DNA from: Sinorhizobium glycinis
GTDB lineage: Bacteria; Pseudomonadota; Alphaproteobacteria; Rhizobiales; Rhizobiaceae
Reading direction: 5' to 3'
Assembly: GCF_001651865.1 (NCBI RefSeq)
Contig: NZ_LPUX01000064.1
Span: 744,001 to 808,000 of the forward strand
Length of the DNA: 64,000 bases
Shown: in pieces, positions 1-64,000 of the stretch
How the letters are laid out: each line of letters opens with the position of its first letter
Position numbering within the stretch: position 1 is the first letter of the stretch
The notes under the pieces: generated by a model
Databases searched by the model: none
Told to the model about the DNA's origin: nothing
The model's input: only the letters and a program-made list of their open reading frames with translations
Position numbers and translations under genes: made by a program

Positions 1-471
1 GGAAAGCTGGGCGATCGCCGTGTGGATCTGCTGGTTGAGCTTGTAATATTGCAGCCGGTCGCCCGCCTTGTAGCGGCTAACCATCTCGTCGTGCAGCGCC
101 CGTACTTCGGCTACGCCCGCATCGCTTGCCGTTTCGCAGGCGAGCCGGCCGGCGAGTTCCTCGAGCGACCGCAGCACCGTCAACATATCCTGGACGTCCT
201 TGGCACTGAAGCGCTTGACGACGGCGCCGCGGCTCGGAACGAGCTCGACGAGGCCTTCGCTCGCCAGATACTTGATCGCCTCGCGAAGCGGCGTGCGCGA
301 CACGCCGAGCTGCTCGCCGAGCTGTCCTTCGTGCAGGCGGGTGCCGGGCGGAAGGTCGCCCTCGATGATCATGTCGCGCAAGTGGGTGACCAGCGTATCG
401 TGCAGCGCGGTGCGCCGGATCGGCCCCGGGCCGCCCTCGGGCCGCCGTTCCAGAGATGTGATTTCGTTCAT
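1..471 (-). CDS. GntR-family (FadR/FCD) transcriptional regulator, C-terminus cut by window edge
   Basis: Reading leftward from the ATG at 469-471, the frame is open to the window edge, so about 157 N-terminal residues are visible and the C-terminus is missing. Residues about 20-85 form a GntR winged helix: LHDTLVTHLRDMIIEGDLPPG, then the recognition-helix motif GVSRTPLREAIKYL, then LVELVPSRGAVV. An alpha-helical FCD-type effector domain begins after that. FCD regulators usually bind carboxylates or sugar acids and repress the operon beside them. The gene diverges from the PdxA/TTT/kinase operon at 673-7652, so control of that operon is the natural inference. The family call is secure; the ligand is unknown. 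Confidence 0.9.
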   Translation of the reverse strand, partial: MNEITSLERRPEGGPGPIRRTALHDTLVTHLRDMIIEGDLPPGTRLHEGQLGEQLGVSRTPLREAIKYLASEGLVELVPSRGAVVKRFSAKDVQDMLTVLRSLEELAGRLACETASDAGVAEVRALHDEMVSRYKAGDRLQYYKLNQQIHTAIAQLS

Positions 472-589
472 TTTTCCGTTCTGCGCTCAGACCGGTGACC
501 GGTCTTAAGTTCCCTCGACCGCTCGATTGAATCAGCGGTGTCTCATTCAAGCATGGAGACAGCCTTCTCCATCGTCAACAAAAAATGCT

Positions 590-636
590 GCATACAGAAT
601 ACAAAAGACTTGATGCAAAATTTTGAATAACATATG
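590..636 (+). promoter_or_regulatory. Candidate promoter and operator for the PdxA/TTT/kinase operon
   Basis: The gap between the divergent GntR gene and the dehydrogenase holds a plausible sigma-70 promoter: CTTGAT at 609-614 and CATATG at 631-636, spacer 16. A perfect palindrome CAAAATTTTG (616-625) lies between the two boxes, where a bound repressor would block polymerase. Just upstream are two direct heptamers, GCATACA (590-596) and GAATACA (597-603). Assignment of either site to the neighbouring GntR protein is inference. Confidence 0.4.
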
Positions 637-672
637 ACATCGATCAACGCAGAGGATGGAGGACATCTCACG

Positions 673-1716
673 ATGACGAATGGTGCGGCCGAAGCGAAGA
701 GTGGGCGTCCTGTCATCGCCCTTGCCATGGGCGACCCGGCCGGGATCAGTCCGGAACTGACGGCGCGGCTGCTGGCGCTTGTGGATGTCCGCGAAGCGGC
801 GCACATCATTGCCGTCGGGGACCGCCGCATTCTCGACGAGGGTGCGAAGGTTGCCGGCGTCGAGCTCGATCTCGATGCAGCGTCGCTCGATGCCCTCGAC
901 AAGGCCGGCACGTCGCGTCACGTCTTCGTCGATCTCAAGCATCTCGATCCGGCCGACGTGGTGCGCGGCGAGGCGACGCTTGCCGGCGGCTCTTTCGCGA
1001 CTCGCAATTTCCGAGTGGCGCTGGAACTGGCGCATGCCGGCAAGGCCGATGCGGTCTGCTTCACGCCCTTCAACAAGAAGGCGATGCGCTTTGCCTATCC
1101 GGGCTACGACGACGAGATCCGCTTCGTCGCCGATGTGCTGTCCTTCACCGGCAAGGTCCGCGAGTTCAATGTTCTCGATAAAGTATGGAACGCCCGCGTC
1201 ACGTCGCACATTCCGCTGTCGGAAGTGGCGCGGAGCCTTTCGGTGGAAGGGATCGTCGCAGAACTCGAACTGACCCGGGTCTGCCTTAGGAATGCCGGCC
1301 ATGACGAGGCGCGGATCGCCGTCGCGGGGCTCAATCCGCATGCCGGCGACGGCGGCAGCTTCGGCATGGAAGAGATCGACATCATCGAGCCCGCCGTCGA
1401 GAAGGCGAAGGCGCTCGGCTTCAACGTGGAAGGACCGTTCCCGGCCGACACGGTCTTCGTCCGGGCGCTGAAGGAAGGCTTCCACGCGGTGCTGACGATG
1501 TATCACGACCAGGGCCAGATCGCCATGAAGCTGATGGGCTTCGACAAGGGCGTGACGATGATGGGCGGCCTGCCTTTCCCGCTCTGCACGCCGGCGCATG
1601 GCACGGCCTATGACATTGCCGGCAAGGGCATTGCCGATGTCGGCGCCAGCCGCGAAGCGATGCTGCTTGCGGCCCGCATGGCGAAGAAAAACCGCGGCCT
1701 CTCGGCGGCCGCCTGA
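673..1716 (+). CDS. PdxA-family dehydrogenase, divergent paralogue
   Basis: A 347-residue protein of the PdxA family (4-hydroxythreonine-4-phosphate dehydrogenase and its PdxA2 relatives, which oxidise and decarboxylate four-carbon acid-sugar phosphates). Visible motifs are AMGDPAGISPE at the N-terminus, TPFNKKAM, VTSHIPLSEV, YHDQGQIAMK and HGTAYDIAGKG. The ATG at 673 is preferred to the upstream ATG at 634 because GGAGGA lies about 10 bases before it. The usual metal-ligand motif GHTE is replaced by GYDDE, and the usual RTSxDHGTA reads CTPAHGTA, unlike the second PdxA copy at 57643-58647. A substrate or mechanism different from classic PdxA2 is therefore likely. It is the first gene of an operon with a TTT transporter and a DhaKL kinase. 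Confidence 0.85.
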   Translation: MTNGAAEAKSGRPVIALAMGDPAGISPELTARLLALVDVREAAHIIAVGDRRILDEGAKVAGVELDLDAASLDALDKAGTSRHVFVDLKHLDPADVVRGEATLAGGSFATRNFRVALELAHAGKADAVCFTPFNKKAMRFAYPGYDDEIRFVADVLSFTGKVREFNVLDKVWNARVTSHIPLSEVARSLSVEGIVAELELTRVCLRNAGHDEARIAVAGLNPHAGDGGSFGMEEIDIIEPAVEKAKALGFNVEGPFPADTVFVRALKEGFHAVLTMYHDQGQIAMKLMGFDKGVTMMGGLPFPLCTPAHGTAYDIAGKGIADVGASREAMLLAARMAKKNRGLSAAA

Positions 1717-1790
1717 ATTCGCACGCTTTCAAGCCATACCGGCGTCAGGGGAGGTCTTGCGCCGGAATCAACTCAACGGGAGGACAAAAC

Positions 1791-2777
1791 ATGAAGAAAT
1801 CCGTCTCCATCGCATGCATCATGGCCGCCGCCTTCGGCGTTGCCGTACCGGCCGCGGCCTTCGAACCGAACCGTCCGGTGGAATTCGTCGTGACTGCAGG
1901 CCCCGGCGGCGGCACGGACATTTTCGCGCGCACCATCCAGGCGATCATCGCCAAATACGAACTCATGAAGACGCCGGTCGTCGTCACCAACAAGGGCAGC
2001 GCCGGCGGCGCGGAAGGCTTCGTCTACACGGCCGGCTACGAGGGCGATGCCCACAAGCTCGCCTTCGGCACCAACAATGCCTACCTGCTGCCGGTTCGCG
2101 CCAAGGTGCCCTACAAGGCCGAAGACCTGACGCCGGTCGCTGCCCTCGCATCCGACGAATTCATCCTTTGGGTCAACGGCAAGGCTGACTATACGACCGC
2201 CGCGGACTTCGTCGCCAAGGCGAAGGAAGGTGGCTTGAAGGTCGGCGGCAGCCAGTCGAAGGACGTCGACCAGATCCTCACCTCGATGATCAACGACGCG
2301 ACAGGCGCCAAGATCAGCTACATCCCGTTCAAGAGCGGCGGCGAGGCGGCCGTTCAGCTTGCCGGCGAGCATATCGACGCCAATGTCAACAATCCGAGCG
2401 AGAATGTCGGCCAGTGGCAGGCCGGCATGGTGAAGCCGCTCTGCGTCTTCAAGAGCGTAAAGCTTTCGAGCGAGGCCAAGGTCGCCGGCGACCAGGGCTG
2501 GAGCGACATCCCGACCTGCAAGGAAGCTGGCATTCCGATCGACAACTACTCCATGCCGCGCACCGTCTGGCTGCCGGGCGGCGTCGAGCCGGATGTCGTC
2601 CAGTTCTATGCGGACGTGCTGCGCAAGGTTTCGGAAACCCCGGAATGGGCGAAATATCTCGCCGACACCTCGCAGTCGCCCGTCTATCTGAGCGGTGACG
2701 AGCTCAAATCCGCCGTCGAAGTGGACGGCGACTCGGTCAGCGAAGTGCTGAAGCGCGAAGGCTGGCTCGCCAACTAA
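1791..2777 (+). CDS. TTT transporter periplasmic substrate-binding protein (TctC/Bug family)
   Basis: A 328-residue extracytoplasmic receptor. The first 23 or so residues are a Sec signal peptide (KKS followed by a hydrophobic core ending in AAAF). The mature part opens with the Bug-family pattern RPVEFVVTAGPGGGTDIFAR, the loop that binds carboxylate groups. Start is supported by CGGGAGGA about 10 bases upstream of the ATG. It is followed in the same direction by the small (TctB) and large (TctA) membrane subunits, so the three form a tripartite tricarboxylate transporter. The operon context suggests an acid sugar or related carboxylate as cargo rather than citrate; that is inference. Confidence 0.92.
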   Translation: MKKSVSIACIMAAAFGVAVPAAAFEPNRPVEFVVTAGPGGGTDIFARTIQAIIAKYELMKTPVVVTNKGSAGGAEGFVYTAGYEGDAHKLAFGTNNAYLLPVRAKVPYKAEDLTPVAALASDEFILWVNGKADYTTAADFVAKAKEGGLKVGGSQSKDVDQILTSMINDATGAKISYIPFKSGGEAAVQLAGEHIDANVNNPSENVGQWQAGMVKPLCVFKSVKLSSEAKVAGDQGWSDIPTCKEAGIPIDNYSMPRTVWLPGGVEPDVVQFYADVLRKVSETPEWAKYLADTSQSPVYLSGDELKSAVEVDGDSVSEVLKREGWLAN

Positions 2778-2874
2778 GGCTCCAGGCGGGCGCTTGGATG
2801 CCGGGCGGGTGCTGGAGCGGACATGCTCCCTATCTCGCTTTGGCGCCCGCCACCGCTTTCGAAAGGTTACGATC

Positions 2875-3375
2875 ATGAGTGAGAACAGTGCGAATGGGGT
2901 TTCCCGCTTCGCGGTCGAGCTTGGCGTCGCGGCGCTGACCGGCGCCTTCGGCGCCGCCGTCTGCCACGGCTCGCTCGATATCGGTGCCGGCTGGACCGAG
3001 ATGGGGCCGGATGCGGGCTATTTCCCTTTTTATATCGGCCTTCTCATCGTCTTCGGCAGCCTCGTCAACATCGCCCAGGCGTTCCTCAAGCATCGCGGCA
3101 CGGGAGAGATCTTCATCGACGCCGGTCGTGCCAAGGTGGTCGCCTCCTTCCTGCTGCCGCTCGTCGCCTTCGGCGCTATCGCCGCCTGGCTCGGGCTCTA
3201 TGTCGGGACGGCGCTCTATATCGCCGCGACGATGGTCTTCCAGGGGCGCTACAAATGGTGGATCGCGTTGCCGGCCGGGCTCGGCGTTTCGGCCGCCTTC
3301 TTCCTCATTTTCGAGATCGGCTTCCAGGTTCCGCTGCTGAAAGGACCGGTCGAGGCCTGGTTCGGGATCTACTGA
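2875..3375 (+). CDS. TTT transporter small membrane subunit (TctB family)
   Basis: A 166-residue protein with about four hydrophobic segments, the size and layout of TctB. After a short cytoplasmic start (MSENSANG) come helices at about residues 15-30, 45-65, 85-125 and 130-150. The typical TctB feature MGPDAGYFPFYIGL follows the first helix. The ATG at 2875 is chosen over an in-frame upstream start at 2794, which would add about 27 Arg-rich residues before the conserved start. A weak AAAGG lies about 9 bases ahead. It sits between the binding protein and TctA. Confidence 0.88.
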   Translation: MSENSANGVSRFAVELGVAALTGAFGAAVCHGSLDIGAGWTEMGPDAGYFPFYIGLLIVFGSLVNIAQAFLKHRGTGEIFIDAGRAKVVASFLLPLVAFGAIAAWLGLYVGTALYIAATMVFQGRYKWWIALPAGLGVSAAFFLIFEIGFQVPLLKGPVEAWFGIY

Positions 3376-3409
3376 CCCGGCCGAATGCATTGCCTGCGGG
3401 AGGAATGAC

Positions 3410-4945
3410 ATGGAAAATATCGGTCTTCTGATCGACGGTTTCGGCCACATCCTCAGCTGGAACCACATTATGTTGATGATGGTGGGCGTGACGCTCGGCA
3501 TCCTCGTCGGCGTGCTGCCCGGCCTCGGAGCACCGAACGGCGTGTCGCTGCTCCTGCCGCTGACCTTTTCGATGGATCCGATCTCGGCGATCATCCTCTT
3601 GTCCTGCATGTATTGGGGGGCGCTCTTCGGCGGCTCGACGACGTCGATCCTCTTCAACATTCCGGGCGAACCGTCCTCCGTCGCCACCACCTTCGACGGC
3701 TATCCGATGGCCAAGGCCGGCCAGGCGAGCCGGGCGCTGACGCTTGCCTTCGTCTCGGCCGGCCTCGGGGCGCTCGCCGGCGTCGTGATGATCACACTGC
3801 TTTCCGGCTGGGTTGCGAATTTCGCGCTCAAATTCTCCTCGCCCGAATATTTCGCCGTCTATTTCCTGGCTTTTGCGAGCTTCATCTCGATGGGGGCGCA
3901 ATCCCCCTTCAAGACGCTCGTATCGATGATGCTCGGCTTCGCGCTGGCCTCGATCGGCATGGACACGATCTCCGGCAATCTCAGGCTGACCTTCGACATT
4001 CCCGAACTCATCAAGGGCGTGAGCTTCCTGATCGCCGTCATGGGCCTCTTCGGCATCGGCGAACTGCTGCTGACGACGGAGGAGGGCCTGCGCTTCGAGG
4101 GCATCAAGGCGCGCGTCAAGCTCGCCGAGATCGGCCGCACGCTGATCGAGATCCCGCGTTACTGGCTGACGATCGCCCGCTCGACGATCATCGGCATCTG
4201 GATGGGCATCACGCCGGCCGGACCGACGGCCGCCTCCTTCATGAGCTATGGCGTCGCCCGCCGCTCGGCGCGCGACAAGTCGCTATTCGGCAAGGGCGAT
4301 CCGCGCGGCGTCGTGGCGCCGGAAACCGCCGACCATTCGGCCGGCACCTCGGCCCTGCTGCCGATGCTGGCACTCGGCGTTCCGGGTTCGGCGACCGCCG
4401 CGGTGATGATGGGCGGCCTGATGATCTGGGGGCTGACCCCCGGTCCGATGCTCTTCGCCGACCGGCCGGATTTCGTCTGGGGCCTGATCGCCTCGATGTA
4501 TCTCGGCAATGTCGTCGCCGTCTTCCTGGTGATCGCGACCGTGCCGCTCTACGCCTCGATCCTGCGCGTGCCCTTCTCGATCATCGGGCCGATCATCGTC
4601 GCGGTGATCTTTTCGGGCGCCTACCAGGTGGTGAATTCCGTCTCGGACATTTTCCTGGTGATCGGCTTCGGCCTGCTCGGCTACGTCTTCAAGAAGCTCG
4701 ACTATCCGCTGGCGCCGCTGGTCCTTGCCATGGTGCTCGGCGACAAGGCGGAGGACGCCTTCCGCCAGTCGATGCTGATGTCTGGCGGCAGCCTCGACAT
4801 CTTCTGGTCGAACGCGCTGGTTGCCGGCCTGATGACGCTCGGCCTGGTGCTGCTTCTTTCGCCGCTTGCCTTTTGGCTGATCGGCACCCTGCGCAAGCGC
4901 CGCGACGACGTCGCTCCGCATGGCGACGGAAACGCGGCAGTCTGA
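3410..4945 (+). CDS. TTT transporter large membrane subunit (TctA family)
   Basis: A 511-residue polytopic permease of normal TctA length with about 12 membrane segments. Family motifs include LGILVGVLPGLGAPNG near residues 25-40, [20 protein letters not shown], the second-half GITPAGPTAASFMSYG, and ALGVPGSATAAVMMGGLMIWG. The ATG at 3410 follows GGGAGGAATGAC. The protein forms the transport channel with the TctB partner upstream. The next gene starts about 54 bases downstream with its own Shine-Dalgarno sequence, so transporter and catabolic enzymes are likely co-transcribed. Confidence 0.95.
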   Translation: MENIGLLIDGFGHILSWNHIMLMMVGVTLGILVGVLPGLGAPNGVSLLLPLTFSMDPISAIILLSCMYWGALFGGSTTSILFNIPGEPSSVATTFDGYPMAKAGQASRALTLAFVSAGLGALAGVVMITLLSGWVANFALKFSSPEYFAVYFLAFASFISMGAQSPFKTLVSMMLGFALASIGMDTISGNLRLTFDIPELIKGVSFLIAVMGLFGIGELLLTTEEGLRFEGIKARVKLAEIGRTLIEIPRYWLTIARSTIIGIWMGITPAGPTAASFMSYGVARRSARDKSLFGKGDPRGVVAPETADHSAGTSALLPMLALGVPGSATAAVMMGGLMIWGLTPGPMLFADRPDFVWGLIASMYLGNVVAVFLVIATVPLYASILRVPFSIIGPIIVAVIFSGAYQVVNSVSDIFLVIGFGLLGYVFKKLDYPLAPLVLAMVLGDKAEDAFRQSMLMSGGSLDIFWSNALVAGLMTLGLVLLLSPLAFWLIGTLRKRRDDVAPHGDGNAAV

Positions 4946-4999
4946 ACCGGCCGCCGCCGAAACACCCGACTTAATTTCCCAAATCTCGAGGAGTCCGCC

Positions 5000-5941
5000 A
5001 TGGCGCCACGCAAATGGAACCGTGACAACTGGCCGATCGCGGCCGCGATGATCCAGTATCCGAACCTGTTGCCGGACGGCCGATCCGTGCAGGACCAGTC
5101 GGCGGAGGAGTGGGCCGCAACGCTTGGCGATGTGGTGGACGCCGGCTTTACCGAGCTCGACCCGACCGACAGCTGGATCCGGCTTGCCGACCTTTCCCGC
5201 GATCGGCTGGAGGAATTTGTCGCGTTGACCCGATCCGTCGGCCTCACCATTCCGGCGATCTCCACCGCGCGGCGCAGCCTGATCGATCCCGAGCATGGCG
5301 AGGAATATCTCGCCTATGGGCACCGGGTCATCGAGACTGCCGCGGCTGTCGGCGCCGGCTCGGTGTCCTTCGGCTTCTTCGGTCCGCTGACGGAGGCGCA
5401 GAAGAAGGTGCTGTGGTTCTGGACGGTCGACGGGCTGAAGAACCCGGACGACGCGGCGACCTGGAATACAGCGATCTCAAGGGTTCGCGAGCTTGGCCGT
5501 CATGCGGAAGAGCTCGGCGTCGAGGTGTCGCTGGAAATGTACGAGGACACCTATCTCGGCACGGCCGACAGCTCGGTGCGCTTCGTCGAGGAGGTAGGGC
5601 TCGAAAATGTCGGCATCAACGCCGATATCGGCAATCTCATCCGCCTGCATCGCCCGGTCGAACACTGGCAGGAGATGATGGCAAAGGTTGCGCCCTTTGC
5701 TAAATATTGGCACGTCAAGAACTACAACCGCACGGAGGATGCGGCCTCGGGGCTCATCGTCACCCATCCGGCCCCGCTCGAATTCGGCGTCATCAACTAT
5801 CGTGCGGCGATCCGCATGGCCCTGGCGCACGGATTTCAGAGCCCCTTCCTCTGCGAGCATTACGGCGGCGACGGCCTTTCGGTCAGCGCCGCCAATCGCG
5901 ATTATCTGAGGCGCATCCTGCCTCGCGAAGAGGGACTTTGA
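5000..5941 (+). CDS. Xylose-isomerase-like TIM-barrel protein (sugar isomerase/epimerase or decarboxylase)
   Basis: A 313-residue member of the AP-endonuclease-2/xylose-isomerase-like superfamily, whose members bind a divalent metal. Expected ligands are visible: Glu in VSLEMYED (about residue 180), Asp in NADIGN (about 210), His in KYWHVKNYN (about 235) and Glu in FLCEHYGGDG (about 285). AGGAG lies 9 bases before the ATG. The same superfamily contains the 3-oxo-isoapionate decarboxylase OiaC of D-apionate catabolism, which acts just before an erythrulose kinase of the DhaKL type, like the gene that follows here 4 bases downstream. A comparable role is inference; an epimerase is the alternative. 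Confidence 0.8.
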   Translation: MAPRKWNRDNWPIAAAMIQYPNLLPDGRSVQDQSAEEWAATLGDVVDAGFTELDPTDSWIRLADLSRDRLEEFVALTRSVGLTIPAISTARRSLIDPEHGEEYLAYGHRVIETAAAVGAGSVSFGFFGPLTEAQKKVLWFWTVDGLKNPDDAATWNTAISRVRELGRHAEELGVEVSLEMYEDTYLGTADSSVRFVEEVGLENVGINADIGNLIRLHRPVEHWQEMMAKVAPFAKYWHVKNYNRTEDAASGLIVTHPAPLEFGVINYRAAIRMALAHGFQSPFLCEHYGGDGLSVSAANRDYLRRILPREEGL

Positions 5942-5945
5942 AGCG

Positions 5946-7652
5946 ATGACGACGATCTTTGACGCTCCGGAAGATTTTGCCACCACCGCGCTTGCCGGTT
6001 TCGCAGCGATCTATGCCCGCAATGTCCGCCTGGTGAAGGGCGGCGTGGTGCGCTCCACCAAGGTGCCGCAGGGCAAGGTGGCCGTGGTCATCGGCGGCGG
6101 CTCCGGCCACTATCCGGCTTTTGCCGGCTATGTCGGTCCGGGTCTTGCCGATGCGGCTGTTGCCGGCGACGTCTTCGCCTCGCCATCGACCGCCGCCGTC
6201 GCACGCGTCTGCCGCCATGCGGACCAGGGCAGCGGCGTGCTGCTCGGCTTCGGTAACTATGCGGGCGACGTATTGAACTTCGGGGTCGCGGCCGAGCGGC
6301 TGCGCGCCGAAGGCATCGACGTGCGCGTCGTGCCGGTCACCGACGACGTGGCCAGCGCTTCGGTCGAAACGCCGGCCAAGCGCCGCGGCATCGCCGGCGA
6401 TCTCGTCGTCTTCAAGATCGCCGGTGCCGCCGCCGAGGCGGGCAAATCACTCGACGAGGTCGAACGGCTCGCGCGCCTTGCCAATGACCGGACGGTATCG
6501 TTCGGCGTCGCTTTCGGCGGCTGCACCCTGCCGGGTGCCGCCGGGCCGTTGTTCACCGTCGACAGGGGGCAGATGGCGCTTGGTCTCGGCATTCACGGCG
6601 AGCCCGGCATCAGCGAAGAGAAAATCTCGACCGCAAGCGACCTCGCAAGGCTGTTGACCGGCAAGCTCATCGCCGAGCGGCCTTCTGGTGTCAGGAAGGT
6701 TGCGGCGGTCCTGAACGGCCTCGGTTCGACCAAGTACGAAGAGCTGTTCGTTCTCTGGACGGCGGTCGCCAGGGAACTGGCGGACGCAGGCCTCGAAATC
6801 GTCGATCCCGAGTGCGGCGAGTTCGTCACCAGCCTCGACATGCAGGGCTGCTCGCTGACCATCCTCTGGCTCGACGACGAGCTGGAAGCGTTGTGGCGCG
6901 CGCCCGCAGATGCGCCGGTCTTGCGCAAGGGCGCGATCATCGCCGCAGAGCCCGCGACGGATGAGATCGTCGATGCCGAAGGGCCGCAAAGCTTCCCTGC
7001 CGCCTCGGAAACCTCGCAGCAGAGCGGCAAATGCATCGCGCGGCTGATCGGCAATATCGCCGACGTGCTGAAGGAGGCGGAAGCGGAGCTCGGCCGCATT
7101 GACGCCATCGCCGGTGACGGCGACCACGGCCAGGGCATGCGCCGCGGCTCGGCTGCCGCGCTCGAGGCGGCGAGGACGGCCGTTGCGGCAGGCGCGGGGG
7201 CGGCGAGCGTACTTGCCGCCGCGGGTGATGCCTGGGCGGATCGTGCCGGCGGCACGTCGGGAGCGATCTGGGGTCTGGCGCTGCGCTCCTGGAGCAACGC
7301 CTTCAGCGACGAGGAGAGGGTGAGCGAGGCGGCGATCGTCAAGGGCGCGCGCCTTGCGCTCGATGGAGTGACCCGGCTCGGCCGCGCCCGCGTCGGCGAC
7401 AAGACGCTCGTCGATGCGCTAGTGCCGTTCGTCGAGACGCTCGAGAGCGAGGCGGCTTCGGGCAAGTCCGTCGTCGCAGCCTGGCGCGTGGCAGCCACAT
7501 CCGCGCGAGATGCCGCGGAAGCGACTGCCAGTCTGACCCCGAAACTCGGCCGGGCGCGGCCGCTTGCGGAGAAGAGCATCGGCCATCCGGACGCGGGGGC
7601 GGTCTCGCTGGCGCTGGTGGCAAGGGTGGCGGGGGATTTTCTGAAGGTGTGA
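5946..7652 (+). CDS. Fused DhaK-DhaL dihydroxyacetone/erythrulose-type kinase
   Basis: A 568-residue ATP-dependent kinase with both halves in one chain. The DhaK part (about residues 1-335) has GGGSGHYPAFAGYVG and the substrate-anchoring His in GLGIHGEPGISEEK, which in this family binds the ketose carbonyl covalently. The DhaL part (about 360-568) has GDGDHGQGMRRGS, the Mg-ATP aspartate cluster, and DRAGGTSGAIWG. Single-chain ATP-dependent enzymes include dihydroxyacetone kinases and the L- and D-erythrulose kinases (LerK, DerK). The TIM barrel upstream and the TTT carboxylate transporter favour an erythrulose-like C4 ketose, but dihydroxyacetone cannot be excluded. It is the last gene of the operon; a repeat element follows. 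Confidence 0.88.
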   Translation: MTTIFDAPEDFATTALAGFAAIYARNVRLVKGGVVRSTKVPQGKVAVVIGGGSGHYPAFAGYVGPGLADAAVAGDVFASPSTAAVARVCRHADQGSGVLLGFGNYAGDVLNFGVAAERLRAEGIDVRVVPVTDDVASASVETPAKRRGIAGDLVVFKIAGAAAEAGKSLDEVERLARLANDRTVSFGVAFGGCTLPGAAGPLFTVDRGQMALGLGIHGEPGISEEKISTASDLARLLTGKLIAERPSGVRKVAAVLNGLGSTKYEELFVLWTAVARELADAGLEIVDPECGEFVTSLDMQGCSLTILWLDDELEALWRAPADAPVLRKGAIIAAEPATDEIVDAEGPQSFPAASETSQQSGKCIARLIGNIADVLKEAEAELGRIDAIAGDGDHGQGMRRGSAAALEAARTAVAAGAGAASVLAAAGDAWADRAGGTSGAIWGLALRSWSNAFSDEERVSEAAIVKGARLALDGVTRLGRARVGDKTLVDALVPFVETLESEAASGKSVVAAWRVAATSARDAAEATASLTPKLGRARPLAEKSIGHPDAGAVSLALVARVAGDFLKV

Positions 7653-7666
7653 AGGACGCTTGAGAA

Positions 7667-7837
7667 GACCCCTCCCCAACCCCTCCCCACAGGGGGGAGG
7701 GGCTCACATTGCCGCACCGTCTCCGCCTCCATCTCAACCTTGCCCCCGATGCGACGGTTGGGAATGGCGGGCGGTTGAAGCGGACGAGTGCCGCGGGGAA
7801 GCCCCTCCCACCTGTGGGGAGGGGTTGGGGAGGGGCC
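7667..7837. repeat. Paired inverted intergenic repeat, family A copy 1
   Basis: Two near-identical arms of about 38 bases in inverted orientation, at 7667-7704 and 7800-7837, about 95 bases apart. Each arm contains CCCTCCCCAACCCCTCCCCA next to a short GGGG/CCCC hairpin. The arms differ at about one position. The same arm pair recurs at 14207-14360. It resembles the intergenic mosaic elements (RIME type) of Rhizobiaceae. It fills most of the gap 7653-7996 between the kinase and the convergent DUF1905 gene; nothing else is recognisable there. Confidence 0.85.
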
Positions 7838-7996
7838 TTGTGCGGCGGGCAAGTTTCGGCGCTGTGGTCCCCCGTACCGGACCAGGAACTCCTCCCCCAT
7901 CAGCTGTCCCGGAAATCGTCCAGAAGGCTGCCCGATGGAATTCTTAACCCACGCGCTTTGCCGCCGACCAGATGAAGCTGCGGTTAGAGGCTAACT

Positions 7997-8296
7997 TCAA
8001 TCACGATCCAACGTCAGCTTGACCCGCACCGTCTGCCCGGCCGTAAGCCTTTCCGCCCGCCGTACATTTGCCTTGACCGGCAGGAGAAACGAATCCGATG
8101 CCCTGTCCGGGAAGATCGACGTGGTCCATTCGGTCCCGCCCGACTTGACGGTCACGGCCTCGCTGCGCCAGCCGCGGGCTTTCGGCTCGGCCAGGAAGCG
8201 GATTTGTCGGGCGATGTCTCGCGGCAGGGTGACGAAATGCCAGCCGCCTTTTCCCGGATAGAGCCAAAGCTCCGCATCGAATTCGAACGCTGCCAC
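7997..8296 (-). CDS. DUF1905 domain protein
   Basis: A 99-residue soluble protein that is essentially one DUF1905 domain, a small beta-barrel of unknown biochemical role. Recognisable parts are FDAELWLYPGKGGWHFVTLP at the start, GWRSEAVTVKSGGTEWTTSIFP in the middle and KANVRRAERLTAGQTVRVKL near the end. The reading frame ends with LDRD at 7997. It lies 13 bases downstream of the GST gene on the same strand and may be the last gene of the leftward cluster 7997-11850, but it has no evident functional link with it. Confidence 0.82.
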   Translation of the reverse strand: MAAFEFDAELWLYPGKGGWHFVTLPRDIARQIRFLAEPKARGWRSEAVTVKSGGTEWTTSIFPDRASDSFLLPVKANVRRAERLTAGQTVRVKLTLDRD

Positions 8297-8309
8297 TTTT
8301 CGTTCTCGA

Positions 8310-9002
8310 CTATTGCCGCTGCGACTTCACATAATCGATATAGCCGCGCACATCGGCGGCGGGTTCGGTGTAGGCGTCGCCGAGCGTCTCTTCCATCGTC
8401 GCCATATAGGTCTTCGCCCAGTCCGGCAGGGGATAATCGATCGCCGCCAGGAATTCGAGTGTTGCGGCCAGCCTAATGTCGGCGATCGACGGTCCGTCAC
8501 CTCCGATGAACGGCCTGTCGCCCATATAGAAGACGCGGAAGACCTCGAGCGGTTCGGCGAGCGCCTCCGCGGCGGCCCCACGCGCCCGTTCCTTGGTTTC
8601 GGCATCCGCGTCGCTGAAGCCGACTTCGCCCGGATATTGCGGGAAATTGAGAGCCGGGTAGGTGGCACGAGCAAGATAGGGATAGAAGGTGCCGATCAGG
8701 TAGAACATGGCGCTGTCGATCATCGCGCGCGCTTCGGGGTCTTTCGGATAGAACTGATCGAGTCCGTGCTTGTTGCAGAGATATTGCATGATCGCGCAGC
8801 TTTCCCAGAGCGCGCCCTTGGGCAGTTCCGCCGTTTCGATCATTGGCGTCAGGTGCGACGGTGCCCGCGCCAGATATTCGGCGGACCGGGTCTGTCCGTA
8901 GACGTCATGTTCGGCGAAATCGAGCTTTGCCGCCCTTAAGAATACGCGCACCGTCATGTTGTTGACGCTGGGCTTGATCACGTTGAGCTTCATCGAGACC
9001 AT
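8310..9002 (-). CDS. Glutathione S-transferase family protein
   Basis: A 230-residue cytosolic GST. The thioredoxin-like N-domain (residues about 4-85) contains SVNNMTVRVFLRAAKLDF, the cis-proline region HLTPMIET and the glutathione-anchoring ESCAIMQYL. The all-helical C-domain follows, with the N-capping motif GPSIADIRLAATLEFL near residue 180. The start at 9002 has GGGAGGA 6-10 bases upstream; the internal Met four codons later is less well placed. Candidate first-strand catalytic residues are Ser and Asn rather than Tyr, as in theta-type or beta-type enzymes. It lies with a VOC protein and a CoA ligase, which points to processing of an electrophilic or aromatic compound (inference). Confidence 0.88.
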   Translation of the reverse strand: MVSMKLNVIKPSVNNMTVRVFLRAAKLDFAEHDVYGQTRSAEYLARAPSHLTPMIETAELPKGALWESCAIMQYLCNKHGLDQFYPKDPEARAMIDSAMFYLIGTFYPYLARATYPALNFPQYPGEVGFSDADAETKERARGAAAEALAEPLEVFRVFYMGDRPFIGGDGPSIADIRLAATLEFLAAIDYPLPDWAKTYMATMEETLGDAYTEPAADVRGYIDYVKSQRQ

Positions 9003-9050
9003 CTGCCTTCCTCCCTCTGTTTCCCTAAACTTCGTCGAGCATTGCCGCGA

Positions 9051-9641
9051 TCATGACGATCCGTATGGGTCCTTTGGTGCCCGGTCAGCTGACAGCGTCG
9101 GCCGCGCGCTCTCGACCAGCGCTTCGATGGCGTCGGCGAGATGCACTTCGGCGATGGCGTAGTCGCCGCGTGCCAGCCTGATATTGTGCGCCTCCATCAG
9201 CACCTCGGCATGGCTGTGGCCGGCCGGCGGCTCGAAGCGATAGGAGGCAAGCTCGATCAGGAGCCCGAGCGGGTCCTCGAAATAGATCGAGTCCATGAAG
9301 CCGCGGTCCTTGACGCCGCTGTGCCGGATGTTGCGCTCGTCGAGGCGCTCGACCGCCTGCTGGAACGTCGCGCGCGAAACGGCGAAGGCGATGTGATGGA
9401 CGCAGCCGATATCCGTCGACGTCCGCTTCGGGTCGGGCTTGCGGTTCTCGTCGGTGAAGACGGTGATGAGCCGCCCGTCGCCGGGATCGAAATAGAGATG
9501 GCTTTCCGACGCCCTGTCGAGGTTCGGCTGTTCGAAGATGAAGGGCATGCCGAGAATGCCTTCCCAGAAGTCGATCGAAGTCTGCCGGTCGGCGCCGACC
9601 AGCGTGATGTGATGGACCCCCTGCGATTGAAGCTTCCGCAT
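9051..9641 (-). CDS. VOC-superfamily protein (glyoxalase / extradiol dioxygenase fold)
   Basis: A 196-residue protein with two paired beta-alpha-beta-beta-beta modules. Module 1 begins VHHITLVGADRQTSIDFWE (about residues 9-27) and ends with SHLYFDPGDGRLITVF. Module 2 begins CVHHIAFAVSRATFQQAV and ends with SIYFEDPLGLLIELASY. Metal ligands expected in such enzymes are present: His in the HHI of each module and Glu in LIELASY. The C-terminal 50 residues are an extension of unknown role. GGGAGGA precedes the ATG at 9641; longer upstream frames read through an RPE repeat and are not credible. Ring-cleavage dioxygenase or glyoxalase activity are both possible. Confidence 0.85.
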   Translation of the reverse strand: MRKLQSQGVHHITLVGADRQTSIDFWEGILGMPFIFEQPNLDRASESHLYFDPGDGRLITVFTDENRKPDPKRTSTDIGCVHHIAFAVSRATFQQAVERLDERNIRHSGVKDRGFMDSIYFEDPLGLLIELASYRFEPPAGHSHAEVLMEAHNIRLARGDYAIAEVHLADAIEALVESARPTLSADRAPKDPYGSS

Positions 9642-9709
9642 TGCCGTCCTCCCGATTCTTTTTCTGTCGGCGGAATACCGCTCCGCACTCATCCCGTTTC
9701 TTCTCAATC

Positions 9710-9754
9710 GCGGGATGCGAGCGGAAAACCGCTTCGCACTTTTCCTCATCCCGC
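9710..9754. repeat. Rhizobial palindromic element (RPE-like)
   Basis: A palindromic unit starting GCGGGATGCGAGCGGAAAAC and ending with TTTTCCTCATCCCGC. A close copy lies at 50440-50483, and a partial, degenerate copy (CGGCGGAATACCGC...CTCATCCCG) at 9668-9697. Such units are scattered through Sinorhizobium genomes. This copy overlaps the 3' end of the upstream ligase gene and supplies its last two codons and stop. Confidence 0.85.
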
Positions 9755-11056
9755 TTGATGCTGCACCAGTTTCGACTTGTATTCGCTGCGTTGTAGCGTT
9801 CCCCAGGGCACGATTTCGACCCGGGTGGAAACGACAAGCAGGTCGCGGATGCGTTTCTGGATCTTTTCGGCGAGTTCCGCTGTGCCTTCCTTGTCTCTGG
9901 CTAGTTCCACCAATACCGGCAAGGGAGGCTCCTGCCTCGCGCCCGCCGCCTTGGGCGTTATCAGGATGACGCCGCTGACGGCCGGCGCAAAGTCGTTCAC
10001 CACGTCGCGGATAGCCGAGGGGAAGACGTTCACGCCACGGACGATCAACAGGTCGTCCGTCCGGCCGATGCAACGCACCCGCGGCGCTGTCCGGCCGCAC
10101 CGGCAGGCCGATGTCCAGATCTCCACATGGTCCCGCGTGCGGAACCGCAGCATCGGCGCCGCCTGATGGCGAAGATGGGTGAGCACCAGCTCGCCTCGCG
10201 CTCCATCCTCGAGGGCGATCGGCGCTTCGGTATCGGGATCGATCAGCTCGGCATGGACGAAGCCGCGGGCGCCGAGATGCATGCCGCATTGTTCCTCGCA
10301 CTCGCCCCACAGCGACACACCGATATCGCCGATGCCCATGGCCTCCGTGACCTTGGCGCCCCACGCCTCCTCGAGGCGCGCCCGCATTTTCGCTTCGCCG
10401 CCACCCGGTTCGCCGGCCACAAGCAGCCGGCGGACACTGGAGGCTTTGAGGTCGAAACCGCGGTCGGTGGCCCATTCGCCGAGATAGGCGGCGTAGGACG
10501 GCGTCATCACCACCGCCGACGGCATTAACAGCCGGATGGCGGCCATCAGGCGTTCAGTGTTTCCCGTGCCGACCGGAATATGGCACATGCCCAGCCGGTC
10601 GAAGGCGCCGAGTGCTGCGCCGGCGACGAAAGGCCCGGCATTGTAGGTCGAAACGATCGCCTCGCCGCGCGCTATCCCCGAGGCCGAATAGCTCCGCGCC
10701 GATGTCGTCACCCAATTGTCGAGATCCTGTGTCGTCAGCGGAATGTAGCTCGGCGTTCCGGTCGTTCCGCTCGTGGAGTAGATGCGGACAATCCGGTCCC
10801 TCGGTGCGGCGACATGCGTGCCCATCGGCTCCGCCTCGGTGCAGCTCGCCCGGATCTCGTTCTTCTCCGTCAGGGGAAGATCGGCGATCGCATCGAGGCC
10901 GCCGACCTTTTCCGCGGTGTCGAAGCCTGCATCCAGGAGCTTGTCTCGATAGAAGCGCGAATGCGCCAACAGGTATTCGATCTGTTTCCGGTAGAGCGTA
11001 TCATCCAACCGGATCTGGTCGCGCCAGGGAAGCGTCTCGACATCGGGCTCGAACAT
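9746..11056 (-). CDS. PaaK-like AMP-forming acyl-CoA ligase
   Basis: A 436-residue adenylate-forming enzyme, the length of phenylacetate-CoA ligase (PaaK). The ATP P-loop is STSGTTGTPSYIPLT (about residue 95). The adenylation region contains TEAMGIGDIGVSLWGECEEQ, and the C-terminal hinge and lid contain GRTDDLLIVRGVNVFPSAI. A CxC pattern in ACRCGRTAPR is typical of the PaaK subgroup. It starts 2 bases after the stop of the citrate-synthase-like gene (TGA-TC-ATG), so the two are translationally coupled. The acid it activates is not evident; phenylacetate is unlikely without paa genes nearby. Its last two codons and stop are formed by an RPE repeat. Confidence 0.85.
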   Translation of the reverse strand: MFEPDVETLPWRDQIRLDDTLYRKQIEYLLAHSRFYRDKLLDAGFDTAEKVGGLDAIADLPLTEKNEIRASCTEAEPMGTHVAAPRDRIVRIYSTSGTTGTPSYIPLTTQDLDNWVTTSARSYSASGIARGEAIVSTYNAGPFVAGAALGAFDRLGMCHIPVGTGNTERLMAAIRLLMPSAVVMTPSYAAYLGEWATDRGFDLKASSVRRLLVAGEPGGGEAKMRARLEEAWGAKVTEAMGIGDIGVSLWGECEEQCGMHLGARGFVHAELIDPDTEAPIALEDGARGELVLTHLRHQAAPMLRFRTRDHVEIWTSACRCGRTAPRVRCIGRTDDLLIVRGVNVFPSAIRDVVNDFAPAVSGVILITPKAAGARQEPPLPVLVELARDKEGTAELAEKIQKRIRDLLVVSTRVEIVPWGTLQRSEYKSKLVQHQAG

Positions 11057-11058
11057 GA

Positions 11059-11850
11059 TCAGCCGCCGCCCTCGTCGTTCTGGTAGGTGACAGCCGCCTC
11101 GGCATGCGCCGCCAAGGTGAAGCCGATTGGGTTCTGCTGCTCCTCCGCCAGATGGGCGAGCAGGCCGCCGGCACGGGCCAGCAAAGGCACCGCCTTGATC
11201 ATCGCAACGGGAAAGTCGAGATCGAGCAGCACCGCAGCGATCGGCATCGAAACGTTCATGACAAGGGGCTTTCCCCAAACTTCGGCAGCCGCGTCGCGGA
11301 GGTCTCGCGCCATGCGCACATGCGGTCCGCCGACGCCGCGCGCGTCCGCGAGCTCGAGAATGCGTTCGGCGCGGGGATCGGTCGGGCGATGCACCGGATG
11401 TCCGAAGCCCGGCAGCTTGCCGCCTGCCTTGCGGATGTCCCGCAGCATGTCGACGGCGACCGCCTTCGCGTCCTCGCCGGCCGCGACGTGGGCCTGCGCC
11501 TCGGCCAGGAGCTTGCCGCACCGTTCCGACGTTCCGACCAGCACGGGACCGCAGCCGAGAAGTCCCGCAGCGAGAGCGCCCTGCAGCGAGTCAGGCTCGG
11601 CCGCAAGCGTCATTCGGGCTGCCTGGACCGTCGGCATCATGCCGTGCTCGGCGATGGCGATGAGCAGCAGGTCGAGAAAATAGCGCTGGTTGTCCGTAGG
11701 CTCCCGGCCGGTCAGCAGCAGGTAGAAATATTCCGTAAAGCTCAGCCGGCCCATGAGGTCGCGGCAGAGATCGCGGCCGCGCACCTCGACGCTCTCCGCA
11801 CTTGCCTGGCAAATGCGGGTGATCGCCTCATGAGGTTTGCCGATATGCAT
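11059..11850 (-). CDS. Citrate-synthase-fold protein (citryl-CoA lyase-like), catalytic residues changed
   Basis: A 263-residue protein related to the large domain of citrate synthase and to citryl-CoA lyases, much shorter than citrate synthase (about 430). The CoA-side His motif GFGHPVHRPTDPRAERI is well kept. Where citrate synthase has LHGGAN (first catalytic His) this protein has VLVGTSE, and where it has NVDF (catalytic Asp) this protein has NVSM. It probably does not make citrate; a C-C lyase, a hydrolase or a binding role are possible. The ATG at 11850 has GAGGG about 8 bases ahead; the upstream ATG at 11946 adds an implausible leader. First gene of the leftward cluster. Confidence 0.75.
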   Translation of the reverse strand: MHIGKPHEAITRICQASAESVEVRGRDLCRDLMGRLSFTEYFYLLLTGREPTDNQRYFLDLLLIAIAEHGMMPTVQAARMTLAAEPDSLQGALAAGLLGCGPVLVGTSERCGKLLAEAQAHVAAGEDAKAVAVDMLRDIRKAGGKLPGFGHPVHRPTDPRAERILELADARGVGGPHVRMARDLRDAAAEVWGKPLVMNVSMPIAAVLLDLDFPVAMIKAVPLLARAGGLLAHLAEEQQNPIGFTLAAHAEAAVTYQNDEGGG

Positions 11851-11969
11851 GCGGTTCCCTCTGGCGGTGGTTTGCGGACGCGGTTGTCCGTGGGCGCGCC
11901 ACAGCGATGATAGTAGTTCAAAAAGAGCCGAGGTAAAGCGGCGCACGGTTACAGGACCGGCGCGTCAGA

Positions 11970-11996
11970 ACGACGGCTCGTCTCGCGAGCCGTCGT
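11970..11996 (-). terminator. Hairpin downstream of the mutase gene
   Basis: A perfect stem (ACGACGGCTCG at 11970-11980 pairs with CGAGCCGTCGT at 11986-11996) with a five-base loop, about 26 bases after the mutase stop. On the minus strand it is followed only by TTCTGA, so the U tract is weak. It also sits ahead of the start of the citrate-synthase-like gene. Confidence 0.5.
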
Positions 11997-12021
11997 CGAA
12001 ATGTCTCTTTGCGATTAGTCT

Positions 12022-14163
12022 TCAGACGTTGCGCCGCTTGCCTTCGATCAGGTCGAGCACGGCGCGCGCCGCGTCGAGCACATGCGTGCCGGGCCCGAAG
12101 ATGGCGGAGACGCCGTTCTCCATCAAATATTGGTAGTCCTGCCGCGGTATGACGCCGCCGCAGACGACGATGATGTCTTCGCCGCCGCGCCTTTTCAGCG
12201 CTTCGGCGAGTTGCGGCATCAAGGTCTTGTGGCCGGCGGCGAGTGAGGAGACGCCGATGACGGTCACCTCTTCGGCAAGCGCCAGCTCGGCTGCCTCGTC
12301 CGGCGTCTGGAACAAGGGCCCGGCGACGACGTCGAAGCCGATGTCGCCGAAGGCCGAGGCGATCACCTTGGCGCCGCGGTCGTGGCCGTCCTGGCCGAGC
12401 TTGGCAACCATGATCTTCGGCTTGTGGCCGAGCCGCTTGGTAGCTTCGTCGAGGCGCCCGGCGAGCACGCCCAATTCCGGGTCGCCCTCATAGGCCTTGC
12501 CGTAAATGTCGGTAACGACTTCCGGGACAGCGGTGTAATCGCCGAAGGCCTGCCGCATCGCGTCGGAGATCTCGCCGACAGTGGCGCGCGTCCGCGCAGC
12601 CTCGACCGCGGCGGCGAGCAGATTTCCCTTACTGCTTCGCGCCACTTCGGCAAGCGCGTCCAGCGATTCCTTCAGCTTCCGTGAATCCCGGCGGCGCTTC
12701 GTTTCCTCGATCCGCTTGATCTGCGCCGTGCGCACCGCGGCGTTGTCGATCTGCAGGATGTCGAGCGGTTCCTCGTTCTCGAGCCGGTATTTGTTGACCC
12801 CGACAATGACCTCGTCGCCCCGGTCGACCGCCGCCTGGCGCCGCGTCGCCGCCTCCTCGATCAGCCGCTTCGGCAGGCCGGCATTCACCGCCTTGGTCAT
12901 GCCGCCGAGTGCCTCGACCTCCTCGATCAGCGCCCAGGCCCTCTCGGCAAGTTCGTTCGTCAGGCTTTCGACATAATAGGAGCCGGCCAGCGGATCGACG
13001 ACCTTGGTGACACCGGTCTCGTGCTGCAGGATCAGCTGCGTGTTGCGGGCGATGCGGGCGGAAAACTCGGTCGGCAGCGCGATCGCCTCGTCGAAGGAAT
13101 TGGTGTGCAGCGATTGGGTGCCGCCGAGTACGGCCGACATCGCCTCGAAGGCGGTGCGGATGATGTTGTTGTAGGGGTCCTGCTCGGCGAGCGACACGCC
13201 GGACGTCTGGCAGTGGGTCCTGAGCATCAGCGAGGATGTCTTCTTCGGCTCGAACTCCTTCATGATCCGCGTCCACAAGAGCCGCGCGGCGCGCAGCTTC
13301 GCCGCCTCCATGAAGAAGTTCATGCCGATCGCGAAGAAGAAGGAGAGCCGTCCGGCGAAGTCGTCGACATTCAGCCCCTTGGCAAGCGCGGCGCGCACAT
13401 ATTCGCGGCCGTCGGCGAGCGTGAAGGCAAGCTCCTGGACCAGCGTCGCGCCGGCCTCCTGCATGTGGTAGCCGGAGATCGAGATCGAGTTGAACTTCGG
13501 CATCTCCTTCGCCGTGTATTCGATGATGTCGGCGACGATCCGCATCGACGGTTCCGGCGGGTAGATATAGGTGTTGCGGACCATGAACTCCTTGAGGATG
13601 TCGTTCTGGATAGTCCCGGAGAGTTTTTCGCGGGAGACGCCCTGTTCCTCGCCGGCGACGATGAAGGAGGCGAGGATCGGGATCACCGCGCCGTTCATCG
13701 TCATCGACACGGAGATTTTCTCGAGCGGGATGCCGTCGAACAGGATCTTCATGTCCTCGACGGAGTCGATCGCCACCCCCGCCTTGCCGACATCGCCCTC
13801 GACGCGCGGATGGTCGCTGTCATAGCCGCGGTGGGTGGCGAGGTCGAAGGCGACCGAGACGCCCTGCTGGCCGGCGGCAAGGTTCCTGCGGTAGAAGGCG
13901 TTCGATGCTTCCGCGGTCGAGAAGCCGGCATACTGCCGTATCGTCCAAGGGCGGCCTGCATACATGGTGGCACGCGGGCCGCGGACGAAGGGCTCGACGC
14001 CGGGGAGCGAGTCGAGATGGCCGATGCCTTCAAGGTCGCCTTGCTTGTAGAGCGGCTTGACCTCGATGCCTTCCGGCGTGTGCCAGGTGAGGCTTTCCGG
14101 GGAGGCCTTCAGCTCCTTCTCGGCGAGGGCTTCCCAGTCTTTGATGGTCTTTGTCTCGGTCAT
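12022..14163 (-). CDS. bhbA: Methylmalonyl-CoA mutase, single-chain adenosylcobalamin type
   Basis: A 713-residue enzyme that isomerises (R)-methylmalonyl-CoA to succinyl-CoA. The N-terminal TIM barrel (about residues 30-540) contains [31 protein letters not shown] and [11 protein letters not shown]. The C-terminal B12 domain (about 575-713) contains the cobalamin-ligating DxHDxxG motif as [10 protein letters not shown], then [11 protein letters not shown] and VVCGGVIP. Both domains are present in one chain, so a homodimer is expected. Start at [13 protein letters not shown] (14163), preceded by GGAGC. It lies downstream of pccB-pccA and completes the propionyl-CoA route. S. meliloti names this gene bhbA. 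No MeaB chaperone or epimerase is in the window. Confidence 0.95.
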
Positions 14164-14206
14164 CGCATTGCTCCATCGAAGCCCAGTTGCGTCTGGTGCG
14201 GGCGAA

Positions 14207-14360
14207 ACCCCTCCCCAACCCCTCCCCACAAGGGGGAGGGGCTACCGCGCCGCGCCCTCCGCACACTGTCTTTGCTGCAATTACGCCTGGAACGGTAGAA
14301 CGGAGCAAGGCGGTGCCGCCGCAGAGCCCCTCCCCCTTGTGGGGAGGGGTTGGGGAGGGG
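14207..14360. repeat. Paired inverted intergenic repeat, family A copy 2
   Basis: Inverted arms at 14207-14243 and 14325-14360, nearly identical to those at 7667-7837 (CCCTCCCCAACCCCTCCCCA plus hairpin), about 80 bases apart. The element fills the gap between pccA and the mutase gene, inside a presumed operon. It may shape mRNA processing or relative expression there, which is inference. Confidence 0.85.
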
Positions 14361-14401
14361 ATTGCGCCGCTGGCTCAACATGGCCGTCGTTCTCAGCAAC
14401 A

Positions 14402-16405
<2,004 letters not shown>

Positions 16406-16434
16406 GCGTTTCTCTTTCAATTCTCTCTGTCGCG

Positions 16435-16719
16435 TCATCGCCTGAATTTTCGCAAAATGGGCAGCAAGCCGATTGCGGCGCCCGCGGCCGCGCCGATAAG
16501 GACGAAAGGGGCAAGCACCGTAGCCGCGGCAAGCAACGGGTCGGTCGAGCGTGCGACCAGCGTGCCGATGGAGGCGATGTCGAGCATCATCAGCACGCCG
16601 GCGGCAATCGCCCCGGCGATCGTGCCCGCGAGGGCACTCGTCGCCACATGCCGCAGCATCCGCCGGTGATCGCGGCCAGCGGCTTCAGGCATCAACCCGG
16701 GTCTCGGTTCCGGCCTCAT
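16435..16719 (-). CDS. Small two-helix membrane protein between pccB and pccA
   Basis: A 94-residue protein with two clear hydrophobic segments, about residues 26-48 (ALAGTIAGAIAAGVLMMLDIA) and 63-88 (AAATVLAPFVLIGAAAGAAI), and basic ends (MRPEPRP; LRKFRR). It lies in the same direction as pccB (9-base gap) and pccA (ATGA overlap if pccA used its upstream ATG), so it is probably part of the operon. I do not recognise a family. Possible roles such as membrane tethering or a permease accessory are not supported by any motif. The frame is open and well placed, which argues for a real gene. Confidence 0.6.
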   Translation of the reverse strand: MRPEPRPGLMPEAAGRDHRRMLRHVATSALAGTIAGAIAAGVLMMLDIASIGTLVARSTDPLLAAATVLAPFVLIGAAAGAAIGLLPILRKFRR

Positions 16720-16728
16720 GGCTCTCCA

Positions 16729-18261
<1,533 letters not shown>

Positions 18262-18348
18262 CGGTCTCCTCCCATTTTTTGCTGATTGTGCAGAGGCTTC
18301 TTCACCTTCGCAATAGCGCCGAAGGCCAGCTTTCAAAACCTTCGATCA

Positions 18349-18400
18349 TGTGCAAATGTAGAATATAGAACATTGTAAACCGCAAATTGCAAAGTTGCGA
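18349..18400. promoter_or_regulatory. Candidate PccR operator array in the pccB-pccR divergent promoter
   Basis: Three heptamers abut head to tail: TTGTAAA (18373-18379), CCGCAAA (18380-18386) and TTGCAAA (18387-18393). A weaker GTTGCGA follows at 18394-18400, and an isolated TGTGCAAA lies upstream at 18349-18356. PccR-type regulators are known to bind TTTGCAAA-like sequences. The array abuts the pccR start codon (18403), which suggests autoregulation as well as control of pccB. The number of sites actually bound is unknown. Confidence 0.55.
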
Positions 18401-18402
18401 AC

Positions 18403-19821
18403 ATGGCGATCGGCAAGCTCTATATCGGCCGGAAGGTCAGGGAACTGCGGGAAGCAAACCGGGCGACACAGGGGCAGTTCGCCGAGCGCATCGGTATCTC
18501 GACAAGCTACCTGAACCAGATCGAAAACAACCAGCGGCCGGTCTCGGCGGCGGTGCTCTTGGCGCTCGCGGAGAAGTTCCAGATCGACATTGCCGAACTC
18601 TCCTCGGGCGAGGGCGACAGGCTGCTCTCGGCCCTGTCGGAGGCACTCAGCGATCCGCTCTTCGAGACCTATGCGCCGAGTCTCCAGGAACTCAAGCTCA
18701 TTACCCAGAACGCGCCGGGACTGGCGCACGCATTGATCAAGTGCCACCAGGCCTATCGCCGCAACAGCGAACAGCTCGCCAGCATAGACGACACGATCGG
18801 CCGCGACGCTTCCTTCGTCGAGACGACGCCTTATGAGGAAGTGCGCGACTTTTTCCACTTCGTCGACAATTACATCCACGAGATCGACAGGCTGGCCGAG
18901 CGGTTGGCGGGCGAACTTGGCCTCGGAGAGGGCGACCACCACGCCGCACTTGCCGGCCATCTCGAACAGCGGCACGGCGTTCGCGTCGTGCGGGGTGCGG
19001 CCGGCGACGAGGCGATCCGGCGCTTCGATCCGCGCGCCCGCATCCTGACCTTGAACCCTTACGCGCCGGCGCCGACGCGCGACTTCCAGCTGGCTCTCCA
19101 GATCGCCCAGCTTCACGCCCGCGAGGAGATCGACCAGGTCGCCGGGAGCGCCGGCTTCCGTACCGAGGAAGCCTATGAGATCTGTCGCATCGGCCTGCAG
19201 AACTATTTCGCCGGCGCGCTCATCCTGCCCTATCAGGCTTTTCTCAAGGCGGCGCGCGAGTTGCGCCACGATATCGAACTTATCGCGGCGCGCTTCGGCG
19301 CCTCGCTGGAGCAGGTCTGCCACCGGCTGTCGACCCTGCAGCGGCCGGGGCAGAAGGGCATACCGATCTTCTTCGCGCGTATCGACCGGGCCGGCAACAT
19401 CACCAAGCGTCACAGCGCCGCCAAGCTGCAGTTCGCCCGCTTCGGCGCCGCCTGCCCGCTCTGGAACGTCCACCAGGCCTTCGAGGCGCCGGGCCGGATC
19501 ATCCGCCAGCTCGCCGAGACGCCGGACGGCGTGCGCTATCTCTGTCTCGCCACGCAGATCACCAAGGGCGGCGGCGGCTACCGTGCCGCCCATCCGCGCT
19601 ACGCGCTGGCGCTCGGCTGCGAGATCTCCTACGCCGACGCCTTCGTCTATGCGGACGACATGGACCTCGGCAACCGCGCCGCCTTCGATCCGATCGGCAT
19701 TTCCTGCCGCATCTGCGAGCGTACCAAATGCGCCAGCCGCGCCATGCCGCCGCTGAAGCGTAAGCTGATTGTCGATCATGACATGCGTGCCGCTCTGCCG
19801 TATCGTCTGAGTGAGAGCTGA
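18403..19821 (+). CDS. pccR: Short-chain acyl-CoA regulator of the PccR/ScfR family (XRE-HTH)
   Basis: A 472-residue regulator. Residues about 8-65 are a lambda-repressor-like HTH (VRELREANRATQGQFAERIG, then STSYLNQIENNQRP). The long remainder matches the short-chain fatty-acyl-CoA regulator family, including an IrrE-like central part and a C-terminal DUF2083-type region with the four-cysteine signature SCRICERTKCASR near residue 435. PccR proteins sense propionyl-CoA status and control pcc genes; here the gene is divergent from pccB and upstream of three valine-branch enzymes. No Shine-Dalgarno sequence is obvious because the tandem heptamers reach the start codon. Confidence 0.9.
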   Translation: MAIGKLYIGRKVRELREANRATQGQFAERIGISTSYLNQIENNQRPVSAAVLLALAEKFQIDIAELSSGEGDRLLSALSEALSDPLFETYAPSLQELKLITQNAPGLAHALIKCHQAYRRNSEQLASIDDTIGRDASFVETTPYEEVRDFFHFVDNYIHEIDRLAERLAGELGLGEGDHHAALAGHLEQRHGVRVVRGAAGDEAIRRFDPRARILTLNPYAPAPTRDFQLALQIAQLHAREEIDQVAGSAGFRTEEAYEICRIGLQNYFAGALILPYQAFLKAARELRHDIELIAARFGASLEQVCHRLSTLQRPGQKGIPIFFARIDRAGNITKRHSAAKLQFARFGAACPLWNVHQAFEAPGRIIRQLAETPDGVRYLCLATQITKGGGGYRAAHPRYALALGCEISYADAFVYADDMDLGNRAAFDPIGISCRICERTKCASRAMPPLKRKLIVDHDMRAALPYRLSES

Positions 19822-19840
19822 GCCGCCTCCTGTCGCGGGC

Positions 19841-19858
19841 CTGTTCGTTTTTGAACAG
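19841..19858. promoter_or_regulatory. Inverted repeat between pccR and the acyl-CoA dehydrogenase
   Basis: CTGTTC (19841-19846) and GAACAG (19853-19858) form a perfect six-base inverted repeat around GTTTTT. A third CTGTTC lies at 19884-19889. The stem is too short for a convincing terminator and the spacing does not fit the alphaproteobacterial LexA box, so an unidentified operator for the dehydrogenase operon is the best reading. Confidence 0.3.
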
Positions 19859-19948
19859 ATACTGTGAGAATTTGCGTCTGTGCCTGTTCGAGATTTGGTG
19901 TAACTACAGCGCCACATCATAAATATGCGGGTCAGGGAGGACATGCAT

Positions 19949-21091
19949 ATGGATTTTCGCCTGTCGGAGGAGCAGGAAGCCATCCGCACGATGGCGCTCG
20001 ATTTTGCGCGGGACGAGCTTGCGCCCCATGCCGTCGACTGGGACCAGCAGAAGCATTTTCCGGTGGAGACGCTGCGCGCCGCCGCCGCCCTCGGCATGGC
20101 GGGCATCTATGTCCGCGACGACGTCGGCGGCACAGGGCTTACCCGTCTCGACGCCGCGATGATCATCGAGGCGCTGGCGACCGGCTGCCCGTCGATCGCT
20201 TCCTTCGTGTCGATCCACAACATGTGCGCCGGCATGATCGACCGCTACGGCACGGACGAGCAGCGCCAGCGGTTGCTGCCGCCGCTGCTCATCATGGAGA
20301 CGCTGGCGAGCTACTGCTTGACCGAGCCCGGCTCCGGCTCGGACGCGGCGGCGCTGAAGACCAAGGCGGTGCGTGACGGCGACGCCTATCTCCTGACCGG
20401 CCAGAAGCAGTTCATCTCAGGCGCCGGCGAATCCGGTCTCTACGTCGTCATGGCGCGCACCGGCGAGGAGGGGCCGAAGGGCATTTCCGCCTTCGTCGTC
20501 GAGATGGATGCGCCTGGGCTCACCTTCGGGGCCAACGAGAAGAAGATGGGCTGGCACGCCCAGCCGACGCGCGCGGTGATGCTCGACAATGTCCGCGTGC
20601 CGGCGGAGAACCGGCTGGGGGCAGAGGGCGAAGGCTTCAGGATCGCCATGGCCGGCCTCGATGGCGGCCGGCTGAACATCGCCGCCGCCTCGCTCGGCGG
20701 CGCGCAGGCCGCCTTCGACAAGGCGCTCGCCTATGTCCAGGAACGCCGTGCCTTCGGAAAAGCAATCGGCGAATTCCAGGCGCTGCAGTTCCGGCTTGCC
20801 GACATGGCGACCGATCTGGAGATCGCCCGCACCTTCCTTTGGCGGGCCGCCGCGGCGCTCGATGCCGCGGATCCGGAGGCCACCAAGCTCTGCGCCATGG
20901 CCAAGCGTTTCGTCACGGACCGCTGCTTTGCCGTCGCCAACGACGCGCTGCAATTGCATGGCGGCTACGGCTATCTCGCCGATTACGGCGTCGAGAAGAT
21001 TGTCAGGGACCTGAGGGTGCACCAGATACTCGAAGGCACCAACGAGATCATGCGGCTGATCGTGTCGCGCGCGATCATAGGACGGAAATAG
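19949..21091 (+). CDS. Acyl-CoA dehydrogenase, probably isobutyryl-CoA dehydrogenase
   Basis: A 380-residue FAD flavoenzyme. Motifs are YCLTEPGSGSDAAALKTKA (about residues 122-140), GQKQFISGAG, the FAD site QERRAFGKAIGEFQALQFRL, LHGGYGYLADYGVEK and the catalytic-base region QILEGTNEIMRLI (Glu near 363). AGGGAGG ends 8 bases before the ATG at 19949; ATGs at 19925 and 19943 are worse placed. With the next two genes it makes the valine-specific sequence isobutyryl-CoA to methacrylyl-CoA, then 3-hydroxyisobutyryl-CoA hydrolysis and oxidation. The hydratase step must come from another enzyme. Substrate specificity is inferred from context. Confidence 0.92.
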   Translation: MDFRLSEEQEAIRTMALDFARDELAPHAVDWDQQKHFPVETLRAAAALGMAGIYVRDDVGGTGLTRLDAAMIIEALATGCPSIASFVSIHNMCAGMIDRYGTDEQRQRLLPPLLIMETLASYCLTEPGSGSDAAALKTKAVRDGDAYLLTGQKQFISGAGESGLYVVMARTGEEGPKGISAFVVEMDAPGLTFGANEKKMGWHAQPTRAVMLDNVRVPAENRLGAEGEGFRIAMAGLDGGRLNIAAASLGGAQAAFDKALAYVQERRAFGKAIGEFQALQFRLADMATDLEIARTFLWRAAAALDAADPEATKLCAMAKRFVTDRCFAVANDALQLHGGYGYLADYGVEKIVRDLRVHQILEGTNEIMRLIVSRAIIGRK

Positions 21092-21103
21092 GAAGGACGC
21101 TTC

Positions 21104-22171
21104 ATGGAGATGCAGACCGTTCAACCGGAAGTCGTCGTCGAACGCAACGGCGCGATCGGCAGGCTCCGGCTCAACCGGCCGCGCGCGCTGAACAGCCTCA
21201 ATCTGGCGATGATCCGGGCGATCGACGCGGCGCTCACCGAGTTCGAACGCAATCCGGCGATCGCCGCCGTGCTCGTCACCGGCGAAGGCGAGCGTGGCCT
21301 TTGCGCTGGCGGCGACATCCGCATGATTTACGAGAGCGGCCGCGAGCGCCCGCATGAAGGGGCGCAGTTCTGGCGCGAGGAGTTCATCGTCAACAGCCGC
21401 ATTGACGCTTTTGGCAAGCCCTATATCGCCATCATGGACGGCATCGTCATGGGCGGCGGGGTCGGGATTTCCTCGCATGGCAGCCACCGCATCGTCACCG
21501 AGAAAACCCGGTTCGCCATGCCGGAAACGGGGATCGGCTATTTCACCGATGTCGGGGCGACCTGGCTCCTGCCGCGGGCGCCCGGCGAGTTCGGCACCTA
21601 TCTCGGCCTCACCGGCCGCGACGTCGGTGCCGCGGCGGCAATCTACGCGCGGCTTGCCGACAGCTTCGTCCCGTCCGAGAAGCTCGACGGGCTGATCGCC
21701 TCGCTTGTCGAGCTCCCGCCGTCGGCCACCGGCAAGGATGTTTCGGCCGCGATCCGGGCGGTCGCGGCTGAGGCGCCGGCCTCGGCGCTGCTCGACCACG
21801 TCGCGCTCATCGACCGCTGCTTCGCCTTCGATACGGTCGAGGAAATCCTTGCGGCGCTGGAAGAGGACGGGTCCGACTTCGCCCGCGAGACGCTCGCCCT
21901 GTTGAAGACCCGGTCGGCGATCAGCCTGAAGCTGACCCTTTCGCTGCTGAGAGCCGGACGCCGCAGCGCGACGCTGAACGACTGCCTGGAGCGGGAGTAT
22001 GCCGGCTGCGTCGCCATGCTCTCCAACCCGGACTTTTACGAGGGCGTTCGCGCCGCGGTGATCGACAAGGACCGCAATCCCAAATGGTCGGTCGGGCTCG
22101 AGGAGGTCACGCCGCAGATGCTCGCGCGCTTCAAGCGCTACGAAGGTTCGCCGCTTTTTGCCGGCGGCTGA
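21104..22171 (+). CDS. 3-hydroxyisobutyryl-CoA hydrolase (crotonase fold)
   Basis: A 355-residue crotonase-superfamily protein, longer than typical enoyl-CoA hydratases (about 260) and matching HIBYL-CoA hydrolases. Motifs: RLNRPRALNSLN at about 22-33, LCAGGDIRMIYESG, DGIVMGGGVGISSHGSHRI, the catalytic-Glu segment AMPETGIGYFTDVGATWLLP, and the family-specific C-terminal FYEGVRAAVIDKDRNPKW. It removes CoA from 3-hydroxyisobutyryl-CoA, protecting the cell from reactive methacrylyl-CoA. The start follows GGAAGGA and lies 12 bases after the dehydrogenase stop. Confidence 0.9.
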   Translation: MEMQTVQPEVVVERNGAIGRLRLNRPRALNSLNLAMIRAIDAALTEFERNPAIAAVLVTGEGERGLCAGGDIRMIYESGRERPHEGAQFWREEFIVNSRIDAFGKPYIAIMDGIVMGGGVGISSHGSHRIVTEKTRFAMPETGIGYFTDVGATWLLPRAPGEFGTYLGLTGRDVGAAAAIYARLADSFVPSEKLDGLIASLVELPPSATGKDVSAAIRAVAAEAPASALLDHVALIDRCFAFDTVEEILAALEEDGSDFARETLALLKTRSAISLKLTLSLLRAGRRSATLNDCLEREYAGCVAMLSNPDFYEGVRAAVIDKDRNPKWSVGLEEVTPQMLARFKRYEGSPLFAGG

Positions 22172-22231
22172 GGACGATCGCGCGGCGGAAAGCGCCTGGA
22201 CCAAAGATGTGAGTTGAGGAGGAGAGGCAAG

Positions 22232-23125
22232 ATGACGAAGATCGCCTTTATCGGACTTGGCAATATGGGCGGCCCGATGGCCGCCAATCTGGTGAAGGCG
22301 GGACACGCGGTCACCGGCTTCGACCTGTCGGAGGCCTCGCGCAATGCGGCGGCGAAGACGGGCGTTTCGATAGCCGGATCGATCTCCCAGGCGGTGCGCG
22401 AAACCGAATGCGTCATCACCATGCTGCCGGCGGGTTCGCACGTCATCTATGTCTGGGACGAGTTGCTCGGTTTCGTCGACCCGGGGACGCTCGTCATCGA
22501 CAGTTCGACGATCGATGTCGAAAGCGCCCGCAAGGTCCACGGCTTCGCCGACAAGGCCGGCTGCCTCTCGCTCGACGCGCCCGTTTCCGGCGGCACGGCC
22601 GGTGCGGCCGCCGGGACGCTGACCTTCATGGTCGGCGGCAGCGACGGCGCTTTTTCCCGCGGCAAGCACCTGCTGGACGCTATGGGCAAGAAGATCGTCC
22701 ATTGCGGTGATGCCGGTGCCGGGCAGGCCGCCAAGATCTGCAACAACATGATCCTCGGCGTCTCGATGGTGGCGGTCTGCGAAGCCTTCGTGCTCGCCGA
22801 GCGGCTGGGCCTGTCGCACCAGGCGCTCTTCGACGTGGCGTCCACCTCGTCCGGGCAATGCTGGTCGCTCACCTCCTATTGCCCGGTGCCGGGCCCCGTC
22901 CCGGCCTCGCCGGCCAACAACGACTATAAGCCCGGGTTCATGGCGAGCCTCATGCTGAAAGACCTGATGCTGGCGCAGCAGGCCGCAAGCGCAAGCGGTG
23001 CGACGACGCCGATGGGCGCGCAGGCGGCGCAGCTCTACAGCCTGTTCGAGAAGCTCGGCCATGGGGCTGAGGATTTTTCCGGACTGATCCGCATGCTGCG
23101 GGGGGAGGCGGTGAGGGCGGGGTAG
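22232..23125 (+). CDS. mmsB: 3-hydroxyisobutyrate dehydrogenase
   Basis: A 297-residue beta-hydroxyacid dehydrogenase that oxidises 3-hydroxyisobutyrate to methylmalonate semialdehyde with NAD. The Rossmann motif is AFIGLGNMGGPMAANL at the N-terminus; the substrate loop is DAPVSGGTAGAAAGTL (about residue 118), and the catalytic Lys lies in GAGQAAKICNNM (about 170). GAGGAGGAG precedes the ATG at 22232. It ends the valine-branch operon. The following enzyme, methylmalonate-semialdehyde dehydrogenase (mmsA), is not in the window; its product propionyl-CoA would feed PccAB. Confidence 0.93.
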   Translation: MTKIAFIGLGNMGGPMAANLVKAGHAVTGFDLSEASRNAAAKTGVSIAGSISQAVRETECVITMLPAGSHVIYVWDELLGFVDPGTLVIDSSTIDVESARKVHGFADKAGCLSLDAPVSGGTAGAAAGTLTFMVGGSDGAFSRGKHLLDAMGKKIVHCGDAGAGQAAKICNNMILGVSMVAVCEAFVLAERLGLSHQALFDVASTSSGQCWSLTSYCPVPGPVPASPANNDYKPGFMASLMLKDLMLAQQAASASGATTPMGAQAAQLYSLFEKLGHGAEDFSGLIRMLRGEAVRAG

Positions 23126-23154
23126 GATGGCTACTTAGGCCGCGACGCTCAAAA

Positions 23155-23321
23155 CCCCCTCTGGCCTGCCGGCCATCTCCCCCACAAGGGGGGAGAATAT
23201 ATGCGGCGTGCGCCGTGCCCCATTGAAGGATTCCGCCTGTGTCAGCCTCTCCGTTGGATTGAGCGGATCGCCGCGACTCGTCTCCCCCCTTGTGGGGGAG
23301 ATGGCCGGCAGGCCAGAGGGG
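23155..23321. repeat. Paired inverted intergenic repeat, family B copy 1
   Basis: Arms at 23155-23196 and 23281-23321 in inverted orientation. Each arm has CTGGCCTGCCGGCCATCTC followed by CCCCACAAGGGGGGAGA. The spacer is about 84 bases. Further copies are at 26799-26966 and 40871-41045. It lies between convergent mmsB and the SDR gene and could act as a bidirectional 3' structure. Confidence 0.88.
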
Positions 23322-23349
23322 TATCCTTCCCAGCGGCGTTGCCGAAAGC

Positions 23350-24099
23350 TCACATCTGCACGGTCATACCGCCATCCACAGTCAGCGTAATGCCGTTGAC
23401 GAAGCTTGCTGCCGGCGAGGCGAGGAAGACGGCGGCGGGGGCGATCTCCTCGGGCCGACCCCAGCGTTTCAGCGGAATGCGCACCTCGACAAAGGCCTGG
23501 AGCGCCGGGTCGGCGGCGAGATGGGCGTTGGTCTCGGTCGCGAACCAGCCGGGCGCGATTGCGTTGACCGTGAGGTTGTCGGCGCCGAGTTCGACGGCAA
23601 GCGAGCGCGTCAGCGCCGAAAGCCCGCCTTTCGCCGCCGTATAGGCTGGATCGCCGGCCCGGGCGGTAAAGGCGGCGATCGACGTCACGAAGATCAACCG
23701 GCCGGCGGCGGAACACTTGAGCAGCGGGAGGGCGGCCCTCGCGACGGCATAGGCCGCGGTCAGGTCGGTGTTCAGGAGCTGCGCAAAATCCTCCGGCTCC
23801 ATCGCCTCGGTACCGCGCCTGTCGCGCTCGCCAACCGCATGAATGAGAATATCGAGCTGACCGGTCTCCTCGGTCGCCTGGGCGAGGATAGCGCCGACAT
23901 CGCGGGTGATATCGCCCGGCGCGATGCCGATCGCGATGCCGTCGGCGGCGAGCCGCTCGCGCGCCTCTTGTAGGCTATGCCGGTTGCGGCCGTTGATCAC
24001 CGTCCAGGCGCCGGCCTTCGCCAGCGCTCTGGCCATTTCGAGGCCTAGTCCGCGCCCGCCGCCGGTCACCAGCGCGGTCTTGCCGTTGAGGTCGAACAT
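23350..24099 (-). CDS. SDR-family oxidoreductase (gluconate 5-dehydrogenase-like)
   Basis: A 249-residue classical short-chain dehydrogenase. The cofactor motif is VTGGGRGLGLEMARALAKAG, the structural NAG equivalent reads HAVGERD, the catalytic Ser is in FVTSIAAF and Tyr/Lys are in YTAAKGGLSALTRSLAVELG, followed by the common PGWFATE and VDGGMTVQM end. The ATG at 24099 has AGGA 8 bases upstream. Sequence style resembles gluconate 5-dehydrogenases, but no sugar-acid gene is adjacent and the assignment to a substrate is open. Single gene; convergent with mmsB across a repeat. Confidence 0.88.
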   Translation of the reverse strand: MFDLNGKTALVTGGGRGLGLEMARALAKAGAWTVINGRNRHSLQEARERLAADGIAIGIAPGDITRDVGAILAQATEETGQLDILIHAVGERDRRGTEAMEPEDFAQLLNTDLTAAYAVARAALPLLKCSAAGRLIFVTSIAAFTARAGDPAYTAAKGGLSALTRSLAVELGADNLTVNAIAPGWFATETNAHLAADPALQAFVEVRIPLKRWGRPEEIAPAAVFLASPAASFVNGITLTVDGGMTVQM

Positions 24100-24463
24100 C
24101 GCTTGTCCTCGCTGCTTCAATCATCGAAACGCCGGATGGGGCCGATTTCTCACAAGGGGACATTTGCAGCGAACGGCGCCATGGTTCACATTCTTCAGAA
24201 CGACGCTGGAAATCCCTTAATAGGTTGGCAAGAAACCAATGCCTGGACACAGTGATGATGTTGTATGTTGCTTTTGCTGGAAACAACTTCCCTTCAGCAA
24301 GGCTGTCAAACTCGAAGTTCATTCAACAGAAATGGGAGAGGAGAGGCAAGAGCTGTTCTGTCATGCGGCCTGCCTCTCGAAAGCGGTGTCACCAGCGATA
24401 CCACTCCATCCCAATCTTCGAGAGTAAGAGTTGGCGAAGCGCCGTTCGCAAGCGCGCAAAGGG
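24100..24463. other. Intergenic region, no gene recognised
   Basis: About 360 bases between the SDR start and the carbonic-anhydrase terminator. The short forward frames here (24225-24584 and two nested ones) have no coding-like composition or recognisable domain. The right-hand part is less GC-rich than its surroundings. It should contain the SDR promoter, but I cannot point to convincing boxes. Confidence 0.5.
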
Positions 24464-24495
24464 AGCACCCCGGGGCGATGCGCCGCCGAGGTGCT
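24464..24495 (-). terminator. Candidate terminator of the carbonic anhydrase gene
   Basis: AGCACC (24464-24469) pairs with GGTGCT (24490-24495); further internal pairing of CGG/CCG and GGCG/GCC lengthens the stem. On the minus strand it lies 16 bases after the stop and is followed by CCCTTTG, a weak U tract. Confidence 0.5.
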
Positions 24496-24510
24496 TGGTT
24501 GCCGCGCTGA

Positions 24511-25260
24511 TCAACTGGAGCTCAGCACGTAGCGACGATTGCCGGCAACAGCCGGCCGCGCGTTCATCGAATAGAGCGCCGTGAACTTCTTGATGTCGGC
24601 CGGATCCACCTCGATCGGATCCATCGCCACCATCCAGTCGACGATCTCGCTGCAGGGCGGGGTGGTAAGCGATCCCTCGTAGGCCCAGTATTTAAGCGAA
24701 GCGGGCAGGAGACCCTTGGGGTCGACCGCGTCGAGGGCAACCTCCTCGCCTGCCTTCTGCGGGAACTTCGCTGCGAGGCTCGCAAAGGTCGGGTTGGCGG
24801 CACCGGGGACAATGAAAACGCCGAGCACGCCGAGCGTGCCGGTTTCGGCATTCTTGTGGACGAAATGCACTTCCATCGGGAAGCCCTTGCCGTCGACCAG
24901 ATGTTCGCTCGGCGCGTGGAAATGGTATTGCACCAGGTCGTAGGTCTTGTCGCCGCGCTTGAGCGTGCCGCCGGCCGCCTTCACCTGGATCGTATGGCCG
25001 TTGTTGAGGATCGTGCCGCCGCTCTTCCAGTCGGTCGCGAGGTCCGGGATGTCGGCCTTGATCGCGCCCGTGATGTCGATCGGCGATTGCTGCGAGCCGG
25101 CCGAGCAGGCACTGTTCTCCTTGCTCAAGGTGCCCCAATGCTCCGGGCCCTCTTCGCCTTCATAGCTCCAATGCACGCCTTCGGCGGCGTAAGCCGTCTT
25201 GACGCAGAGCGGGCAAGCGGCAAGCAAGGCCAGGCCCCGGAGGAAATCACGCCTTTCCAT
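24511..25260 (-). CDS. Alpha-class carbonic anhydrase with Tat-type signal peptide
   Basis: A 249-residue exported zinc enzyme for CO2/bicarbonate interconversion in the periplasm. The start MERRDFLRGLALLAACPLC is a twin-arginine-like signal, with probable cleavage after TAYA. The mature part has the alpha-CA hallmarks: HWGTLSKENSACSAGSQQSP, the zinc ligands in QYHFHAPSEH (two His) and EVHFVHKN (third His), the Thr-199 equivalent in SLTTPPCSEIVDW, and a final ANRR-like GNRRYV. AAAGGAAAT precedes the ATG at 25260; the upstream ATG at 25326 would bury the signal. Stands alone. Confidence 0.94.
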   Translation of the reverse strand: MERRDFLRGLALLAACPLCVKTAYAAEGVHWSYEGEEGPEHWGTLSKENSACSAGSQQSPIDITGAIKADIPDLATDWKSGGTILNNGHTIQVKAAGGTLKRGDKTYDLVQYHFHAPSEHLVDGKGFPMEVHFVHKNAETGTLGVLGVFIVPGAANPTFASLAAKFPQKAGEEVALDAVDPKGLLPASLKYWAYEGSLTTPPCSEIVDWMVAMDPIEVDPADIKKFTALYSMNARPAVAGNRRYVLSSS

Positions 25261-25680
25261 TCTTATTTCCTTTCGAACAATTCGCGAGCAGATAGCGCTC
25301 GCGGGGACGCGATGTTGTGCTTCCAAACCTGTCCATCAACTGTCAGGAATGACGCAGTGCAAAAAGGCTGCGCGAAACGGACATCGCCTGCGGGATTCGG
25401 GTGTCCGGGTCAGGAACGGAGAGGTCCGTCCACCCGCGCGTTCACGAGAAGTTCGCCATTTACTTGTGCTCCAACTGCGCAGAAAATAGGCGGATGGGAG
25501 GAAGCCTTCGACGCGCCTCTCGACAACTGCGCCCGAACCGCTTCGCCCGCTGACACTTGGAGGGGGAAGGGGCAAGGTGTATGCGATTTTCCACCCGTAT
25601 CCCGCTCTAGCCATTGGGAAGCGATCACGCAGGCTCCGGTTGCCAGAACCAGCATAGGCGTGATCCGAGGGAGGAAAGCC
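25261..25680. other. Intergenic region between carbonic anhydrase and ABC transporter genes
   Basis: About 420 bases between divergent genes. No credible open reading frame, RNA or repeat was seen. The promoters of both flanking genes should lie here, but no pair of boxes stands out. Confidence 0.5.
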
Positions 25681-26763
25681 ATGAGGCGAATTTTGCTCTC
25701 CGCGGTCTCCGCCGCGGCGTTATCAGTTGGCGTAACATCCGCATCCGCGCAATCGGGCAGCGTCGAGAAAGCGGTCGGCGGCTATAGTTTCGACGACGCG
25801 GCGAAGGAAGCCCCGGAAACCAAGGACTTCCATTCGGCCGACGGTCATCTGACCTTCGCGATCGTCACGCATACGGCCGGCAACGGCTTCTTCGATCCGG
25901 TCTATGTCGGAGCGAAGGTGGCCGGCAACATGATCGGCGCCGAGATCCTGCTGCTCGGCTCGGAATCGCCGGTGGACGACCCGGCGCGCGAGATCGAGAT
26001 CCTCAACCAGATCGTCCGCGATCCGAAAATCGACGGCATCATCATGACGACGCCGCAGGTCGGCGCCTATAACGACATCGTCAAGGCGGCCGAAGCGGCC
26101 GGCATTCCGGTTGCCACCACGAACTCCTTTGACGAATCCATACTCAACCGCAGCAGCATCAGCCACACCGGGCAGGACGCCTCGGCAGCGGCGATCGGCG
26201 GCGAGGCGCTCGCCAAATGCGTGCTCGACAGCGGCAAGACCAGCGGCTCGATCCTGCTGCCTTCGTCGACCGCGATGGGCAATATCGAGGTGAACAATCG
26301 CGTCACGGCCGCCTTCAACGCGATCGTCAAGACGCTGAAGGATGCCGGCAAGCTCGAGGCCTTCAAGGTCGATGCCGGGCCGGAGAATGTCGGCATCGAC
26401 ACGAACCCGAACGACCCGGTCAACGCGCTCGTGACGCTCTTCGAATCGCGCGGCGACGTGGTCGGCGCGTTCACGGCCAACAATGTGTTCACGCCGCCGC
26501 TCGTCAAGGCGGTGGAGCAGATGGGCTGGACGGGCAAGTTCTGCGCCTTCGGCTTCGATCTCGGCCCGGCGCAGCAGGAAGGCATCGCCGCCGGCAACCT
26601 GACCGGCTCGCTCGGCCAGCAGCCTTTCCTGCAGGGCTTTTGGCCGGTCATGCAGCTCTATCTGCAGATCGACCGCGGCATCTCGGCCGCCAACCTCGAC
26701 ACCCGCGCCCAGCTCGTGACGAAGGAGAACGTCGCCAAGGTCGGCAAGCGGTTCGAGAACTGA
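25681..26763 (+). CDS. Ribose-type sugar ABC transporter substrate-binding protein
   Basis: A 360-residue periplasmic binding protein of the LacI/ribose-binding (type I) fold. A signal peptide (RRILLSAVSAAALSVGVTSASAQS, read from 25684) is cleaved after ASA. The mature N-domain starts LTFAIVTHTAGNGFFDPVYVG and contains the phrase VRDPKIDGIIMTTP typical of sugar-binding proteins; the hinge and C-domain include GAFTANNVFTPPLVKA. GGGAGGAAAGCC precedes the ATG. It is followed, after a repeat element, by a fused permease and a single-domain ATPase, which complete the importer. The sugar is not identified; several FrcB-like and xylose-like receptors share these features. Confidence 0.9.
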   Translation: MRRILLSAVSAAALSVGVTSASAQSGSVEKAVGGYSFDDAAKEAPETKDFHSADGHLTFAIVTHTAGNGFFDPVYVGAKVAGNMIGAEILLLGSESPVDDPAREIEILNQIVRDPKIDGIIMTTPQVGAYNDIVKAAEAAGIPVATTNSFDESILNRSSISHTGQDASAAAIGGEALAKCVLDSGKTSGSILLPSSTAMGNIEVNNRVTAAFNAIVKTLKDAGKLEAFKVDAGPENVGIDTNPNDPVNALVTLFESRGDVVGAFTANNVFTPPLVKAVEQMGWTGKFCAFGFDLGPAQQEGIAAGNLTGSLGQQPFLQGFWPVMQLYLQIDRGISAANLDTRAQLVTKENVAKVGKRFEN

Positions 26764-26798
26764 ACGGTGGCCTGGAGCGGAATGATGGCGGCAGCACT

Positions 26799-26966
26799 CC
26801 CCCTCTGGCCTGCCGGCCATCTCCCCCACAAGGGGGGAGAATATGTGCGGCTGCCCACTCGCTCCAACCATAGGTTTCCGCAAGCGGAGCGCTTCGAGGG
26901 AGACGGGGGCCGTGCCGCGCGTCGTCTCCCCCCTTGTGGGGGAGATGGCCGGCAGCCCAGAGGGGG
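26799..26966. repeat. Paired inverted intergenic repeat, family B copy 2
   Basis: Arms at 26799-26840 and 26925-26966, the same family as 23155-23321. The right arm carries one mismatch relative to the left (AGCCCAG where AGGCCAG would pair). It lies between the binding-protein gene and the permease gene within a presumed operon, where a stable hairpin could protect the upstream mRNA and raise binding-protein output over permease output (inference). Confidence 0.88.
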
Positions 26967-27032
26967 TAGGGCATCCGCACCCATCTCGAACGGATCGTAT
27001 CCTCGCGCGCGGAGCAAGCGGAAGACACCTCC

Positions 27033-29285
27033 ATGACACCCACGTCGCCATCGCTCGGCCGCGCGCCCTCCCAGCTTGCCGGCAGCTGGGAGGGGGGACT
27101 CCTTGTTTTCATCGCGCTGCTCTATCTCGCCGGAGCGGTCGTCAATCCGACCTTCTTCGGTTCGACCGAGGGTCTCCACGCGCTGCTCCGCGACACCTCC
27201 CGCGTCGGGATCATTGCCGTCGGCATGACATTCGTCATCGTCAACAAGGACCTCGATCTCTCCGTCGGCTCGACCTATGGGCTGATCGCAGTCGTTTTCG
27301 CGAGGCTCTTTGCGCCGAGCTTTCTCGATTTCGGCATTGTCGCGACCATTATCCTCTGCCTGTTGCTGGGTGCCGCTATCGGCCTCGTCAACGGCGTGCT
27401 CGTCACCCTCCTGAAGGTGCCCGCGTTCATCGCCACGCTGACGATGCTCTTCATCGGCCGCGGCTTCGTGCTGGCGCTGACGCACGGCCAGGCGATCTAC
27501 TATTCCGGCAAGGCCAAAGCAGCCCCGCTTTTCTTTCACCTGGGCGAGACGAATGTCCTCGGCTTCAACAACCAGATCGCCATATTCGCCATCGTCGCAG
27601 CGGCCGGGGCGATCGTCCTTGCCAAGACACGCTGGGGCTACGAAACCTTCGCCACCGGCGGCAACGAACAGGCCGCCGTCTATGCCGGCATCCCGGCGAA
27701 CTGGGTACGTATCCGCGCTTATCTGATCTCCTCGCTGTCGGCGACCGTCGCGGCCCTCCTGGCGGCCGCCCAGGACAAGGGCGTCACTCCCCTCTACGGA
27801 GTGAGCTGGGAGCTTACCGTGATCGCGTCGGTGATCATCGGCGGCGCATCGATCCTCGGCGGCCGCGGCGGGGTTGTCGGGTCCTGCCTTGGCGCGGCGC
27901 TGGTCGTCCTCATCGACAAGGTGCTGCGCGAGGGCTGGCCGATCACGCGCACCGTCGTCATCGACGGTGAGAGCATTGCGGTCAGCGCCCGCTATACGCT
28001 GCCGGCAGGCGCAGTGCTGGTCTTCCTCGGCCTTCTCCTCGTCATCGCCGTGCTCATCGAACCCTATCTCATTCGCCGGCAGGTGCTGGCCCGATTCTGG
28101 GCCTGGCTGCGCCGCCACCCGCCGCCTCCTGCCATGGAGATGGGCGGCGTTGCCCTCGAGGGCGTCCAGACCAAGGGGGCGATGGCGGCGGACATGGCGC
28201 TGTCGGCGACGGGGCTCGGCAAGTTCCTGGCGCGGCGCGATGCGCTCGCCATCATCCTGGCCGCCGTTCTGTGGCTGACGGGAGTTGCGCTTCGGCCGGA
28301 CTATTGGTGGAACCTCTCCAATACTTTCGCCATCCTGCTCAACTATACGGAGCTGGCGCTGATCACGATCGGGCTGACCTATGTGATCGCGGCCGGCGAT
28401 ATCGATCTCTCCGTCGGCGCGGTCCTGGCGCTTGCCGGCAGCACGGCGGCCTATTTCCTCAAGGTGCTGGGGGCCGATCCGATGACGGCGATCGCGATGG
28501 GCCTCGTCGCGGGCATGGCCGCAGGGCTCGTCAACGCCACCGTCACCGTCGGTTTCAAACTGCCCTCCTTCATCGCCACGCTCGGCATGTTCTACATCGC
28601 CCGCGGCCTTGCCGCCTGGTTCGTCGCAGGCCAGCAATTGACCGGCTGGACTGAGGGTTACAACCTCATCGGCCGCAAGGTCAGTGACGTGCTCCTCTAT
28701 TTCGACGTCGCGCCGCCTCCGGGCTTTATCCGCACCGTCACCGAGGTCGTCAGCGTCCAGACGGTGTGGATGTTCTTCGTCGCCGTCGTCGCCGGCATCG
28801 TGCTCGCCTATACGCCGTTCGGGCTCAAGGTCTGCGCCACCGGGGGTAATCTCAGGGCGGCGGCCTATGCCGGTATCAACACCAACCGGATACGCTTCCT
28901 CTCGCTGATGCTGGCGGCGCTCTGCGCGACCATGGCGGGGCTCATCAACGTCGCCTATTTCCGCAGCTTCAACCCCGTCGCCGGGCAGTTCCGCGAGCTC
29001 GACGCCATCGCCTCGGTGATCATCGGCGGCGGGTCGATCTTCGGCGGCCACGGGACGATGATCGGCTCGCTCGCCGGGGCCGCCGTGATCACGCTGATCC
29101 GGGCGCTGCTGCAACTGAACGTCCAGGGCTTCACCATGCCGCAGCACTGGATCAACGTCTTCATCGGCGTCATCCTGATCGTCGCCGTGCTGATCGACAT
29201 ATGGGTGCGCCAGGCCAACATTCTCGGAACTCTGCGTGCGCGCTTCGCGAGGCGGGCGCCAACAGGAGCGGGCAGCCATGGTTGA
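27033..29285 (+). CDS. ABC transporter permease: two RbsC-like modules fused in one chain
   Basis: A 750-residue protein, more than twice the usual RbsC length (about 330). Module 1 (about residues 20-345) and module 2 (about 405-740) each contain the RbsC landmarks: IIAVGMTFVIVNKDLDLSVG versus LITIGLTYVIAAGDIDLSVG, KVPAFIATLTMLFIGRG versus KLPSFIATLGMFYIARG, GGNEQAAVYAGI versus GGNLRAAAYAGI, and ASVIIGGASILGGRGG versus ASVIIGGGSIFGGHGT. A hydrophilic linker around residues 350-400 (LRRHPPPPAMEMGG region) joins them. A normal importer would use two separate subunits. The stop overlaps the ATPase start by 8 bases. Confidence 0.93.
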   Translation: MTPTSPSLGRAPSQLAGSWEGGLLVFIALLYLAGAVVNPTFFGSTEGLHALLRDTSRVGIIAVGMTFVIVNKDLDLSVGSTYGLIAVVFARLFAPSFLDFGIVATIILCLLLGAAIGLVNGVLVTLLKVPAFIATLTMLFIGRGFVLALTHGQAIYYSGKAKAAPLFFHLGETNVLGFNNQIAIFAIVAAAGAIVLAKTRWGYETFATGGNEQAAVYAGIPANWVRIRAYLISSLSATVAALLAAAQDKGVTPLYGVSWELTVIASVIIGGASILGGRGGVVGSCLGAALVVLIDKVLREGWPITRTVVIDGESIAVSARYTLPAGAVLVFLGLLLVIAVLIEPYLIRRQVLARFWAWLRRHPPPPAMEMGGVALEGVQTKGAMAADMALSATGLGKFLARRDALAIILAAVLWLTGVALRPDYWWNLSNTFAILLNYTELALITIGLTYVIAAGDIDLSVGAVLALAGSTAAYFLKVLGADPMTAIAMGLVAGMAAGLVNATVTVGFKLPSFIATLGMFYIARGLAAWFVAGQQLTGWTEGYNLIGRKVSDVLLYFDVAPPPGFIRTVTEVVSVQTVWMFFVAVVAGIVLAYTPFGLKVCATGGNLRAAAYAGINTNRIRFLSLMLAALCATMAGLINVAYFRSFNPVAGQFRELDAIASVIIGGGSIFGGHGTMIGSLAGAAVITLIRALLQLNVQGFTMPQHWINVFIGVILIVAVLIDIWVRQANILGTLRARFARRAPTGAGSHG

Positions 29286-30066
29286 TATTCAGTCGCCCCG
29301 GCCGATCGTCGAGATGCGCGGCATCGAAAAGGCCTTCGGTGCCGTGCAGGCGCTTCGCAAGGTGGACCTCGTCCTCTATCCGGGCGAAATCCTCGGCCTC
29401 GTCGGCGACAACTCGGCCGGCAAGTCGACGCTGATGAAAATCCTCACGGGCGCCTATCAGCGCGATGCGGGCGAAATCCTCGTTGCCGGACAGCCGGTGC
29501 AGTTCAAGAGCCCGCACGAGAGCCGCGACGTCGGCATCGAGATGATCTACCAGGACTTCGCGCTTTGCGGAAACATGGATGTCGGCCAGAATATCTTCCT
29601 CGGCCGATGGCCGCTCAAAGGTCCCTTCGTCAACCGACGGGCGATGTATGCGGAAGCCGATCGGGTGCTGAAGCGGCTCAAGGTCGACGTGAACTCTGTC
29701 TACCAGAAGGTCGAAAGCCTCTCGGGCGGGCGCCAGCAGTCGGTGGCGATCGCCCGGGCGATCTCGTTCGAACCGCGCGTCGTCATCCTCGACGAACCGA
29801 CCGCCAACCTTTCGGTGATGGCCACCGAGCGGCTGCTCGAGACCATGCTTGAATTGAAGAGGCAAGGTGTCGCCCAGATCATCATCTCGCACCGGCTCGT
29901 CGACATCTTCGCCGTCGGCGACCGTGTCATGGTGCTGAAGCGTGGCGAATATGTCGGCGACCGTTACATCAGGAACACCGACGAGCACGAGGTGCTGGAA
30001 ATCATCGTCTCCGGCACCCGCGAGACGGCGCTGACGGCCGACGAGGCAAGAGGGCGCCGGCCGTAG
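29278..30066 (+). CDS. Sugar ABC transporter ATP-binding protein, single-domain
   Basis: A 262-residue ATPase with one nucleotide-binding domain, unlike the duplicated RbsA type (about 500 residues), so it should act as a homodimer under the fused permease. Walker A is GDNSAGKST (about residue 45), Q-loop region MIYQDFALCGNM, signature LSGGRQQ (about 142), Walker B VVILDEPTANLSV and H-loop IIISHRLVDI. The ATG at 29278 has AGGAG 8-12 bases upstream inside the permease gene; overlap of the two genes implies translational coupling. It resembles FrcA-like proteins of rhizobia. Confidence 0.92.
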   Translation: MVDIQSPRPIVEMRGIEKAFGAVQALRKVDLVLYPGEILGLVGDNSAGKSTLMKILTGAYQRDAGEILVAGQPVQFKSPHESRDVGIEMIYQDFALCGNMDVGQNIFLGRWPLKGPFVNRRAMYAEADRVLKRLKVDVNSVYQKVESLSGGRQQSVAIARAISFEPRVVILDEPTANLSVMATERLLETMLELKRQGVAQIIISHRLVDIFAVGDRVMVLKRGEYVGDRYIRNTDEHEVLEIIVSGTRETALTADEARGRRP

Positions 30067-30099
30067 CACGGCGACGATATAAGGAAACATGCAGAGGCT

Positions 30100-31506
30100 T
30101 CAGATCACCTGTGCTGTCACGCAGTGGATCGAGTTGTTGCCGTAGCCGAGCCGGTTCCACTCGGCCCGCTCTGGCTGGGTCCGGCCCGCCATGTCGGTGC
30201 CGCGCGCCCGCACGACGAGCGGCCCTGTCTGCTCAAGCGGCGTGATCAGCTCCCACCATTGCCATGCGGAGCTCCGCCGCTCGCCCACGAGGCGCGCCTC
30301 ACGCCACGGGCCGTCGTTCAGGCTTACATCGACCCTGGATATATTTCCGGCGCCCGACCAGGCGACGCCACGGATCGCCGTCTCGCCACGTGGCAGGCTC
30401 TCCCCCTGATCGGGCGAAGCGATGAGCGCCCGCACATTCATCAGCGTCACCGGCTCACGCTCGTCGCGCCCGTTCCGGACCCACTGGTACCAGTACTTCT
30501 CCGCCTGATAGTGGGCCTCGCAAGGCTTGTCGGTAACGATGATCTCGGTCAGCCACTTGACGGACGCCACCGCATACCAGCCGGGCACGATCAGCCGCAG
30601 CGGGTAGCCGTGAGGCGGCGACAGCGGCTCGCCGTTCATCTCGTAGGCGAGCAGCGCACCCGTTTCGCGGATCTGGTCGAAGCTGAGGCCGCGCTCGAAA
30701 CGGATCGGCGCATCGCGACCCTCGACGAGCCCGCCGTCCGCACCGCGGAACGTGAGTTGCGTCGCGCCGGGTTGCAGGCCTGCCCGTTCGATCACTTCGA
30801 TCAAGGGAACGCCGGTCCATTCGGCGGTGCTTACGGCGCCCAGGCCCCAGGCCTCGCCGGGCACGGCCGGATCGAACAGGCTGCGGCCGTTGCCGGCGCA
30901 TTCGAGGGTCACCACGAGGCTCTCGGCATGAAGATTGTGAAGGTCTCGCATGCTCAGGCTCAGGGGCCTTTCGACCAGCCCGCCGACCGAGAGCCGATAG
31001 CGTTCGCCATCGAGGTTCGGAATATCGAAGTGGTTACGCAGGTAGAAACGGCCGTTGGGCATGACTGCCCCGCCCGCGAGGTCCGGCACCGACGTCTCGC
31101 CGTTCAGCGGATAGGCGCGATGAACGAGAAGCCCGGCCTCGATTGCGTCCTGGCATGCGTCGGCCGGATCGAGCAAAGCGGCCGAAACTTCCGCCGCGGG
31201 CTGATCGCAGCCGCCACTCGCGACCACCTCCGCGCAGGTCGATGCCGCCATCACTTCGACCTCGCCGGCTTGACGGAATGGCGCCAGGAACGCCTGGAGG
31301 ACGGTCTCATCCGCCGCCTCGGCGATGAAGAACAGCGAGTGGGCACCGCGAACGACGGCCTCGGCCTTGATGACCACGCCGTAGCGAGCGGCGCTCGGCC
31401 GGCTCAAGTGGTTCAGCAGCATCACGCCCATGGCCGGATCGCGCGCCGGGCAGTTTTCGGGTGCATGCTGGTGGCGCACAATGAACAGAGGCATCGGGAC
31501 CCCCAT
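30100..31506 (-). CDS. Sulfite-oxidase-like molybdopterin protein with extra N-terminal domain
   Basis: A 468-residue protein. Residues about 1-105 form a separate small domain beginning PLFIVRHQHAPENCPA, with an alternating strand/helix pattern reminiscent of dimeric ferredoxin-like (DUF3303-type) folds. Residues about 130-340 are the Mo-cofactor domain, including YLRNHFDIPNLD and the Mo-ligating Cys in VTLECAGNGRS, then PLSPPHGYPLRLIVPGWYAVASVKWL. Residues about 355-468 are the Mo-co dimerisation domain (IRGVAWSGAGNISRVDVSLND). There is no signal peptide and no heme or haem-binding motif. Start could be 31506 or 31494 (MPLF). Substrate unknown; sulfite is only the family default. Confidence 0.85.
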   Translation of the reverse strand: MGVPMPLFIVRHQHAPENCPARDPAMGVMLLNHLSRPSAARYGVVIKAEAVVRGAHSLFFIAEAADETVLQAFLAPFRQAGEVEVMAASTCAEVVASGGCDQPAAEVSAALLDPADACQDAIEAGLLVHRAYPLNGETSVPDLAGGAVMPNGRFYLRNHFDIPNLDGERYRLSVGGLVERPLSLSMRDLHNLHAESLVVTLECAGNGRSLFDPAVPGEAWGLGAVSTAEWTGVPLIEVIERAGLQPGATQLTFRGADGGLVEGRDAPIRFERGLSFDQIRETGALLAYEMNGEPLSPPHGYPLRLIVPGWYAVASVKWLTEIIVTDKPCEAHYQAEKYWYQWVRNGRDEREPVTLMNVRALIASPDQGESLPRGETAIRGVAWSGAGNISRVDVSLNDGPWREARLVGERRSSAWQWWELITPLEQTGPLVVRARGTDMAGRTQPERAEWNRLGYGNNSIHCVTAQVI

Positions 31507-31830
31507 GCCTTTCGGTAAGATTGGACGAGCGTTCGGGGCAATATATCATGCATCCTCGCTTTCGCCGGATATCGTTGAAAACTCTCCTGTGGGGGTCTCG
31601 TCCACAGCCCCCGCTCCTCCGGAAATCGATGACGGCTTCGTGTCGATCGGACCGCTTGAAGGAACAAGCGGGCGTTCATATCTCCGTCTCGGAAGACGGT
31701 GGCGCCGGTCCTGCATCAGTAACGGCCGGCGATCGTGAACAGTGCCTGCGCACGCCGGTGACCGTCGCACCTCCGGACGCTCGAACAGATCAGCACCCTT
31801 CCATGAACTTTGGGATCCAGAGGAACGGTC
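31507..31830. other. Divergent intergenic region, no gene recognised
   Basis: About 320 bases between the molybdoprotein and the protease. Frames that cross it in both directions are continuations of shadows of the protease gene. No repeat or clear promoter element was found. Confidence 0.5.
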
Positions 31831-32790
31831 ATGGGCTATATCGACAAGAACATTCAGGCGGCACCGGATGCCGAACTGCTCGACGCCTATTCGCAAACGG
31901 TGACGGATGCGGTCGACCGCGTCGGCCCGGCCGTCAGCCGGATCGAGAGGATCGGCGGGCGCGGTGGCCAGGGTTCCGGGTTCGCGATCTCTCCGGACGG
32001 GCTGATCGTCACCAACAATCACGTGGTCGAGAACGCCCGCGGCCTCCGCGTGAAGATGCCGGATGGCTACAGCGGCGAAGGCAGGATTCTCGGCAGGGAC
32101 CCCGACACCGATCTGGCTTTGGTCCGAGCGGACTCGAGCCTCGGCGCCTGGGCGCCGCTCGGCGACTCGAAGAGGTTGAAGCGCGGCCAGATCGCCATTG
32201 CCATCGGCAACCCCCTCGGCTTCGAATGGACGGTCACCGCCGGGGTCGTTTCGGCGCTCGGGCGGTCGATGAGGGCGGCCAGCGGTCGCCTCATAGACGA
32301 CGTCATCCAGACGGATGCCGCGCTCAATCCCGGCAATTCCGGCGGCCCCCTGGTATCGTCGGCAGGCGAGGTCGTTGGTGTGAACACGGCGGTCATCCAG
32401 GGCGCGCAGGGGATCGCCTTTGCCGTGGCTTCGAATACGGCCAACTTCGTCATTTCCGAGATCCTGAGGTTTGGACGGGTTCGCCGGGCCTTCATCGGCG
32501 TCGCGGTCGACACGATCGCCCTGCCGCGTCGCATCGCGCTCAGCGCCGGGATCACGGGCGAAACCTCAGTCCGCCTGCGCCGCATCGAAGCGGGCGGGCC
32601 GGCCGATCAAGCGGGCCTTCGCGAGGGTGACTTCGTGCTCGCGATCGACGGCACCCCGGTCCTCGGTATCGATGACATGGTCCGGCTCCTCGATGGCGAG
32701 CGTATCGGGAGAGCGACGGAGTTTCTGATCTATACGGTCGCAAACGAAATCGAACGGAAGACCGTGTTGCCGATCGCGCGAGCTTCGTGA
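31831..32790 (+). CDS. HtrA/DegP-like serine protease with one PDZ domain, no signal peptide
   Basis: A 319-residue trypsin-fold protease. The triad is visible: His in VTNNHVVEN (about residue 62), Asp in DTDLALVRA (about 92) and Ser in NPGNSGGPLVS (about 172). A single PDZ domain follows (about 225-310; AGGPADQAGLREGDFVLAID). HtrA proteins are normally exported, but this one starts MGYIDKNIQAAPDAELL with no hydrophobic leader, so a cytoplasmic location is expected. AGAGGAA precedes the ATG at 31831. It ends 6 bases before the stop of the convergent dehydrogenase gene. Confidence 0.9.
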   Translation: MGYIDKNIQAAPDAELLDAYSQTVTDAVDRVGPAVSRIERIGGRGGQGSGFAISPDGLIVTNNHVVENARGLRVKMPDGYSGEGRILGRDPDTDLALVRADSSLGAWAPLGDSKRLKRGQIAIAIGNPLGFEWTVTAGVVSALGRSMRAASGRLIDDVIQTDAALNPGNSGGPLVSSAGEVVGVNTAVIQGAQGIAFAVASNTANFVISEILRFGRVRRAFIGVAVDTIALPRRIALSAGITGETSVRLRRIEAGGPADQAGLREGDFVLAIDGTPVLGIDDMVRLLDGERIGRATEFLIYTVANEIERKTVLPIARAS

Positions 32791-32796
32791 ACTGGC

Positions 32797-34260
32797 CTAT
32801 CTCGCGTAGGCGCGAAGCGTCGCCGCCGATCCTTCTTCGACGAGCCTTGTCAAGGCCCTGACGAGCGCGAGGCGAAAGGGGGCGCTCGTCGCCAGATCTG
32901 CATCGAAAACGTCCTGCATGGTCAGGTAGGCATCGACGATCCGCTCCGGCTCGACGACGTCCCGGACGAGGCCGGCGATGCGGGCGGCATGCGGGTCGCG
33001 GACGTCGATCGCCTGGCCCCGTTCGTCCAGCCCTCGCGCGTAGCGCATCCAGGCGGCGACCCCGAGCGCCAGCCGCGAGTACCCGGCGCCGGCCTTCAGG
33101 CGGTCACGAATGGTGCCGAGAAGGCGCTGCGGCAGCTTCTGCGAGCCGTCCATGGCGATTTGCCAGGTGCGGTGGCGGAGCTTCGGATTGCGGAACCGCC
33201 GGAGCAGGTCGGCGCGATAGGCGGCGAGGTCGATACCCTGCAGGGGCGGCAAGGTCGGTGTGGCTTCTTCGCGCATCAACCCCTCGATCAGCGCCTCCAT
33301 CCCGGGAAGGGCCATGGCTTCGGCCACCGTCTCGGCGCCGGCCAGATAGCCGAGATAGGCGAGCGTCGAATGGCTGCCGTTGAGCAGCCGAAGCTTCATC
33401 ATTTCGAACACGGCGACATCGTCGACGAAGACGGCGCCCGCCTCTTCCCAGGCCGGGCGGCCGAGAGGGAAATCGTCCTCGATCACCCATTGCTGGAAGG
33501 GCTCGGTCATGATCGGCCAGGCGTCCTCGAGCCCGAGCGCCGTCGCGATCGCGTCCCGGTCGCTGTCCGTGGTGGCCGGCACGATCCTGTCGACCATGGT
33601 GGAAGGGCAGGAGATGCCATGTGCGAGGTCTGCAAGGACGGGATCGCGCAGCTCCGCAAAGCGTGTCACCACCCGTTTCAGCACGTGGCCGTTCGACGGA
33701 AGGTTATCACAGCAAAGCAGGGTGAACGGAGCAATGCCGGCCCTTTTCCTCCTGGCAAGCGCCTCGACGATGAAGCCGACTGCCGAGCGCGGCTGCCGCG
33801 GATTTCCAAGGTCATGGACAATGTCGGGATGGTTCTCGTCCAGCGTGCCGGTCGCGGGGTTGTGGCAATAGCCTTTCTCGGTAATCGTCAGCGAAACGAT
33901 GCGTGTGGCGGGATCGGCCATCCGGCGGAGAACGGCCTCCGGATCTTCCGGCGCGCAGAGCAGCTCGACGATGCTGCCGACGACCTGCAACTGCTCGCCT
34001 TGGCCGTCCTGGATCTTGAGTGTGTAGAGACCGTCCTGAGGCTTGAGAGCGTCCCGTGTATCGGGGCTCCGGAGCGAGACGCCTGAGATGCCCCAAGCCG
34101 GATCGTCGGCGAGGACCGCCTCGGTAAAGACCGCCTGGTGGGCGCGGTGAAAGGCGCCGATGCCGAGATGGACTATGCCGATGATTACACATGTCGGATC
34201 GTAGCCCGGTCTTCCTACGCCTTCCGGCAGGCGGTCGAGCGTCAGTCTTGAAAGCCGCAT
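32797..34260 (-). CDS. Mannitol dehydrogenase-family protein (fructuronate reductase/polyol dehydrogenase)
   Basis: A 487-residue member of the long-chain mannitol dehydrogenase family. The Rossmann part has VHLGIGAFHRAHQAVFTEAV near residue 30; the catalytic segment is KLRLLNGSHSTLAYLGYLAG (about 300), in which Lys, Asn and His are the active-site residues of the family. GGGAGGAAGAGC precedes the ATG at 34260. The family interconverts ketoses or ketouronates with polyols or hydroxy-acids (UxuB, MtlK, arabitol dehydrogenase); the GntR/FCD regulator divergent from it favours a uronate or polyol substrate. Exact substrate unresolved. Confidence 0.9.
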   Translation of the reverse strand: MRLSRLTLDRLPEGVGRPGYDPTCVIIGIVHLGIGAFHRAHQAVFTEAVLADDPAWGISGVSLRSPDTRDALKPQDGLYTLKIQDGQGEQLQVVGSIVELLCAPEDPEAVLRRMADPATRIVSLTITEKGYCHNPATGTLDENHPDIVHDLGNPRQPRSAVGFIVEALARRKRAGIAPFTLLCCDNLPSNGHVLKRVVTRFAELRDPVLADLAHGISCPSTMVDRIVPATTDSDRDAIATALGLEDAWPIMTEPFQQWVIEDDFPLGRPAWEEAGAVFVDDVAVFEMMKLRLLNGSHSTLAYLGYLAGAETVAEAMALPGMEALIEGLMREEATPTLPPLQGIDLAAYRADLLRRFRNPKLRHRTWQIAMDGSQKLPQRLLGTIRDRLKAGAGYSRLALGVAAWMRYARGLDERGQAIDVRDPHAARIAGLVRDVVEPERIVDAYLTMQDVFDADLATSAPFRLALVRALTRLVEEGSAATLRAYAR

Positions 34261-34300
34261 GGCGCTCTTCCTCCCGCGTCCGATTGGCAGCACGTGCAAA

Positions 34301-34320
34301 TTGATATACTAGTATGACAA
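34301..34320. promoter_or_regulatory. Palindromic operator overlapping the GntR start codon
   Basis: A 20-base imperfect palindrome centred on ATACTAGTAT (34306-34315) with TTG and CAA ends, matching in 16 of 20 positions. It spans the putative ATG (34314) of the GntR gene and lies 41 bases upstream of the dehydrogenase start. FadR-type GntR regulators bind sites of this size and AT-rich character. Binding by the adjacent regulator is inference. Confidence 0.5.
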
Positions 34321-35045
34321 ACACTGTCAAACATGGCGGCTCGGCATTGCGGCATCAAACCTCGGATGGACCAAATGGTATCAGGCTTCGCCGGGTCACG
34401 ACGGCGGCGGCCATTTACCAGCAGCTCCATGCTGCAATCGTGTCCCTTGCGTTGAAGCCGGGAATATCGCTGCAGGAAAAGCGCATTGCCGAGGAATTCG
34501 GCGTCAGCAGGACGCCGGTGCGCGAGGCGCTTTTGCGGCTTGCCGAGGTGGGCCTCGTGGAGATCTTCCCGCAATCGGGCACCTTCGTTTCGCGAATTCC
34601 GCTTTCCGCCATTCCCGAGGCGGTCGTCATCCGCAAATCTTTGGAACGCACGACTGTCGAGCGTGCGGCGCAAGTCGCCACGGCGGAGGATATCGCACAA
34701 CTCGATTCGATCATCGCCCGCCAGCGCGCCCATGCAAGCCTGGGCGAGGCCTCTCACTTCTATGAACAGGACGAGGCGTTCCACGAGGCGATTTCCGCGA
34801 TCGCCGGCTATCCCGGAATCTGGACCCTGGTCAAAACGGTCAAGCTGCAGATCGATCGCGCCCGCCGGCTGACGCTGCCCGTCTCCGGTCGCATGACAAC
34901 CGTGACAGAGGAACACGAGGCAATCCTCGACGCGATAGCGGCACACGATGCGGACCGCGCCTCGGCGGCGATGATGCACCACCTGGGCGCCGTCATCCCC
35001 GATGTCGAGGCGCTTCGGCAGCACCATCCCGGCTATTTCGCGTGA
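34314..35045 (+). CDS. GntR-family (FCD) transcriptional regulator
   Basis: A 243-residue regulator, divergent from the mannitol-dehydrogenase-family gene. The GntR winged helix spans about residues 30-98 (AAIYQQLHAAIVSLALKPG, GVSRTPVREALLRLAEVGL, FPQSGTFVSRI). The FCD domain (about 105-235) has the expected metal/ligand residues Asp and His in EQDEAFHEAI, then His in TEEHEAILDAI and MMHHLGAV. No Shine-Dalgarno sequence precedes the ATG at 34314, and a palindromic operator overlaps it, so the mRNA may be leaderless or the real start may be a little downstream of the unconserved first 20 residues. Confidence 0.88.
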   Translation: MTNTVKHGGSALRHQTSDGPNGIRLRRVTTAAAIYQQLHAAIVSLALKPGISLQEKRIAEEFGVSRTPVREALLRLAEVGLVEIFPQSGTFVSRIPLSAIPEAVVIRKSLERTTVERAAQVATAEDIAQLDSIIARQRAHASLGEASHFYEQDEAFHEAISAIAGYPGIWTLVKTVKLQIDRARRLTLPVSGRMTTVTEEHEAILDAIAAHDADRASAAMMHHLGAVIPDVEALRQHHPGYFA

Positions 35046-35284
35046 CATTCTTCAAAAAGGCCGGTCTGCACGGACGTGCCGCCCAGCTTTGAAGGTCATT
35101 CAAATGCCACAAAACTGAAGACCCTCGAGCCTGGATCAAGAACGATCTTCGCCGCCCGTTGGCCACAACGTCAGGCCAATGCTCTGTCGCATCCCGATCG
35201 GCTGCACTCCAGAGCGGGCATTTCTCCAAGGACCTGAATGAGAAGGTTCGCCGCGACCAAAGCAGATCTGCGAGGTTCAATGCG

Positions 35285-36349
35285 ATGCATTCCATCCAAG
35301 ACCGTCTTCCAGTCTCCATCATCATTGCGAACTACAATTATGCGCAATTCGTGAGCCGGGCGATCGATAGCGCACTCGAGCAAAGCTACGGCAATGTGGA
35401 AGTCATTGTCGTCGACGATGCTTCGACCGATCATTCCGCCGAGGTCATCGCTTCCTGCGGCCCCCGGATCAAGCCGTGCATGAAAAAGGCGAACGGCGGT
35501 CACGGCGCAGCGTTCAACACCGGTTTTGAGGCAAGTCGCGGCGCGATCGTCCTCTTTCTGGACGTCGACGACTACCTCTACCCGAACGCCGTGTCGGAGA
35601 TCGTCGCCCGGTGGGATGACGAAACCGCCCAGATGCAGTTCAGGTTGCATATCGTCGACCAGTGCGAGCACGTCAGCGACGTCTTCCCGCCGCCCGAGGT
35701 GCCGTTCGACTCCGGCGATGTCACCCCGCAACTGTTGCGCCGTGCCCGTTACCAGACGACGGTGACCAGCGGTCTGGCTTTTGCCCGCTCTGCGCTTGAG
35801 CGCATCATGCCGGTGCCGGAACAGGAATTCCGGCAGGGTGGCGACGGCTATCTGGTCACCCTGGCGCCGCTCTACGGCAAGGTGAAGTCGATCGATACTT
35901 GCCTCGGCGCTTACCGCATGCATGGCAACAACCATTCGACCTTCTCCGAGAAGCTGGGTCAGAGGGCCCGATGGCGCGTCGAACACGACTTTCACCGGTT
36001 GCAGGCCCTGGCGCACCAGGCCGGGGACATTGGGCTGGAGGTGCCGCCGGACGCCAATCTGCGCGACCCGACGCACATCGAGGAACGTCTGGCTTCGCTC
36101 TGCGTCGATAGCCAGCGCCATCCGGTGGCAGAGGATTCGAGGCTTTCGCTTGCTGCGGCCGGCGCCGCCGCCAGCATGGAAATGAACGTCTCGCTCCGCC
36201 GCCGTGCCATGCTGGCGGCCTGGTTCCTGTCGGTCGGGCTCCTTCCGCGACGCATGGCGCAGGCGGTCCTGTCATGGAAGCTCGTCGCCTCTTCGAGGCC
36301 CGCGTTTCTCACGCGAATATCCAAGACCATTCGCTATGTGACGGGATAG
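35285..36349 (+). CDS. Family-2 glycosyltransferase
   Basis: A 354-residue GT-A glycosyltransferase. The nucleotide-sugar half has VSIIIANYNYAQFVSRAIDS at the start, VIVVDDASTDHSAEVI (about residues 40-55) and the DxD motif in IVLFLDVDDYLYPN (about 95). The acceptor half includes FRQGGDGYLVTLAPLYG and ending segments with one hydrophobic stretch (AMLAAWFLSVGLLP, about 305). The ATG at 35285 is preferred to one at 35159 because the conserved domain begins right after it. It has no polysaccharide genes around it, so the product it helps build is unknown. A 239-base gap upstream (35046-35284) shows no other feature. Confidence 0.87.
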   Translation: MHSIQDRLPVSIIIANYNYAQFVSRAIDSALEQSYGNVEVIVVDDASTDHSAEVIASCGPRIKPCMKKANGGHGAAFNTGFEASRGAIVLFLDVDDYLYPNAVSEIVARWDDETAQMQFRLHIVDQCEHVSDVFPPPEVPFDSGDVTPQLLRRARYQTTVTSGLAFARSALERIMPVPEQEFRQGGDGYLVTLAPLYGKVKSIDTCLGAYRMHGNNHSTFSEKLGQRARWRVEHDFHRLQALAHQAGDIGLEVPPDANLRDPTHIEERLASLCVDSQRHPVAEDSRLSLAAAGAAASMEMNVSLRRRAMLAAWFLSVGLLPRRMAQAVLSWKLVASSRPAFLTRISKTIRYVTG

Positions 36350-36596
36350 TCCGCACCTTCCGCCGCGCGCTGCCCACCAAGCTGCAACGAAAGCGGTAGC
36401 TAATACGACCCTCTCTAAATCAAGCGCAATGTGGTAGATTTGCGTTGGGAGCAACGTCGGCTTGTGGAGAAGCCCGATGACGGTCGGAACCGTTGCAGGC
36501 CCGACCTCATGGACGTTGCATCAGCCTCTCCGCCAAGCCGGATCCGGCGGGACCCATAAGGTGGTCTCGCCAAGAGCTCGGATTGGGAGGTGTTCA

Positions 36597-37856
36597 ATGG
36601 TGCGCAAATTCTGTCTGGCCCTCGCTGTCGCGGCATCCGCACTCGCGATCAGCGCGTCAGCCTGGGCCGACATCACGATCCTCGTGCCTTCAGGCAGTGA
36701 AGGTGACGGCCTCAGAGCCGCAGCCGCCGACTATGCGAAAATGAAGAATACGAAGGTGGAGACGGTGCAGGCGCCCTACGCCAATGTGTTCGAACAGGGT
36801 GCCAATGCCGGGGCAACCAAGTCCGGCGTTTTCGATATCATCCTGATGGACGATCCGTGGATCCCGTTCTTTGCGGAGAACGGGCATCTCGAGGACCTGA
36901 CGTCCTATTTCAAGGGCGCCGGAGTGGAAGGGCCGGATAACGACTTCCTGTCGAAGTCTCTGGCGATCTGCCGCAACCCTTATAATTCGGGGCCTTATGT
37001 GTGCCTGCCCTATGTGGGAAACGCGCAGATGTTCTTCTATGACGCCGCCAAGTTCAAGGAGGCCGGCGTCGAGTCCCCGAAGACCTGGGATGACGTGCTG
37101 AAGGCGGCAAAGACGCTGACCGAGCAGGGCGGCGGCCGCTATTTCGGCTATGTCTTCCGCGGTGGCCAGGGCAACCCGGTCGTTGCCGACTTCATGCCGA
37201 TCTTCTGGTCCCATGGCGCCGACATGTTCAATGCCGACCGGACCAAGGTGACGATCGACACGCCCGAGGGCGCTGCCGCCATGAAGGTCTTCATGGCACT
37301 GCGCGACGTCTCACCGAAAGGCGTCGAGAGCTATAACGCCAACGAGGTCGGCACGGCCCTTGCAGCGGGCACCGCCGCCTCGTCGATCAACTGGCCGAAT
37401 TGGGTCGCGACCTTCGAGGACCCGAGCCAGTCGAAGATGGTCGGCAAGATCTCCTACAGCCCGATCCCCGCAGGCACGAAGCCGGGCAGTTCGGAGATCG
37501 GCCACTGGACCATGGGCATCATGGCGGCGTCCAAGAACAAGCAGGAGGCCTTCGACTTCATGATGTGGGCGACCACGGCCGAGCAGATCAAGATCTCCGC
37601 CGAGCGCGGCAATCCGCCGGTCCGGACCTCGGTCTTCACCGATGCGGAACTCACCAAGCAGGAGCAGTTCCGACACTATCCGGTGCTGATGGAGGCGATC
37701 CAGGCCTCGACGCCGCGCCCGCGCCATCCGAAGTGGCCGGAAATCGAGAATGCCTTCGGCATCGAGCTTTCCAAGGCGGTCGCCGGCACGATCTCGCCGG
37801 AGGAGGCGCTGAAGAACTCGCAGGCCGCGGTCGAGCAGATCACCGGCCTCAAATAG
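36597..37856 (+). CDS. Sugar ABC transporter substrate-binding protein (family 1, CUT1 type)
   Basis: A 419-residue periplasmic receptor. The signal peptide (VRKFCLALAVAASALAISAS, cleavage after AWA) is followed by DITILVPSGSEGDGL. Later family features include FDIILMDDPWIPFFAENGHLE (read as two adjoining pieces, near residue 80), KTWDDVLKAAKTLTEQ and GHWTMGIMAASKNKQEAFDF. GGGAGGTGTTC precedes the ATG at 36597. It opens a four-gene operon with two permeases and a MalK-like ATPase. Sequence style is that of receptors for polyols or di-/oligosaccharides; the ligand is not identifiable. The 36350-36596 gap upstream should hold the promoter. Confidence 0.92.
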   Translation: MVRKFCLALAVAASALAISASAWADITILVPSGSEGDGLRAAAADYAKMKNTKVETVQAPYANVFEQGANAGATKSGVFDIILMDDPWIPFFAENGHLEDLTSYFKGAGVEGPDNDFLSKSLAICRNPYNSGPYVCLPYVGNAQMFFYDAAKFKEAGVESPKTWDDVLKAAKTLTEQGGGRYFGYVFRGGQGNPVVADFMPIFWSHGADMFNADRTKVTIDTPEGAAAMKVFMALRDVSPKGVESYNANEVGTALAAGTAASSINWPNWVATFEDPSQSKMVGKISYSPIPAGTKPGSSEIGHWTMGIMAASKNKQEAFDFMMWATTAEQIKISAERGNPPVRTSVFTDAELTKQEQFRHYPVLMEAIQASTPRPRHPKWPEIENAFGIELSKAVAGTISPEEALKNSQAAVEQITGLK

Positions 37857-37969
37857 ACGGTTGCCTGCATGGAGCGGGGCTTCTGTCGCCCCGCTCTGCG
37901 GTCGCGCCGGAATTCGCCCCGGCGGGCCGGGGTCCAGGTGCGCACGGGCAGGGTCCATGGGAGGGACCG

Positions 37970-38893
37970 ATGTTGAAGTCCGACAAGGGCACAATGCCCA
38001 AGTCGCTCCGGCCGGGAGGGGGTCTGGAGCATTGGACGGAGCGTCATCTGCGCTATCTGATGCTCGCGCCGACCGTGCTCATCCTGTTGGCCCTGACGAT
38101 CTTTCCCAGTGTCTATATGTTCTATGCGGCGGTCCACCGGATCAGCCCCAATCCCGACCTGCCCTGGGAATTCGTCGGCATCGGGAATTTCGCGCGGCTG
38201 CTTACCGACGCGCAGTTCCACGTGGCGCTGCGCAATACCGCGGTGTTCACGATCGCGGCGGTGACGCTCGAATTCCTTCTCGGCCTCGGCCTCGCTCTCC
38301 TCCTCGACAGGTTCATCCGACGGCTCGGCTTTCTGAAGACCATGCTGATGATCCCGATGATGCTGCCGCCGATAGCCGTCGCGATCACCTGGAAACTCAT
38401 CTACGAGCCGCAGTTCGGCGTCCTGAACGAGATCATGTTTCTCCTCGGTCTACCCGTCCAGGCGTGGGCGGGCGACGTCAACCTAGCCATGTTCTCGATC
38501 ATCGTCGCAGATGTCTGGCAATGGACGCCGTTCATCTTTCTCTTGATGCTGGCGGGGCTCGCAAGCCTGCCGGTCGAGCCCTATGAGGCTGCGGCGCTCG
38601 ACGGCGCCTCGTCCTGGCGACAGTTCTGGGACCTGACGCTGCCCTTCCTGAAGCCGGTGATCGCCATCGCGCTTCTCCTGCGCGTCATGGATGCGCTGCG
38701 CCTTTTCGACCTGGTCTTCATCCTGACGGGAGGCGGCCCGGCAGACCGGACCAAGGTCTTGAGCCTCTATATCTACCAGGTCGCCTATCGCTTCGCCGAT
38801 CCCGGCTACGCGGCGGCTATGTCGCTCTTCGTGCTGTTCGTCACGATCGTGCTCAGCACCTGGTTCATGAAACGCATGCGGCTGGCGGAGTGA
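37970..38893 (+). CDS. Sugar ABC transporter permease 1 (MalF/UgpA type)
   Basis: A 307-residue permease with six membrane segments after a short basic N-terminus. First helix is around residues 28-50 (YLMLAPTVLILLALTIFPSV). The ATPase-docking EAA loop is EPYEAAALDGASSWRQFWDL (about 215), followed by TLPFLKPVIAIAL. GGGAGGGACCG precedes the ATG at 37970. Larger frames through this stretch are out-of-frame extensions into the receptor gene. It pairs with the permease at 38898. Confidence 0.94.
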   Translation: MLKSDKGTMPKSLRPGGGLEHWTERHLRYLMLAPTVLILLALTIFPSVYMFYAAVHRISPNPDLPWEFVGIGNFARLLTDAQFHVALRNTAVFTIAAVTLEFLLGLGLALLLDRFIRRLGFLKTMLMIPMMLPPIAVAITWKLIYEPQFGVLNEIMFLLGLPVQAWAGDVNLAMFSIIVADVWQWTPFIFLLMLAGLASLPVEPYEAAALDGASSWRQFWDLTLPFLKPVIAIALLLRVMDALRLFDLVFILTGGGPADRTKVLSLYIYQVAYRFADPGYAAAMSLFVLFVTIVLSTWFMKRMRLAE

Positions 38894-38897
38894 GCCG

Positions 38898-39758
38898 ATG
38901 GCGACGATCAGGACACGCAGCCGCATCCGGGAACTGCTTCTCCGCCTGTCGGCCTATCTGGCAATCCTCGTCGCACTGATCCTGACGCTCTTTCCGGTCT
39001 ATTGGATCGCGGCGAACTCCTTCAAGTTCGACATCGACATTTTCGCCGTGCCGCCCGAATGGGTGCCGCGCAACCCGACGCTGAAGCACTACGACGAAGC
39101 CTTCGTCCAGCGTCCCTTCCTGCGCTACGCGCTGAACAGCTTTCTCGTCGCGGTCGGAACGACCGCCATTTCGGTGACCTTCGGCACCATGGCCGGCTAT
39201 GCGCTGGCGCGGTTCAGCTATCCCTGGCAATGGCGCAAGCAGATTTCGTTCTGGATCCTTTCGACGCGGATGATGCCGCCGATCGTCAGCATCATTCCGC
39301 TCTATCTGTTCTTCAACTATTTCGACATGCTCAACACGAAGTCGGCGCTGGTCATCGCCTATACCGCCTTCAACCTGCCGTTTGCGACCTGGATGATGAA
39401 GAGCTATTTCCAGGACCTTCCGGTCGAGCTGGAAGAAGCGGCGATCGTCGACGGCGACACGCGCTGGGGCGCCTTCCTGCACGTCGCCCTGCCGCTCGCC
39501 CGCCCCGGGCTTGCGGCGACCGCCATCTTCTGCCTGATCATCTCCTGGAACGAGTTCCTGCTGTCGCTGGTCATCACGCTGACCGAGCAGTCGCAGACGC
39601 TGCCGATCGGCATTGCCGGACGGGTGACGCAGTACAGCACCTATTGGGGAGAGATCAGCGCGGCCGGCTTCATGGCCTGCGTGCCGATCGTCATCTTCGC
39701 CTTCATCGTCCAGAAGCATCTCGTCCGGGGGCTCTCCCTCGGCGCCGTCAAGGGTTGA
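38898..39758 (+). CDS. Sugar ABC transporter permease 2 (MalG/UgpE type)
   Basis: A 286-residue permease with six membrane segments. After the N-terminal helix (LAILVALILTLFPVYWIAAN) come LNSFLVAVGTTAISVTFGTM and TRMMPPIVSIIPLYLFFNYF. The EAA loop is VELEEAAIVDGDTRWGAFLH (about residue 185), then VALPLARPGLAATAIFC. It begins 4 bases after the stop of permease 1 and is followed 20 bases later by the ATPase gene, so all are one operon. Confidence 0.94.
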   Translation: MATIRTRSRIRELLLRLSAYLAILVALILTLFPVYWIAANSFKFDIDIFAVPPEWVPRNPTLKHYDEAFVQRPFLRYALNSFLVAVGTTAISVTFGTMAGYALARFSYPWQWRKQISFWILSTRMMPPIVSIIPLYLFFNYFDMLNTKSALVIAYTAFNLPFATWMMKSYFQDLPVELEEAAIVDGDTRWGAFLHVALPLARPGLAATAIFCLIISWNEFLLSLVITLTEQSQTLPIGIAGRVTQYSTYWGEISAAGFMACVPIVIFAFIVQKHLVRGLSLGAVKG

Positions 39759-39778
39759 AGGGAGAGGGGTTGAGGCCT

Positions 39779-40840
39779 ATGGCGTCCGTCCGGTTCGACA
39801 ATGTGACAAAGAAGTTCGGCGAGTTCGTCGCCGTCCACGATTTCAATCTTGAAATCCGCGACAAGGAATTCCTCGTCCTGCTCGGGCCATCGGGCTGCGG
39901 CAAGACGACGACGATGCGGATGGTTGCCGGCCTCGAGGAGGCGACATCCGGCGACATCTACATCAATTCGGACCGGATCAACGACGTCCTGCCGAAATAT
40001 CGCGACGTCGCCATGGTCTTCCAGTCCTATGCCCTCTATCCGCATCTCTCCGTCGAGGACAATATCGGCTACCCGCTGAAGATTCGCAAAGTGCCGCCGG
40101 AGGAATACAAGCGCCGCATCAACGAGGTGGCACGGCGGGTCGAGCTCGACACGATGCTGAAGCGCCTGCCCAAGGAGCTTTCGGGCGGCCAGCGCCAGCG
40201 CGTGGCGCTCGCCCGGGCCATCGTGCGAACGCCGCGCGTGTTCCTCATGGACGAGCCGCTGTCGAACCTCGACGCCAAGCTCAGGACCCAGATGCGCGCC
40301 GAATTAAAGCACCTGCAGCACGAGCTGCAGGTGACGACGATCTACGTGACCCATGATCAGATCGAGGCGATGACGCTCGCCCATCGCGTCGCCGTGATGA
40401 ATAAGGGTGTGATCGAGCAGCTTGGAACGCCGCGGGAAATCTACAACGACCCGCGCACGCTCTTCGTCGCCGGTTTCATCGGTTCGCCGCCGATGAACCT
40501 CATCCCGGGCGAGGTGAAGGACGGCGTCTTCGCCAGCGCAGGCTTGCGGGTCGTGGGGGCTGGCCACGTCAGCATTCCGCATGCTGTGCTCGGGGTGCGC
40601 CCGGAGGACGTCCATGTGGCGCGCGCGGAGGATCCGGACGTAAATCTCGCTGCGCCGATCTATTCGGTGGAACTCACCGGCGAGAACACCCTTGTCAGCC
40701 TGCAGCTCGGCGGCCGGCTCCTGACATTGCGCGCTGACAAGAATTTCGCCGGCCAGATCGACCAGCGGATCGGTGTAAAGATCGAGCCAGACCGCATGTT
40801 CCTGTTCGATGCGGAGACGGAACGTCGTGTCGATGTCTAG
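39779..40840 (+). CDS. Sugar ABC transporter ATP-binding protein (MalK/UgpC type)
   Basis: A 353-residue ATPase that powers the upstream permeases. Walker A is LLGPSGCGKTTTMRMVAGLE (about residue 37), Q-loop AMVFQSYALYPHLSV, signature LSGGQRQRVALARAI (about 135), Walker B FLMDEPLSNLDAKLR and switch VTHDQIEAMTLAHR. Residues about 240-353 are the TOBE/regulatory domain with GVRPEDVHVAR. The ATG at 39779 follows GGGAGAGGGG; longer frames extend back into the permease gene and are artefacts. Confidence 0.95.
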   Translation: MASVRFDNVTKKFGEFVAVHDFNLEIRDKEFLVLLGPSGCGKTTTMRMVAGLEEATSGDIYINSDRINDVLPKYRDVAMVFQSYALYPHLSVEDNIGYPLKIRKVPPEEYKRRINEVARRVELDTMLKRLPKELSGGQRQRVALARAIVRTPRVFLMDEPLSNLDAKLRTQMRAELKHLQHELQVTTIYVTHDQIEAMTLAHRVAVMNKGVIEQLGTPREIYNDPRTLFVAGFIGSPPMNLIPGEVKDGVFASAGLRVVGAGHVSIPHAVLGVRPEDVHVARAEDPDVNLAAPIYSVELTGENTLVSLQLGGRLLTLRADKNFAGQIDQRIGVKIEPDRMFLFDAETERRVDV

Positions 40841-40870
40841 CCTGATAGTCTGTCGGGCAGGCGTCGTGAC

Positions 40871-41045
40871 CCCCCTCTGCCCTGCCGGGCATCTCCCCCA
40901 CAAGGGGGGAGATCGGCAAGACGCGGGCTCCCCACTTCGCGACCGCTCCAGCCATGCAGCAGCAGAAGTTGAGAGGGACGCATGGGCGGCACCGCTGGCG
41001 AGTCTCCCCCCTTGTGGGGGAGATGCCCGGCAGGGCAGAGGGGGG
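40871..41045. repeat. Paired inverted intergenic repeat, family B copy 3
   Basis: Arms at 40871-40912 and 41003-41045. The core reads CTGCCCTGCCGGGCATCTC instead of CTGGCCTGCCGGCCATCTC of the other two copies, and the opposite arm carries the matching changes, so pairing is kept. It fills the space between the ABC ATPase and the SUMF1-like gene and appears to abut or replace the 5' end of the latter. Confidence 0.88.
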
Positions 41046-41825
41046 TACGGCCCGCCTCTCGGATATTCTCCTCATGTAACGGCAGCCGCAATCGCTCTCT
41101 TCCTAGCATCAGGCTCGCTCGCCGCCGACGCCGGCCCGATTGCCGGCAATCCGCTCATCGAAATCCCTGCCGGTCCTTTCGTTTTCGGCCGCGACGACGG
41201 CCCTGAGAACGAACGCCCGCGCCGCGTGCTCGAGGGCCGGGCCTTCGCCATCAACCGCACCGAGATAACCAACCGGCAATACGGAGCCTTCGTCGCGGCG
41301 ACGGGCCATCGGCGCGCCTTTTATGCCGACCACCCGCTCCTCGGGCTCGCCGATCGGCCGGTGGTTGGCGTCAGTTGGGGCGATGCGGATGCCTTCTGCC
41401 GTCACTACGGCCTCGCTTTGCCGTCGGAGCAGCAATATGAGAGGGCGGCGCGCGGCACTGAAGGCAACGCCTTTCCCTGGGGCACCAGGTCCCGCGGCGA
41501 GGCACGGGCCAATATCGGTGCCGCTGTCTGCTGCACGGGCGATGATCGCGACGGCTATCCGATGACAGCACCCGCGGGTTCCTTCAACGCCGGCGCCAGC
41601 CTCGAAGGCGTGCTCAACCTTGTCGGCAATGTCTGGGAATGGACGCGCGACGTTTATGCGCCTTACATTGGAGCATCCGTCGCCGGGGGGCGTCATCGCG
41701 TGCTGCGCGGCGGTGCCTGGAACAGCGACGCGCGCCACCTGACGACGACCTACCGGCTCGCCTACGACCCCGACTTCCGTTTTGCAGCCAACGGTGGCTT
41801 CCGATGCGTCCGTTCCTCGCCCTGA
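41046..41825 (+). CDS. SUMF1/FGE-sulfatase-domain protein, probably exported, start uncertain
   Basis: About 250 residues with the formylglycine-generating-enzyme-like fold: NPLIEIPAGPFVFGRDDGPE, INRTEITNRQYGAFVAATGH, VSWGDADAFCRHYGLALPSE, LVGNVWEWTRDVY, HRVLRGGAWNS and GGFRCV. FGE's catalytic Cys pair (RYRCAAR context) is absent: the matching stretch reads TTYRLAYDPD, so formylglycine formation is unlikely. A hydrophobic, signal-like stretch (TAAAIALFLASGSLAADA) begins at 41079, but no ATG, GTG or TTG precedes it in frame after the repeat. An ATG at 41074 is one base out of frame. The given start is simply the first codon after the repeat. Overlaps the next gene by 22 bases. Confidence 0.75.
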   Translation, partial: YGPPLGYSPHVTAAAIALFLASGSLAADAGPIAGNPLIEIPAGPFVFGRDDGPENERPRRVLEGRAFAINRTEITNRQYGAFVAATGHRRAFYADHPLLGLADRPVVGVSWGDADAFCRHYGLALPSEQQYERAARGTEGNAFPWGTRSRGEARANIGAAVCCTGDDRDGYPMTAPAGSFNAGASLEGVLNLVGNVWEWTRDVYAPYIGASVAGGRHRVLRGGAWNSDARHLTTTYRLAYDPDFRFAANGGFRCVRSSP

Positions 41826-42793
41826 TCTCGGCCTGTATCCTGCTTCTGGCTCGCAGCGGGGGCGCCGAGCCCGTGGCGGCGGGATACCGCCTCGAGACCG
41901 TTCATGTCCCCGGCGCCGCCTTTGCCGGGCTTGCCCGCGATGGCGGGAGCCTGCTCGTCACCGATCTGGCGCGCGGTCGCCTCTATCGCCGCGATGAGGA
42001 CGGGCGGCTGGCCGCCTTCGGGCCCGTCTTTCCCCACGGCCCGGACGTGATCGGAGACCCGACCGGGCCGTATCGTGCCGCGCGCGTCGGTGCCGAGTTC
42101 GTCGTGGCGCAAGGGTGGACGCCGGCCAATGCCGATGAAAATCCGCTCGATCACAGCCTGGTCGCGATCGATAGCGTCGGCGAGACCCGGGTCATCAGCA
42201 ATGACTTCTGGAACCCGTTCGATTTCATAGCCGCCGACCAAGGCTTCTATGTCGTCGACGCGGCGCGCAACAGCGTCGAGCATGTCAGGTCCGACGGACG
42301 AAAGAAGACGCTCATCAGTTTTCGACGATTGCCTCAGGCGCCGGATACATTGCAGAGCCTTTCGCCGACGGAATTCGCGGCGGGCAGTAGCTATGAGGTC
42401 GACGCAGTGCCGACCGGCATCGCGCTCCACAAGGGGCGCCTTTACGTCGCGCTCTTCGGCGGCTTTCCCTTTCTCTCCGGCGCGGGGAAGATCGTGTCGA
42501 TCCCGACGGCGGGCGCGTCCGAACCGCGGCTCGAGGCCGACGGTCTCAATGCACCGGTGGCGATTGCGTTCGAAGGTGGTGGCGGAATGCTCGTGCTCGA
42601 ACACGGGATCTACGATCAGAAGCAAGGCTTCGTGAAAGGCAGTGGCCGACTGCTTAGGTTCAATGCTGCGGCGAAGAGCAGGAGCACCATCATCAGCGGC
42701 CTGACACGGCCGGTCTCGGTTCTCATCTGGAACGAAACCGAGCTTGTCGTTTCCGACCTCGCCGGCAACCTGCATTTCCTGCGGCGCGACTAG
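41804..42793 (+). CDS. Exported beta-propeller-like protein (ScyD/ScyE or SMP-30/NHL-like)
   Basis: A 329-residue protein with a signal peptide (RPFLALISACILLLARSGGA, likely cut near GGAEP). The rest is a run of short repeated strands with Gly/Asp turns: AGLARDGGSLLVTDLARGRL, FDFIAADQGFYVVDAARNSV, PTGIALHKGRLYVALFGGFP, PVAIAFEGGGGMLVLEHGIY, and ELVVSDLAGNLHFLRR. This fits a six- or seven-bladed propeller, with similarity in style to the ScyD/ScyE group. It overlaps the SUMF1-like gene, so the two are probably translated together. No enzymatic residues can be assigned. Confidence 0.72.
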   Translation: MRPFLALISACILLLARSGGAEPVAAGYRLETVHVPGAAFAGLARDGGSLLVTDLARGRLYRRDEDGRLAAFGPVFPHGPDVIGDPTGPYRAARVGAEFVVAQGWTPANADENPLDHSLVAIDSVGETRVISNDFWNPFDFIAADQGFYVVDAARNSVEHVRSDGRKKTLISFRRLPQAPDTLQSLSPTEFAAGSSYEVDAVPTGIALHKGRLYVALFGGFPFLSGAGKIVSIPTAGASEPRLEADGLNAPVAIAFEGGGGMLVLEHGIYDQKQGFVKGSGRLLRFNAAAKSRSTIISGLTRPVSVLIWNETELVVSDLAGNLHFLRRD

Positions 42794-42877
42794 GAAGAAC
42801 TGCCTCTGGATGAGGGTCGGCGGCCGCCGGCGCGCAAGGCTCTGCAGCGGCGACGACCGATGCGCGGGGAATCATAC

Positions 42878-43072
42878 TCAGTGCCTGGTGCTTGTTTCCT
42901 CGCGAACCGCTTCCTCGTGGTACCAGCAGCCGTCGATGGCAGCCGCGCACACGTCCGACGAAGCGAAGTCCGCCTTTCGCTGCACCTCGGAACGGCGCTC
43001 CTCGGCCTTCCGGGAGATGTGTGCCGGGAACTGATAGATCGTCGCACTCTTGCCGTGAAAACTCGTGGCCAT
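42878..43072 (-). CDS. gstI: GstI-like inhibitor of glutamine synthetase II (DUF2735 family)
   Basis: A 64-residue basic/acidic small protein starting MATSFHGKSATIYQFPAHIS, the conserved opening of the rhizobial DUF2735 family. It lies upstream of and divergent to glnII. In Rhizobium leguminosarum the gene at exactly this position, gstI, encodes a 63-residue protein that lowers glnII expression at the translational level. GGGAGACC lies about 8 bases before the ATG at 43072; an in-frame extension to 43135 lacks conservation. The identification rests on position, size and N-terminal motif; the mechanism here is inferred from the known case. Confidence 0.8.
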   Translation of the reverse strand: MATSFHGKSATIYQFPAHISRKAEERRSEVQRKADFASSDVCAAAIDGCWYHEEAVREETSTRH

Positions 43073-43465
43073 GCTCTGGTCTCCCGTGAGTCCTGTCGAA
43101 AAAGATAGTACGCCGCGGCAGAAATTGCACATCATTTACGCGAATTGCCGAAAATTCGTTCAATTGCGTGCCGGAATCGCAAGCACTCCCCCCCGTTTGC
43201 GCTTGAGGGAGGGCAATTGGTGCGATTTTTTAGGCAGCTGCGCGCAACTGACGCATTTTGCGGCGGTTGCATCCGAGCAGCCCGATGCGGACGCGCGCGC
43301 GCCGAGCGGAGGAGAGGCGCGGGATATCCAGCAAAATCAACGGGGTGGCAAGAAGCTTGAGGCGCACGGGGAGGCTTGCGGTTTGCCACGAGCTTCGCGG
43401 TCGGCCCCTCCGAATCCGGTCTGAATTCGCGACTGGCCAAAAAAAGAGTCTCGCCGATCGCCGAG
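43073..43465. promoter_or_regulatory. gstI-glnII divergent control region
   Basis: About 390 bases upstream of the glnII sigma-54 promoter. Frames crossing it lack recognisable domains. NtrC enhancer sites are expected here (GCAC-N7-GTGC type); I see scattered TGCAC and GGTGCG half-sites (near 43129 and 43217) but no full dyad I would defend. Confidence 0.4.
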
Positions 43466-43484
43466 TTGGCACGCTTGATGCTTG
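43466..43484 (+). promoter_or_regulatory. Sigma-54 promoter of glnII
   Basis: TTGGCACG followed by CTTGA and TGCTTG gives GG at 43468-43469 and GC at 43480-43481, exactly ten bases apart, close to the consensus TGGCACG-N4-TTGC. It lies about 96 bases before the glnII start. glnII in rhizobia is activated by NtrC with RpoN under nitrogen limitation. Confidence 0.85.
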
Positions 43485-43579
43485 AACGGAGTCGATCCCT
43501 GGTGGTCGAGCACGTTTCCCGTGCAAGACCGCGCCAGGAATTCTCAAACCTCGCAGCACCACGTTAGAGAGATTCGCTA

Positions 43580-44614
43580 ATGACCAAGTATAAGCTCGAG
43601 TACATCTGGCTCGATGGCTACACACCCGTACCAAATCTCCGCGGCAAGACGCAGATCAAGGAATTCGACGCGTTCCCGACGCTCGAGCAGCTTCCGCTCT
43701 GGGGCTTCGACGGCAGCTCGACGATGCAGGCCGAAGGCCGCAGCTCCGACTGCGTGCTGAAGCCGGTTGCCGTCTATCCGGATCCGGTCCGCACCAATGG
43801 CGTGCTGGTCATGTGCGAGGTCATGATGCCGGACGGCAAGACGCCGCATCCGTCGAACTCGCGCGCCACGATCCTCGACGACGAAGGCGCCTGGTTCGGC
43901 TTCGAGCAGGAATACTTCTTCTACAAGAACGGCCGCCCGCTCGGCTTCCCGGAGCAGGGCTATCCGGCACCGCAGGGTCCGTATTACACGGGCGTCGGCT
44001 ACAGCAACGTCGGCGACGTCGCGCGCCAGATCGTCGAAGAACACCTCGACATCTGCCTGGCTGCCGGCATCAACCATGAAGGCATCAATGCCGAAGTCGC
44101 CAAGGGCCAGTGGGAATTCCAGGTCTTCGGCAAGGGCTCCAAGAAGGCCGCCGACGAAGTCTGGATGGCTCGCTACCTGCTGCAGCGCCTGACCGAAAAA
44201 TACGGCATCGACGTCGAGTACCACTGCAAGCCGCTCGGCGACACCGACTGGAACGGCTCCGGCATGCACTGCAACTTCTCGACCGCCTACATGCGCGAAG
44301 TCGGCGGCAAGGACTATTTCGAGGCGCTGATGGCAGCCTTCGACAAGAACCTGATGGAACACATCGAGGTCTACGGCCCGGACAACCACCTGCGCCTGAC
44401 CGGCAAGCATGAGACGGCACCGTGGAACAAGTTCAGCTACGGCGTTGCCGACCGCGGTGCATCGATCCGCGTTCCGCACAGCTTCGTCAACAATGGCTAC
44501 AAGGGCTACCTCGAAGATCGCCGCCCGAACTCCCAGGGCGACCCCTACCAGATCGCTTCGCGCGTGCTGAAGACGATTGCTTCCGTTCCGGCGGAAGTTT
44601 CTAAGGTCGCTTAA
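43580..44614 (+). CDS. glnII: Glutamine synthetase II (eukaryote-like GSII)
   Basis: A 344-residue GSII, shorter than GSI (about 470). It condenses ammonium and glutamate to glutamine with ATP. Motifs: EYIWLDGYTPVPNLRGKT at the N-terminus, PLWGFDGSSTMQAEGRSSDC (about 35-55), the metal-binding WFGFEQEYFFY (about 105), AGINHEGINAEVAKGQWEFQ, and ETAPWNKFSYGVADRGASIR near the ATP/glutamate site. Preceded by a long leader and a sigma-54 promoter, and divergent from gstI. Followed by a strong terminator. Confidence 0.98.
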   Translation: MTKYKLEYIWLDGYTPVPNLRGKTQIKEFDAFPTLEQLPLWGFDGSSTMQAEGRSSDCVLKPVAVYPDPVRTNGVLVMCEVMMPDGKTPHPSNSRATILDDEGAWFGFEQEYFFYKNGRPLGFPEQGYPAPQGPYYTGVGYSNVGDVARQIVEEHLDICLAAGINHEGINAEVAKGQWEFQVFGKGSKKAADEVWMARYLLQRLTEKYGIDVEYHCKPLGDTDWNGSGMHCNFSTAYMREVGGKDYFEALMAAFDKNLMEHIEVYGPDNHLRLTGKHETAPWNKFSYGVADRGASIRVPHSFVNNGYKGYLEDRRPNSQGDPYQIASRVLKTIASVPAEVSKVA

Positions 44615-44631
44615 CTACTCCCAAGCCTCTA

Positions 44632-44668
44632 CATGGCGTCGATCTCACGGTCGGCGCCATGCTTTTTT
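44632..44668 (+). terminator. Rho-independent terminator of glnII
   Basis: CATGGCG (44632-44638) pairs with CGCCATG (44655-44661), with extra internal pairing possible, followed by C and TTTTTT (44663-44668), 18 bases after the glnII stop. It runs into the stop codon of the convergent HAD gene. Confidence 0.85.
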
Positions 44669-45443
44669 AACAGGCGCCGCACCGCGCGAGAATCCATTCG
44701 GCGGCTGCCCCGATGTCGTCGACGGTCGCGCTCGGCGCCGGCGCAAATCGCGCTTCGTCTCCCCCCCTGTACTTTCCCGTACGCACCAGCAGCGCATGAC
44801 CAAGCCCGGCGCTCAGCGCACCGGCGACGTCGGTTTCCGCGTCGTCCCCGACCATCACGGCGTCCGCTGCCGTGCAGGGTATGGTGGCGAGGGCAGAAAG
44901 GAAAAAGCCGGGCGCCGGCTTGCCGAGGACGATTGCTTGCCGCCGGCTGGCAAATTCCAGTGCGGCGACGAAAGCTCCCGCGTCGAGGCTCAACTTCCCG
45001 TCGGCGTCCTTGAAGGTGCGGTTCGGCGCAAGCGCCAGCAGTTCGGCGCCATCGGTGAGTTTTCGGAAGGCGGCGTTCAGCGCTCGATAGTCGAAGGCAT
45101 CGCCGGCATCGCCGACGACGACCGCCATGCTGCCCTCGGCCGGTAGGTCATAGAATTCGGATACGAGATCGGGATGGACGAGAAGGTGCGCGGCTCGCTC
45201 GTGCGCGCGGAGCCAGTTGCAGGCGGCCTCGGCCGGCGTGAAGAGCTCGGCGCCTTTTACCGGAAGCCCCAGTTTCGCCAGCCGCTCGAGGACGGCTTGC
45301 TTCGTCGAGCGAGTGGTGTTGCTGACGAAGCGGATCGGAAGGTTCGACGCGCGCAATCGGGCGACGGCAGCCGCCGCCCCGGGCACGGCCTTTTCGCCGT
45401 CATAGATGACGCCGGCAAGATCCAACAGCACAGCTTTGATCAT
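44667..45443 (-). CDS. HAD-superfamily phosphatase, subfamily IIA (NagD/LHPP-like)
   Basis: A 258-residue HAD hydrolase. Motif I is LLDLAGVIYDGEKAVPGA, where the nucleophile Asp is kept but the second motif Asp is Gly-Val as in the LHPP-like subgroup; motif II is FVSNTTRSTKQAVLERL; the C2-type cap lies in the middle (about 75-175); motif III Lys is VLGKPAPGFF; motif IV is VMVGDDAETDVAGALSAG. Soluble and cytoplasmic. Subfamily members act on small phosphate esters or phosphoramidates; the natural substrate is unknown. It is convergent with glnII and shares its terminator region. Confidence 0.88.
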   Translation of the reverse strand: MIKAVLLDLAGVIYDGEKAVPGAAAAVARLRASNLPIRFVSNTTRSTKQAVLERLAKLGLPVKGAELFTPAEAACNWLRAHERAAHLLVHPDLVSEFYDLPAEGSMAVVVGDAGDAFDYRALNAAFRKLTDGAELLALAPNRTFKDADGKLSLDAGAFVAALEFASRRQAIVLGKPAPGFFLSALATIPCTAADAVMVGDDAETDVAGALSAGLGHALLVRTGKYRGGDEARFAPAPSATVDDIGAAAEWILARCGAC

Positions 45444-45580
45444 ACGGGCAGGATGGCACGGCGCCGTGCGGGGTCAAGCTTTGCCATGTCAGGCGAAGGG
45501 AGGCCCCGAATTCCGGGTCGCGGCACCCGATCGATCAGTGGGGGGTAATGCGGACGGTTTGGCATGGCGCCGCGCGTCGC

Positions 45581-45847
45581 TCACGCGAACCGGCTCGCCG
45601 TTCTCGCGCGCGCCTTTGCGGCCTCTTCCTCGCGGTTGCGTGGAGATTGTGAAGTCTCCAGCGAATCGAGCAGTTCCCGGGCGGATGCCGCGATCGAATT
45701 GACCGCGCGCTCGAACGCCTCCTCATTGCGTTTCGACGGTTTGGTCGTTCCGCTCAGCTTGCGCACGAACTGCAGCGCGGCGTCGTGGATTTCCTCTTCC
45801 GTTGCTGGCGGATCGAAATTGAACAGGGTTCTTATGTTCCGGCACAT
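45581..45847 (-). CDS. DUF2277 family protein
   Basis: An 88-residue protein starting MCRNIRTLFNFDPPATEEEI, the family signature, followed by DAALQFVRKLSGTTKPSKRN and helical NEEAFERAVNSIAASARELL. DUF2277 proteins are small, widespread and of unknown function. The start at 45847 has GGGAG about 5-9 bases upstream (TGGGAGCAAGTC). The C-terminal tail (REEEAAKARARTASRF) is charged and probably disordered. Alone between a HAD phosphatase and a long gap. Confidence 0.88.
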   Translation of the reverse strand: MCRNIRTLFNFDPPATEEEIHDAALQFVRKLSGTTKPSKRNEEAFERAVNSIAASARELLDSLETSQSPRNREEEAAKARARTASRFA

Positions 45848-46333
45848 GACTTGCTCCCAAGCACGGAAAGCACAACACGCTCACGGCGATCCATCCTCGA
45901 TGTAGCACCACCGAGGGCGCAGCGATCATCGTTGAAGGACAGGATTTAGCCAAACACTTTTTTCACGCGGGATTGGCTTGCCATTCCGCGTCATTCGCCG
46001 AACTCGGAGATGCGTCGCCAGTCTATCATGTCGACGAGAACAGCCAGCCTCCGAGCCGGCTCGGTCAGGGCTTCGTCAAGCCAGCCGATCTGACCGCCGC
46101 TCACAGGCTCATTTGCGCCCACGTCGGCCTGATGATCCTCGGGATTGAAGGAAGCTTAGTGGAGATTGCCCAATTTCGTCGCTTTGGCGGCCTGGAAGAT
46201 TGGTCAGCCGCCGCCGGGTGGCCGCTTCCGGCTGAATTTGGTTGTGTTTTTCCAAGCCGCAACTGACAGAGACGTTGACACCGGCCCCGTTCCTTTAGCA
46301 TTTAGGGGCGGGGACTCAGCAGACACTTCATCG
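45848..46333. other. Intergenic region upstream of the FecR-TPR-barrel gene
   Basis: A 486-base stretch. The forward frame 45973-46266 resembles no known protein. The only item of note is a 43-codon minus-strand frame (separate entry). The promoter of the large gene downstream should lie in the right part, but I see neither good promoter boxes nor a good ribosome site near 46334. Confidence 0.45.
45991..46122 (-). pseudogene. Possible gene remnant or very small ORF
   Basis: A GTG-initiated 43-codon frame reading ...GGQIGWLDEALTEPARRLAV and then LVDMIDWRRISEFGE. The composition is protein-like and the end is reminiscent of helical segments in DNA-binding or transposase N-termini, but I cannot place it in a family. 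GAGGA lies 13 bases before the GTG. It may be a decayed fragment of a larger gene. Confidence 0.25.
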
Positions 46334-49300
46334 ATGCACAAGCTCAGACTAGGGGTTGCAGCACTTGTGGTGCTGGCAAGCGGGCTGCCAACTGCGGCCG
46401 AGGTACTGTCGCGCGCCGGCTTTGCCGAGGGGTCCGTCATATCCCGCAAGTCCGGCGAGGAAATCAGCTTCATTGACATCGAAGGCTGGCGCAGCGTGGA
46501 GGTCAGTCAGGACCTGCTTGCCGGCGACATTCTGCGGACCAATGCGTCCGGCAGTCTTGCACTGCTCTTTTCCGACGACACCCAGATGCGCATGGGGCGC
46601 AACACGACGCTTCTTGTCAAAAAGATTGGCGAGCACTCCGGCAGCGAGCTTGAACTCAAGGCCGGCGCCATTTGGGCACGGGCAAAGCGCGGAGGCAGTG
46701 GCCTCACCGTCGATACGCCTTCGGCTGCCGCCGCGATACGGGGAACGGACTGGACGCTCAGCGTGAGCGGCAACGGCGACACAACCCTCTCCGTCCTGGA
46801 GGGCAGCGTGGAACTCAAGAACGCCCAAGGTGCCGTGACCGTCAATCAGGGGGAGGGCGCGATTGCGGCCATTGGCCAGGCGCCGCGCAAGTACATCCTC
46901 GTCAATCTCAAGGAACGCGAGCAGATCCTGCTCTATTCGGAGCTGCGCGGTGTTTTCGCAGGTTTGCCGGCAAGCGGGCTGGGCGGCCGCGAGACTCGCG
47001 CCGAACGCGAGCGCATCCTGGCCATTGCACCGGTCCGGCGCAGCGATGAAGACTGGCTCGCGCTTGCCGAAGCGTCGCTGTCGCACGACGGCCGGGCAGC
47101 CGCCAAGGAGGCGCTGAGAGAACTGCGGCGGCCTCTGCCTGCTCGCTTGGAGGCGCGTGCCAAGCTCGTCGAGGCGATGATCGCCGGACTGGAGCGGCGC
47201 TATGGCGATGCAAGCCGGCTCTTTGCCGCCGCTCTGCCTGCGCTTCCCCGAAACCGCAGGGCATCGGCAATCTATGGCCGCTGGTTCGCCGAGACCCTGG
47301 CCCATCCCGATCGGCAAGCCCCGCCGCCGCGCGAGGGCGCCTATGCGGACGATCCTACCGCGGCATTGATGCAGGCCACGGCCGCTTCCCATGCAGTCGG
47401 GCCGGCCGAAGCGATCGAGATACTGCGAGCGGCCGAGCGCCGCTATCCCGAGGACGCACGGCTGCCGGCGATGCGCGCCGACCTCGCTTTTCAGCTCGAC
47501 CGCCGCGACGAGGTTAAGGAGGCGCTTGCCCGGGCCAAAGCGCTTGATCCGGATGAGACGGCCTATCTCCTGAGCAATGCGCGCTTCCGCGCGTCGGTAT
47601 CGAGCGACCTTGATGGCGCGCTCGCCGACCTGAAACGCGCCACGGAAGTCGCTCCGGGTGACGATGCCGTCTGGAATGAACTCGGCATCATTCAGAGTGA
47701 TCGCAACGCGATCGTCGAAGCGGATGCCGCCCATCGCCGCGCCATCGCATTGAACCCGGAAAATGCGGTCTTGTACGCCAATTATGCGCGCTTCCTGATG
47801 GACAATGATCAAATCGTGGCGGCGAAAGCGGAGATTGACAGGGCGGAGGCACTCGATCCCCATTCCTATGCGGTTCTCGCCGCCAAGGGCCGCTATCTCT
47901 TGCGGATCGGAAAAACCGAGGAAGGCGAGAAGGTGCTGCTCGAAGCCTCCGCCGTGAACCCGACCTATGGCGACAGCCTCATAGGCCTGGCGATCGGCAG
48001 CTATCAGCTGGGCGAAGAGGAAGAGACCGCCCAGGCTCTCGACAATGCGGACAGGTTTGATCCGGACAATCCCTCGATCCCACTGATCCGCTCCGGCATA
48101 GCCATTGACCAGTACCGCGCCGACGAAGCGATCGTGGAGGCTCGCGAGGCGCTGCGCCGTCGCCAGGCGCGCGGCGGCTACTACAGCGGTTACGACGCAA
48201 ACCGACAGGCCTCATCTTTTCTGGGAGTCACGCTCGCCAATATCGGACTGACCGAATGGGGCCAGTACTACGCGGATCGCTCATTCGACCCGTTCAAAGC
48301 AACGAGCTACATCGACGAGGCTGCAAGCGGACGGCTCAACCCTTTCGTGGGAGAACCGCTTTCTGGTCTGGATCGCTTCCCGTTCGGTTCAACGTCCACT
48401 TCCTTGCAGATGCAAGGCCTTCTTTTTGATCCGCTTGCCGTCGCTTCGGAGGGTAAGCGCAATTCGCTCGAAGGGCGAAGCTTTTTTGAAACCGCGATCG
48501 GAGCCGCGGTTTTCGACAGTGGTGCGGGTCCAGGCTGGGGCAGTGACGTCCTTCTTCAGGGCACGAGCTACAGTGGCATACCCTTGAGCTATTACGTACA
48601 GGGCCAAATATCGCGCCCGGAGTTCGAGCGCGAGAATGATACCGACGATTTCGACGGCGGCCTGTTTCAGCTCGGTCTTCGACCCACCCTTGCCGATAGC
48701 CTCTTCCTGTTTGGAAACAACATCCGGCAAGAGATCGGTTATCCTGGTCAAATATGGAACCCGGCTCCGTTTAACGAGGTCGGAACTCGCGACAATACAA
48801 TCGGGGGGGCATGGAGCCATACGATCTCTGACCGCAATGTCATTCAGGCCTTCGCTGTAGCGAGTGATGTCGACACTCGGCGCCAGTTCCGGGTAACAGA
48901 TTTTGACGCAGGGATAGTCTACCGGATCAACGAAAGGAACGAAGATGACGACATTGCGTACGGTGTAAGTCATCTATTCGGTATCGGCCCCCTCACCGTT
49001 CGCTACGGTGCGGAGGCGGCACACTCTCAGTTCTGGATCTCTCAGACGTCAACCAATTTGAGCTCGGGTGCCGTCGAACACCTTGGTGAGTTTTCCGGAG
49101 AAAGCAACGCGACCCGCGCCTATTTCGACGTCATGCTGGACCTGTCCCAGGATCTTCAGTTCCAGGGCGGAGCTTACGTCACTCGGTTTGACGGCGAAAG
49201 CGGGATTTGGGGCCCGGTCGACCCGCGGGTAGGCGTCGCGTGGTCTCCCATAGAGGGGCACTGGCTTCGGGCCTACTACCGGCAGGACACCCAGTTCCTA

Positions 49301-49954
49301 TCCAACCACACGCTATCGCCTGTGACAACGGTCGGCCTGGCTCCGCTTCAGCTGCCGCTCTATTCGAGCGGACAGACGCGCACGGCCGCCTTACGTTGGG
49401 ATGCGGAGTGGAACGAGCGCTTTTTTACGGCTGTCGAATACCAGCACCAGCGGTTCAATGGCCTTACGCTTGAGTACGAAGACCTGCTCTCGACCTTTAT
49501 TACGTCGGATGGTGAGATCGACCGCTTGAATATTAGTGCCAATTACTGGATCGGCAATGGCTTGGGTGTCTTCGGCTCGCTGACGTTGAACGACAGTAAA
49601 GACACCACCCCCTTTTGGAATTCCGATTTCAAGGTGCCGCTCATACCCGACTACGTGGCCCAAGTTGGCCTCAGCTATGTACATCCCTCGCGCGTGACGC
49701 TGACCATCGCCGAGACATTCGTCGGTTCTCGGGTCGGCGGGCAATACTACGACGAGGACGACGACTTCAATCCCGTAGCGGTGGGATTGGAATCGTACCG
49801 GACGACGGACGCGGCGATCACCTGGAAATCTGAGAGTGGGCACCTGGAGATTGGGGCGCAGGTGCTGAATGTCTTCGACACGGGTATAGAAATGGCCGGA
49901 GGTCTGCCGTCGCCCGGACGTACGATCCGCGCCACGATCCGGGCGCGGTTTTAG
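46334..49954 (+). CDS. FecR-domain / TPR / outer-membrane beta-barrel protein
   Basis: A 1206-residue exported protein. Residues 1-22 are a signal peptide. About 30-170 form a FecR domain (DLLAGDILRTNASGSLALLF, GAIWARAKRGGSGLTVDTPS, AAIRGTDWTLSVSG, LEGSVELKNAQG). About 345-610 hold tandem tetratricopeptide repeats (for example AIEILRAAERRYPEDARLPA, ADAAHRRAIALNPENAVLYA). About 685-1206 look like an outer-membrane barrel: many alternating aromatic strands, PRVGVAWSPIEGHWLRAYYR, and a TonB-receptor-like end VLNVFDTGIEMAGG...IRARF finishing in Phe. No plug domain is seen. TPR-plus-barrel proteins such as BcsC and PgaA export polysaccharide; a FecR front end is unusual. The barrel half is visibly less GC-rich than the rest. 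Confidence 0.8.
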   Translation: MHKLRLGVAALVVLASGLPTAAEVLSRAGFAEGSVISRKSGEEISFIDIEGWRSVEVSQDLLAGDILRTNASGSLALLFSDDTQMRMGRNTTLLVKKIGEHSGSELELKAGAIWARAKRGGSGLTVDTPSAAAAIRGTDWTLSVSGNGDTTLSVLEGSVELKNAQGAVTVNQGEGAIAAIGQAPRKYILVNLKEREQILLYSELRGVFAGLPASGLGGRETRAERERILAIAPVRRSDEDWLALAEASLSHDGRAAAKEALRELRRPLPARLEARAKLVEAMIAGLERRYGDASRLFAAALPALPRNRRASAIYGRWFAETLAHPDRQAPPPREGAYADDPTAALMQATAASHAVGPAEAIEILRAAERRYPEDARLPAMRADLAFQLDRRDEVKEALARAKALDPDETAYLLSNARFRASVSSDLDGALADLKRATEVAPGDDAVWNELGIIQSDRNAIVEADAAHRRAIALNPENAVLYANYARFLMDNDQIVAAKAEIDRAEALDPHSYAVLAAKGRYLLRIGKTEEGEKVLLEASAVNPTYGDSLIGLAIGSYQLGEEEETAQALDNADRFDPDNPSIPLIRSGIAIDQYRADEAIVEAREALRRRQARGGYYSGYDANRQASSFLGVTLANIGLTEWGQYYADRSFDPFKATSYIDEAASGRLNPFVGEPLSGLDRFPFGSTSTSLQMQGLLFDPLAVASEGKRNSLEGRSFFETAIGAAVFDSGAGPGWGSDVLLQGTSYSGIPLSYYVQGQISRPEFERENDTDDFDGGLFQLGLRPTLADSLFLFGNNIRQEIGYPGQIWNPAPFNEVGTRDNTIGGAWSHTISDRNVIQAFAVASDVDTRRQFRVTDFDAGIVYRINERNEDDDIAYGVSHLFGIGPLTVRYGAEAAHSQFWISQTSTNLSSGAVEHLGEFSGESNATRAYFDVMLDLSQDLQFQGGAYVTRFDGESGIWGPVDPRVGVAWSPIEGHWLRAYYRQDTQFLSNHTLSPVTTVGLAPLQLPLYSSGQTRTAALRWDAEWNERFFTAVEYQHQRFNGLTLEYEDLLSTFITSDGEIDRLNISANYWIGNGLGVFGSLTLNDSKDTTPFWNSDFKVPLIPDYVAQVGLSYVHPSRVTLTIAETFVGSRVGGQYYDEDDDFNPVAVGLESYRTTDAAITWKSESGHLEIGAQVLNVFDTGIEMAGGLPSPGRTIRATIRARF

Positions 49955-50059
49955 CGCCCGAGAGCAAATGTGGCCGTCAGTGAGGCTGTGAGCCGCGGCA
50001 GGGGAGTACCGAGCGGTCGGCGACTGCCCTTCGTATTAGGCTGACCGCCGTTCAGGCCG

Positions 50060-50224
50060 TTAGCCGCGGCGCACGTCCGGGAAGTTGGCCGGGTTGATGC
50101 CGAGGGTGTGGAGGTCGCGGGCGCTCGGGCGGCGGTGGCCTTCGACGGCGGCGGCGGCAGCAGTGGCGGCGCCCAGGACTGCGAAGGCGCGGCCGATGAA
50201 GCCCATGCGGTTCTTGCTAGTCAT
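50060..50224 (-). CDS. Small 54-residue protein with N-terminal hydrophobic segment
   Basis: A 54-residue frame starting MTSKNRMGFIGRAFAVLGAA, continuing as an Ala-rich hydrophobic stretch and ending in ARDLHTLGINPANFPDVRRG. The hydrophobic part could be a membrane anchor or uncleaved signal. The basic start, regular composition and polar tail with the LGINPANF motif look like a genuine small rhizobial protein, although I cannot name a family. No strong Shine-Dalgarno sequence is seen before 50224. Confidence 0.55.
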   Translation of the reverse strand: MTSKNRMGFIGRAFAVLGAATAAAAAVEGHRRPSARDLHTLGINPANFPDVRRG

Positions 50225-50324
50225 TGTCTTTGCTCACTTTCTTTCTCAATTCGATGAGCAAAAGATGGGCCTGACGGCGTTATTTTGCAATGCACAAAAC
50301 CTCACCCCAGCCATGCAGTGAAAG

Positions 50325-50357
50325 CAGGCCCGGTTGGCGATCTGCCAACCGGGCCTG
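50325..50357 (-). terminator. Strong hairpin downstream of tctA
   Basis: CAGGCCCGGTTGGC (50325-50338) pairs perfectly over 14 bases with GCCAACCGGGCCTG (50344-50357) around loop GATCT. It lies about 155 bases after the tctA stop; the minus-strand sequence after it is CTTTC, a weak U tract. A second hairpin (GATGACGAT / ATCGTCATC, 50400-50423) lies closer to tctA. Confidence 0.5.
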
Positions 50358-50439
50358 TGTTGAGCGGAGCGTGGCTGCCCCTCCTCGTCCCGCTCGTTGG
50401 ATGACGATGAAATCATCGTCATCACCTTTGAGAAGTAGC

Positions 50440-50483
50440 GCGGGATGCGGGCGGAAAACCGCACACACTTTTCCTCATCCCGC
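50440..50483. repeat. Rhizobial palindromic element (RPE-like), second copy
   Basis: Begins GCGGGATGCGGGCGGAAAAC and ends TTTTCCTCATCCCGC, close to the copy at 9710-9754. It sits between two hairpins and the tctA stop. Minus-strand frames of 60-70 codons here are repeat sequence, not genes. Confidence 0.85.
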
Positions 50484-50511
50484 GCTAAAGCGCCTTGGGA
50501 GGCGGAAGCAA

Positions 50512-52029
50512 TCAGTCTTCGCTGGCAGCAAGCTGGGCGAGCACTTCGCCGCGGCCGCGGGCCCTGAGGATCAGTGGGACGATGAAGGCCAGCGCCGCGA
50601 TCAGCAGCAGCACAGCCGCGATCGGCGAGGTGAAGAGCACGGTCACGTCACCCTGGCTGATCGACAGCGCCCGGCGCAGCTGCTGCTCGGCGAGCGGCCC
50701 GAGGATCAGGCCGACGACGACCGGCGCGATCGGGTAGCCAAAGACGCGCATGACGTAGCCGAGCAGGCCGAAGGCGAGCAGCATGCCGAGCTCGAACACC
50801 GAGGGATTGGCGCCGATCGTGCCGAGCGTCGCGAAGAGCAGAATGCCGGCATAGAGCCAGGGCTTCGGGATCGTCAGCAGCTTCACCCAAAGGCCGACCA
50901 GCGGCAGGTTCAGGACGAGCAGCATGAAGTTGGCGATCAGCAGGCTGGCGATCAGGCCCCAGACGAGCTGCGGATTGGTCGCGAAGAGCAGCGGGCCGGG
51001 CTGCAGGCCATATTGCTGGAAGCCGGCCAGCATGATGGCCGCGGTCGCCGACGTCGGCAGGCCGAGGGTCAGGAGCGGCACGAGCGTGCCGGCCGCCGAC
51101 GCGTTGTTCGCGGCTTCCGGACCGGCAACGCCTTCGATCGCGCCATTGCCGAATTCTTCCGGATGCTTGCTTAGGCGCTTCTCGGTGGCATAGGAGAGGA
51201 AGGTGCCGATCTCGGCGCCGCCCGCCGGCATAGCGCCGATCGGGAAGCCGATGAACGTGCCGCGCAGCCACGCCTTCCAGGAGCGTGCCCAATCCGAGGC
51301 ACTCATCCAGACCGAGCCGCGCACGGCCTCGACCTTGTCGGGTCCCTTGTCGCCCTGCGCCGCGATGTAGAGCGTTTCGCCGATCGCGAACATCGCAACG
51401 GCGAGCGTCGTCACCTCGATGCCGTCGAGCAGGTCGGGAACCCCGAAGGAAAGCCGCGCCTGGCCGGTCAACTGGTCGATGCCGATGCAGGCGAGCGTCA
51501 GGCCGATGAAGAGCGAGGTGAGACCGCGCAGCGTCGAGTCGCCGAAGGCGGAAGAAACGGTGACGAAGGCGAGCACCATCAGTGCGAAGTATTCGCGCGG
51601 ACCGAAGACGAGTGCCAGCTTGACGATATAGGGGGCGACGAAGGCGAGGCCGAGCGTTGCAATCAGCCCTGCGACGAAGGAGCCGATCGCCGCCGTTGCC
51701 AGTGCGGGGCCGCCACGGCCAGCGCGCGCCATCTTGTTGCCTTCGAGGGCAGTGACAATGGAGGAGCTTTCGCCGGGCGTGTTGAGCAGGATCGATGTCG
51801 TCGAGCCGCCATACATGCCGCCGTAGTAGATGCCGGCGAACATGATCAGCGAGCCGCCGGGATCAAGCTGGTAGGTGACAGGCAGCAGGAGCGCGACAGT
51901 CAGGGCGGGGCCGATGCCCGGCAGGACGCCGACGGCCGTGCCAAGTGTCACTCCGATCAACGCATAGAGCAGGTTCATCGGTTGGGCAGCAACCAGCAGC
52001 CCCTGCAAAAGGAAATCAAGAGTACCCAT
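50512..52029 (-). CDS. tctA: TTT transporter large membrane subunit TctA
   Basis: A 505-residue permease with about 12 membrane segments. Motifs: [20 protein letters not shown] (about residue 27), [40 protein letters not shown], and [20 protein letters not shown]. It is the last gene of the leftward tctC-tctB-tctA operon and pairs with the TctB 14 bases upstream. The two-component genes tctD-tctE nearby are typical controllers of citrate-type TTT systems, so a tricarboxylate or related acid is the expected cargo. Confidence 0.95.
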
Positions 52030-52043
52030 AATTGTCGGCCTTT

Positions 52044-52535
52044 CTAGAAGAGCAGGCGTTCAAGCGGTCCTGCCGGCAGCGACAACTGCAGGACTTTGGC
52101 GAAAATCGTCCAGACGACGAAACTGGCGACGATGCCGAAGGGAATTGTCAGCCAAATTTGCCGCTTCCCGAAGCCGCGCGCCGTCATGGCGAAGAGGATG
52201 CCGGTGGCGATCGAGAAACCGAGCGTGTTGAGCAGCAGCATCTGCGCCGCAAGACCGCCGACGACCCAGGCGACCGGCCCGAACTGCTGCGGTTCACGCT
52301 CGGCAAAGTCGCCCCTGAAGCCCTCGATAGCCGTCCAGACGGCAAGCACGATAAGACAGCAGGCGATCGCGTAGGGCACCGTCGTCGGGCCGACCTGCGA
52401 GTAGCCGGCGAGTCCGGTGAGGCGGGAAACGTCCCAGAAGATCACGCCGGCAATCGCAGCCAGCACGACGGCGATGATCAGCGCCGCCCGATCAGGGCGG
52501 CGCGTTTCGACGGAAGGGCTATCTCCCCTGCTCAT
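52044..52535 (-). CDS. tctB: TTT transporter small membrane subunit TctB
   Basis: A 163-residue protein with four hydrophobic segments (first [20 protein letters not shown]; then [60 protein letters not shown]). The TctB landmark [14 protein letters not shown] follows helix 1. Its ATG overlaps the tctC stop as ATGA, implying coupled translation. Confidence 0.9.
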
Positions 52536-53476
52536 TTGACCAGTCCGATGTCCTTGAGGACCGCTTCGGTGGCCGAGACGTCCTTGGCGAGCTGCTCATT
52601 GAAGGCGTCGCCGGCGAGGTAGGTATCCTGCCATCCCTTGGTCTTCAGCACTTCCTGCCAGCCGGCGGACTTGGCGAGCTTCTCGATGTCGGCGGTAACA
52701 GCGGCCTTCTGTTCATCGGTCAGGCCAGGGGCGGCCGCAACCATGCGCCAGTTCTGGACGGTGACGTCGAGGCCGGATTCCTTCAGCGTCGGGGCATCGA
52801 TACCCGGGAGCCGTTCGGCGCTCGATACCGCGAGCACGCGGAGCGTGCCGGCCTTAACCTGCGATTCGAATTCGCCGTAGCCGGAGATGCCGGCGGTCAC
52901 CTGGCTCCCGAGAATGGCGGCGAGCGCCTCGCCACCGCCGGAATAGGCGATGTAGTTGATCTTGGTCGGGTCAACGCCGGCAGCCTTGGCGATGAGGCCG
53001 ACGGTGATGTGGTCGGTGCCGCCGGCCGAGCCGCCGCCCCAGGAAACGGCGCCCGGATCCTTCTTCAGGGCTTCGACGAGGTCGGCCATCGTCTTGATCT
53101 CGGAGGCGGCCGGAACGACGATCGCCTCGTATTCGCCCGTCAGGCGAGCGATCGGCGTGACGTCGTTGAGAGTGACCGGCGAGTTGTTGGTGAGGATCGC
53201 GCCGACCATGACGTAGCCGCCGACGAGCAGCGCATTCGGGTTGCCCTTCTGCTGGCTGGCGAACTGGGCGAGCCCGATCGTGCCGCCGGCGCCGGGCACG
53301 TTCTGCACCTGCACATTGCCGGAAATGCCTTCCTGCTGCATGACGGTCTGCAGCGAACGGGCGGTCTGGTCCCAGCCGCCGCCGGGATTTGCCGGCGCGA
53401 TGATCGTGTAGTCGGCGGCGTAGGCCGGAAGCGCCAGCGCGCCGGCGAGAATGGATGCGAGGAAGAAGTGTTTCAA
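52532..53476 (-). CDS. tctC: TTT transporter substrate-binding protein TctC, TTG start
   Basis: A 314-residue periplasmic receptor. A signal peptide [19 protein letters not shown] (positions from 53473) precedes [20 protein letters not shown], the ligand-loop motif. Later [20 protein letters not shown] and [20 protein letters not shown] are typical. The only start that gives a proper signal peptide is TTG at 53474-53476, with GGAGG about 8 bases upstream; an in-frame ATG at 53617 would add about 47 implausible residues. A Pho-box-like repeat lies about 175 bases upstream. Confidence 0.92.
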
Positions 53477-53650
53477 GGTCGGTCCTCCGTAGGCGCGGTT
53501 CGTCCGCGCGTTGATCGTTGTCGCGAACGGGAGAAACGGGCGGCTGACCTCAAAAGCGGCAACCTCCGACCGGATTGGTGATTTCCTCCCGATGCGCTGC
53601 TGGCATTCCGCCTCCACGGGTCGCCAGCGGCCCTAAACCAACACAGAAAG

Positions 53651-53673
53651 CTGACATTAACCTGACATCAACC
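53651..53673. promoter_or_regulatory. Tandem 11-mer operator upstream of tctC (OmpR-family / Pho-box-like)
   Basis: TGACATTAACC (53652-53662) and TGACATCAACC (53663-53673) are directly abutting repeats; with the preceding C they read CTGACAT-N4-CTGACAT. This is the arrangement of a PhoB box (CTGTCAT-N4-CTGTCAT) with one change per half-site, and is also the 11-base spacing used by other OmpR-family regulators. TctD, encoded just upstream, is such a regulator. Which protein binds is unknown. Confidence 0.55.
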
Positions 53674-53712
53674 CGGCAGCGCGTAAACGGTTTGTTTGGG
53701 CTCCAGGAATAT

Positions 53713-54780
53713 TCACTGGAGTCTGAGCACCTCGTTCCAGCGGGCGATCAGCCGGGCACGTTTCACCTGGTCGAGATAGACCATCAGGCCGGGACTGACC
53801 GGCACCGGCTTCAACTGCCCGCCAAGCATTTCCTGCATGGTATTGGCCGTGTTCTCGCCGGCGACATCCGGGCTGACGGCCGGGATCTGCAGCTCGCGCG
53901 CCATGATCGTCTGGCCTTCCTTCGACATGAAGAATTCGAGGTAGCGGCGGCCAAGATCGGGAGAGGCGGCCGCCTGCGGCACGAGGCCGATTCGCGACAT
54001 CACCACGGTGTAGTCCTTCGGCAGAACGATGCCGACGTCGGGATGCCGCGAAGCCCAGTCGGCGGCGTAGGAGCCAAGAATGTTGTAGCCGAGCACGAAC
54101 CGCCCGTCCGCGACCCGCTCGAGGATAGCCTGGCTGGTCGAATAGAGCTTGACGCCCGCCGCCCCCATCGCCCGGATGACGCTCCAGATGTCGCCGAATT
54201 GTTCCTGGTCGCGTGCCATGAAGAGGAAGCCGACGCCCGATCGCTCGATATCGTAGGTGCCGATGCGGCCGAAGACGGCGCTTCCCTGGCGCGTCAGGTA
54301 GTCGACGAATTCGGCGCGCGTCGCCGGCGGCCGTTCCTTCGCGAAACTCGGCTTGTGGTAGACGAACACGGCCGGCTCGAAGGTCAGCGCATAGGCCGTG
54401 TTGCGCCAGTTGGCCCAGGCCGGCCAGCGGCCGCTCATCGGCAGGTCGCTGCGCTGGGCGTAGCCGTCGTTGCTGAGCTTGACCTGCAGGTCCATGGCGG
54501 AGGAAAAGGCGAAATCGGCCGTCTTCCGGCCGGCATCGGTCTCCTTGACGATCCGGTCGTAGATCTCGCCGGTCAGCATATCCTCGTAGCGCACCGCGAC
54601 ATCCGGATTGGCCTTCTGGAAGCCGACGATCATCGGCCGCGCCAGGGGCTCGTCGAGCGAGGAATAGACGACGAGAACGGGCGCCGCCGCATCGCCGGAA
54701 ACGGCCGGGAAGAGCACCGGTGCTGCACACGCGAGTCCGGCGAAAAACAACCAAAAAGCGAAGGAAATCAAGAACCGCAT
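53713..54780 (-). CDS. Orphan periplasmic solute-binding protein beside tctDE
   Basis: A 355-residue exported binding protein of the Fe3+/phosphonate-type (family 1) fold. Signal peptide: MRFLISFAFWLFFAGLACAA. The mature part opens with APVLVVYSSLDEPLARPMIV and has EDMLTGEIYDRIVKETDAG, FVYHKPSFAKERPPATRAEF and YLEFFMSKEGQTIMARELQI. No ABC permease or ATPase gene is near. It is divergent from tctD and precedes tctCBA in the same direction (236-base gap). In such settings it may present ligand to the TctE sensor rather than to a transporter; that role is inference. The ATG at 54780 is chosen because the signal peptide starts there. Confidence 0.85.
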   Translation of the reverse strand: MRFLISFAFWLFFAGLACAAPVLFPAVSGDAAAPVLVVYSSLDEPLARPMIVGFQKANPDVAVRYEDMLTGEIYDRIVKETDAGRKTADFAFSSAMDLQVKLSNDGYAQRSDLPMSGRWPAWANWRNTAYALTFEPAVFVYHKPSFAKERPPATRAEFVDYLTRQGSAVFGRIGTYDIERSGVGFLFMARDQEQFGDIWSVIRAMGAAGVKLYSTSQAILERVADGRFVLGYNILGSYAADWASRHPDVGIVLPKDYTVVMSRIGLVPQAAASPDLGRRYLEFFMSKEGQTIMARELQIPAVSPDVAGENTANTMQEMLGGQLKPVPVSPGLMVYLDQVKRARLIARWNEVLRLQ

Positions 54781-54857
54781 AATTTCACCATGCCTCACCC
54801 GCACGCCGTTCACAAGCAAGGTCACGACCGATAAGGTGGGGCGGGGAGACGTAAAAA

Positions 54858-55535
54858 TTGCGAATCTTGCTCGTTGAAGACAATCAGGCGCTGGCAGAGG
54901 GTCTCTCGACCCTTTTGCGGGACAGCGGCTACGCCGTCGACGTGGTGAACGACGGCGCTTCGGCGCATGCCGTCGCCGCGGCCGAGAGCTTCGATCTGGT
55001 CATCCTGGACCTCAACCTGCCGGAGATGGACGGGCTCGACGTGCTGCGCGCCATGCGGGCCCGGCAGAACCGGGCCGCCGTCCTGATCCTGACGGCGCGC
55101 GGATCGCCCGAAGAAAGGGTAAGGGGCCTAGATCTCGGCGCCGACGACTACCTGATCAAGCCTTTCGACATCGGTGAGTTCGAGGCGCGCGTGCGGGTAT
55201 TGCTCCGGCGTCAGGCAGGGTTGCGCAGTTCGATCGTCAGCTACGGCAACGTCTCGCTGGATCTCAATGCACGCAGCTTTTCCGCCGGCGGCGTGCCGAT
55301 CGAGATTCCGGCGCGCGAACTGGGGCTTCTCGAGCTTCTCTTCATGCGCGCCGGCAAGGTGGTCGCCAAGGACGCGATCGTGCAATCGCTGACCGGCCTC
55401 GACGACGACCTCAGCCCCAATGCCATCGAGCAATATGTCAGCCGGCTGCGCAAGCGCCTGGCGCCCTACGGCCTGACGGTGCGCACCGCCCGCGGCATCG
55501 GCTACTACCTCGACAAGGCGGCCAACCCCGAATGA
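54858..55535 (+). CDS. tctD: Response regulator TctD (OmpR family), TTG start
   Basis: A 225-residue regulator. Receiver domain: RILLVEDNQALAEGL, the phospho-acceptor Asp in VILDLNLPEMDGLD (about residue 51), Thr/Ala switch in ILTARGSPEER and Lys in DDYLIKPFDIGEFE (about 101). The C-terminal winged helix (about 125-220) ends with ISRLRKRL-like VSRLRKRLAPYGLTVRT and RGIGYYL. The start is TTG at 54858 with GGGGAGA about 8 bases before it. Its stop overlaps the sensor start as ATGA. Expected to control the TTT transporter genes. Confidence 0.95.
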   Translation: MRILLVEDNQALAEGLSTLLRDSGYAVDVVNDGASAHAVAAAESFDLVILDLNLPEMDGLDVLRAMRARQNRAAVLILTARGSPEERVRGLDLGADDYLIKPFDIGEFEARVRVLLRRQAGLRSSIVSYGNVSLDLNARSFSAGGVPIEIPARELGLLELLFMRAGKVVAKDAIVQSLTGLDDDLSPNAIEQYVSRLRKRLAPYGLTVRTARGIGYYLDKAANPE

Positions 55536-56911
55536 GGACCGTCGTCTATTCGCTGAGACGCAGGCTGCTCGGTTGGCTGTTGATCTCGACAGCGGTGATC
55601 GGCGTGGTCGCGCTGATGGATACCTATCGGGAAGCGGTCAAGACCGCGAACGTCGTCTCGGACCGGGTGCTCGCGGGCTCGGCGCTGGCGATCGCCGAGC
55701 GCGTGGTCGTCGCCGAGGACGGCACGCTGCAGGTCGACATTCCCTATGTGGCGCTGGAAATGCTGACCTCGGCCGCGCAGGATCGCGTCTTCTATAGGGT
55801 CGACGGGCCGCCCGGCCAGTTCATCACCGGCTACCAGACCCTGCCGTCGCTTCCGGAAGTCGCCGGCCAGTCGACGAGTTTTGCCGATGCGGTCTTCCGC
55901 GGCGAGCCGATCCGCCTCGCGGTGCTTCGCCGCTCCGCCTCCACCGGCGTCAATTCCGTCCCCTTCGTCGTCACCGTTGCCGAAACGACGATCGCCAGAC
56001 GCCAGCTGACGCAGACCATCCTGTTGCATTCGGCGCTCCGTCTCGGATTGATGATCGCCGGTGCCGCCCTGATCGTCTGGGTGGCGGTGACCTTCTCCCT
56101 GAGGCCGCTCTATCGACTCGGCGACGCAATTGCCGAGCGCAGTCCCGACGATCTGCATCCGATCGGCGAGCGCGTGCCGAGCGAGGTGCAGGGGCTGGTC
56201 GACACGGTCAACTCCTTCATGGTGCGGCTGCAGTCGGCGCTGGACGCGCTTCGACATTTCACCGGCAATGCCAGCCATCAGTTGCGCACGCCGCTGGCAA
56301 TCATCCGGACGCAGCTGGCGCTCGCCCGCCGGGCCGCGACGGTCGACGATGCGCGGGCTGCCGCCTCGAAGGCGGACGAGGCGGTCGCCAATGCCGAACG
56401 CATCCTTGCGCAATTGCTGCTGATGGCGAAGATCGATGCGGCGGCCCAGGAGGAGGCGCGCGGATCGGAGCGGATCGAACTTGCCCGGCTGGCGCGCAGC
56501 GTCACCGCCGAGCAGGTGCCGGCGGCCGGAGAGGTGGACATCGATCTCGGTTTTGCTGGCGAGGGGGAATATTGGATCCGGGCCGAGCCGCTGCTCGTCG
56601 CAGAGCTCCTGAAGAACCTCGTCGGCAATGCGCTGCTCTATGCCGGGCGTGGAGCGGAGGTGACCGTCCGCGTCTCAGGCTTGGAAGATGAGGTTGCGCT
56701 CGAGGTCGAGGACAACGGGCCGGGCATCAGGCCGGAGCTGCGCGAGGCCGTGCTGAAGCGCTTCAGGCGCGGCGGCAACGAGGCGCCCGGCACGGGGCTC
56801 GGCCTGCCGATCGTCGAGGAAATCGCCGCACTTTATGGGGGAACGATGCGGCTCGAGGACGGCGAGGCTGGGCGCGGCTTGAGGGTGGTCGTCACGTTCC
56901 CCGCGGGTTGA
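55532..56911 (+). CDS. tctE: Sensor histidine kinase TctE
   Basis: A 459-residue membrane sensor. Transmembrane helices lie at about residues 10-30 (LLGWLLISTAVIGVVALM) and 172-195 (GLMIAGAALIVWVAVTFSL), enclosing a periplasmic TctE-N-type domain. HAMP-like linker follows, then the H-box NASHQLRTPLAIIRTQLALA (phospho-His about 250), N-box ELLKNLVGNALLYAG, G1 DNGPGIRPEL and G2 GTGLGLPIVEEIA. Translationally coupled to tctD. It likely senses the carboxylate carried by TctCBA, directly or through the neighbouring binding protein. Confidence 0.95.
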   Translation: MRTVVYSLRRRLLGWLLISTAVIGVVALMDTYREAVKTANVVSDRVLAGSALAIAERVVVAEDGTLQVDIPYVALEMLTSAAQDRVFYRVDGPPGQFITGYQTLPSLPEVAGQSTSFADAVFRGEPIRLAVLRRSASTGVNSVPFVVTVAETTIARRQLTQTILLHSALRLGLMIAGAALIVWVAVTFSLRPLYRLGDAIAERSPDDLHPIGERVPSEVQGLVDTVNSFMVRLQSALDALRHFTGNASHQLRTPLAIIRTQLALARRAATVDDARAAASKADEAVANAERILAQLLLMAKIDAAAQEEARGSERIELARLARSVTAEQVPAAGEVDIDLGFAGEGEYWIRAEPLLVAELLKNLVGNALLYAGRGAEVTVRVSGLEDEVALEVEDNGPGIRPELREAVLKRFRRGGNEAPGTGLGLPIVEEIAALYGGTMRLEDGEAGRGLRVVVTFPAG

Positions 56912-56965
56912 AACGCGCGGGGCGCCGACGGTGGGCTTGCGGTTCGGCGCACCGGAGTTCCGCTC

Positions 56966-57646
56966 CTAAGACGAGGCGACGCAGGCCTTGATTGCCTGGA
57001 GCTGCTCCGCCAGCCGAGGGCTGGCGGCCGGAAACCGACCGTCGAGTGCCGAGGTTCCGATTGTGAACCCGGCCGCTCCGCCGCCTCGTATCGTTTCGAT
57101 CTGATCGGGCCGGTCAACCGAGCCGGCGACAATCACCGGCTTGTGTGCAGCACGGCAGACGGCCTCGATGAGGCAGGATACGTCGCCAGACGAGCGATAG
57201 GCCAGCAGGTCAAGACCGGCGACACCGGGATGGCCGGCAAGTGCCACGGCGCTTTCGACGATCTCGGCCTGCGACCCTTCGAGGATGCTCGGATGCCCGA
57301 CGACGCGTCCGGGGAACGGATAGTAGCGGATCGCAGTGCCTTCGAGCAGCGGCAGGACGTCCTCGGCGCGGGTGCCGCCCAGGATATAGTCGACATCAAG
57401 TTCGATTGCCGCCTTGACAGAACGTATTTCGCTCTCGCGGTCCAGCGACACGATTTCGAGGTAGCTCATCGCTCCGGCCCCGTGGATTTGGCGCTGAAGA
57501 TCGCCGAGCGCATCGAAGGGAAGACCGATGTCCTTGAAGCCGATATGGCGGATGCCGGCGCGGAGCGCTGTCTGGGCGTGGGCCGCGGCGTCCGTGACGG
57601 TGCGGTCGTTGCGGGTCAGCATGAATATGAAGTCGAACTGTGTCAT
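56966..57646 (-). CDS. TIM-barrel protein of unknown function in the threonate-type operon
   Basis: A 226-residue protein whose pattern of strands and phosphate-binding ends suggests a (beta/alpha)8 barrel related to HisA/keto-gulonate-phosphate-type enzymes: FDFIFMLTRNDRTVTDAAAH, GIRHIGFKDIGLPFDALGDL, DVDYILGGTRAEDVLPLLEG, PVIVAGSVDRPDQIETIRGG and GAAGFTIGTSALDGRFP, the last being a phosphate-grasping loop. Its ATG overlaps the stop of pdxA2 (ATGA), so it is made together with the kinase and dehydrogenase. An epimerase or isomerase of the phosphorylated C4 acid is plausible but unproven. Confidence 0.72.
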   Translation of the reverse strand: MTQFDFIFMLTRNDRTVTDAAAHAQTALRAGIRHIGFKDIGLPFDALGDLQRQIHGAGAMSYLEIVSLDRESEIRSVKAAIELDVDYILGGTRAEDVLPLLEGTAIRYYPFPGRVVGHPSILEGSQAEIVESAVALAGHPGVAGLDLLAYRSSGDVSCLIEAVCRAAHKPVIVAGSVDRPDQIETIRGGGAAGFTIGTSALDGRFPAASPRLAEQLQAIKACVASS

Positions 57647-58647
57647 CTCTTGTTGGCTCTCATGTTCCCGGATTTCAGCCGGACGGCATAGTCGAAGGCT
57701 GTCTCAAGGCTGGACGGGTCGGCAATGCCGCGCCCTGCGATATCGAAGGCAGTACCGTGGTCGGGGCTGGTGCGAACAAAGGGCAGGCCGAGCGTGATAT
57801 TCACGCCCCGGTCCAATCCCAGGTATTTGACGGGGATGAGCCCCTGATCGTGGTATTGCGCGACGACGATGTCGAAGCGACCCGTGCGCGCCTGCATGAA
57901 TACGGTGTCACCGGGCCACGGACCGGTGACGTCGATCCCCTCGGCGCGCGCTGCCTCGATCGCCGGCCGGATAATGCGGACCTCCTCGTCGCCGAATAGG
58001 CCGCCTTCCCCCGCATGCGGATTGAGGCCTGCCACGGCAATACGTGGATGCGCGATGCCGAGCGACAGCGCGCCTGTATGGGCGAGGCGTATTGCGTCCA
58101 TCTGCGCGGCGAAGTCGGCTCTGCGGATCGCCTCTGCCAGCGAGCAGTGGATCGTGACGAGAACGGTGCGGATATCCTCGTTCGCCAGCATCATCGCGAC
58201 GCTTCGGGCGCCGCCGAGCTCGGCCAGGATTTCGGTATGGCCGGGATAGGTCAATCCGGCGGCGGCAAGCGCCTCCTTGTGGATCGGCGCGGTGACGATG
58301 CCATGGACGCGTCCTTGGCGCGCGATTTCAATCGCTGCGGCGATGGCGTCGAATGCCGCGCGTCCGCCGGCCGCCGAGACCGTGGCCACGGCCGGCAGAT
58401 CGCAAAGTCGGGACGCACAAAGTACATCGAGAAAACCAGCTTCGAACGGGGCATCGTCGACGGAAGACACCGGGCGGATGCGCAACTCGGTGCCGAGCAT
58501 CGAGGCGGCTCGTTCCATGACCATCGGGTCGCCGACGACGAGCCAATGCCGCTTGTCCGGCCGCCGGAGATACATCTTGATTATGATCTCGGGACCGATG
58601 CCGGCCGGATCGCCCATGGTTACCGCAAGCGGGGCAGAGGCGGTCAT
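57643..58647 (-). CDS. pdxA2: PdxA2: 4-phospho-D-threonate/D-erythronate dehydrogenase
   Basis: A 334-residue canonical PdxA-family enzyme. It has VTMGDPAGIGPEIIIKMYLR, TAPIHKEALAAAG, the metal-site motif YPGHTEILAEL, VTIHCSLAEAIRRA, YHDQGLIPVKYLG and VRTSPDHGTAFDIAGRG. PdxA2 enzymes oxidise 4-phosphothreonate or 4-phosphoerythronate, with loss of CO2, to dihydroxyacetone phosphate. Position directly after a DUF1537 kinase supports this over pyridoxal synthesis. The ATG at 58647 overlaps the kinase stop as ATGA; the longer frame to 59049 is not credible. It keeps the residues that differ in the paralogue at 673-1716. Confidence 0.93.
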   Translation of the reverse strand: MTASAPLAVTMGDPAGIGPEIIIKMYLRRPDKRHWLVVGDPMVMERAASMLGTELRIRPVSSVDDAPFEAGFLDVLCASRLCDLPAVATVSAAGGRAAFDAIAAAIEIARQGRVHGIVTAPIHKEALAAAGLTYPGHTEILAELGGARSVAMMLANEDIRTVLVTIHCSLAEAIRRADFAAQMDAIRLAHTGALSLGIAHPRIAVAGLNPHAGEGGLFGDEEVRIIRPAIEAARAEGIDVTGPWPGDTVFMQARTGRFDIVVAQYHDQGLIPVKYLGLDRGVNITLGLPFVRTSPDHGTAFDIAGRGIADPSSLETAFDYAVRLKSGNMRANKR

Positions 58648-59795
58648 TGGATGCGGTCTCTCGTTTCGGCAGCGAGTGCGCGGGCAGCATCGACGAGCGT
58701 CGAGCGGGAGCCGAAGCCGCCGGCCTTCATGGCAATCAGCAGGGAGGAGCCGTCCGCCCGCTCTGCACGACCGACCGGGAAACCTGGCTCGAGTTCGAAA
58801 GCGAGCATGAAGCGGCGGATGCCGATCCGGTCGAGGATTGCCGCCATCGTCTCGCCGCCGGTGGCAATCACAGCGTCGTAGCCATGCCGAGCAAGCGCTG
58901 AGCCGGCCTGCGCCGCGAGACCAACCAAGACAGACCCGGCATCCCCTTGTCTCTCGATCGGCGCGCAGAGACACAGAATGGAAGCATCGTTGGGCGCATC
59001 GGCCAGATCGCCGACGACAGCGACGCCGTGCGCTCGCAGGGAGTCGCACTGGAGGTGTGTGACCCGGTTGGCGCTTCCGGCGACGATCAACACGCGCCGA
59101 GCGATCAGGCTGTCGTCCGCACCGCCCTTCGAAGCTTGCGGAACCAGCGCGGCAAGTGCCGTGGCGAGACCGGGCGAGCCGACCCAGAGCGCCGCCTGGG
59201 GGTGCGGAATGCGGGCGACTTGCCGGTTCAACGCCTGCTGGCTGTCAGCGTCGAGGATCAGGACAGGCGCCTCGGCCGCGGACGGCACGGCGTCTTCCAG
59301 CGCGATGATTGTTGGTTTGCCGATCGCGGGATCGACCAATGCCCCGATGTCGGACGTGGACGCCGGATGGACGGGGTCTCGTCGATAGTCACTGCCGCTG
59401 ACGGGAATGCCGTGAACCATCTGCATGCCGCCGACGGTCAGCCGTCCGGCCGCGGGAAAGGCCGGGGCGACAACCAGCCTGCTTCGGCCGCTTGCGCGCC
59501 AGGCGGCCGCGATTTCCGCGCGGATATGGCCGCGGAGCGTCGAGTCGATGGTCTTGAGAAGAAGGCTCCGGTCGGAAAGCGCGGCAATCGCAGCCGCCGT
59601 CAGCCGCGCCGCTTCGGTTGCGCTTAAGCTGCGGCTGTTGGTGTCGATGGAAACGACCGGCTCCTGTCCGATCCTCGCCTGGTCCCGGGTGATCAGAGGT
59701 GCGCAGCCCTTCGCAAGAAAAGGTGCCGCGCCATCGGTGGCGCTGGTGAGATCGTCGGCGACAATGCCGACCTGGAATAGTGTGCTCTGCTTCAT
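58644..59795 (-). CDS. dtnK: Four-carbon acid sugar kinase (DUF1537 family, DtnK/OtnK type)
   Basis: A 383-residue ATP-dependent kinase. N-domain: QVGIVADDLTSATDGAAPFL (the DDLTGA-type signature) and KTIDSTLRGHIRAEIAAAW, which bind the sugar acid. C-domain: VLIVAGSANRVTHLQCD, VIATGGETMAAILDRIG and GFGSRSTLVDAA near the nucleotide site. These enzymes phosphorylate D-threonate, D-erythronate or related acids at C4. The ATG at 59795 is taken because the signature follows directly. It opens a three-gene coupled operon with pdxA2 and a TIM barrel, and diverges from a LysR gene. Confidence 0.9.
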   Translation of the reverse strand: MKQSTLFQVGIVADDLTSATDGAAPFLAKGCAPLITRDQARIGQEPVVSIDTNSRSLSATEAARLTAAAIAALSDRSLLLKTIDSTLRGHIRAEIAAAWRASGRSRLVVAPAFPAAGRLTVGGMQMVHGIPVSGSDYRRDPVHPASTSDIGALVDPAIGKPTIIALEDAVPSAAEAPVLILDADSQQALNRQVARIPHPQAALWVGSPGLATALAALVPQASKGGADDSLIARRVLIVAGSANRVTHLQCDSLRAHGVAVVGDLADAPNDASILCLCAPIERQGDAGSVLVGLAAQAGSALARHGYDAVIATGGETMAAILDRIGIRRFMLAFELEPGFPVGRAERADGSSLLIAMKAGGFGSRSTLVDAARALAAETRDRIQ

Positions 59796-59851
59796 ATTGG
59801 TGAGGCTTGCAGACAGGAGGCGAAGGAATAGCGATATGTTTTGACGGATAA

Positions 59852-59870
59852 TGGTGATAAAGAAGCACCA
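59852..59870. promoter_or_regulatory. Candidate LysR operator at the dtnK-LysR divergent promoter
   Basis: TGGTG (59852-59856) and CACCA (59866-59870) form an inverted repeat with a nine-base spacer, ending at the LysR start codon (59871). Position suits autorepression and divergent control. The dyad is short, so this is tentative. Confidence 0.35.
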
Positions 59871-60746
59871 ATGAGACGAGCCGACATTCCATGCCTCGAC
59901 GATCTGCGCGCCTTTGAGACGGTAGCCCGCCTCGGATCCGTGCGGGCCGCAGCCATCGAACTCTCCTTGACGCATGGCGCGGTGAGCCGACGCGTCTCCA
60001 AGCTTGCCGAGATGCTCGGCCTGCGCCTGCTCGAGCCGGATGGACGGGGTGTGCGGCTGACGCCCGACGGCGAAAAATTGGCGGCGACGACCGGCCGGGC
60101 ATTCTCCGCCATTATGGATACTCTCGCCGAAATCCGATCTGCCGCGTCAGCGGCACCAATCCTGTTGTCGTGCGAACGGTCGCTGGCGATGCGCTGGCTA
60201 ATCCCCCGCCTTTCCGGCTTTCAGGACAAGTACCCGCATATCGACGTACATCTTGCAACCGGCGGCGGGGCGCTCGACTTCGCGCGGGATCGCGTGACGC
60301 TCGCGATCCGGCGGCTCGACTTTCCCGTAGAGCCCGAATGGATGATCACCCGGCTGATGCCTGAGCGGGTCGGGCCGGTCATGCTCCATTCGCATCGGCA
60401 GCGTTTCGATCGTGGCGACTATGTCGCGCTCGGGTCCCGCACGCGACCGAATGCCTGGCAGATGTGGCTGGATGGGCATCCCTCGGCACCGCGGCCGCGA
60501 AGCACGCGATTGCTCGACCATCATTTCCTGATGGCAGAAGCAGCGTTGGCGGGGCTCGGCGTTGCGCTCGCGCCGCAAGCGATCGCAGCGGATGACGTGA
60601 CAAGCGGCCGGCTGGCGGCGCCCCTGGGTTTCGACGCGGATGGAACCGATTATGGCCTCATACAGCCACGGCAGGCGCCAACGCCAGCCGGATTGGCAGA
60701 GCTCCGGCAATGGTTGGTCGGTCAAAGTATGGAGTATGTCGCCTGA
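59871..60746 (+). CDS. LysR-family transcriptional regulator (GcvA-like subgroup)
   Basis: A 291-residue LysR protein. The HTH is at about residues 8-65 (DDLRAFETVARLGSVRAAAI, LSLTHGAVSRRVSKLAEMLG, RGVRLTPDGEKL), followed by a type-2 periplasmic-binding-like effector domain (LLSCERSLAMRWLIPRLSGF; LATGGGALDFARDRVTLAIR; MAEAALAGLGVALAP). The ATG at 59871 puts the HTH at the normal distance from the start; a TTG at 59841 would add ten residues. It is divergent from the dtnK-pdxA2 operon and probably activates it in response to the sugar acid or a phosphorylated intermediate. Confidence 0.92.
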   Translation: MRRADIPCLDDLRAFETVARLGSVRAAAIELSLTHGAVSRRVSKLAEMLGLRLLEPDGRGVRLTPDGEKLAATTGRAFSAIMDTLAEIRSAASAAPILLSCERSLAMRWLIPRLSGFQDKYPHIDVHLATGGGALDFARDRVTLAIRRLDFPVEPEWMITRLMPERVGPVMLHSHRQRFDRGDYVALGSRTRPNAWQMWLDGHPSAPRPRSTRLLDHHFLMAEAALAGLGVALAPQAIAADDVTSGRLAAPLGFDADGTDYGLIQPRQAPTPAGLAELRQWLVGQSMEYVA

Positions 60747-60804
60747 TCGCTTCAATCGGCGCCTGAAGGACGCCCGGAGCTACCGGCGCGCTCCGGCAGG
60801 CCGC

Positions 60805-61023
60805 TCAGCGACCGCGGCGAGGAGGATGGGACGCCGCGCCGCGGGTCTGGACCCGCAGCATTGCGTTCCAAAGCTGACGAGCGAAACGTGATTGAACCTG
60901 CTTCGCAAGCTTGCCCTGCGATGACATGATAAATCTCCGATAGTTCAGGATGGCGCTCGTATAGTCTATCGGCCGCGCCTTGGCCATGGCGGAGTCTACG
61001 GAGCTGCCTTGCAGGGCAAGCAT
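60805..61023 (-). CDS. Possible small basic protein downstream of iatP
   Basis: A 72-codon frame with an internal start at MAKARPIDYTSAILNYRRFI and the basic continuation SSQGKLAKQVQSRFARQLWN. The residue mix looks protein-like, but no Shine-Dalgarno sequence or family is recognised and it lies beyond the iatP terminator. The rest of the gap 60747-61060 shows only GC-rich short dyads. Confidence 0.3.
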   Translation of the reverse strand: MLALQGSSVDSAMAKARPIDYTSAILNYRRFIMSSQGKLAKQVQSRFARQLWNAMLRVQTRGAASHPPRRGR

Positions 61024-61059
61024 ATGTCGAGCGGCAAGAATATCGACTGAATTGGGTAG

Positions 61060-61099
61060 GAGAAAACAAAGATGCCGGGATGAATTTCTTCATCCCGGC
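61060..61099 (-). terminator. Rho-independent terminator of the iatP operon
   Basis: GCCGGGATGAA (61074-61084) pairs perfectly over 11 bases with TTCATCCCGGC (61089-61099) around a four-base loop. On the minus strand it is followed by ATCTTTGTTTTC, a U-rich tract, 30 bases after the iatP stop. Confidence 0.85.
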
Positions 61100-61128
61100 G
61101 AGGTACTTCACTGGGAGGGCAGTCTTCT

Positions 61129-62154
61129 TCAGGTTTTTTTCCGGCCTTTCTGGCGGTAGACGTCGACGACCACGGCGGCGACGATGATCACGCCCTTGAC
61201 GATCTCCTGGTAGTAGGCGTCGACCCTGAGGAAGGTGAAGCCGGAGGTCATCACGCCGAGAATGATCGTGCCGATGACGGTGCCGGTGATGCGGCCGACG
61301 CCGCCCGTCAGCGAGGTGCCGCCGATGACGGTCGCGGCGATCGCATCGAGTTCGTACATGACACCCATGCCGGCCTGCGCGGTCTGGGCGCGGGCTGCGG
61401 TGACGACGCCCGCAAGACCGGCCAGCATGCCGGCGATCGCATAGACCTTGATCAGATGCGCCTCGACATTGATGCCGGAGACGCGTGCCGCCTGGACGTT
61501 GGCGCCGATCGCATAGGTGAACTTGCCGTAGCGGGTGTAACGCAGGGCGATGTGGAAGATGAGGGCGACGACGAGGAAGACCACCACCGGCCAGATGCCC
61601 GTGCCGATGAAGTTGAACTGGTCGGTGAGGCCGGAGACCGGCTGGCCTTTCGTGTACCACTTGGAAATACCGCGCGCCGAGACCATCATGCCGAGCGTGG
61701 CGATGAAGGGCGGGATCTTGGTTTTGGCGATCAGCTGCCCGTTGATGTAGCCGGCGACAAGGCCGATGCCGACGCCAAGCCCGATCGGCACGATCGCCGG
61801 CAGGTCGGTCAGGGAAGGATAGAGCGCGCGCGGCCAGGTGGAGGCTTGCGCGACGCTCGCCGAGATCATCGCCGTCATGCCGACAACGGAGCCTGAAGAA
61901 AGGTCGATGCCGCCGGTGATGATCACCTGCGTCACCCCGACCGCGATGATGCCGATCACCGACACCTGCAGGATCATGATCGTCAGGCGTTGGGGATTCA
62001 TCAGGAAGCTCTGGCCGACGAGCAGCCAGCCGAGAACTTCATAGACGAGCGCGATCCCGATCAGCACCAGGAAGATATTGAGTTCGGGCGGCAAGCGCCG
62101 TCTCGACCCGGCGAGGGTCGAACTCGTGCCATGTGCAGCGATATTGGTTTCCAT
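61129..62154 (-). CDS. iatP: Ribose/inositol-type ABC transporter permease
   Basis: A 341-residue RbsC-like permease with about ten membrane segments. Motifs: GIIAVGVTQVIITGGIDLSS (about residue 68), KIPPFIATLGMMVSARGISK, YAIGANVQAARVSGINVEAH and AATVIGGTSLTGGVGRITGT near the ATPase contact. TTTCCTCCC complement (GGGAGGAAAG) precedes the ATG at 62154. The order receptor-ATPase-permease and the sequence style match the inositol importer IbpA-IatA-IatP of S. meliloti pSymB; fructose-type systems are the alternative. A strong terminator follows. Confidence 0.88.
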   Translation of the reverse strand: METNIAAHGTSSTLAGSRRRLPPELNIFLVLIGIALVYEVLGWLLVGQSFLMNPQRLTIMILQVSVIGIIAVGVTQVIITGGIDLSSGSVVGMTAMISASVAQASTWPRALYPSLTDLPAIVPIGLGVGIGLVAGYINGQLIAKTKIPPFIATLGMMVSARGISKWYTKGQPVSGLTDQFNFIGTGIWPVVVFLVVALIFHIALRYTRYGKFTYAIGANVQAARVSGINVEAHLIKVYAIAGMLAGLAGVVTAARAQTAQAGMGVMYELDAIAATVIGGTSLTGGVGRITGTVIGTIILGVMTSGFTFLRVDAYYQEIVKGVIIVAAVVVDVYRQKGRKKT

Positions 62155-62184
62155 AGTCTTTCCTCCCTGCGGTCGGCATCCGCG

Positions 62185-63726
62185 CTAACGCGCGGCAAGT
62201 TCCATGACCTTGATTTGGGTGGCTTCTGCCCTGTCGAGGAAGCCCGTGACCCGGCCTTCATGCATGACCATGATCCGGTCGCTCATGCCGAGCACCTCGG
62301 GCATTTCCGACGAGATCATGATGACGGCGACGCCGTTGCGGGCGAGTTCGGTCACCAGCCGGTGAATTTCGGCCTTCGCGCCGACGTCGATGCCGCGTGT
62401 CGGCTCGTCGAGGATCAGAATATGCGGATTGGTGAGCAGCCAGCGGCCGATGAGGACCTTCTGCTGGTTGCCGCCGGAGAGGTTCTCGATGCGCTCCTGC
62501 AGGTTCGGCGTCTTGACGCGCAGCTTGCGGCTCATCTCCTCGCAGGCCGCGTTGACTTCCTTCTCGCTTACGAAGCCGCGCTTGACGAACCTGTCCTGCA
62601 GCACGGCGATCTGCATGTTCTCGAGGATGTCGAGGATCAGTAGGCAGCCGGTGTCCTTGCGGTCCTCGGTCAGAAACGCCATGCGGTTGCGGATCGCCGT
62701 ATTCGGATTGTCGATCACCACTTCCTTGCCGTCGATCGCGATCGTGCCCGAGCTTGCCGGGGTGACGCCGAACAGCGTCTCGGCAACGTTCGAGCGGCCC
62801 GAGCCGACGAGGCCGGCAACGCCGAGGATCTCGCCGGCGCGCACGTCGAAGGACACTTCGTGGAAGACGCCGTTGAGCGTCAGGTTCTTGACCGACAGGA
62901 CGACGTCGCCGATCGGCACCTCTTCCTTCGGGAACATCTGGGTGATCTCTCGGCCGACCATCATGCGGATGATGTCGTCGCGGGTCACCTCGCTCGACGC
63001 GTGCGTGCCGATATATTTGCCGTCGCGGAACACCGAGAACTCGTCGGCGATCTCGAACAGCTCGTTCATCTTGTGGGTGATGTAGACGATGCCGATGCCC
63101 TGCGATCTGAGGTCGCGGATGATCTCGAAGAGATGCGCGACCTCGCGCTCGGTGAGCGCCGAGGTAGGCTCGTCCATGATCAGCACGTCGGATTCATAGG
63201 AGACCGCCTTGGCGATCTCGACCATCTGCCGGTTGGCGACCGACAAGTGGCGCACCTCGATCTCCGGGTCTATGTCGATCTTCAGCCGCTCGAACAGCTT
63301 GGCCGTCATCCGGCGCATCTCGCCGTGGTCGACGAAGCCGAACCGGTTCTTCGGTTCGCGGCGGATCCAGATGTTCTCGGCGACGGTCATGAAGGGCATC
63401 AGGTTCAGTTCCTGATGGATCATCGCGATGCCGTTTTCGAGTGCGTCGAGCGGGGACTTCAGCTGGATGTCGACGCCGCGGAGTTTCACCTCGCCCTGGT
63501 CCGGGTGATAGATGCCGGCGAGTATCTTCATCAGCGTCGACTTGCCGGCGCCGTTCTCGCCCATCAGCGCATGCACGGTGCCGCGCTTCAGCTTGAACTG
63601 AACGTCGTCGAGCGCGACGACCCCGGGGAATTCCTTGCGCACGCCTTCGGCGGCCAGGAGATATTCGGCATTGGGTATGGCACCGCTGGCGCGCACGGCT
63701 GCCATCGTCGTGGGACTGAGCGTCAT
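62185..63726 (-). CDS. iatA: Ribose/inositol-type ABC transporter ATP-binding protein (duplicated NBD)
   Basis: A 513-residue RbsA-type ATPase with two nucleotide-binding domains. NBD1: Walker [21 protein letters not shown] (about residue 60), [20 protein letters not shown], signature region [20 protein letters not shown] and Walker [16 protein letters not shown]2: [19 protein letters not shown] in place of a strict Walker A, signature [18 protein letters not shown] and [13 protein letters not shown]. The ATG at 63726 has GGGAGG 8 bases upstream, better than the one at 63732. The degenerate second P-loop is normal for the family. Confidence 0.92.
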
Positions 63727-63831
63727 GGTCATTGCCTCCCCATCTTCCGGCCTCGGCCGGAACGTCCACGCGGCGGGCGGAACACCCTTCTTTTAGGCCA
63801 TATGGGCCTCAGGCGGGACTTGTTTCCCAAT

Positions 63832-63857
63832 GGGAGTGCGGCTGCGGCCGCACTCCC
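63832..63857 (-). other. Intercistronic stem-loop between receptor and ATPase genes
   Basis: GGGAGTGCGGC (63832-63842) pairs perfectly with GCCGCACTCCC (63847-63857) around TGCG, 12 bases after the receptor stop. No U tract follows on the minus strand, so this is more likely an mRNA-stabilising structure that raises receptor output than a full terminator. Confidence 0.7.
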
Positions 63858-63868
63858 AAGTGGAACGA

Positions 63869-64000
63869 TCAGTTCTTGGCCTGGTAGTCGGCGAGGTTTT
63901 CCTTCGTGACGAGCTCGAAGGGGATGTAGACCTTCTTCTCGACCGACTCGCCCTTGGCAAGCTTGAGGGCGGTGTCGACCGAGCCCTGGCCCTGGCCGGC
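63869..64000 (-). CDS. ibpA: Ribose/inositol-type periplasmic binding protein, C-terminus only
   Basis: The last 43 residues are visible, ending with ALKLAKGESVEKKVYIPFEL followed by VTKENLADYQAKN and the stop at 63869-63871. The segment beginning AGQGQGSVDTALKL is the typical end of sugar-binding proteins, where QGSVD contacts the ligand-binding C-domain. The N-terminus lies beyond the window. It heads the leftward operon with the ATPase and permease. The name follows the operon-level resemblance to the inositol system. Confidence 0.8.
   Translation of the reverse strand, partial: AGQGQGSVDTALKLAKGESVEKKVYIPFELVTKENLADYQAKN

What the first reader, a model, noticed from the sequence alone, without database searches (positions are those of the whole stretch)
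46334..49954. FecR domain, TPR array and plugless TonB-receptor-like barrel in a single 1206-residue protein
The sequence shows a signal peptide, a FecR-like domain (about 30-170), tandem TPRs (about 345-610) and a C-terminal region with outer-membrane-barrel character ending in Phe, with TonB-receptor-like final strands but no plug domain or TonB box that I can see. Known TPR-barrel proteins (BcsC, PgaA) export polysaccharides; FecR normally senses TonB-receptor occupancy for sigma-factor control. A fusion of all three suggests an undescribed surface export, assembly or sensing machine. The gene stands alone, with no sigma factor or synthase beside it.
Basis: partly seen in the sequence, partly recalled or inferred. 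Interest (0 to 1): 0.75.

Follow-up and report, generated by a model that had tools for sequence, protein, structure and literature searches.

The report
Orphan NsrA-type receptor with swapped barrels
This gene in a nitrogen-fixing root bacterium encodes a probable surface sensor related to NsrA, a known plant-signal receptor, but it lacks the signalling enzyme that its relatives are paired with, and its surface-facing half is exchanged between strains, which could change what the bacterium senses.

Summary
Window 46334-49954 (+) encodes a 1206-residue protein with a likely signal peptide, a FecR domain (66-160), a TPR array and a probable TonB-receptor-like barrel without detectable plug. The architecture is not undescribed: it matches NsrA, the Sinorhizobium meliloti outer-membrane receptor for plant signals that works through CHASE2 adenylate cyclases. 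The same genome carries the NsrA orthologue with its cyclase, just outside the window (39% identical).

Two features are new as far as I could search. First, all 53 other family genes checked have a CHASE2-domain gene directly downstream; the window gene and its 11 Sinorhizobium orthologues (12 of 33 genus genomes) have none within 50 kb, and 11 of those 12 genomes hold no extra CHASE2 gene. It is an orphan receptor. Second, the orphans carry one of two barrel cassettes, 50-56% identical to each other, spread over strains in a way that needs five exchanges by parsimony. Two S. terangae genomes are 96-100% identical around the gene and over its FecR/TPR half, but 57-67% over the barrel.

Best explanation: a stand-alone NsrA-type receptor that signals to existing CHASE2 cyclases in trans, with exchangeable ligand specificity. 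Family membership and cassette exchange are shown; location, partner and ligand are inferred.

The parts
46275..46304 (+). promoter-like pair TTGACA ... 18 nt ... CATTTA; TTGAC is invariant in the 12 orthologues, of the second box only AT
   Evidence: upstream alignment; the consensus scan found no promoter here; function inferred
46334..49954 (+). orphan NsrA-family receptor gene (subfamily A, barrel class 1), 1206 aa
46334..46399 (+). signal peptide, about residues 1-22
   Evidence: read by eye from the translation; no predictor run
46529..46813 (+). FecR domain, residues 66-160
   Evidence: Pfam PF04773 E 6.4e-15
47471..48163 (+). TPR array, about residues 380-610 (helical repeats probably begin near residue 200)
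   Evidence: Pfam/NCBIfam; helices in the low-confidence model
48311..49951 (+). probable TonB-receptor-like barrel without plug, about residues 660-1206
   Evidence: family-level Pfam, PDB profile and weak fold matches
47984..50060 (+). exchangeable cassette: last TPR helices, barrel, stop codon and some 80-190 bp beyond (edges approximate, transferred from other strains)
   Evidence: pairwise DNA scans

Best explanation
The protein is an orphan member of the NsrA receptor family. Its barrel sits in the outer membrane and shows loops to the outside; the TPR array and the FecR domain lie in the periplasm. By analogy with NsrA, a ligand binding the barrel changes the TPR/FecR part, which touches the periplasmic CHASE2 domain of an inner-membrane adenylate cyclase and raises cAMP, read by a Clr-type regulator. 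This copy has no cyclase of its own, so it most likely works in trans on the CHASE2 cyclases the cell already has (one is the NsrA-linked CyaK type; the others I take, unproven, for CyaD types). Recombination puts one of two long-diverged barrel cassettes behind a conserved FecR/TPR half, so strains change what they sense (or what can attack them) while keeping the output. Shown: family membership, orphan state, cassette exchange, purifying selection. Inferred: outer-membrane location, cAMP output, partner cyclase, ligand.
For: Full length 40% identical to S. meliloti 1021 pSymB and four other Sinorhizobium NsrA-type proteins, 38% to one from another family. The pSymB gene is followed, with one base of overlap, by an ORF with CHASE2 and cyclase domains. 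PMC7529298 (abstract and passages) and PMC13001267 (passages) describe NsrA as an outer-membrane beta-barrel needed for signalling by CyaK and CyaD1/D2. A CHASE2-domain gene lies directly downstream, 51-348 bp from the match, on the same strand: 32 of 32 Sinorhizobium NsrA genes, 20 of 20 homologues outside the genus, recounted; also in Pararhizobium sp. YC-54. For the 12 orphans the nearest CHASE2 gene on the contig is over 50 kb away or absent. The cyclase catalytic domain was checked in three of the linked genes. In YC-54 the only family match has a subfamily-A TPR and barrel on a FecR domain that groups with the NsrA clade (FastTree support 0.958; switch near residue 174), followed by a cyclase 65-68% identical to CyaK copies: an A-type TPR-barrel sits in a cyclase operon. 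Cassette exchange: identities, DNA scans, five class changes on both the N-half tree and the NsrA tree against one on the barrel tree.
Against: No direct evidence of cAMP output or of any partner. Genomes with the orphan have the same number of CHASE2 genes as those without (3; G022 has 4, G015 2), so no partner co-occurs with it. No Clr core motif lies at its promoter: none in the window gene's 600 bp upstream; exact hits in 6 of 12 orthologues, 279-307 bp upstream, fall inside the HAD gene by coordinates; among 14 NsrA genes 1 has one, at -72. Only 4 FecR positions separate the orphans from cyclase-linked members (1 in the control direction), which neither shows nor excludes loss of coupling. 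The barrel fold rests on family-level matches, not on a good model, and none of 12 full-length members hits a barrel model at E 0.01.
Confidence: 0.62

Rival explanations
1. Decoupled or decoy receptor: it binds the same class of ligands or the same cyclases as NsrA but gives no output, and so damps or tunes NsrA signalling.
For: No linked cyclase in 12 of 12 orphans; an intact NsrA frame is present in all 12 genomes; barrel nearly as acidic as NsrA's (net charge -32 for the window, -41 for S. meliloti NsrA).
Against: All domains, FecR included, are under purifying selection (dN/dS about 0.1) and no FecR decay is seen.
Confidence: 0.17
2. Receptor coupled to a different inner-membrane partner (other cyclase class, kinase or transporter), its FecR domain having been retuned.
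For: The orphans' FecR is 68% identical to that of cyclase-linked YC-54 while their TPR core is 82% identical; tct transporter genes are neighbours in 11 of 12 other genomes with subfamily A, and a two-component pair follows in the window.
Against: tctA is present in all 33 genus genomes, 21 of which lack the orphan, so it does not depend on it. In YC-54 the FecR difference is explained as well by a mosaic gene.
Confidence: 0.13
3. Outer-membrane exporter or uptake channel (BcsC/PgaA-like or TonB-dependent).
For: TPR plus barrel order; TonB-receptor-like last strands.
Against: No synthase beside it; PgaA and BcsC models match only the TPR part at 24.5 and 10.9 bits against cut-offs of 366.65 and 858; no Plug in 12 of 12 members; FecR domain unexplained.
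Confidence: 0.05
4. The barrel dimorphism is kept by phage or bacteriocin attack rather than by ligand choice (this can be true together with a receptor role).
For: [quoted passage not shown] absence of the gene is the commonest state, 21 of 33 genomes.
Against: No evidence of any phage or bacteriocin using an NsrA-type barrel came up; I did not search for one specifically.
Confidence: 0.3

Closest known systems
NsrA of Sinorhizobium meliloti (recalled as SMb20775; pSymB NC_003078.1 about 1567285-1570887)
   Same: Signal peptide, FecR, TPR and C-terminal barrel region in one protein of about 1200 aa; 40% identity over the full length
   Different: NsrA is followed by a CHASE2 cyclase gene; the window gene is not. 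NsrA pairs show milder barrel variation (0 of 63 close pairs with N-half at least 88% have a C-half under 65%, against 8 of 13 in the orphan)
Campylobacterota cluster of CHASE2 cyclase, FecR-domain outer-membrane protein and TPR protein (PMC9239204, passages)
   Same: FecR outer-membrane part with a CHASE2 cyclase as a proposed signalling unit
   Different: FecR and TPR parts are described as separate proteins there, and the cyclase is present
FpvA pyoverdine receptor types of Pseudomonas aeruginosa (PMC2777410, passages)
   Same: Outer-membrane receptor alleles spread in mosaic fashion across strains
   Different: FpvA is a TonB-dependent siderophore receptor; here the exchanged unit is the barrel behind a FecR/TPR half
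FecA/FecR/FecI (recalled)
   Same: Uses a FecR-type domain in the periplasm and a TonB-receptor barrel
   Different: No plug, no anti-sigma part, no sigma factor here; FecR is fused to the barrel protein

Membership tests
NsrA receptor family | FecR domain behind a signal peptide | tested here: met
   FecR in the window protein and 12 of 12 aligned members; signal peptide by eye only
NsrA receptor family | TPR array in the middle | tested here: met
NsrA receptor family | C-terminal TonB-receptor-like barrel without plug, final Phe | tested here: inconclusive
   8 of 36 C-terminal halves hit PF00593, weak PDB and fold matches; window protein no hit; 0 of 12 full-length members at E 0.01; model pLDDT 44
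NsrA receptor family | full-length homology and placement within the family tree | tested here: met
   40% identity to the S. meliloti copy; subfamily A is one side of a branch with 100% SH-aLRT in the 66-row tree
NsrA receptor family | CHASE2 adenylate cyclase gene directly downstream | tested here: not met
   absent at 12 of 12 orphan genes; present at 53 of 53 other family genes checked. I treat it as defining the receptor-cyclase operon, not the protein family
NsrA receptor family | signal perception leading to cAMP | not testable with these tools
   literature on NsrA only
BcsC/PgaA exporters | match to exporter models over TPR and barrel, synthase genes nearby | tested here: not met
TonB-dependent transporters/transducers | Plug domain | tested here: not met
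   no Plug in 12 of 12 members
FecR anti-sigma factors | cytoplasmic anti-sigma domain, adjacent sigma factor | tested here: not met
   no anti-sigma model and a signal-peptide-like start; no sigma factor among the eight neighbours scanned

The most novel reading that the evidence does not exclude
NsrA-type receptors are modular: FecR stays with the cyclase, while TPR-barrel halves and barrels are exchanged as cassettes. The window gene is a free-standing version, held at its site without a cyclase, whose two interchangeable barrel alleles let strains of one species give different external signals (perhaps different plant or competitor molecules) the same cAMP output through shared CHASE2 cyclases: a strain-variable 'front end' for symbiotic infection control.
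Probability: 0.33. Interest if true: 0.75.

Novelty: new variant of a known kind. Interest (0 to 1): 0.55.

Why it matters
NsrA is, to my knowledge, one of few outer-membrane proteins reported to pass plant signals to bacterial cyclases, and I know of no account of how the signal crosses the envelope. A natural set of swapped barrels on a constant FecR/TPR half, plus a species where an A-type TPR-barrel is joined to an NsrA-type FecR and cyclase, gives ready-made chimeras to find which part binds ligand and which part talks to the cyclase. It also suggests that strains differ in what they sense.

Tried and rejected
Export machine (BcsC/PgaA): rejected. FecR/sigma system: rejected. Assembly fusion: rejected (12 genomes). 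Remnants of the gene in genomes lacking it: none in the 20 sites fetched of 21 such genomes (tblastn best E 0.37; G031 not fetched), so clean gain or loss; I cannot say which. Clr box at the promoter: none convincing. Degenerate FecR in the orphan: not seen. Orphan-specific CHASE2 gene: none, though G022 has a fourth. Agreement of orphan and NsrA divergence over 12 genomes: Spearman 0.08, which barrel exchange would explain. AlphaFold models too weak to count strands. Rfam and tRNA scans of the window: nothing at gathering scores; ar14 at 20.9 bits against a cut-off of 58.8 near 50282-50400 is taken as chance. Paper searches for this architecture, a second NsrA-like protein or barrel exchange in this family (I saw listings and, for some papers, passages) showed none; the library is open-access only, and the original NsrA paper (PMC5952392) and Tian 2012 (PMC3340038) are not held. 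That nsrA is smb20775, directly upstream of cyaK, is recalled; here it rests on the pSymB sequence, whose record has no annotation in the stretch. CyaD1/CyaD2 names for the other CHASE2 genes of this genome were not tested.
Full report
The gene. Window 46334-49954 (+) is one open frame of 1206 codons plus stop. Pfam gives FecR at 66-160 and TPR models from about 380 to 610. The last 560 residues hit no Pfam model in the window protein itself, and none of 12 full-length members shows a barrel model at E 0.01. But of 36 C-terminal halves (36 of 66 family rows given) 8 hit TonB_dep_Rec_b-barrel, and the 36-row profile hits OprC, BtuB and other TonB-dependent receptors in the PDB (best E 0.0083). 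A model of this half is weak (pLDDT 44); the 50 Foldseek matches listed, of 746, are all TonB-dependent receptors or models of them, at TM 0.27-0.41. No Plug is found in 12 of 12 full-length members. I therefore accept a plugless TonB-receptor-like barrel as likely, not proven.

What it is. A second, full-length relative lies in the same genome at G000:C64:739449-743012 (-), 39% identical, just outside the window (which starts at C64:744001). Its stop overlaps by one base the start of a gene with CHASE2 and cyclase domains. The same pair is on S. meliloti 1021 pSymB. The literature describes NsrA as an S. meliloti outer-membrane beta-barrel (barrel at residues 600-1200) needed for plant-signal perception through CyaK and CyaD1/D2 (PMC7529298, passages; PMC13001267, passages). 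The window protein is thus an NsrA-family paralogue. I call it subfamily A and NsrA subfamily B.

Distribution. Of 33 genus genomes searched (window genome included), 12 have A and 32 have B; every A genome has B. In the order sample 20 of 397 genomes, and in the class sample 2 of 385, have a family gene at E 1e-50, the window genome counted in both. In a tree of 66 rows (13 A with YC-54, 33 B, 20 others) A and B are each one side of a branch with 100% SH-aLRT (quick method; several long branches among the distant rows, root at midpoint only).

The orphan state. CHASE2 searches place a CHASE2-domain gene directly downstream of B in 32 of 32 genomes and of the family gene in 20 of 20 genomes outside the genus; recount: gaps of 72-117 and 51-348 bp. 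Pararhizobium sp. YC-54 is the 53rd. Cyclase catalytic domains were confirmed only where I scanned the gene: window genome, S. meliloti 1021, YC-54. None of the 12 A genes has such a neighbour; the nearest CHASE2 gene on the contig is about 52 kb or more away, or on another contig. Genus genomes hold three CHASE2 genes each in 31 of 33; G015, which lacks B, has two, and G022 has four.

The site. A sits between a HAD hydrolase/glutamine synthetase and TctABC (families by Pfam). One search compared 17 other loci, which are 12 genomes since five were fetched twice: the tct genes are there in 11 of 12, HAD in 10, glutamine synthetase in 9; YC-54 lacks all three, and the contig of G009 is short. 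Of 21 genomes without A, 16 show both flanking genes with a gap of 0.5-1.5 kb (coordinates; HAD not found in the other five), and in the 20 sites fetched there is no trace of A.

Barrel cassettes. Among the 12 A proteins the N-half (24-640) follows strain relationship, but the C-half (660-1206) falls into two classes: class 1 (window G000, G022, G009, G016, G014, G021) and class 2 (G030, G008, G003, G032, G007, G026), 50-56% identical between and 73-91% within classes. At DNA level their flanks and first 1650 bp are 96-100% identical; from +1950 to +3600 identity is 57-67%, with a graded left edge from about +1650. The right edge lies some 80-190 bp past the stop in the three pairs scanned finely (G021/G032, G014/G026, G016/G008). 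G030/G022 shows the same in 150-bp bins. Barrel class needs five changes on the N-half tree and five on the NsrA tree (shuffled means 4.3 and 4.4, so no fit to strain history), but one on the barrel tree (FastTree, parsimony count, branch support not weighed). Control: of 63 NsrA pairs with N-half (24-600) at least 88%, none has a C-half under 65%; of 13 such A pairs, 8 do. NsrA is not free of discordance: L021/L028 are 99% and 79%. Within classes dN/dS is about 0.1 in all domains (seven pairs); in the one between-class pair tested the barrel's synonymous divergence is saturated. Both cassettes look old and functional.

FecR and the cyclase. In YC-54 the single family match is a mosaic: residues up to about 174 are NsrA-like (78-88% to B against 61-74% to A), the rest of the linker and TPR A-like, and it is followed by a cyclase 65-68% identical to CyaK copies. 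The simplest reading is that FecR is the cyclase-facing module and TPR-barrel the input module. This is inference from one natural chimera.

Mechanism. I infer ligand binding at the barrel, relay through TPR and FecR to a CHASE2 domain in trans, and cAMP as output. The window barrel is acidic (69 acidic, 37 basic residues), S. meliloti NsrA more so (82 and 41). PMC7529298 suggests an electrostatic contact of NsrA's acidic loops with basic uL2 (passage), so a related ligand class is possible; distant family members are acidic too (mean net charge -24).

Known or new. Architecture and probable role: known (NsrA). Orphan subfamily and barrel exchange: not found in the searches listed under Tried and rejected, in a library that lacks most subscription papers, including the original NsrA paper.

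Noticed in passing
window 50060-50224 (-): A 54-aa ORF (MTSKNRMGFIG...) between the receptor gene and tctA lies in an element found at 78-91% DNA identity in 30 other loci, with and without the receptor, with a 3-base conservation pattern (pattern judged by eye). Probably a real small gene; it forms the right-hand flank of the exchanged cassette.
   Followed up: partly
L035:7790-8695 (+) and 8862-11129 (-): Another CHASE2 cyclase of the same genome lies convergent to a small FecR-domain protein with a KPDNPPKPD repeat tail; it may correspond to the CyaD1/SMc02177 neighbourhood of S. meliloti (recalled, not tested).
   Followed up: partly
G015 (genus genome): The only one of 33 genus genomes without any NsrA-type gene also has one CHASE2 gene fewer, as expected if receptor and cyclase are lost together.
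   Followed up: partly
L081 (G008) and L077 (G016), receptor residues 24-290: About the first 290 codons are 97-100% identical between two strains whose NsrA proteins are 82% identical and whose orphan barrels belong to different classes: a second, N-terminal exchange tract.
   Followed up: partly
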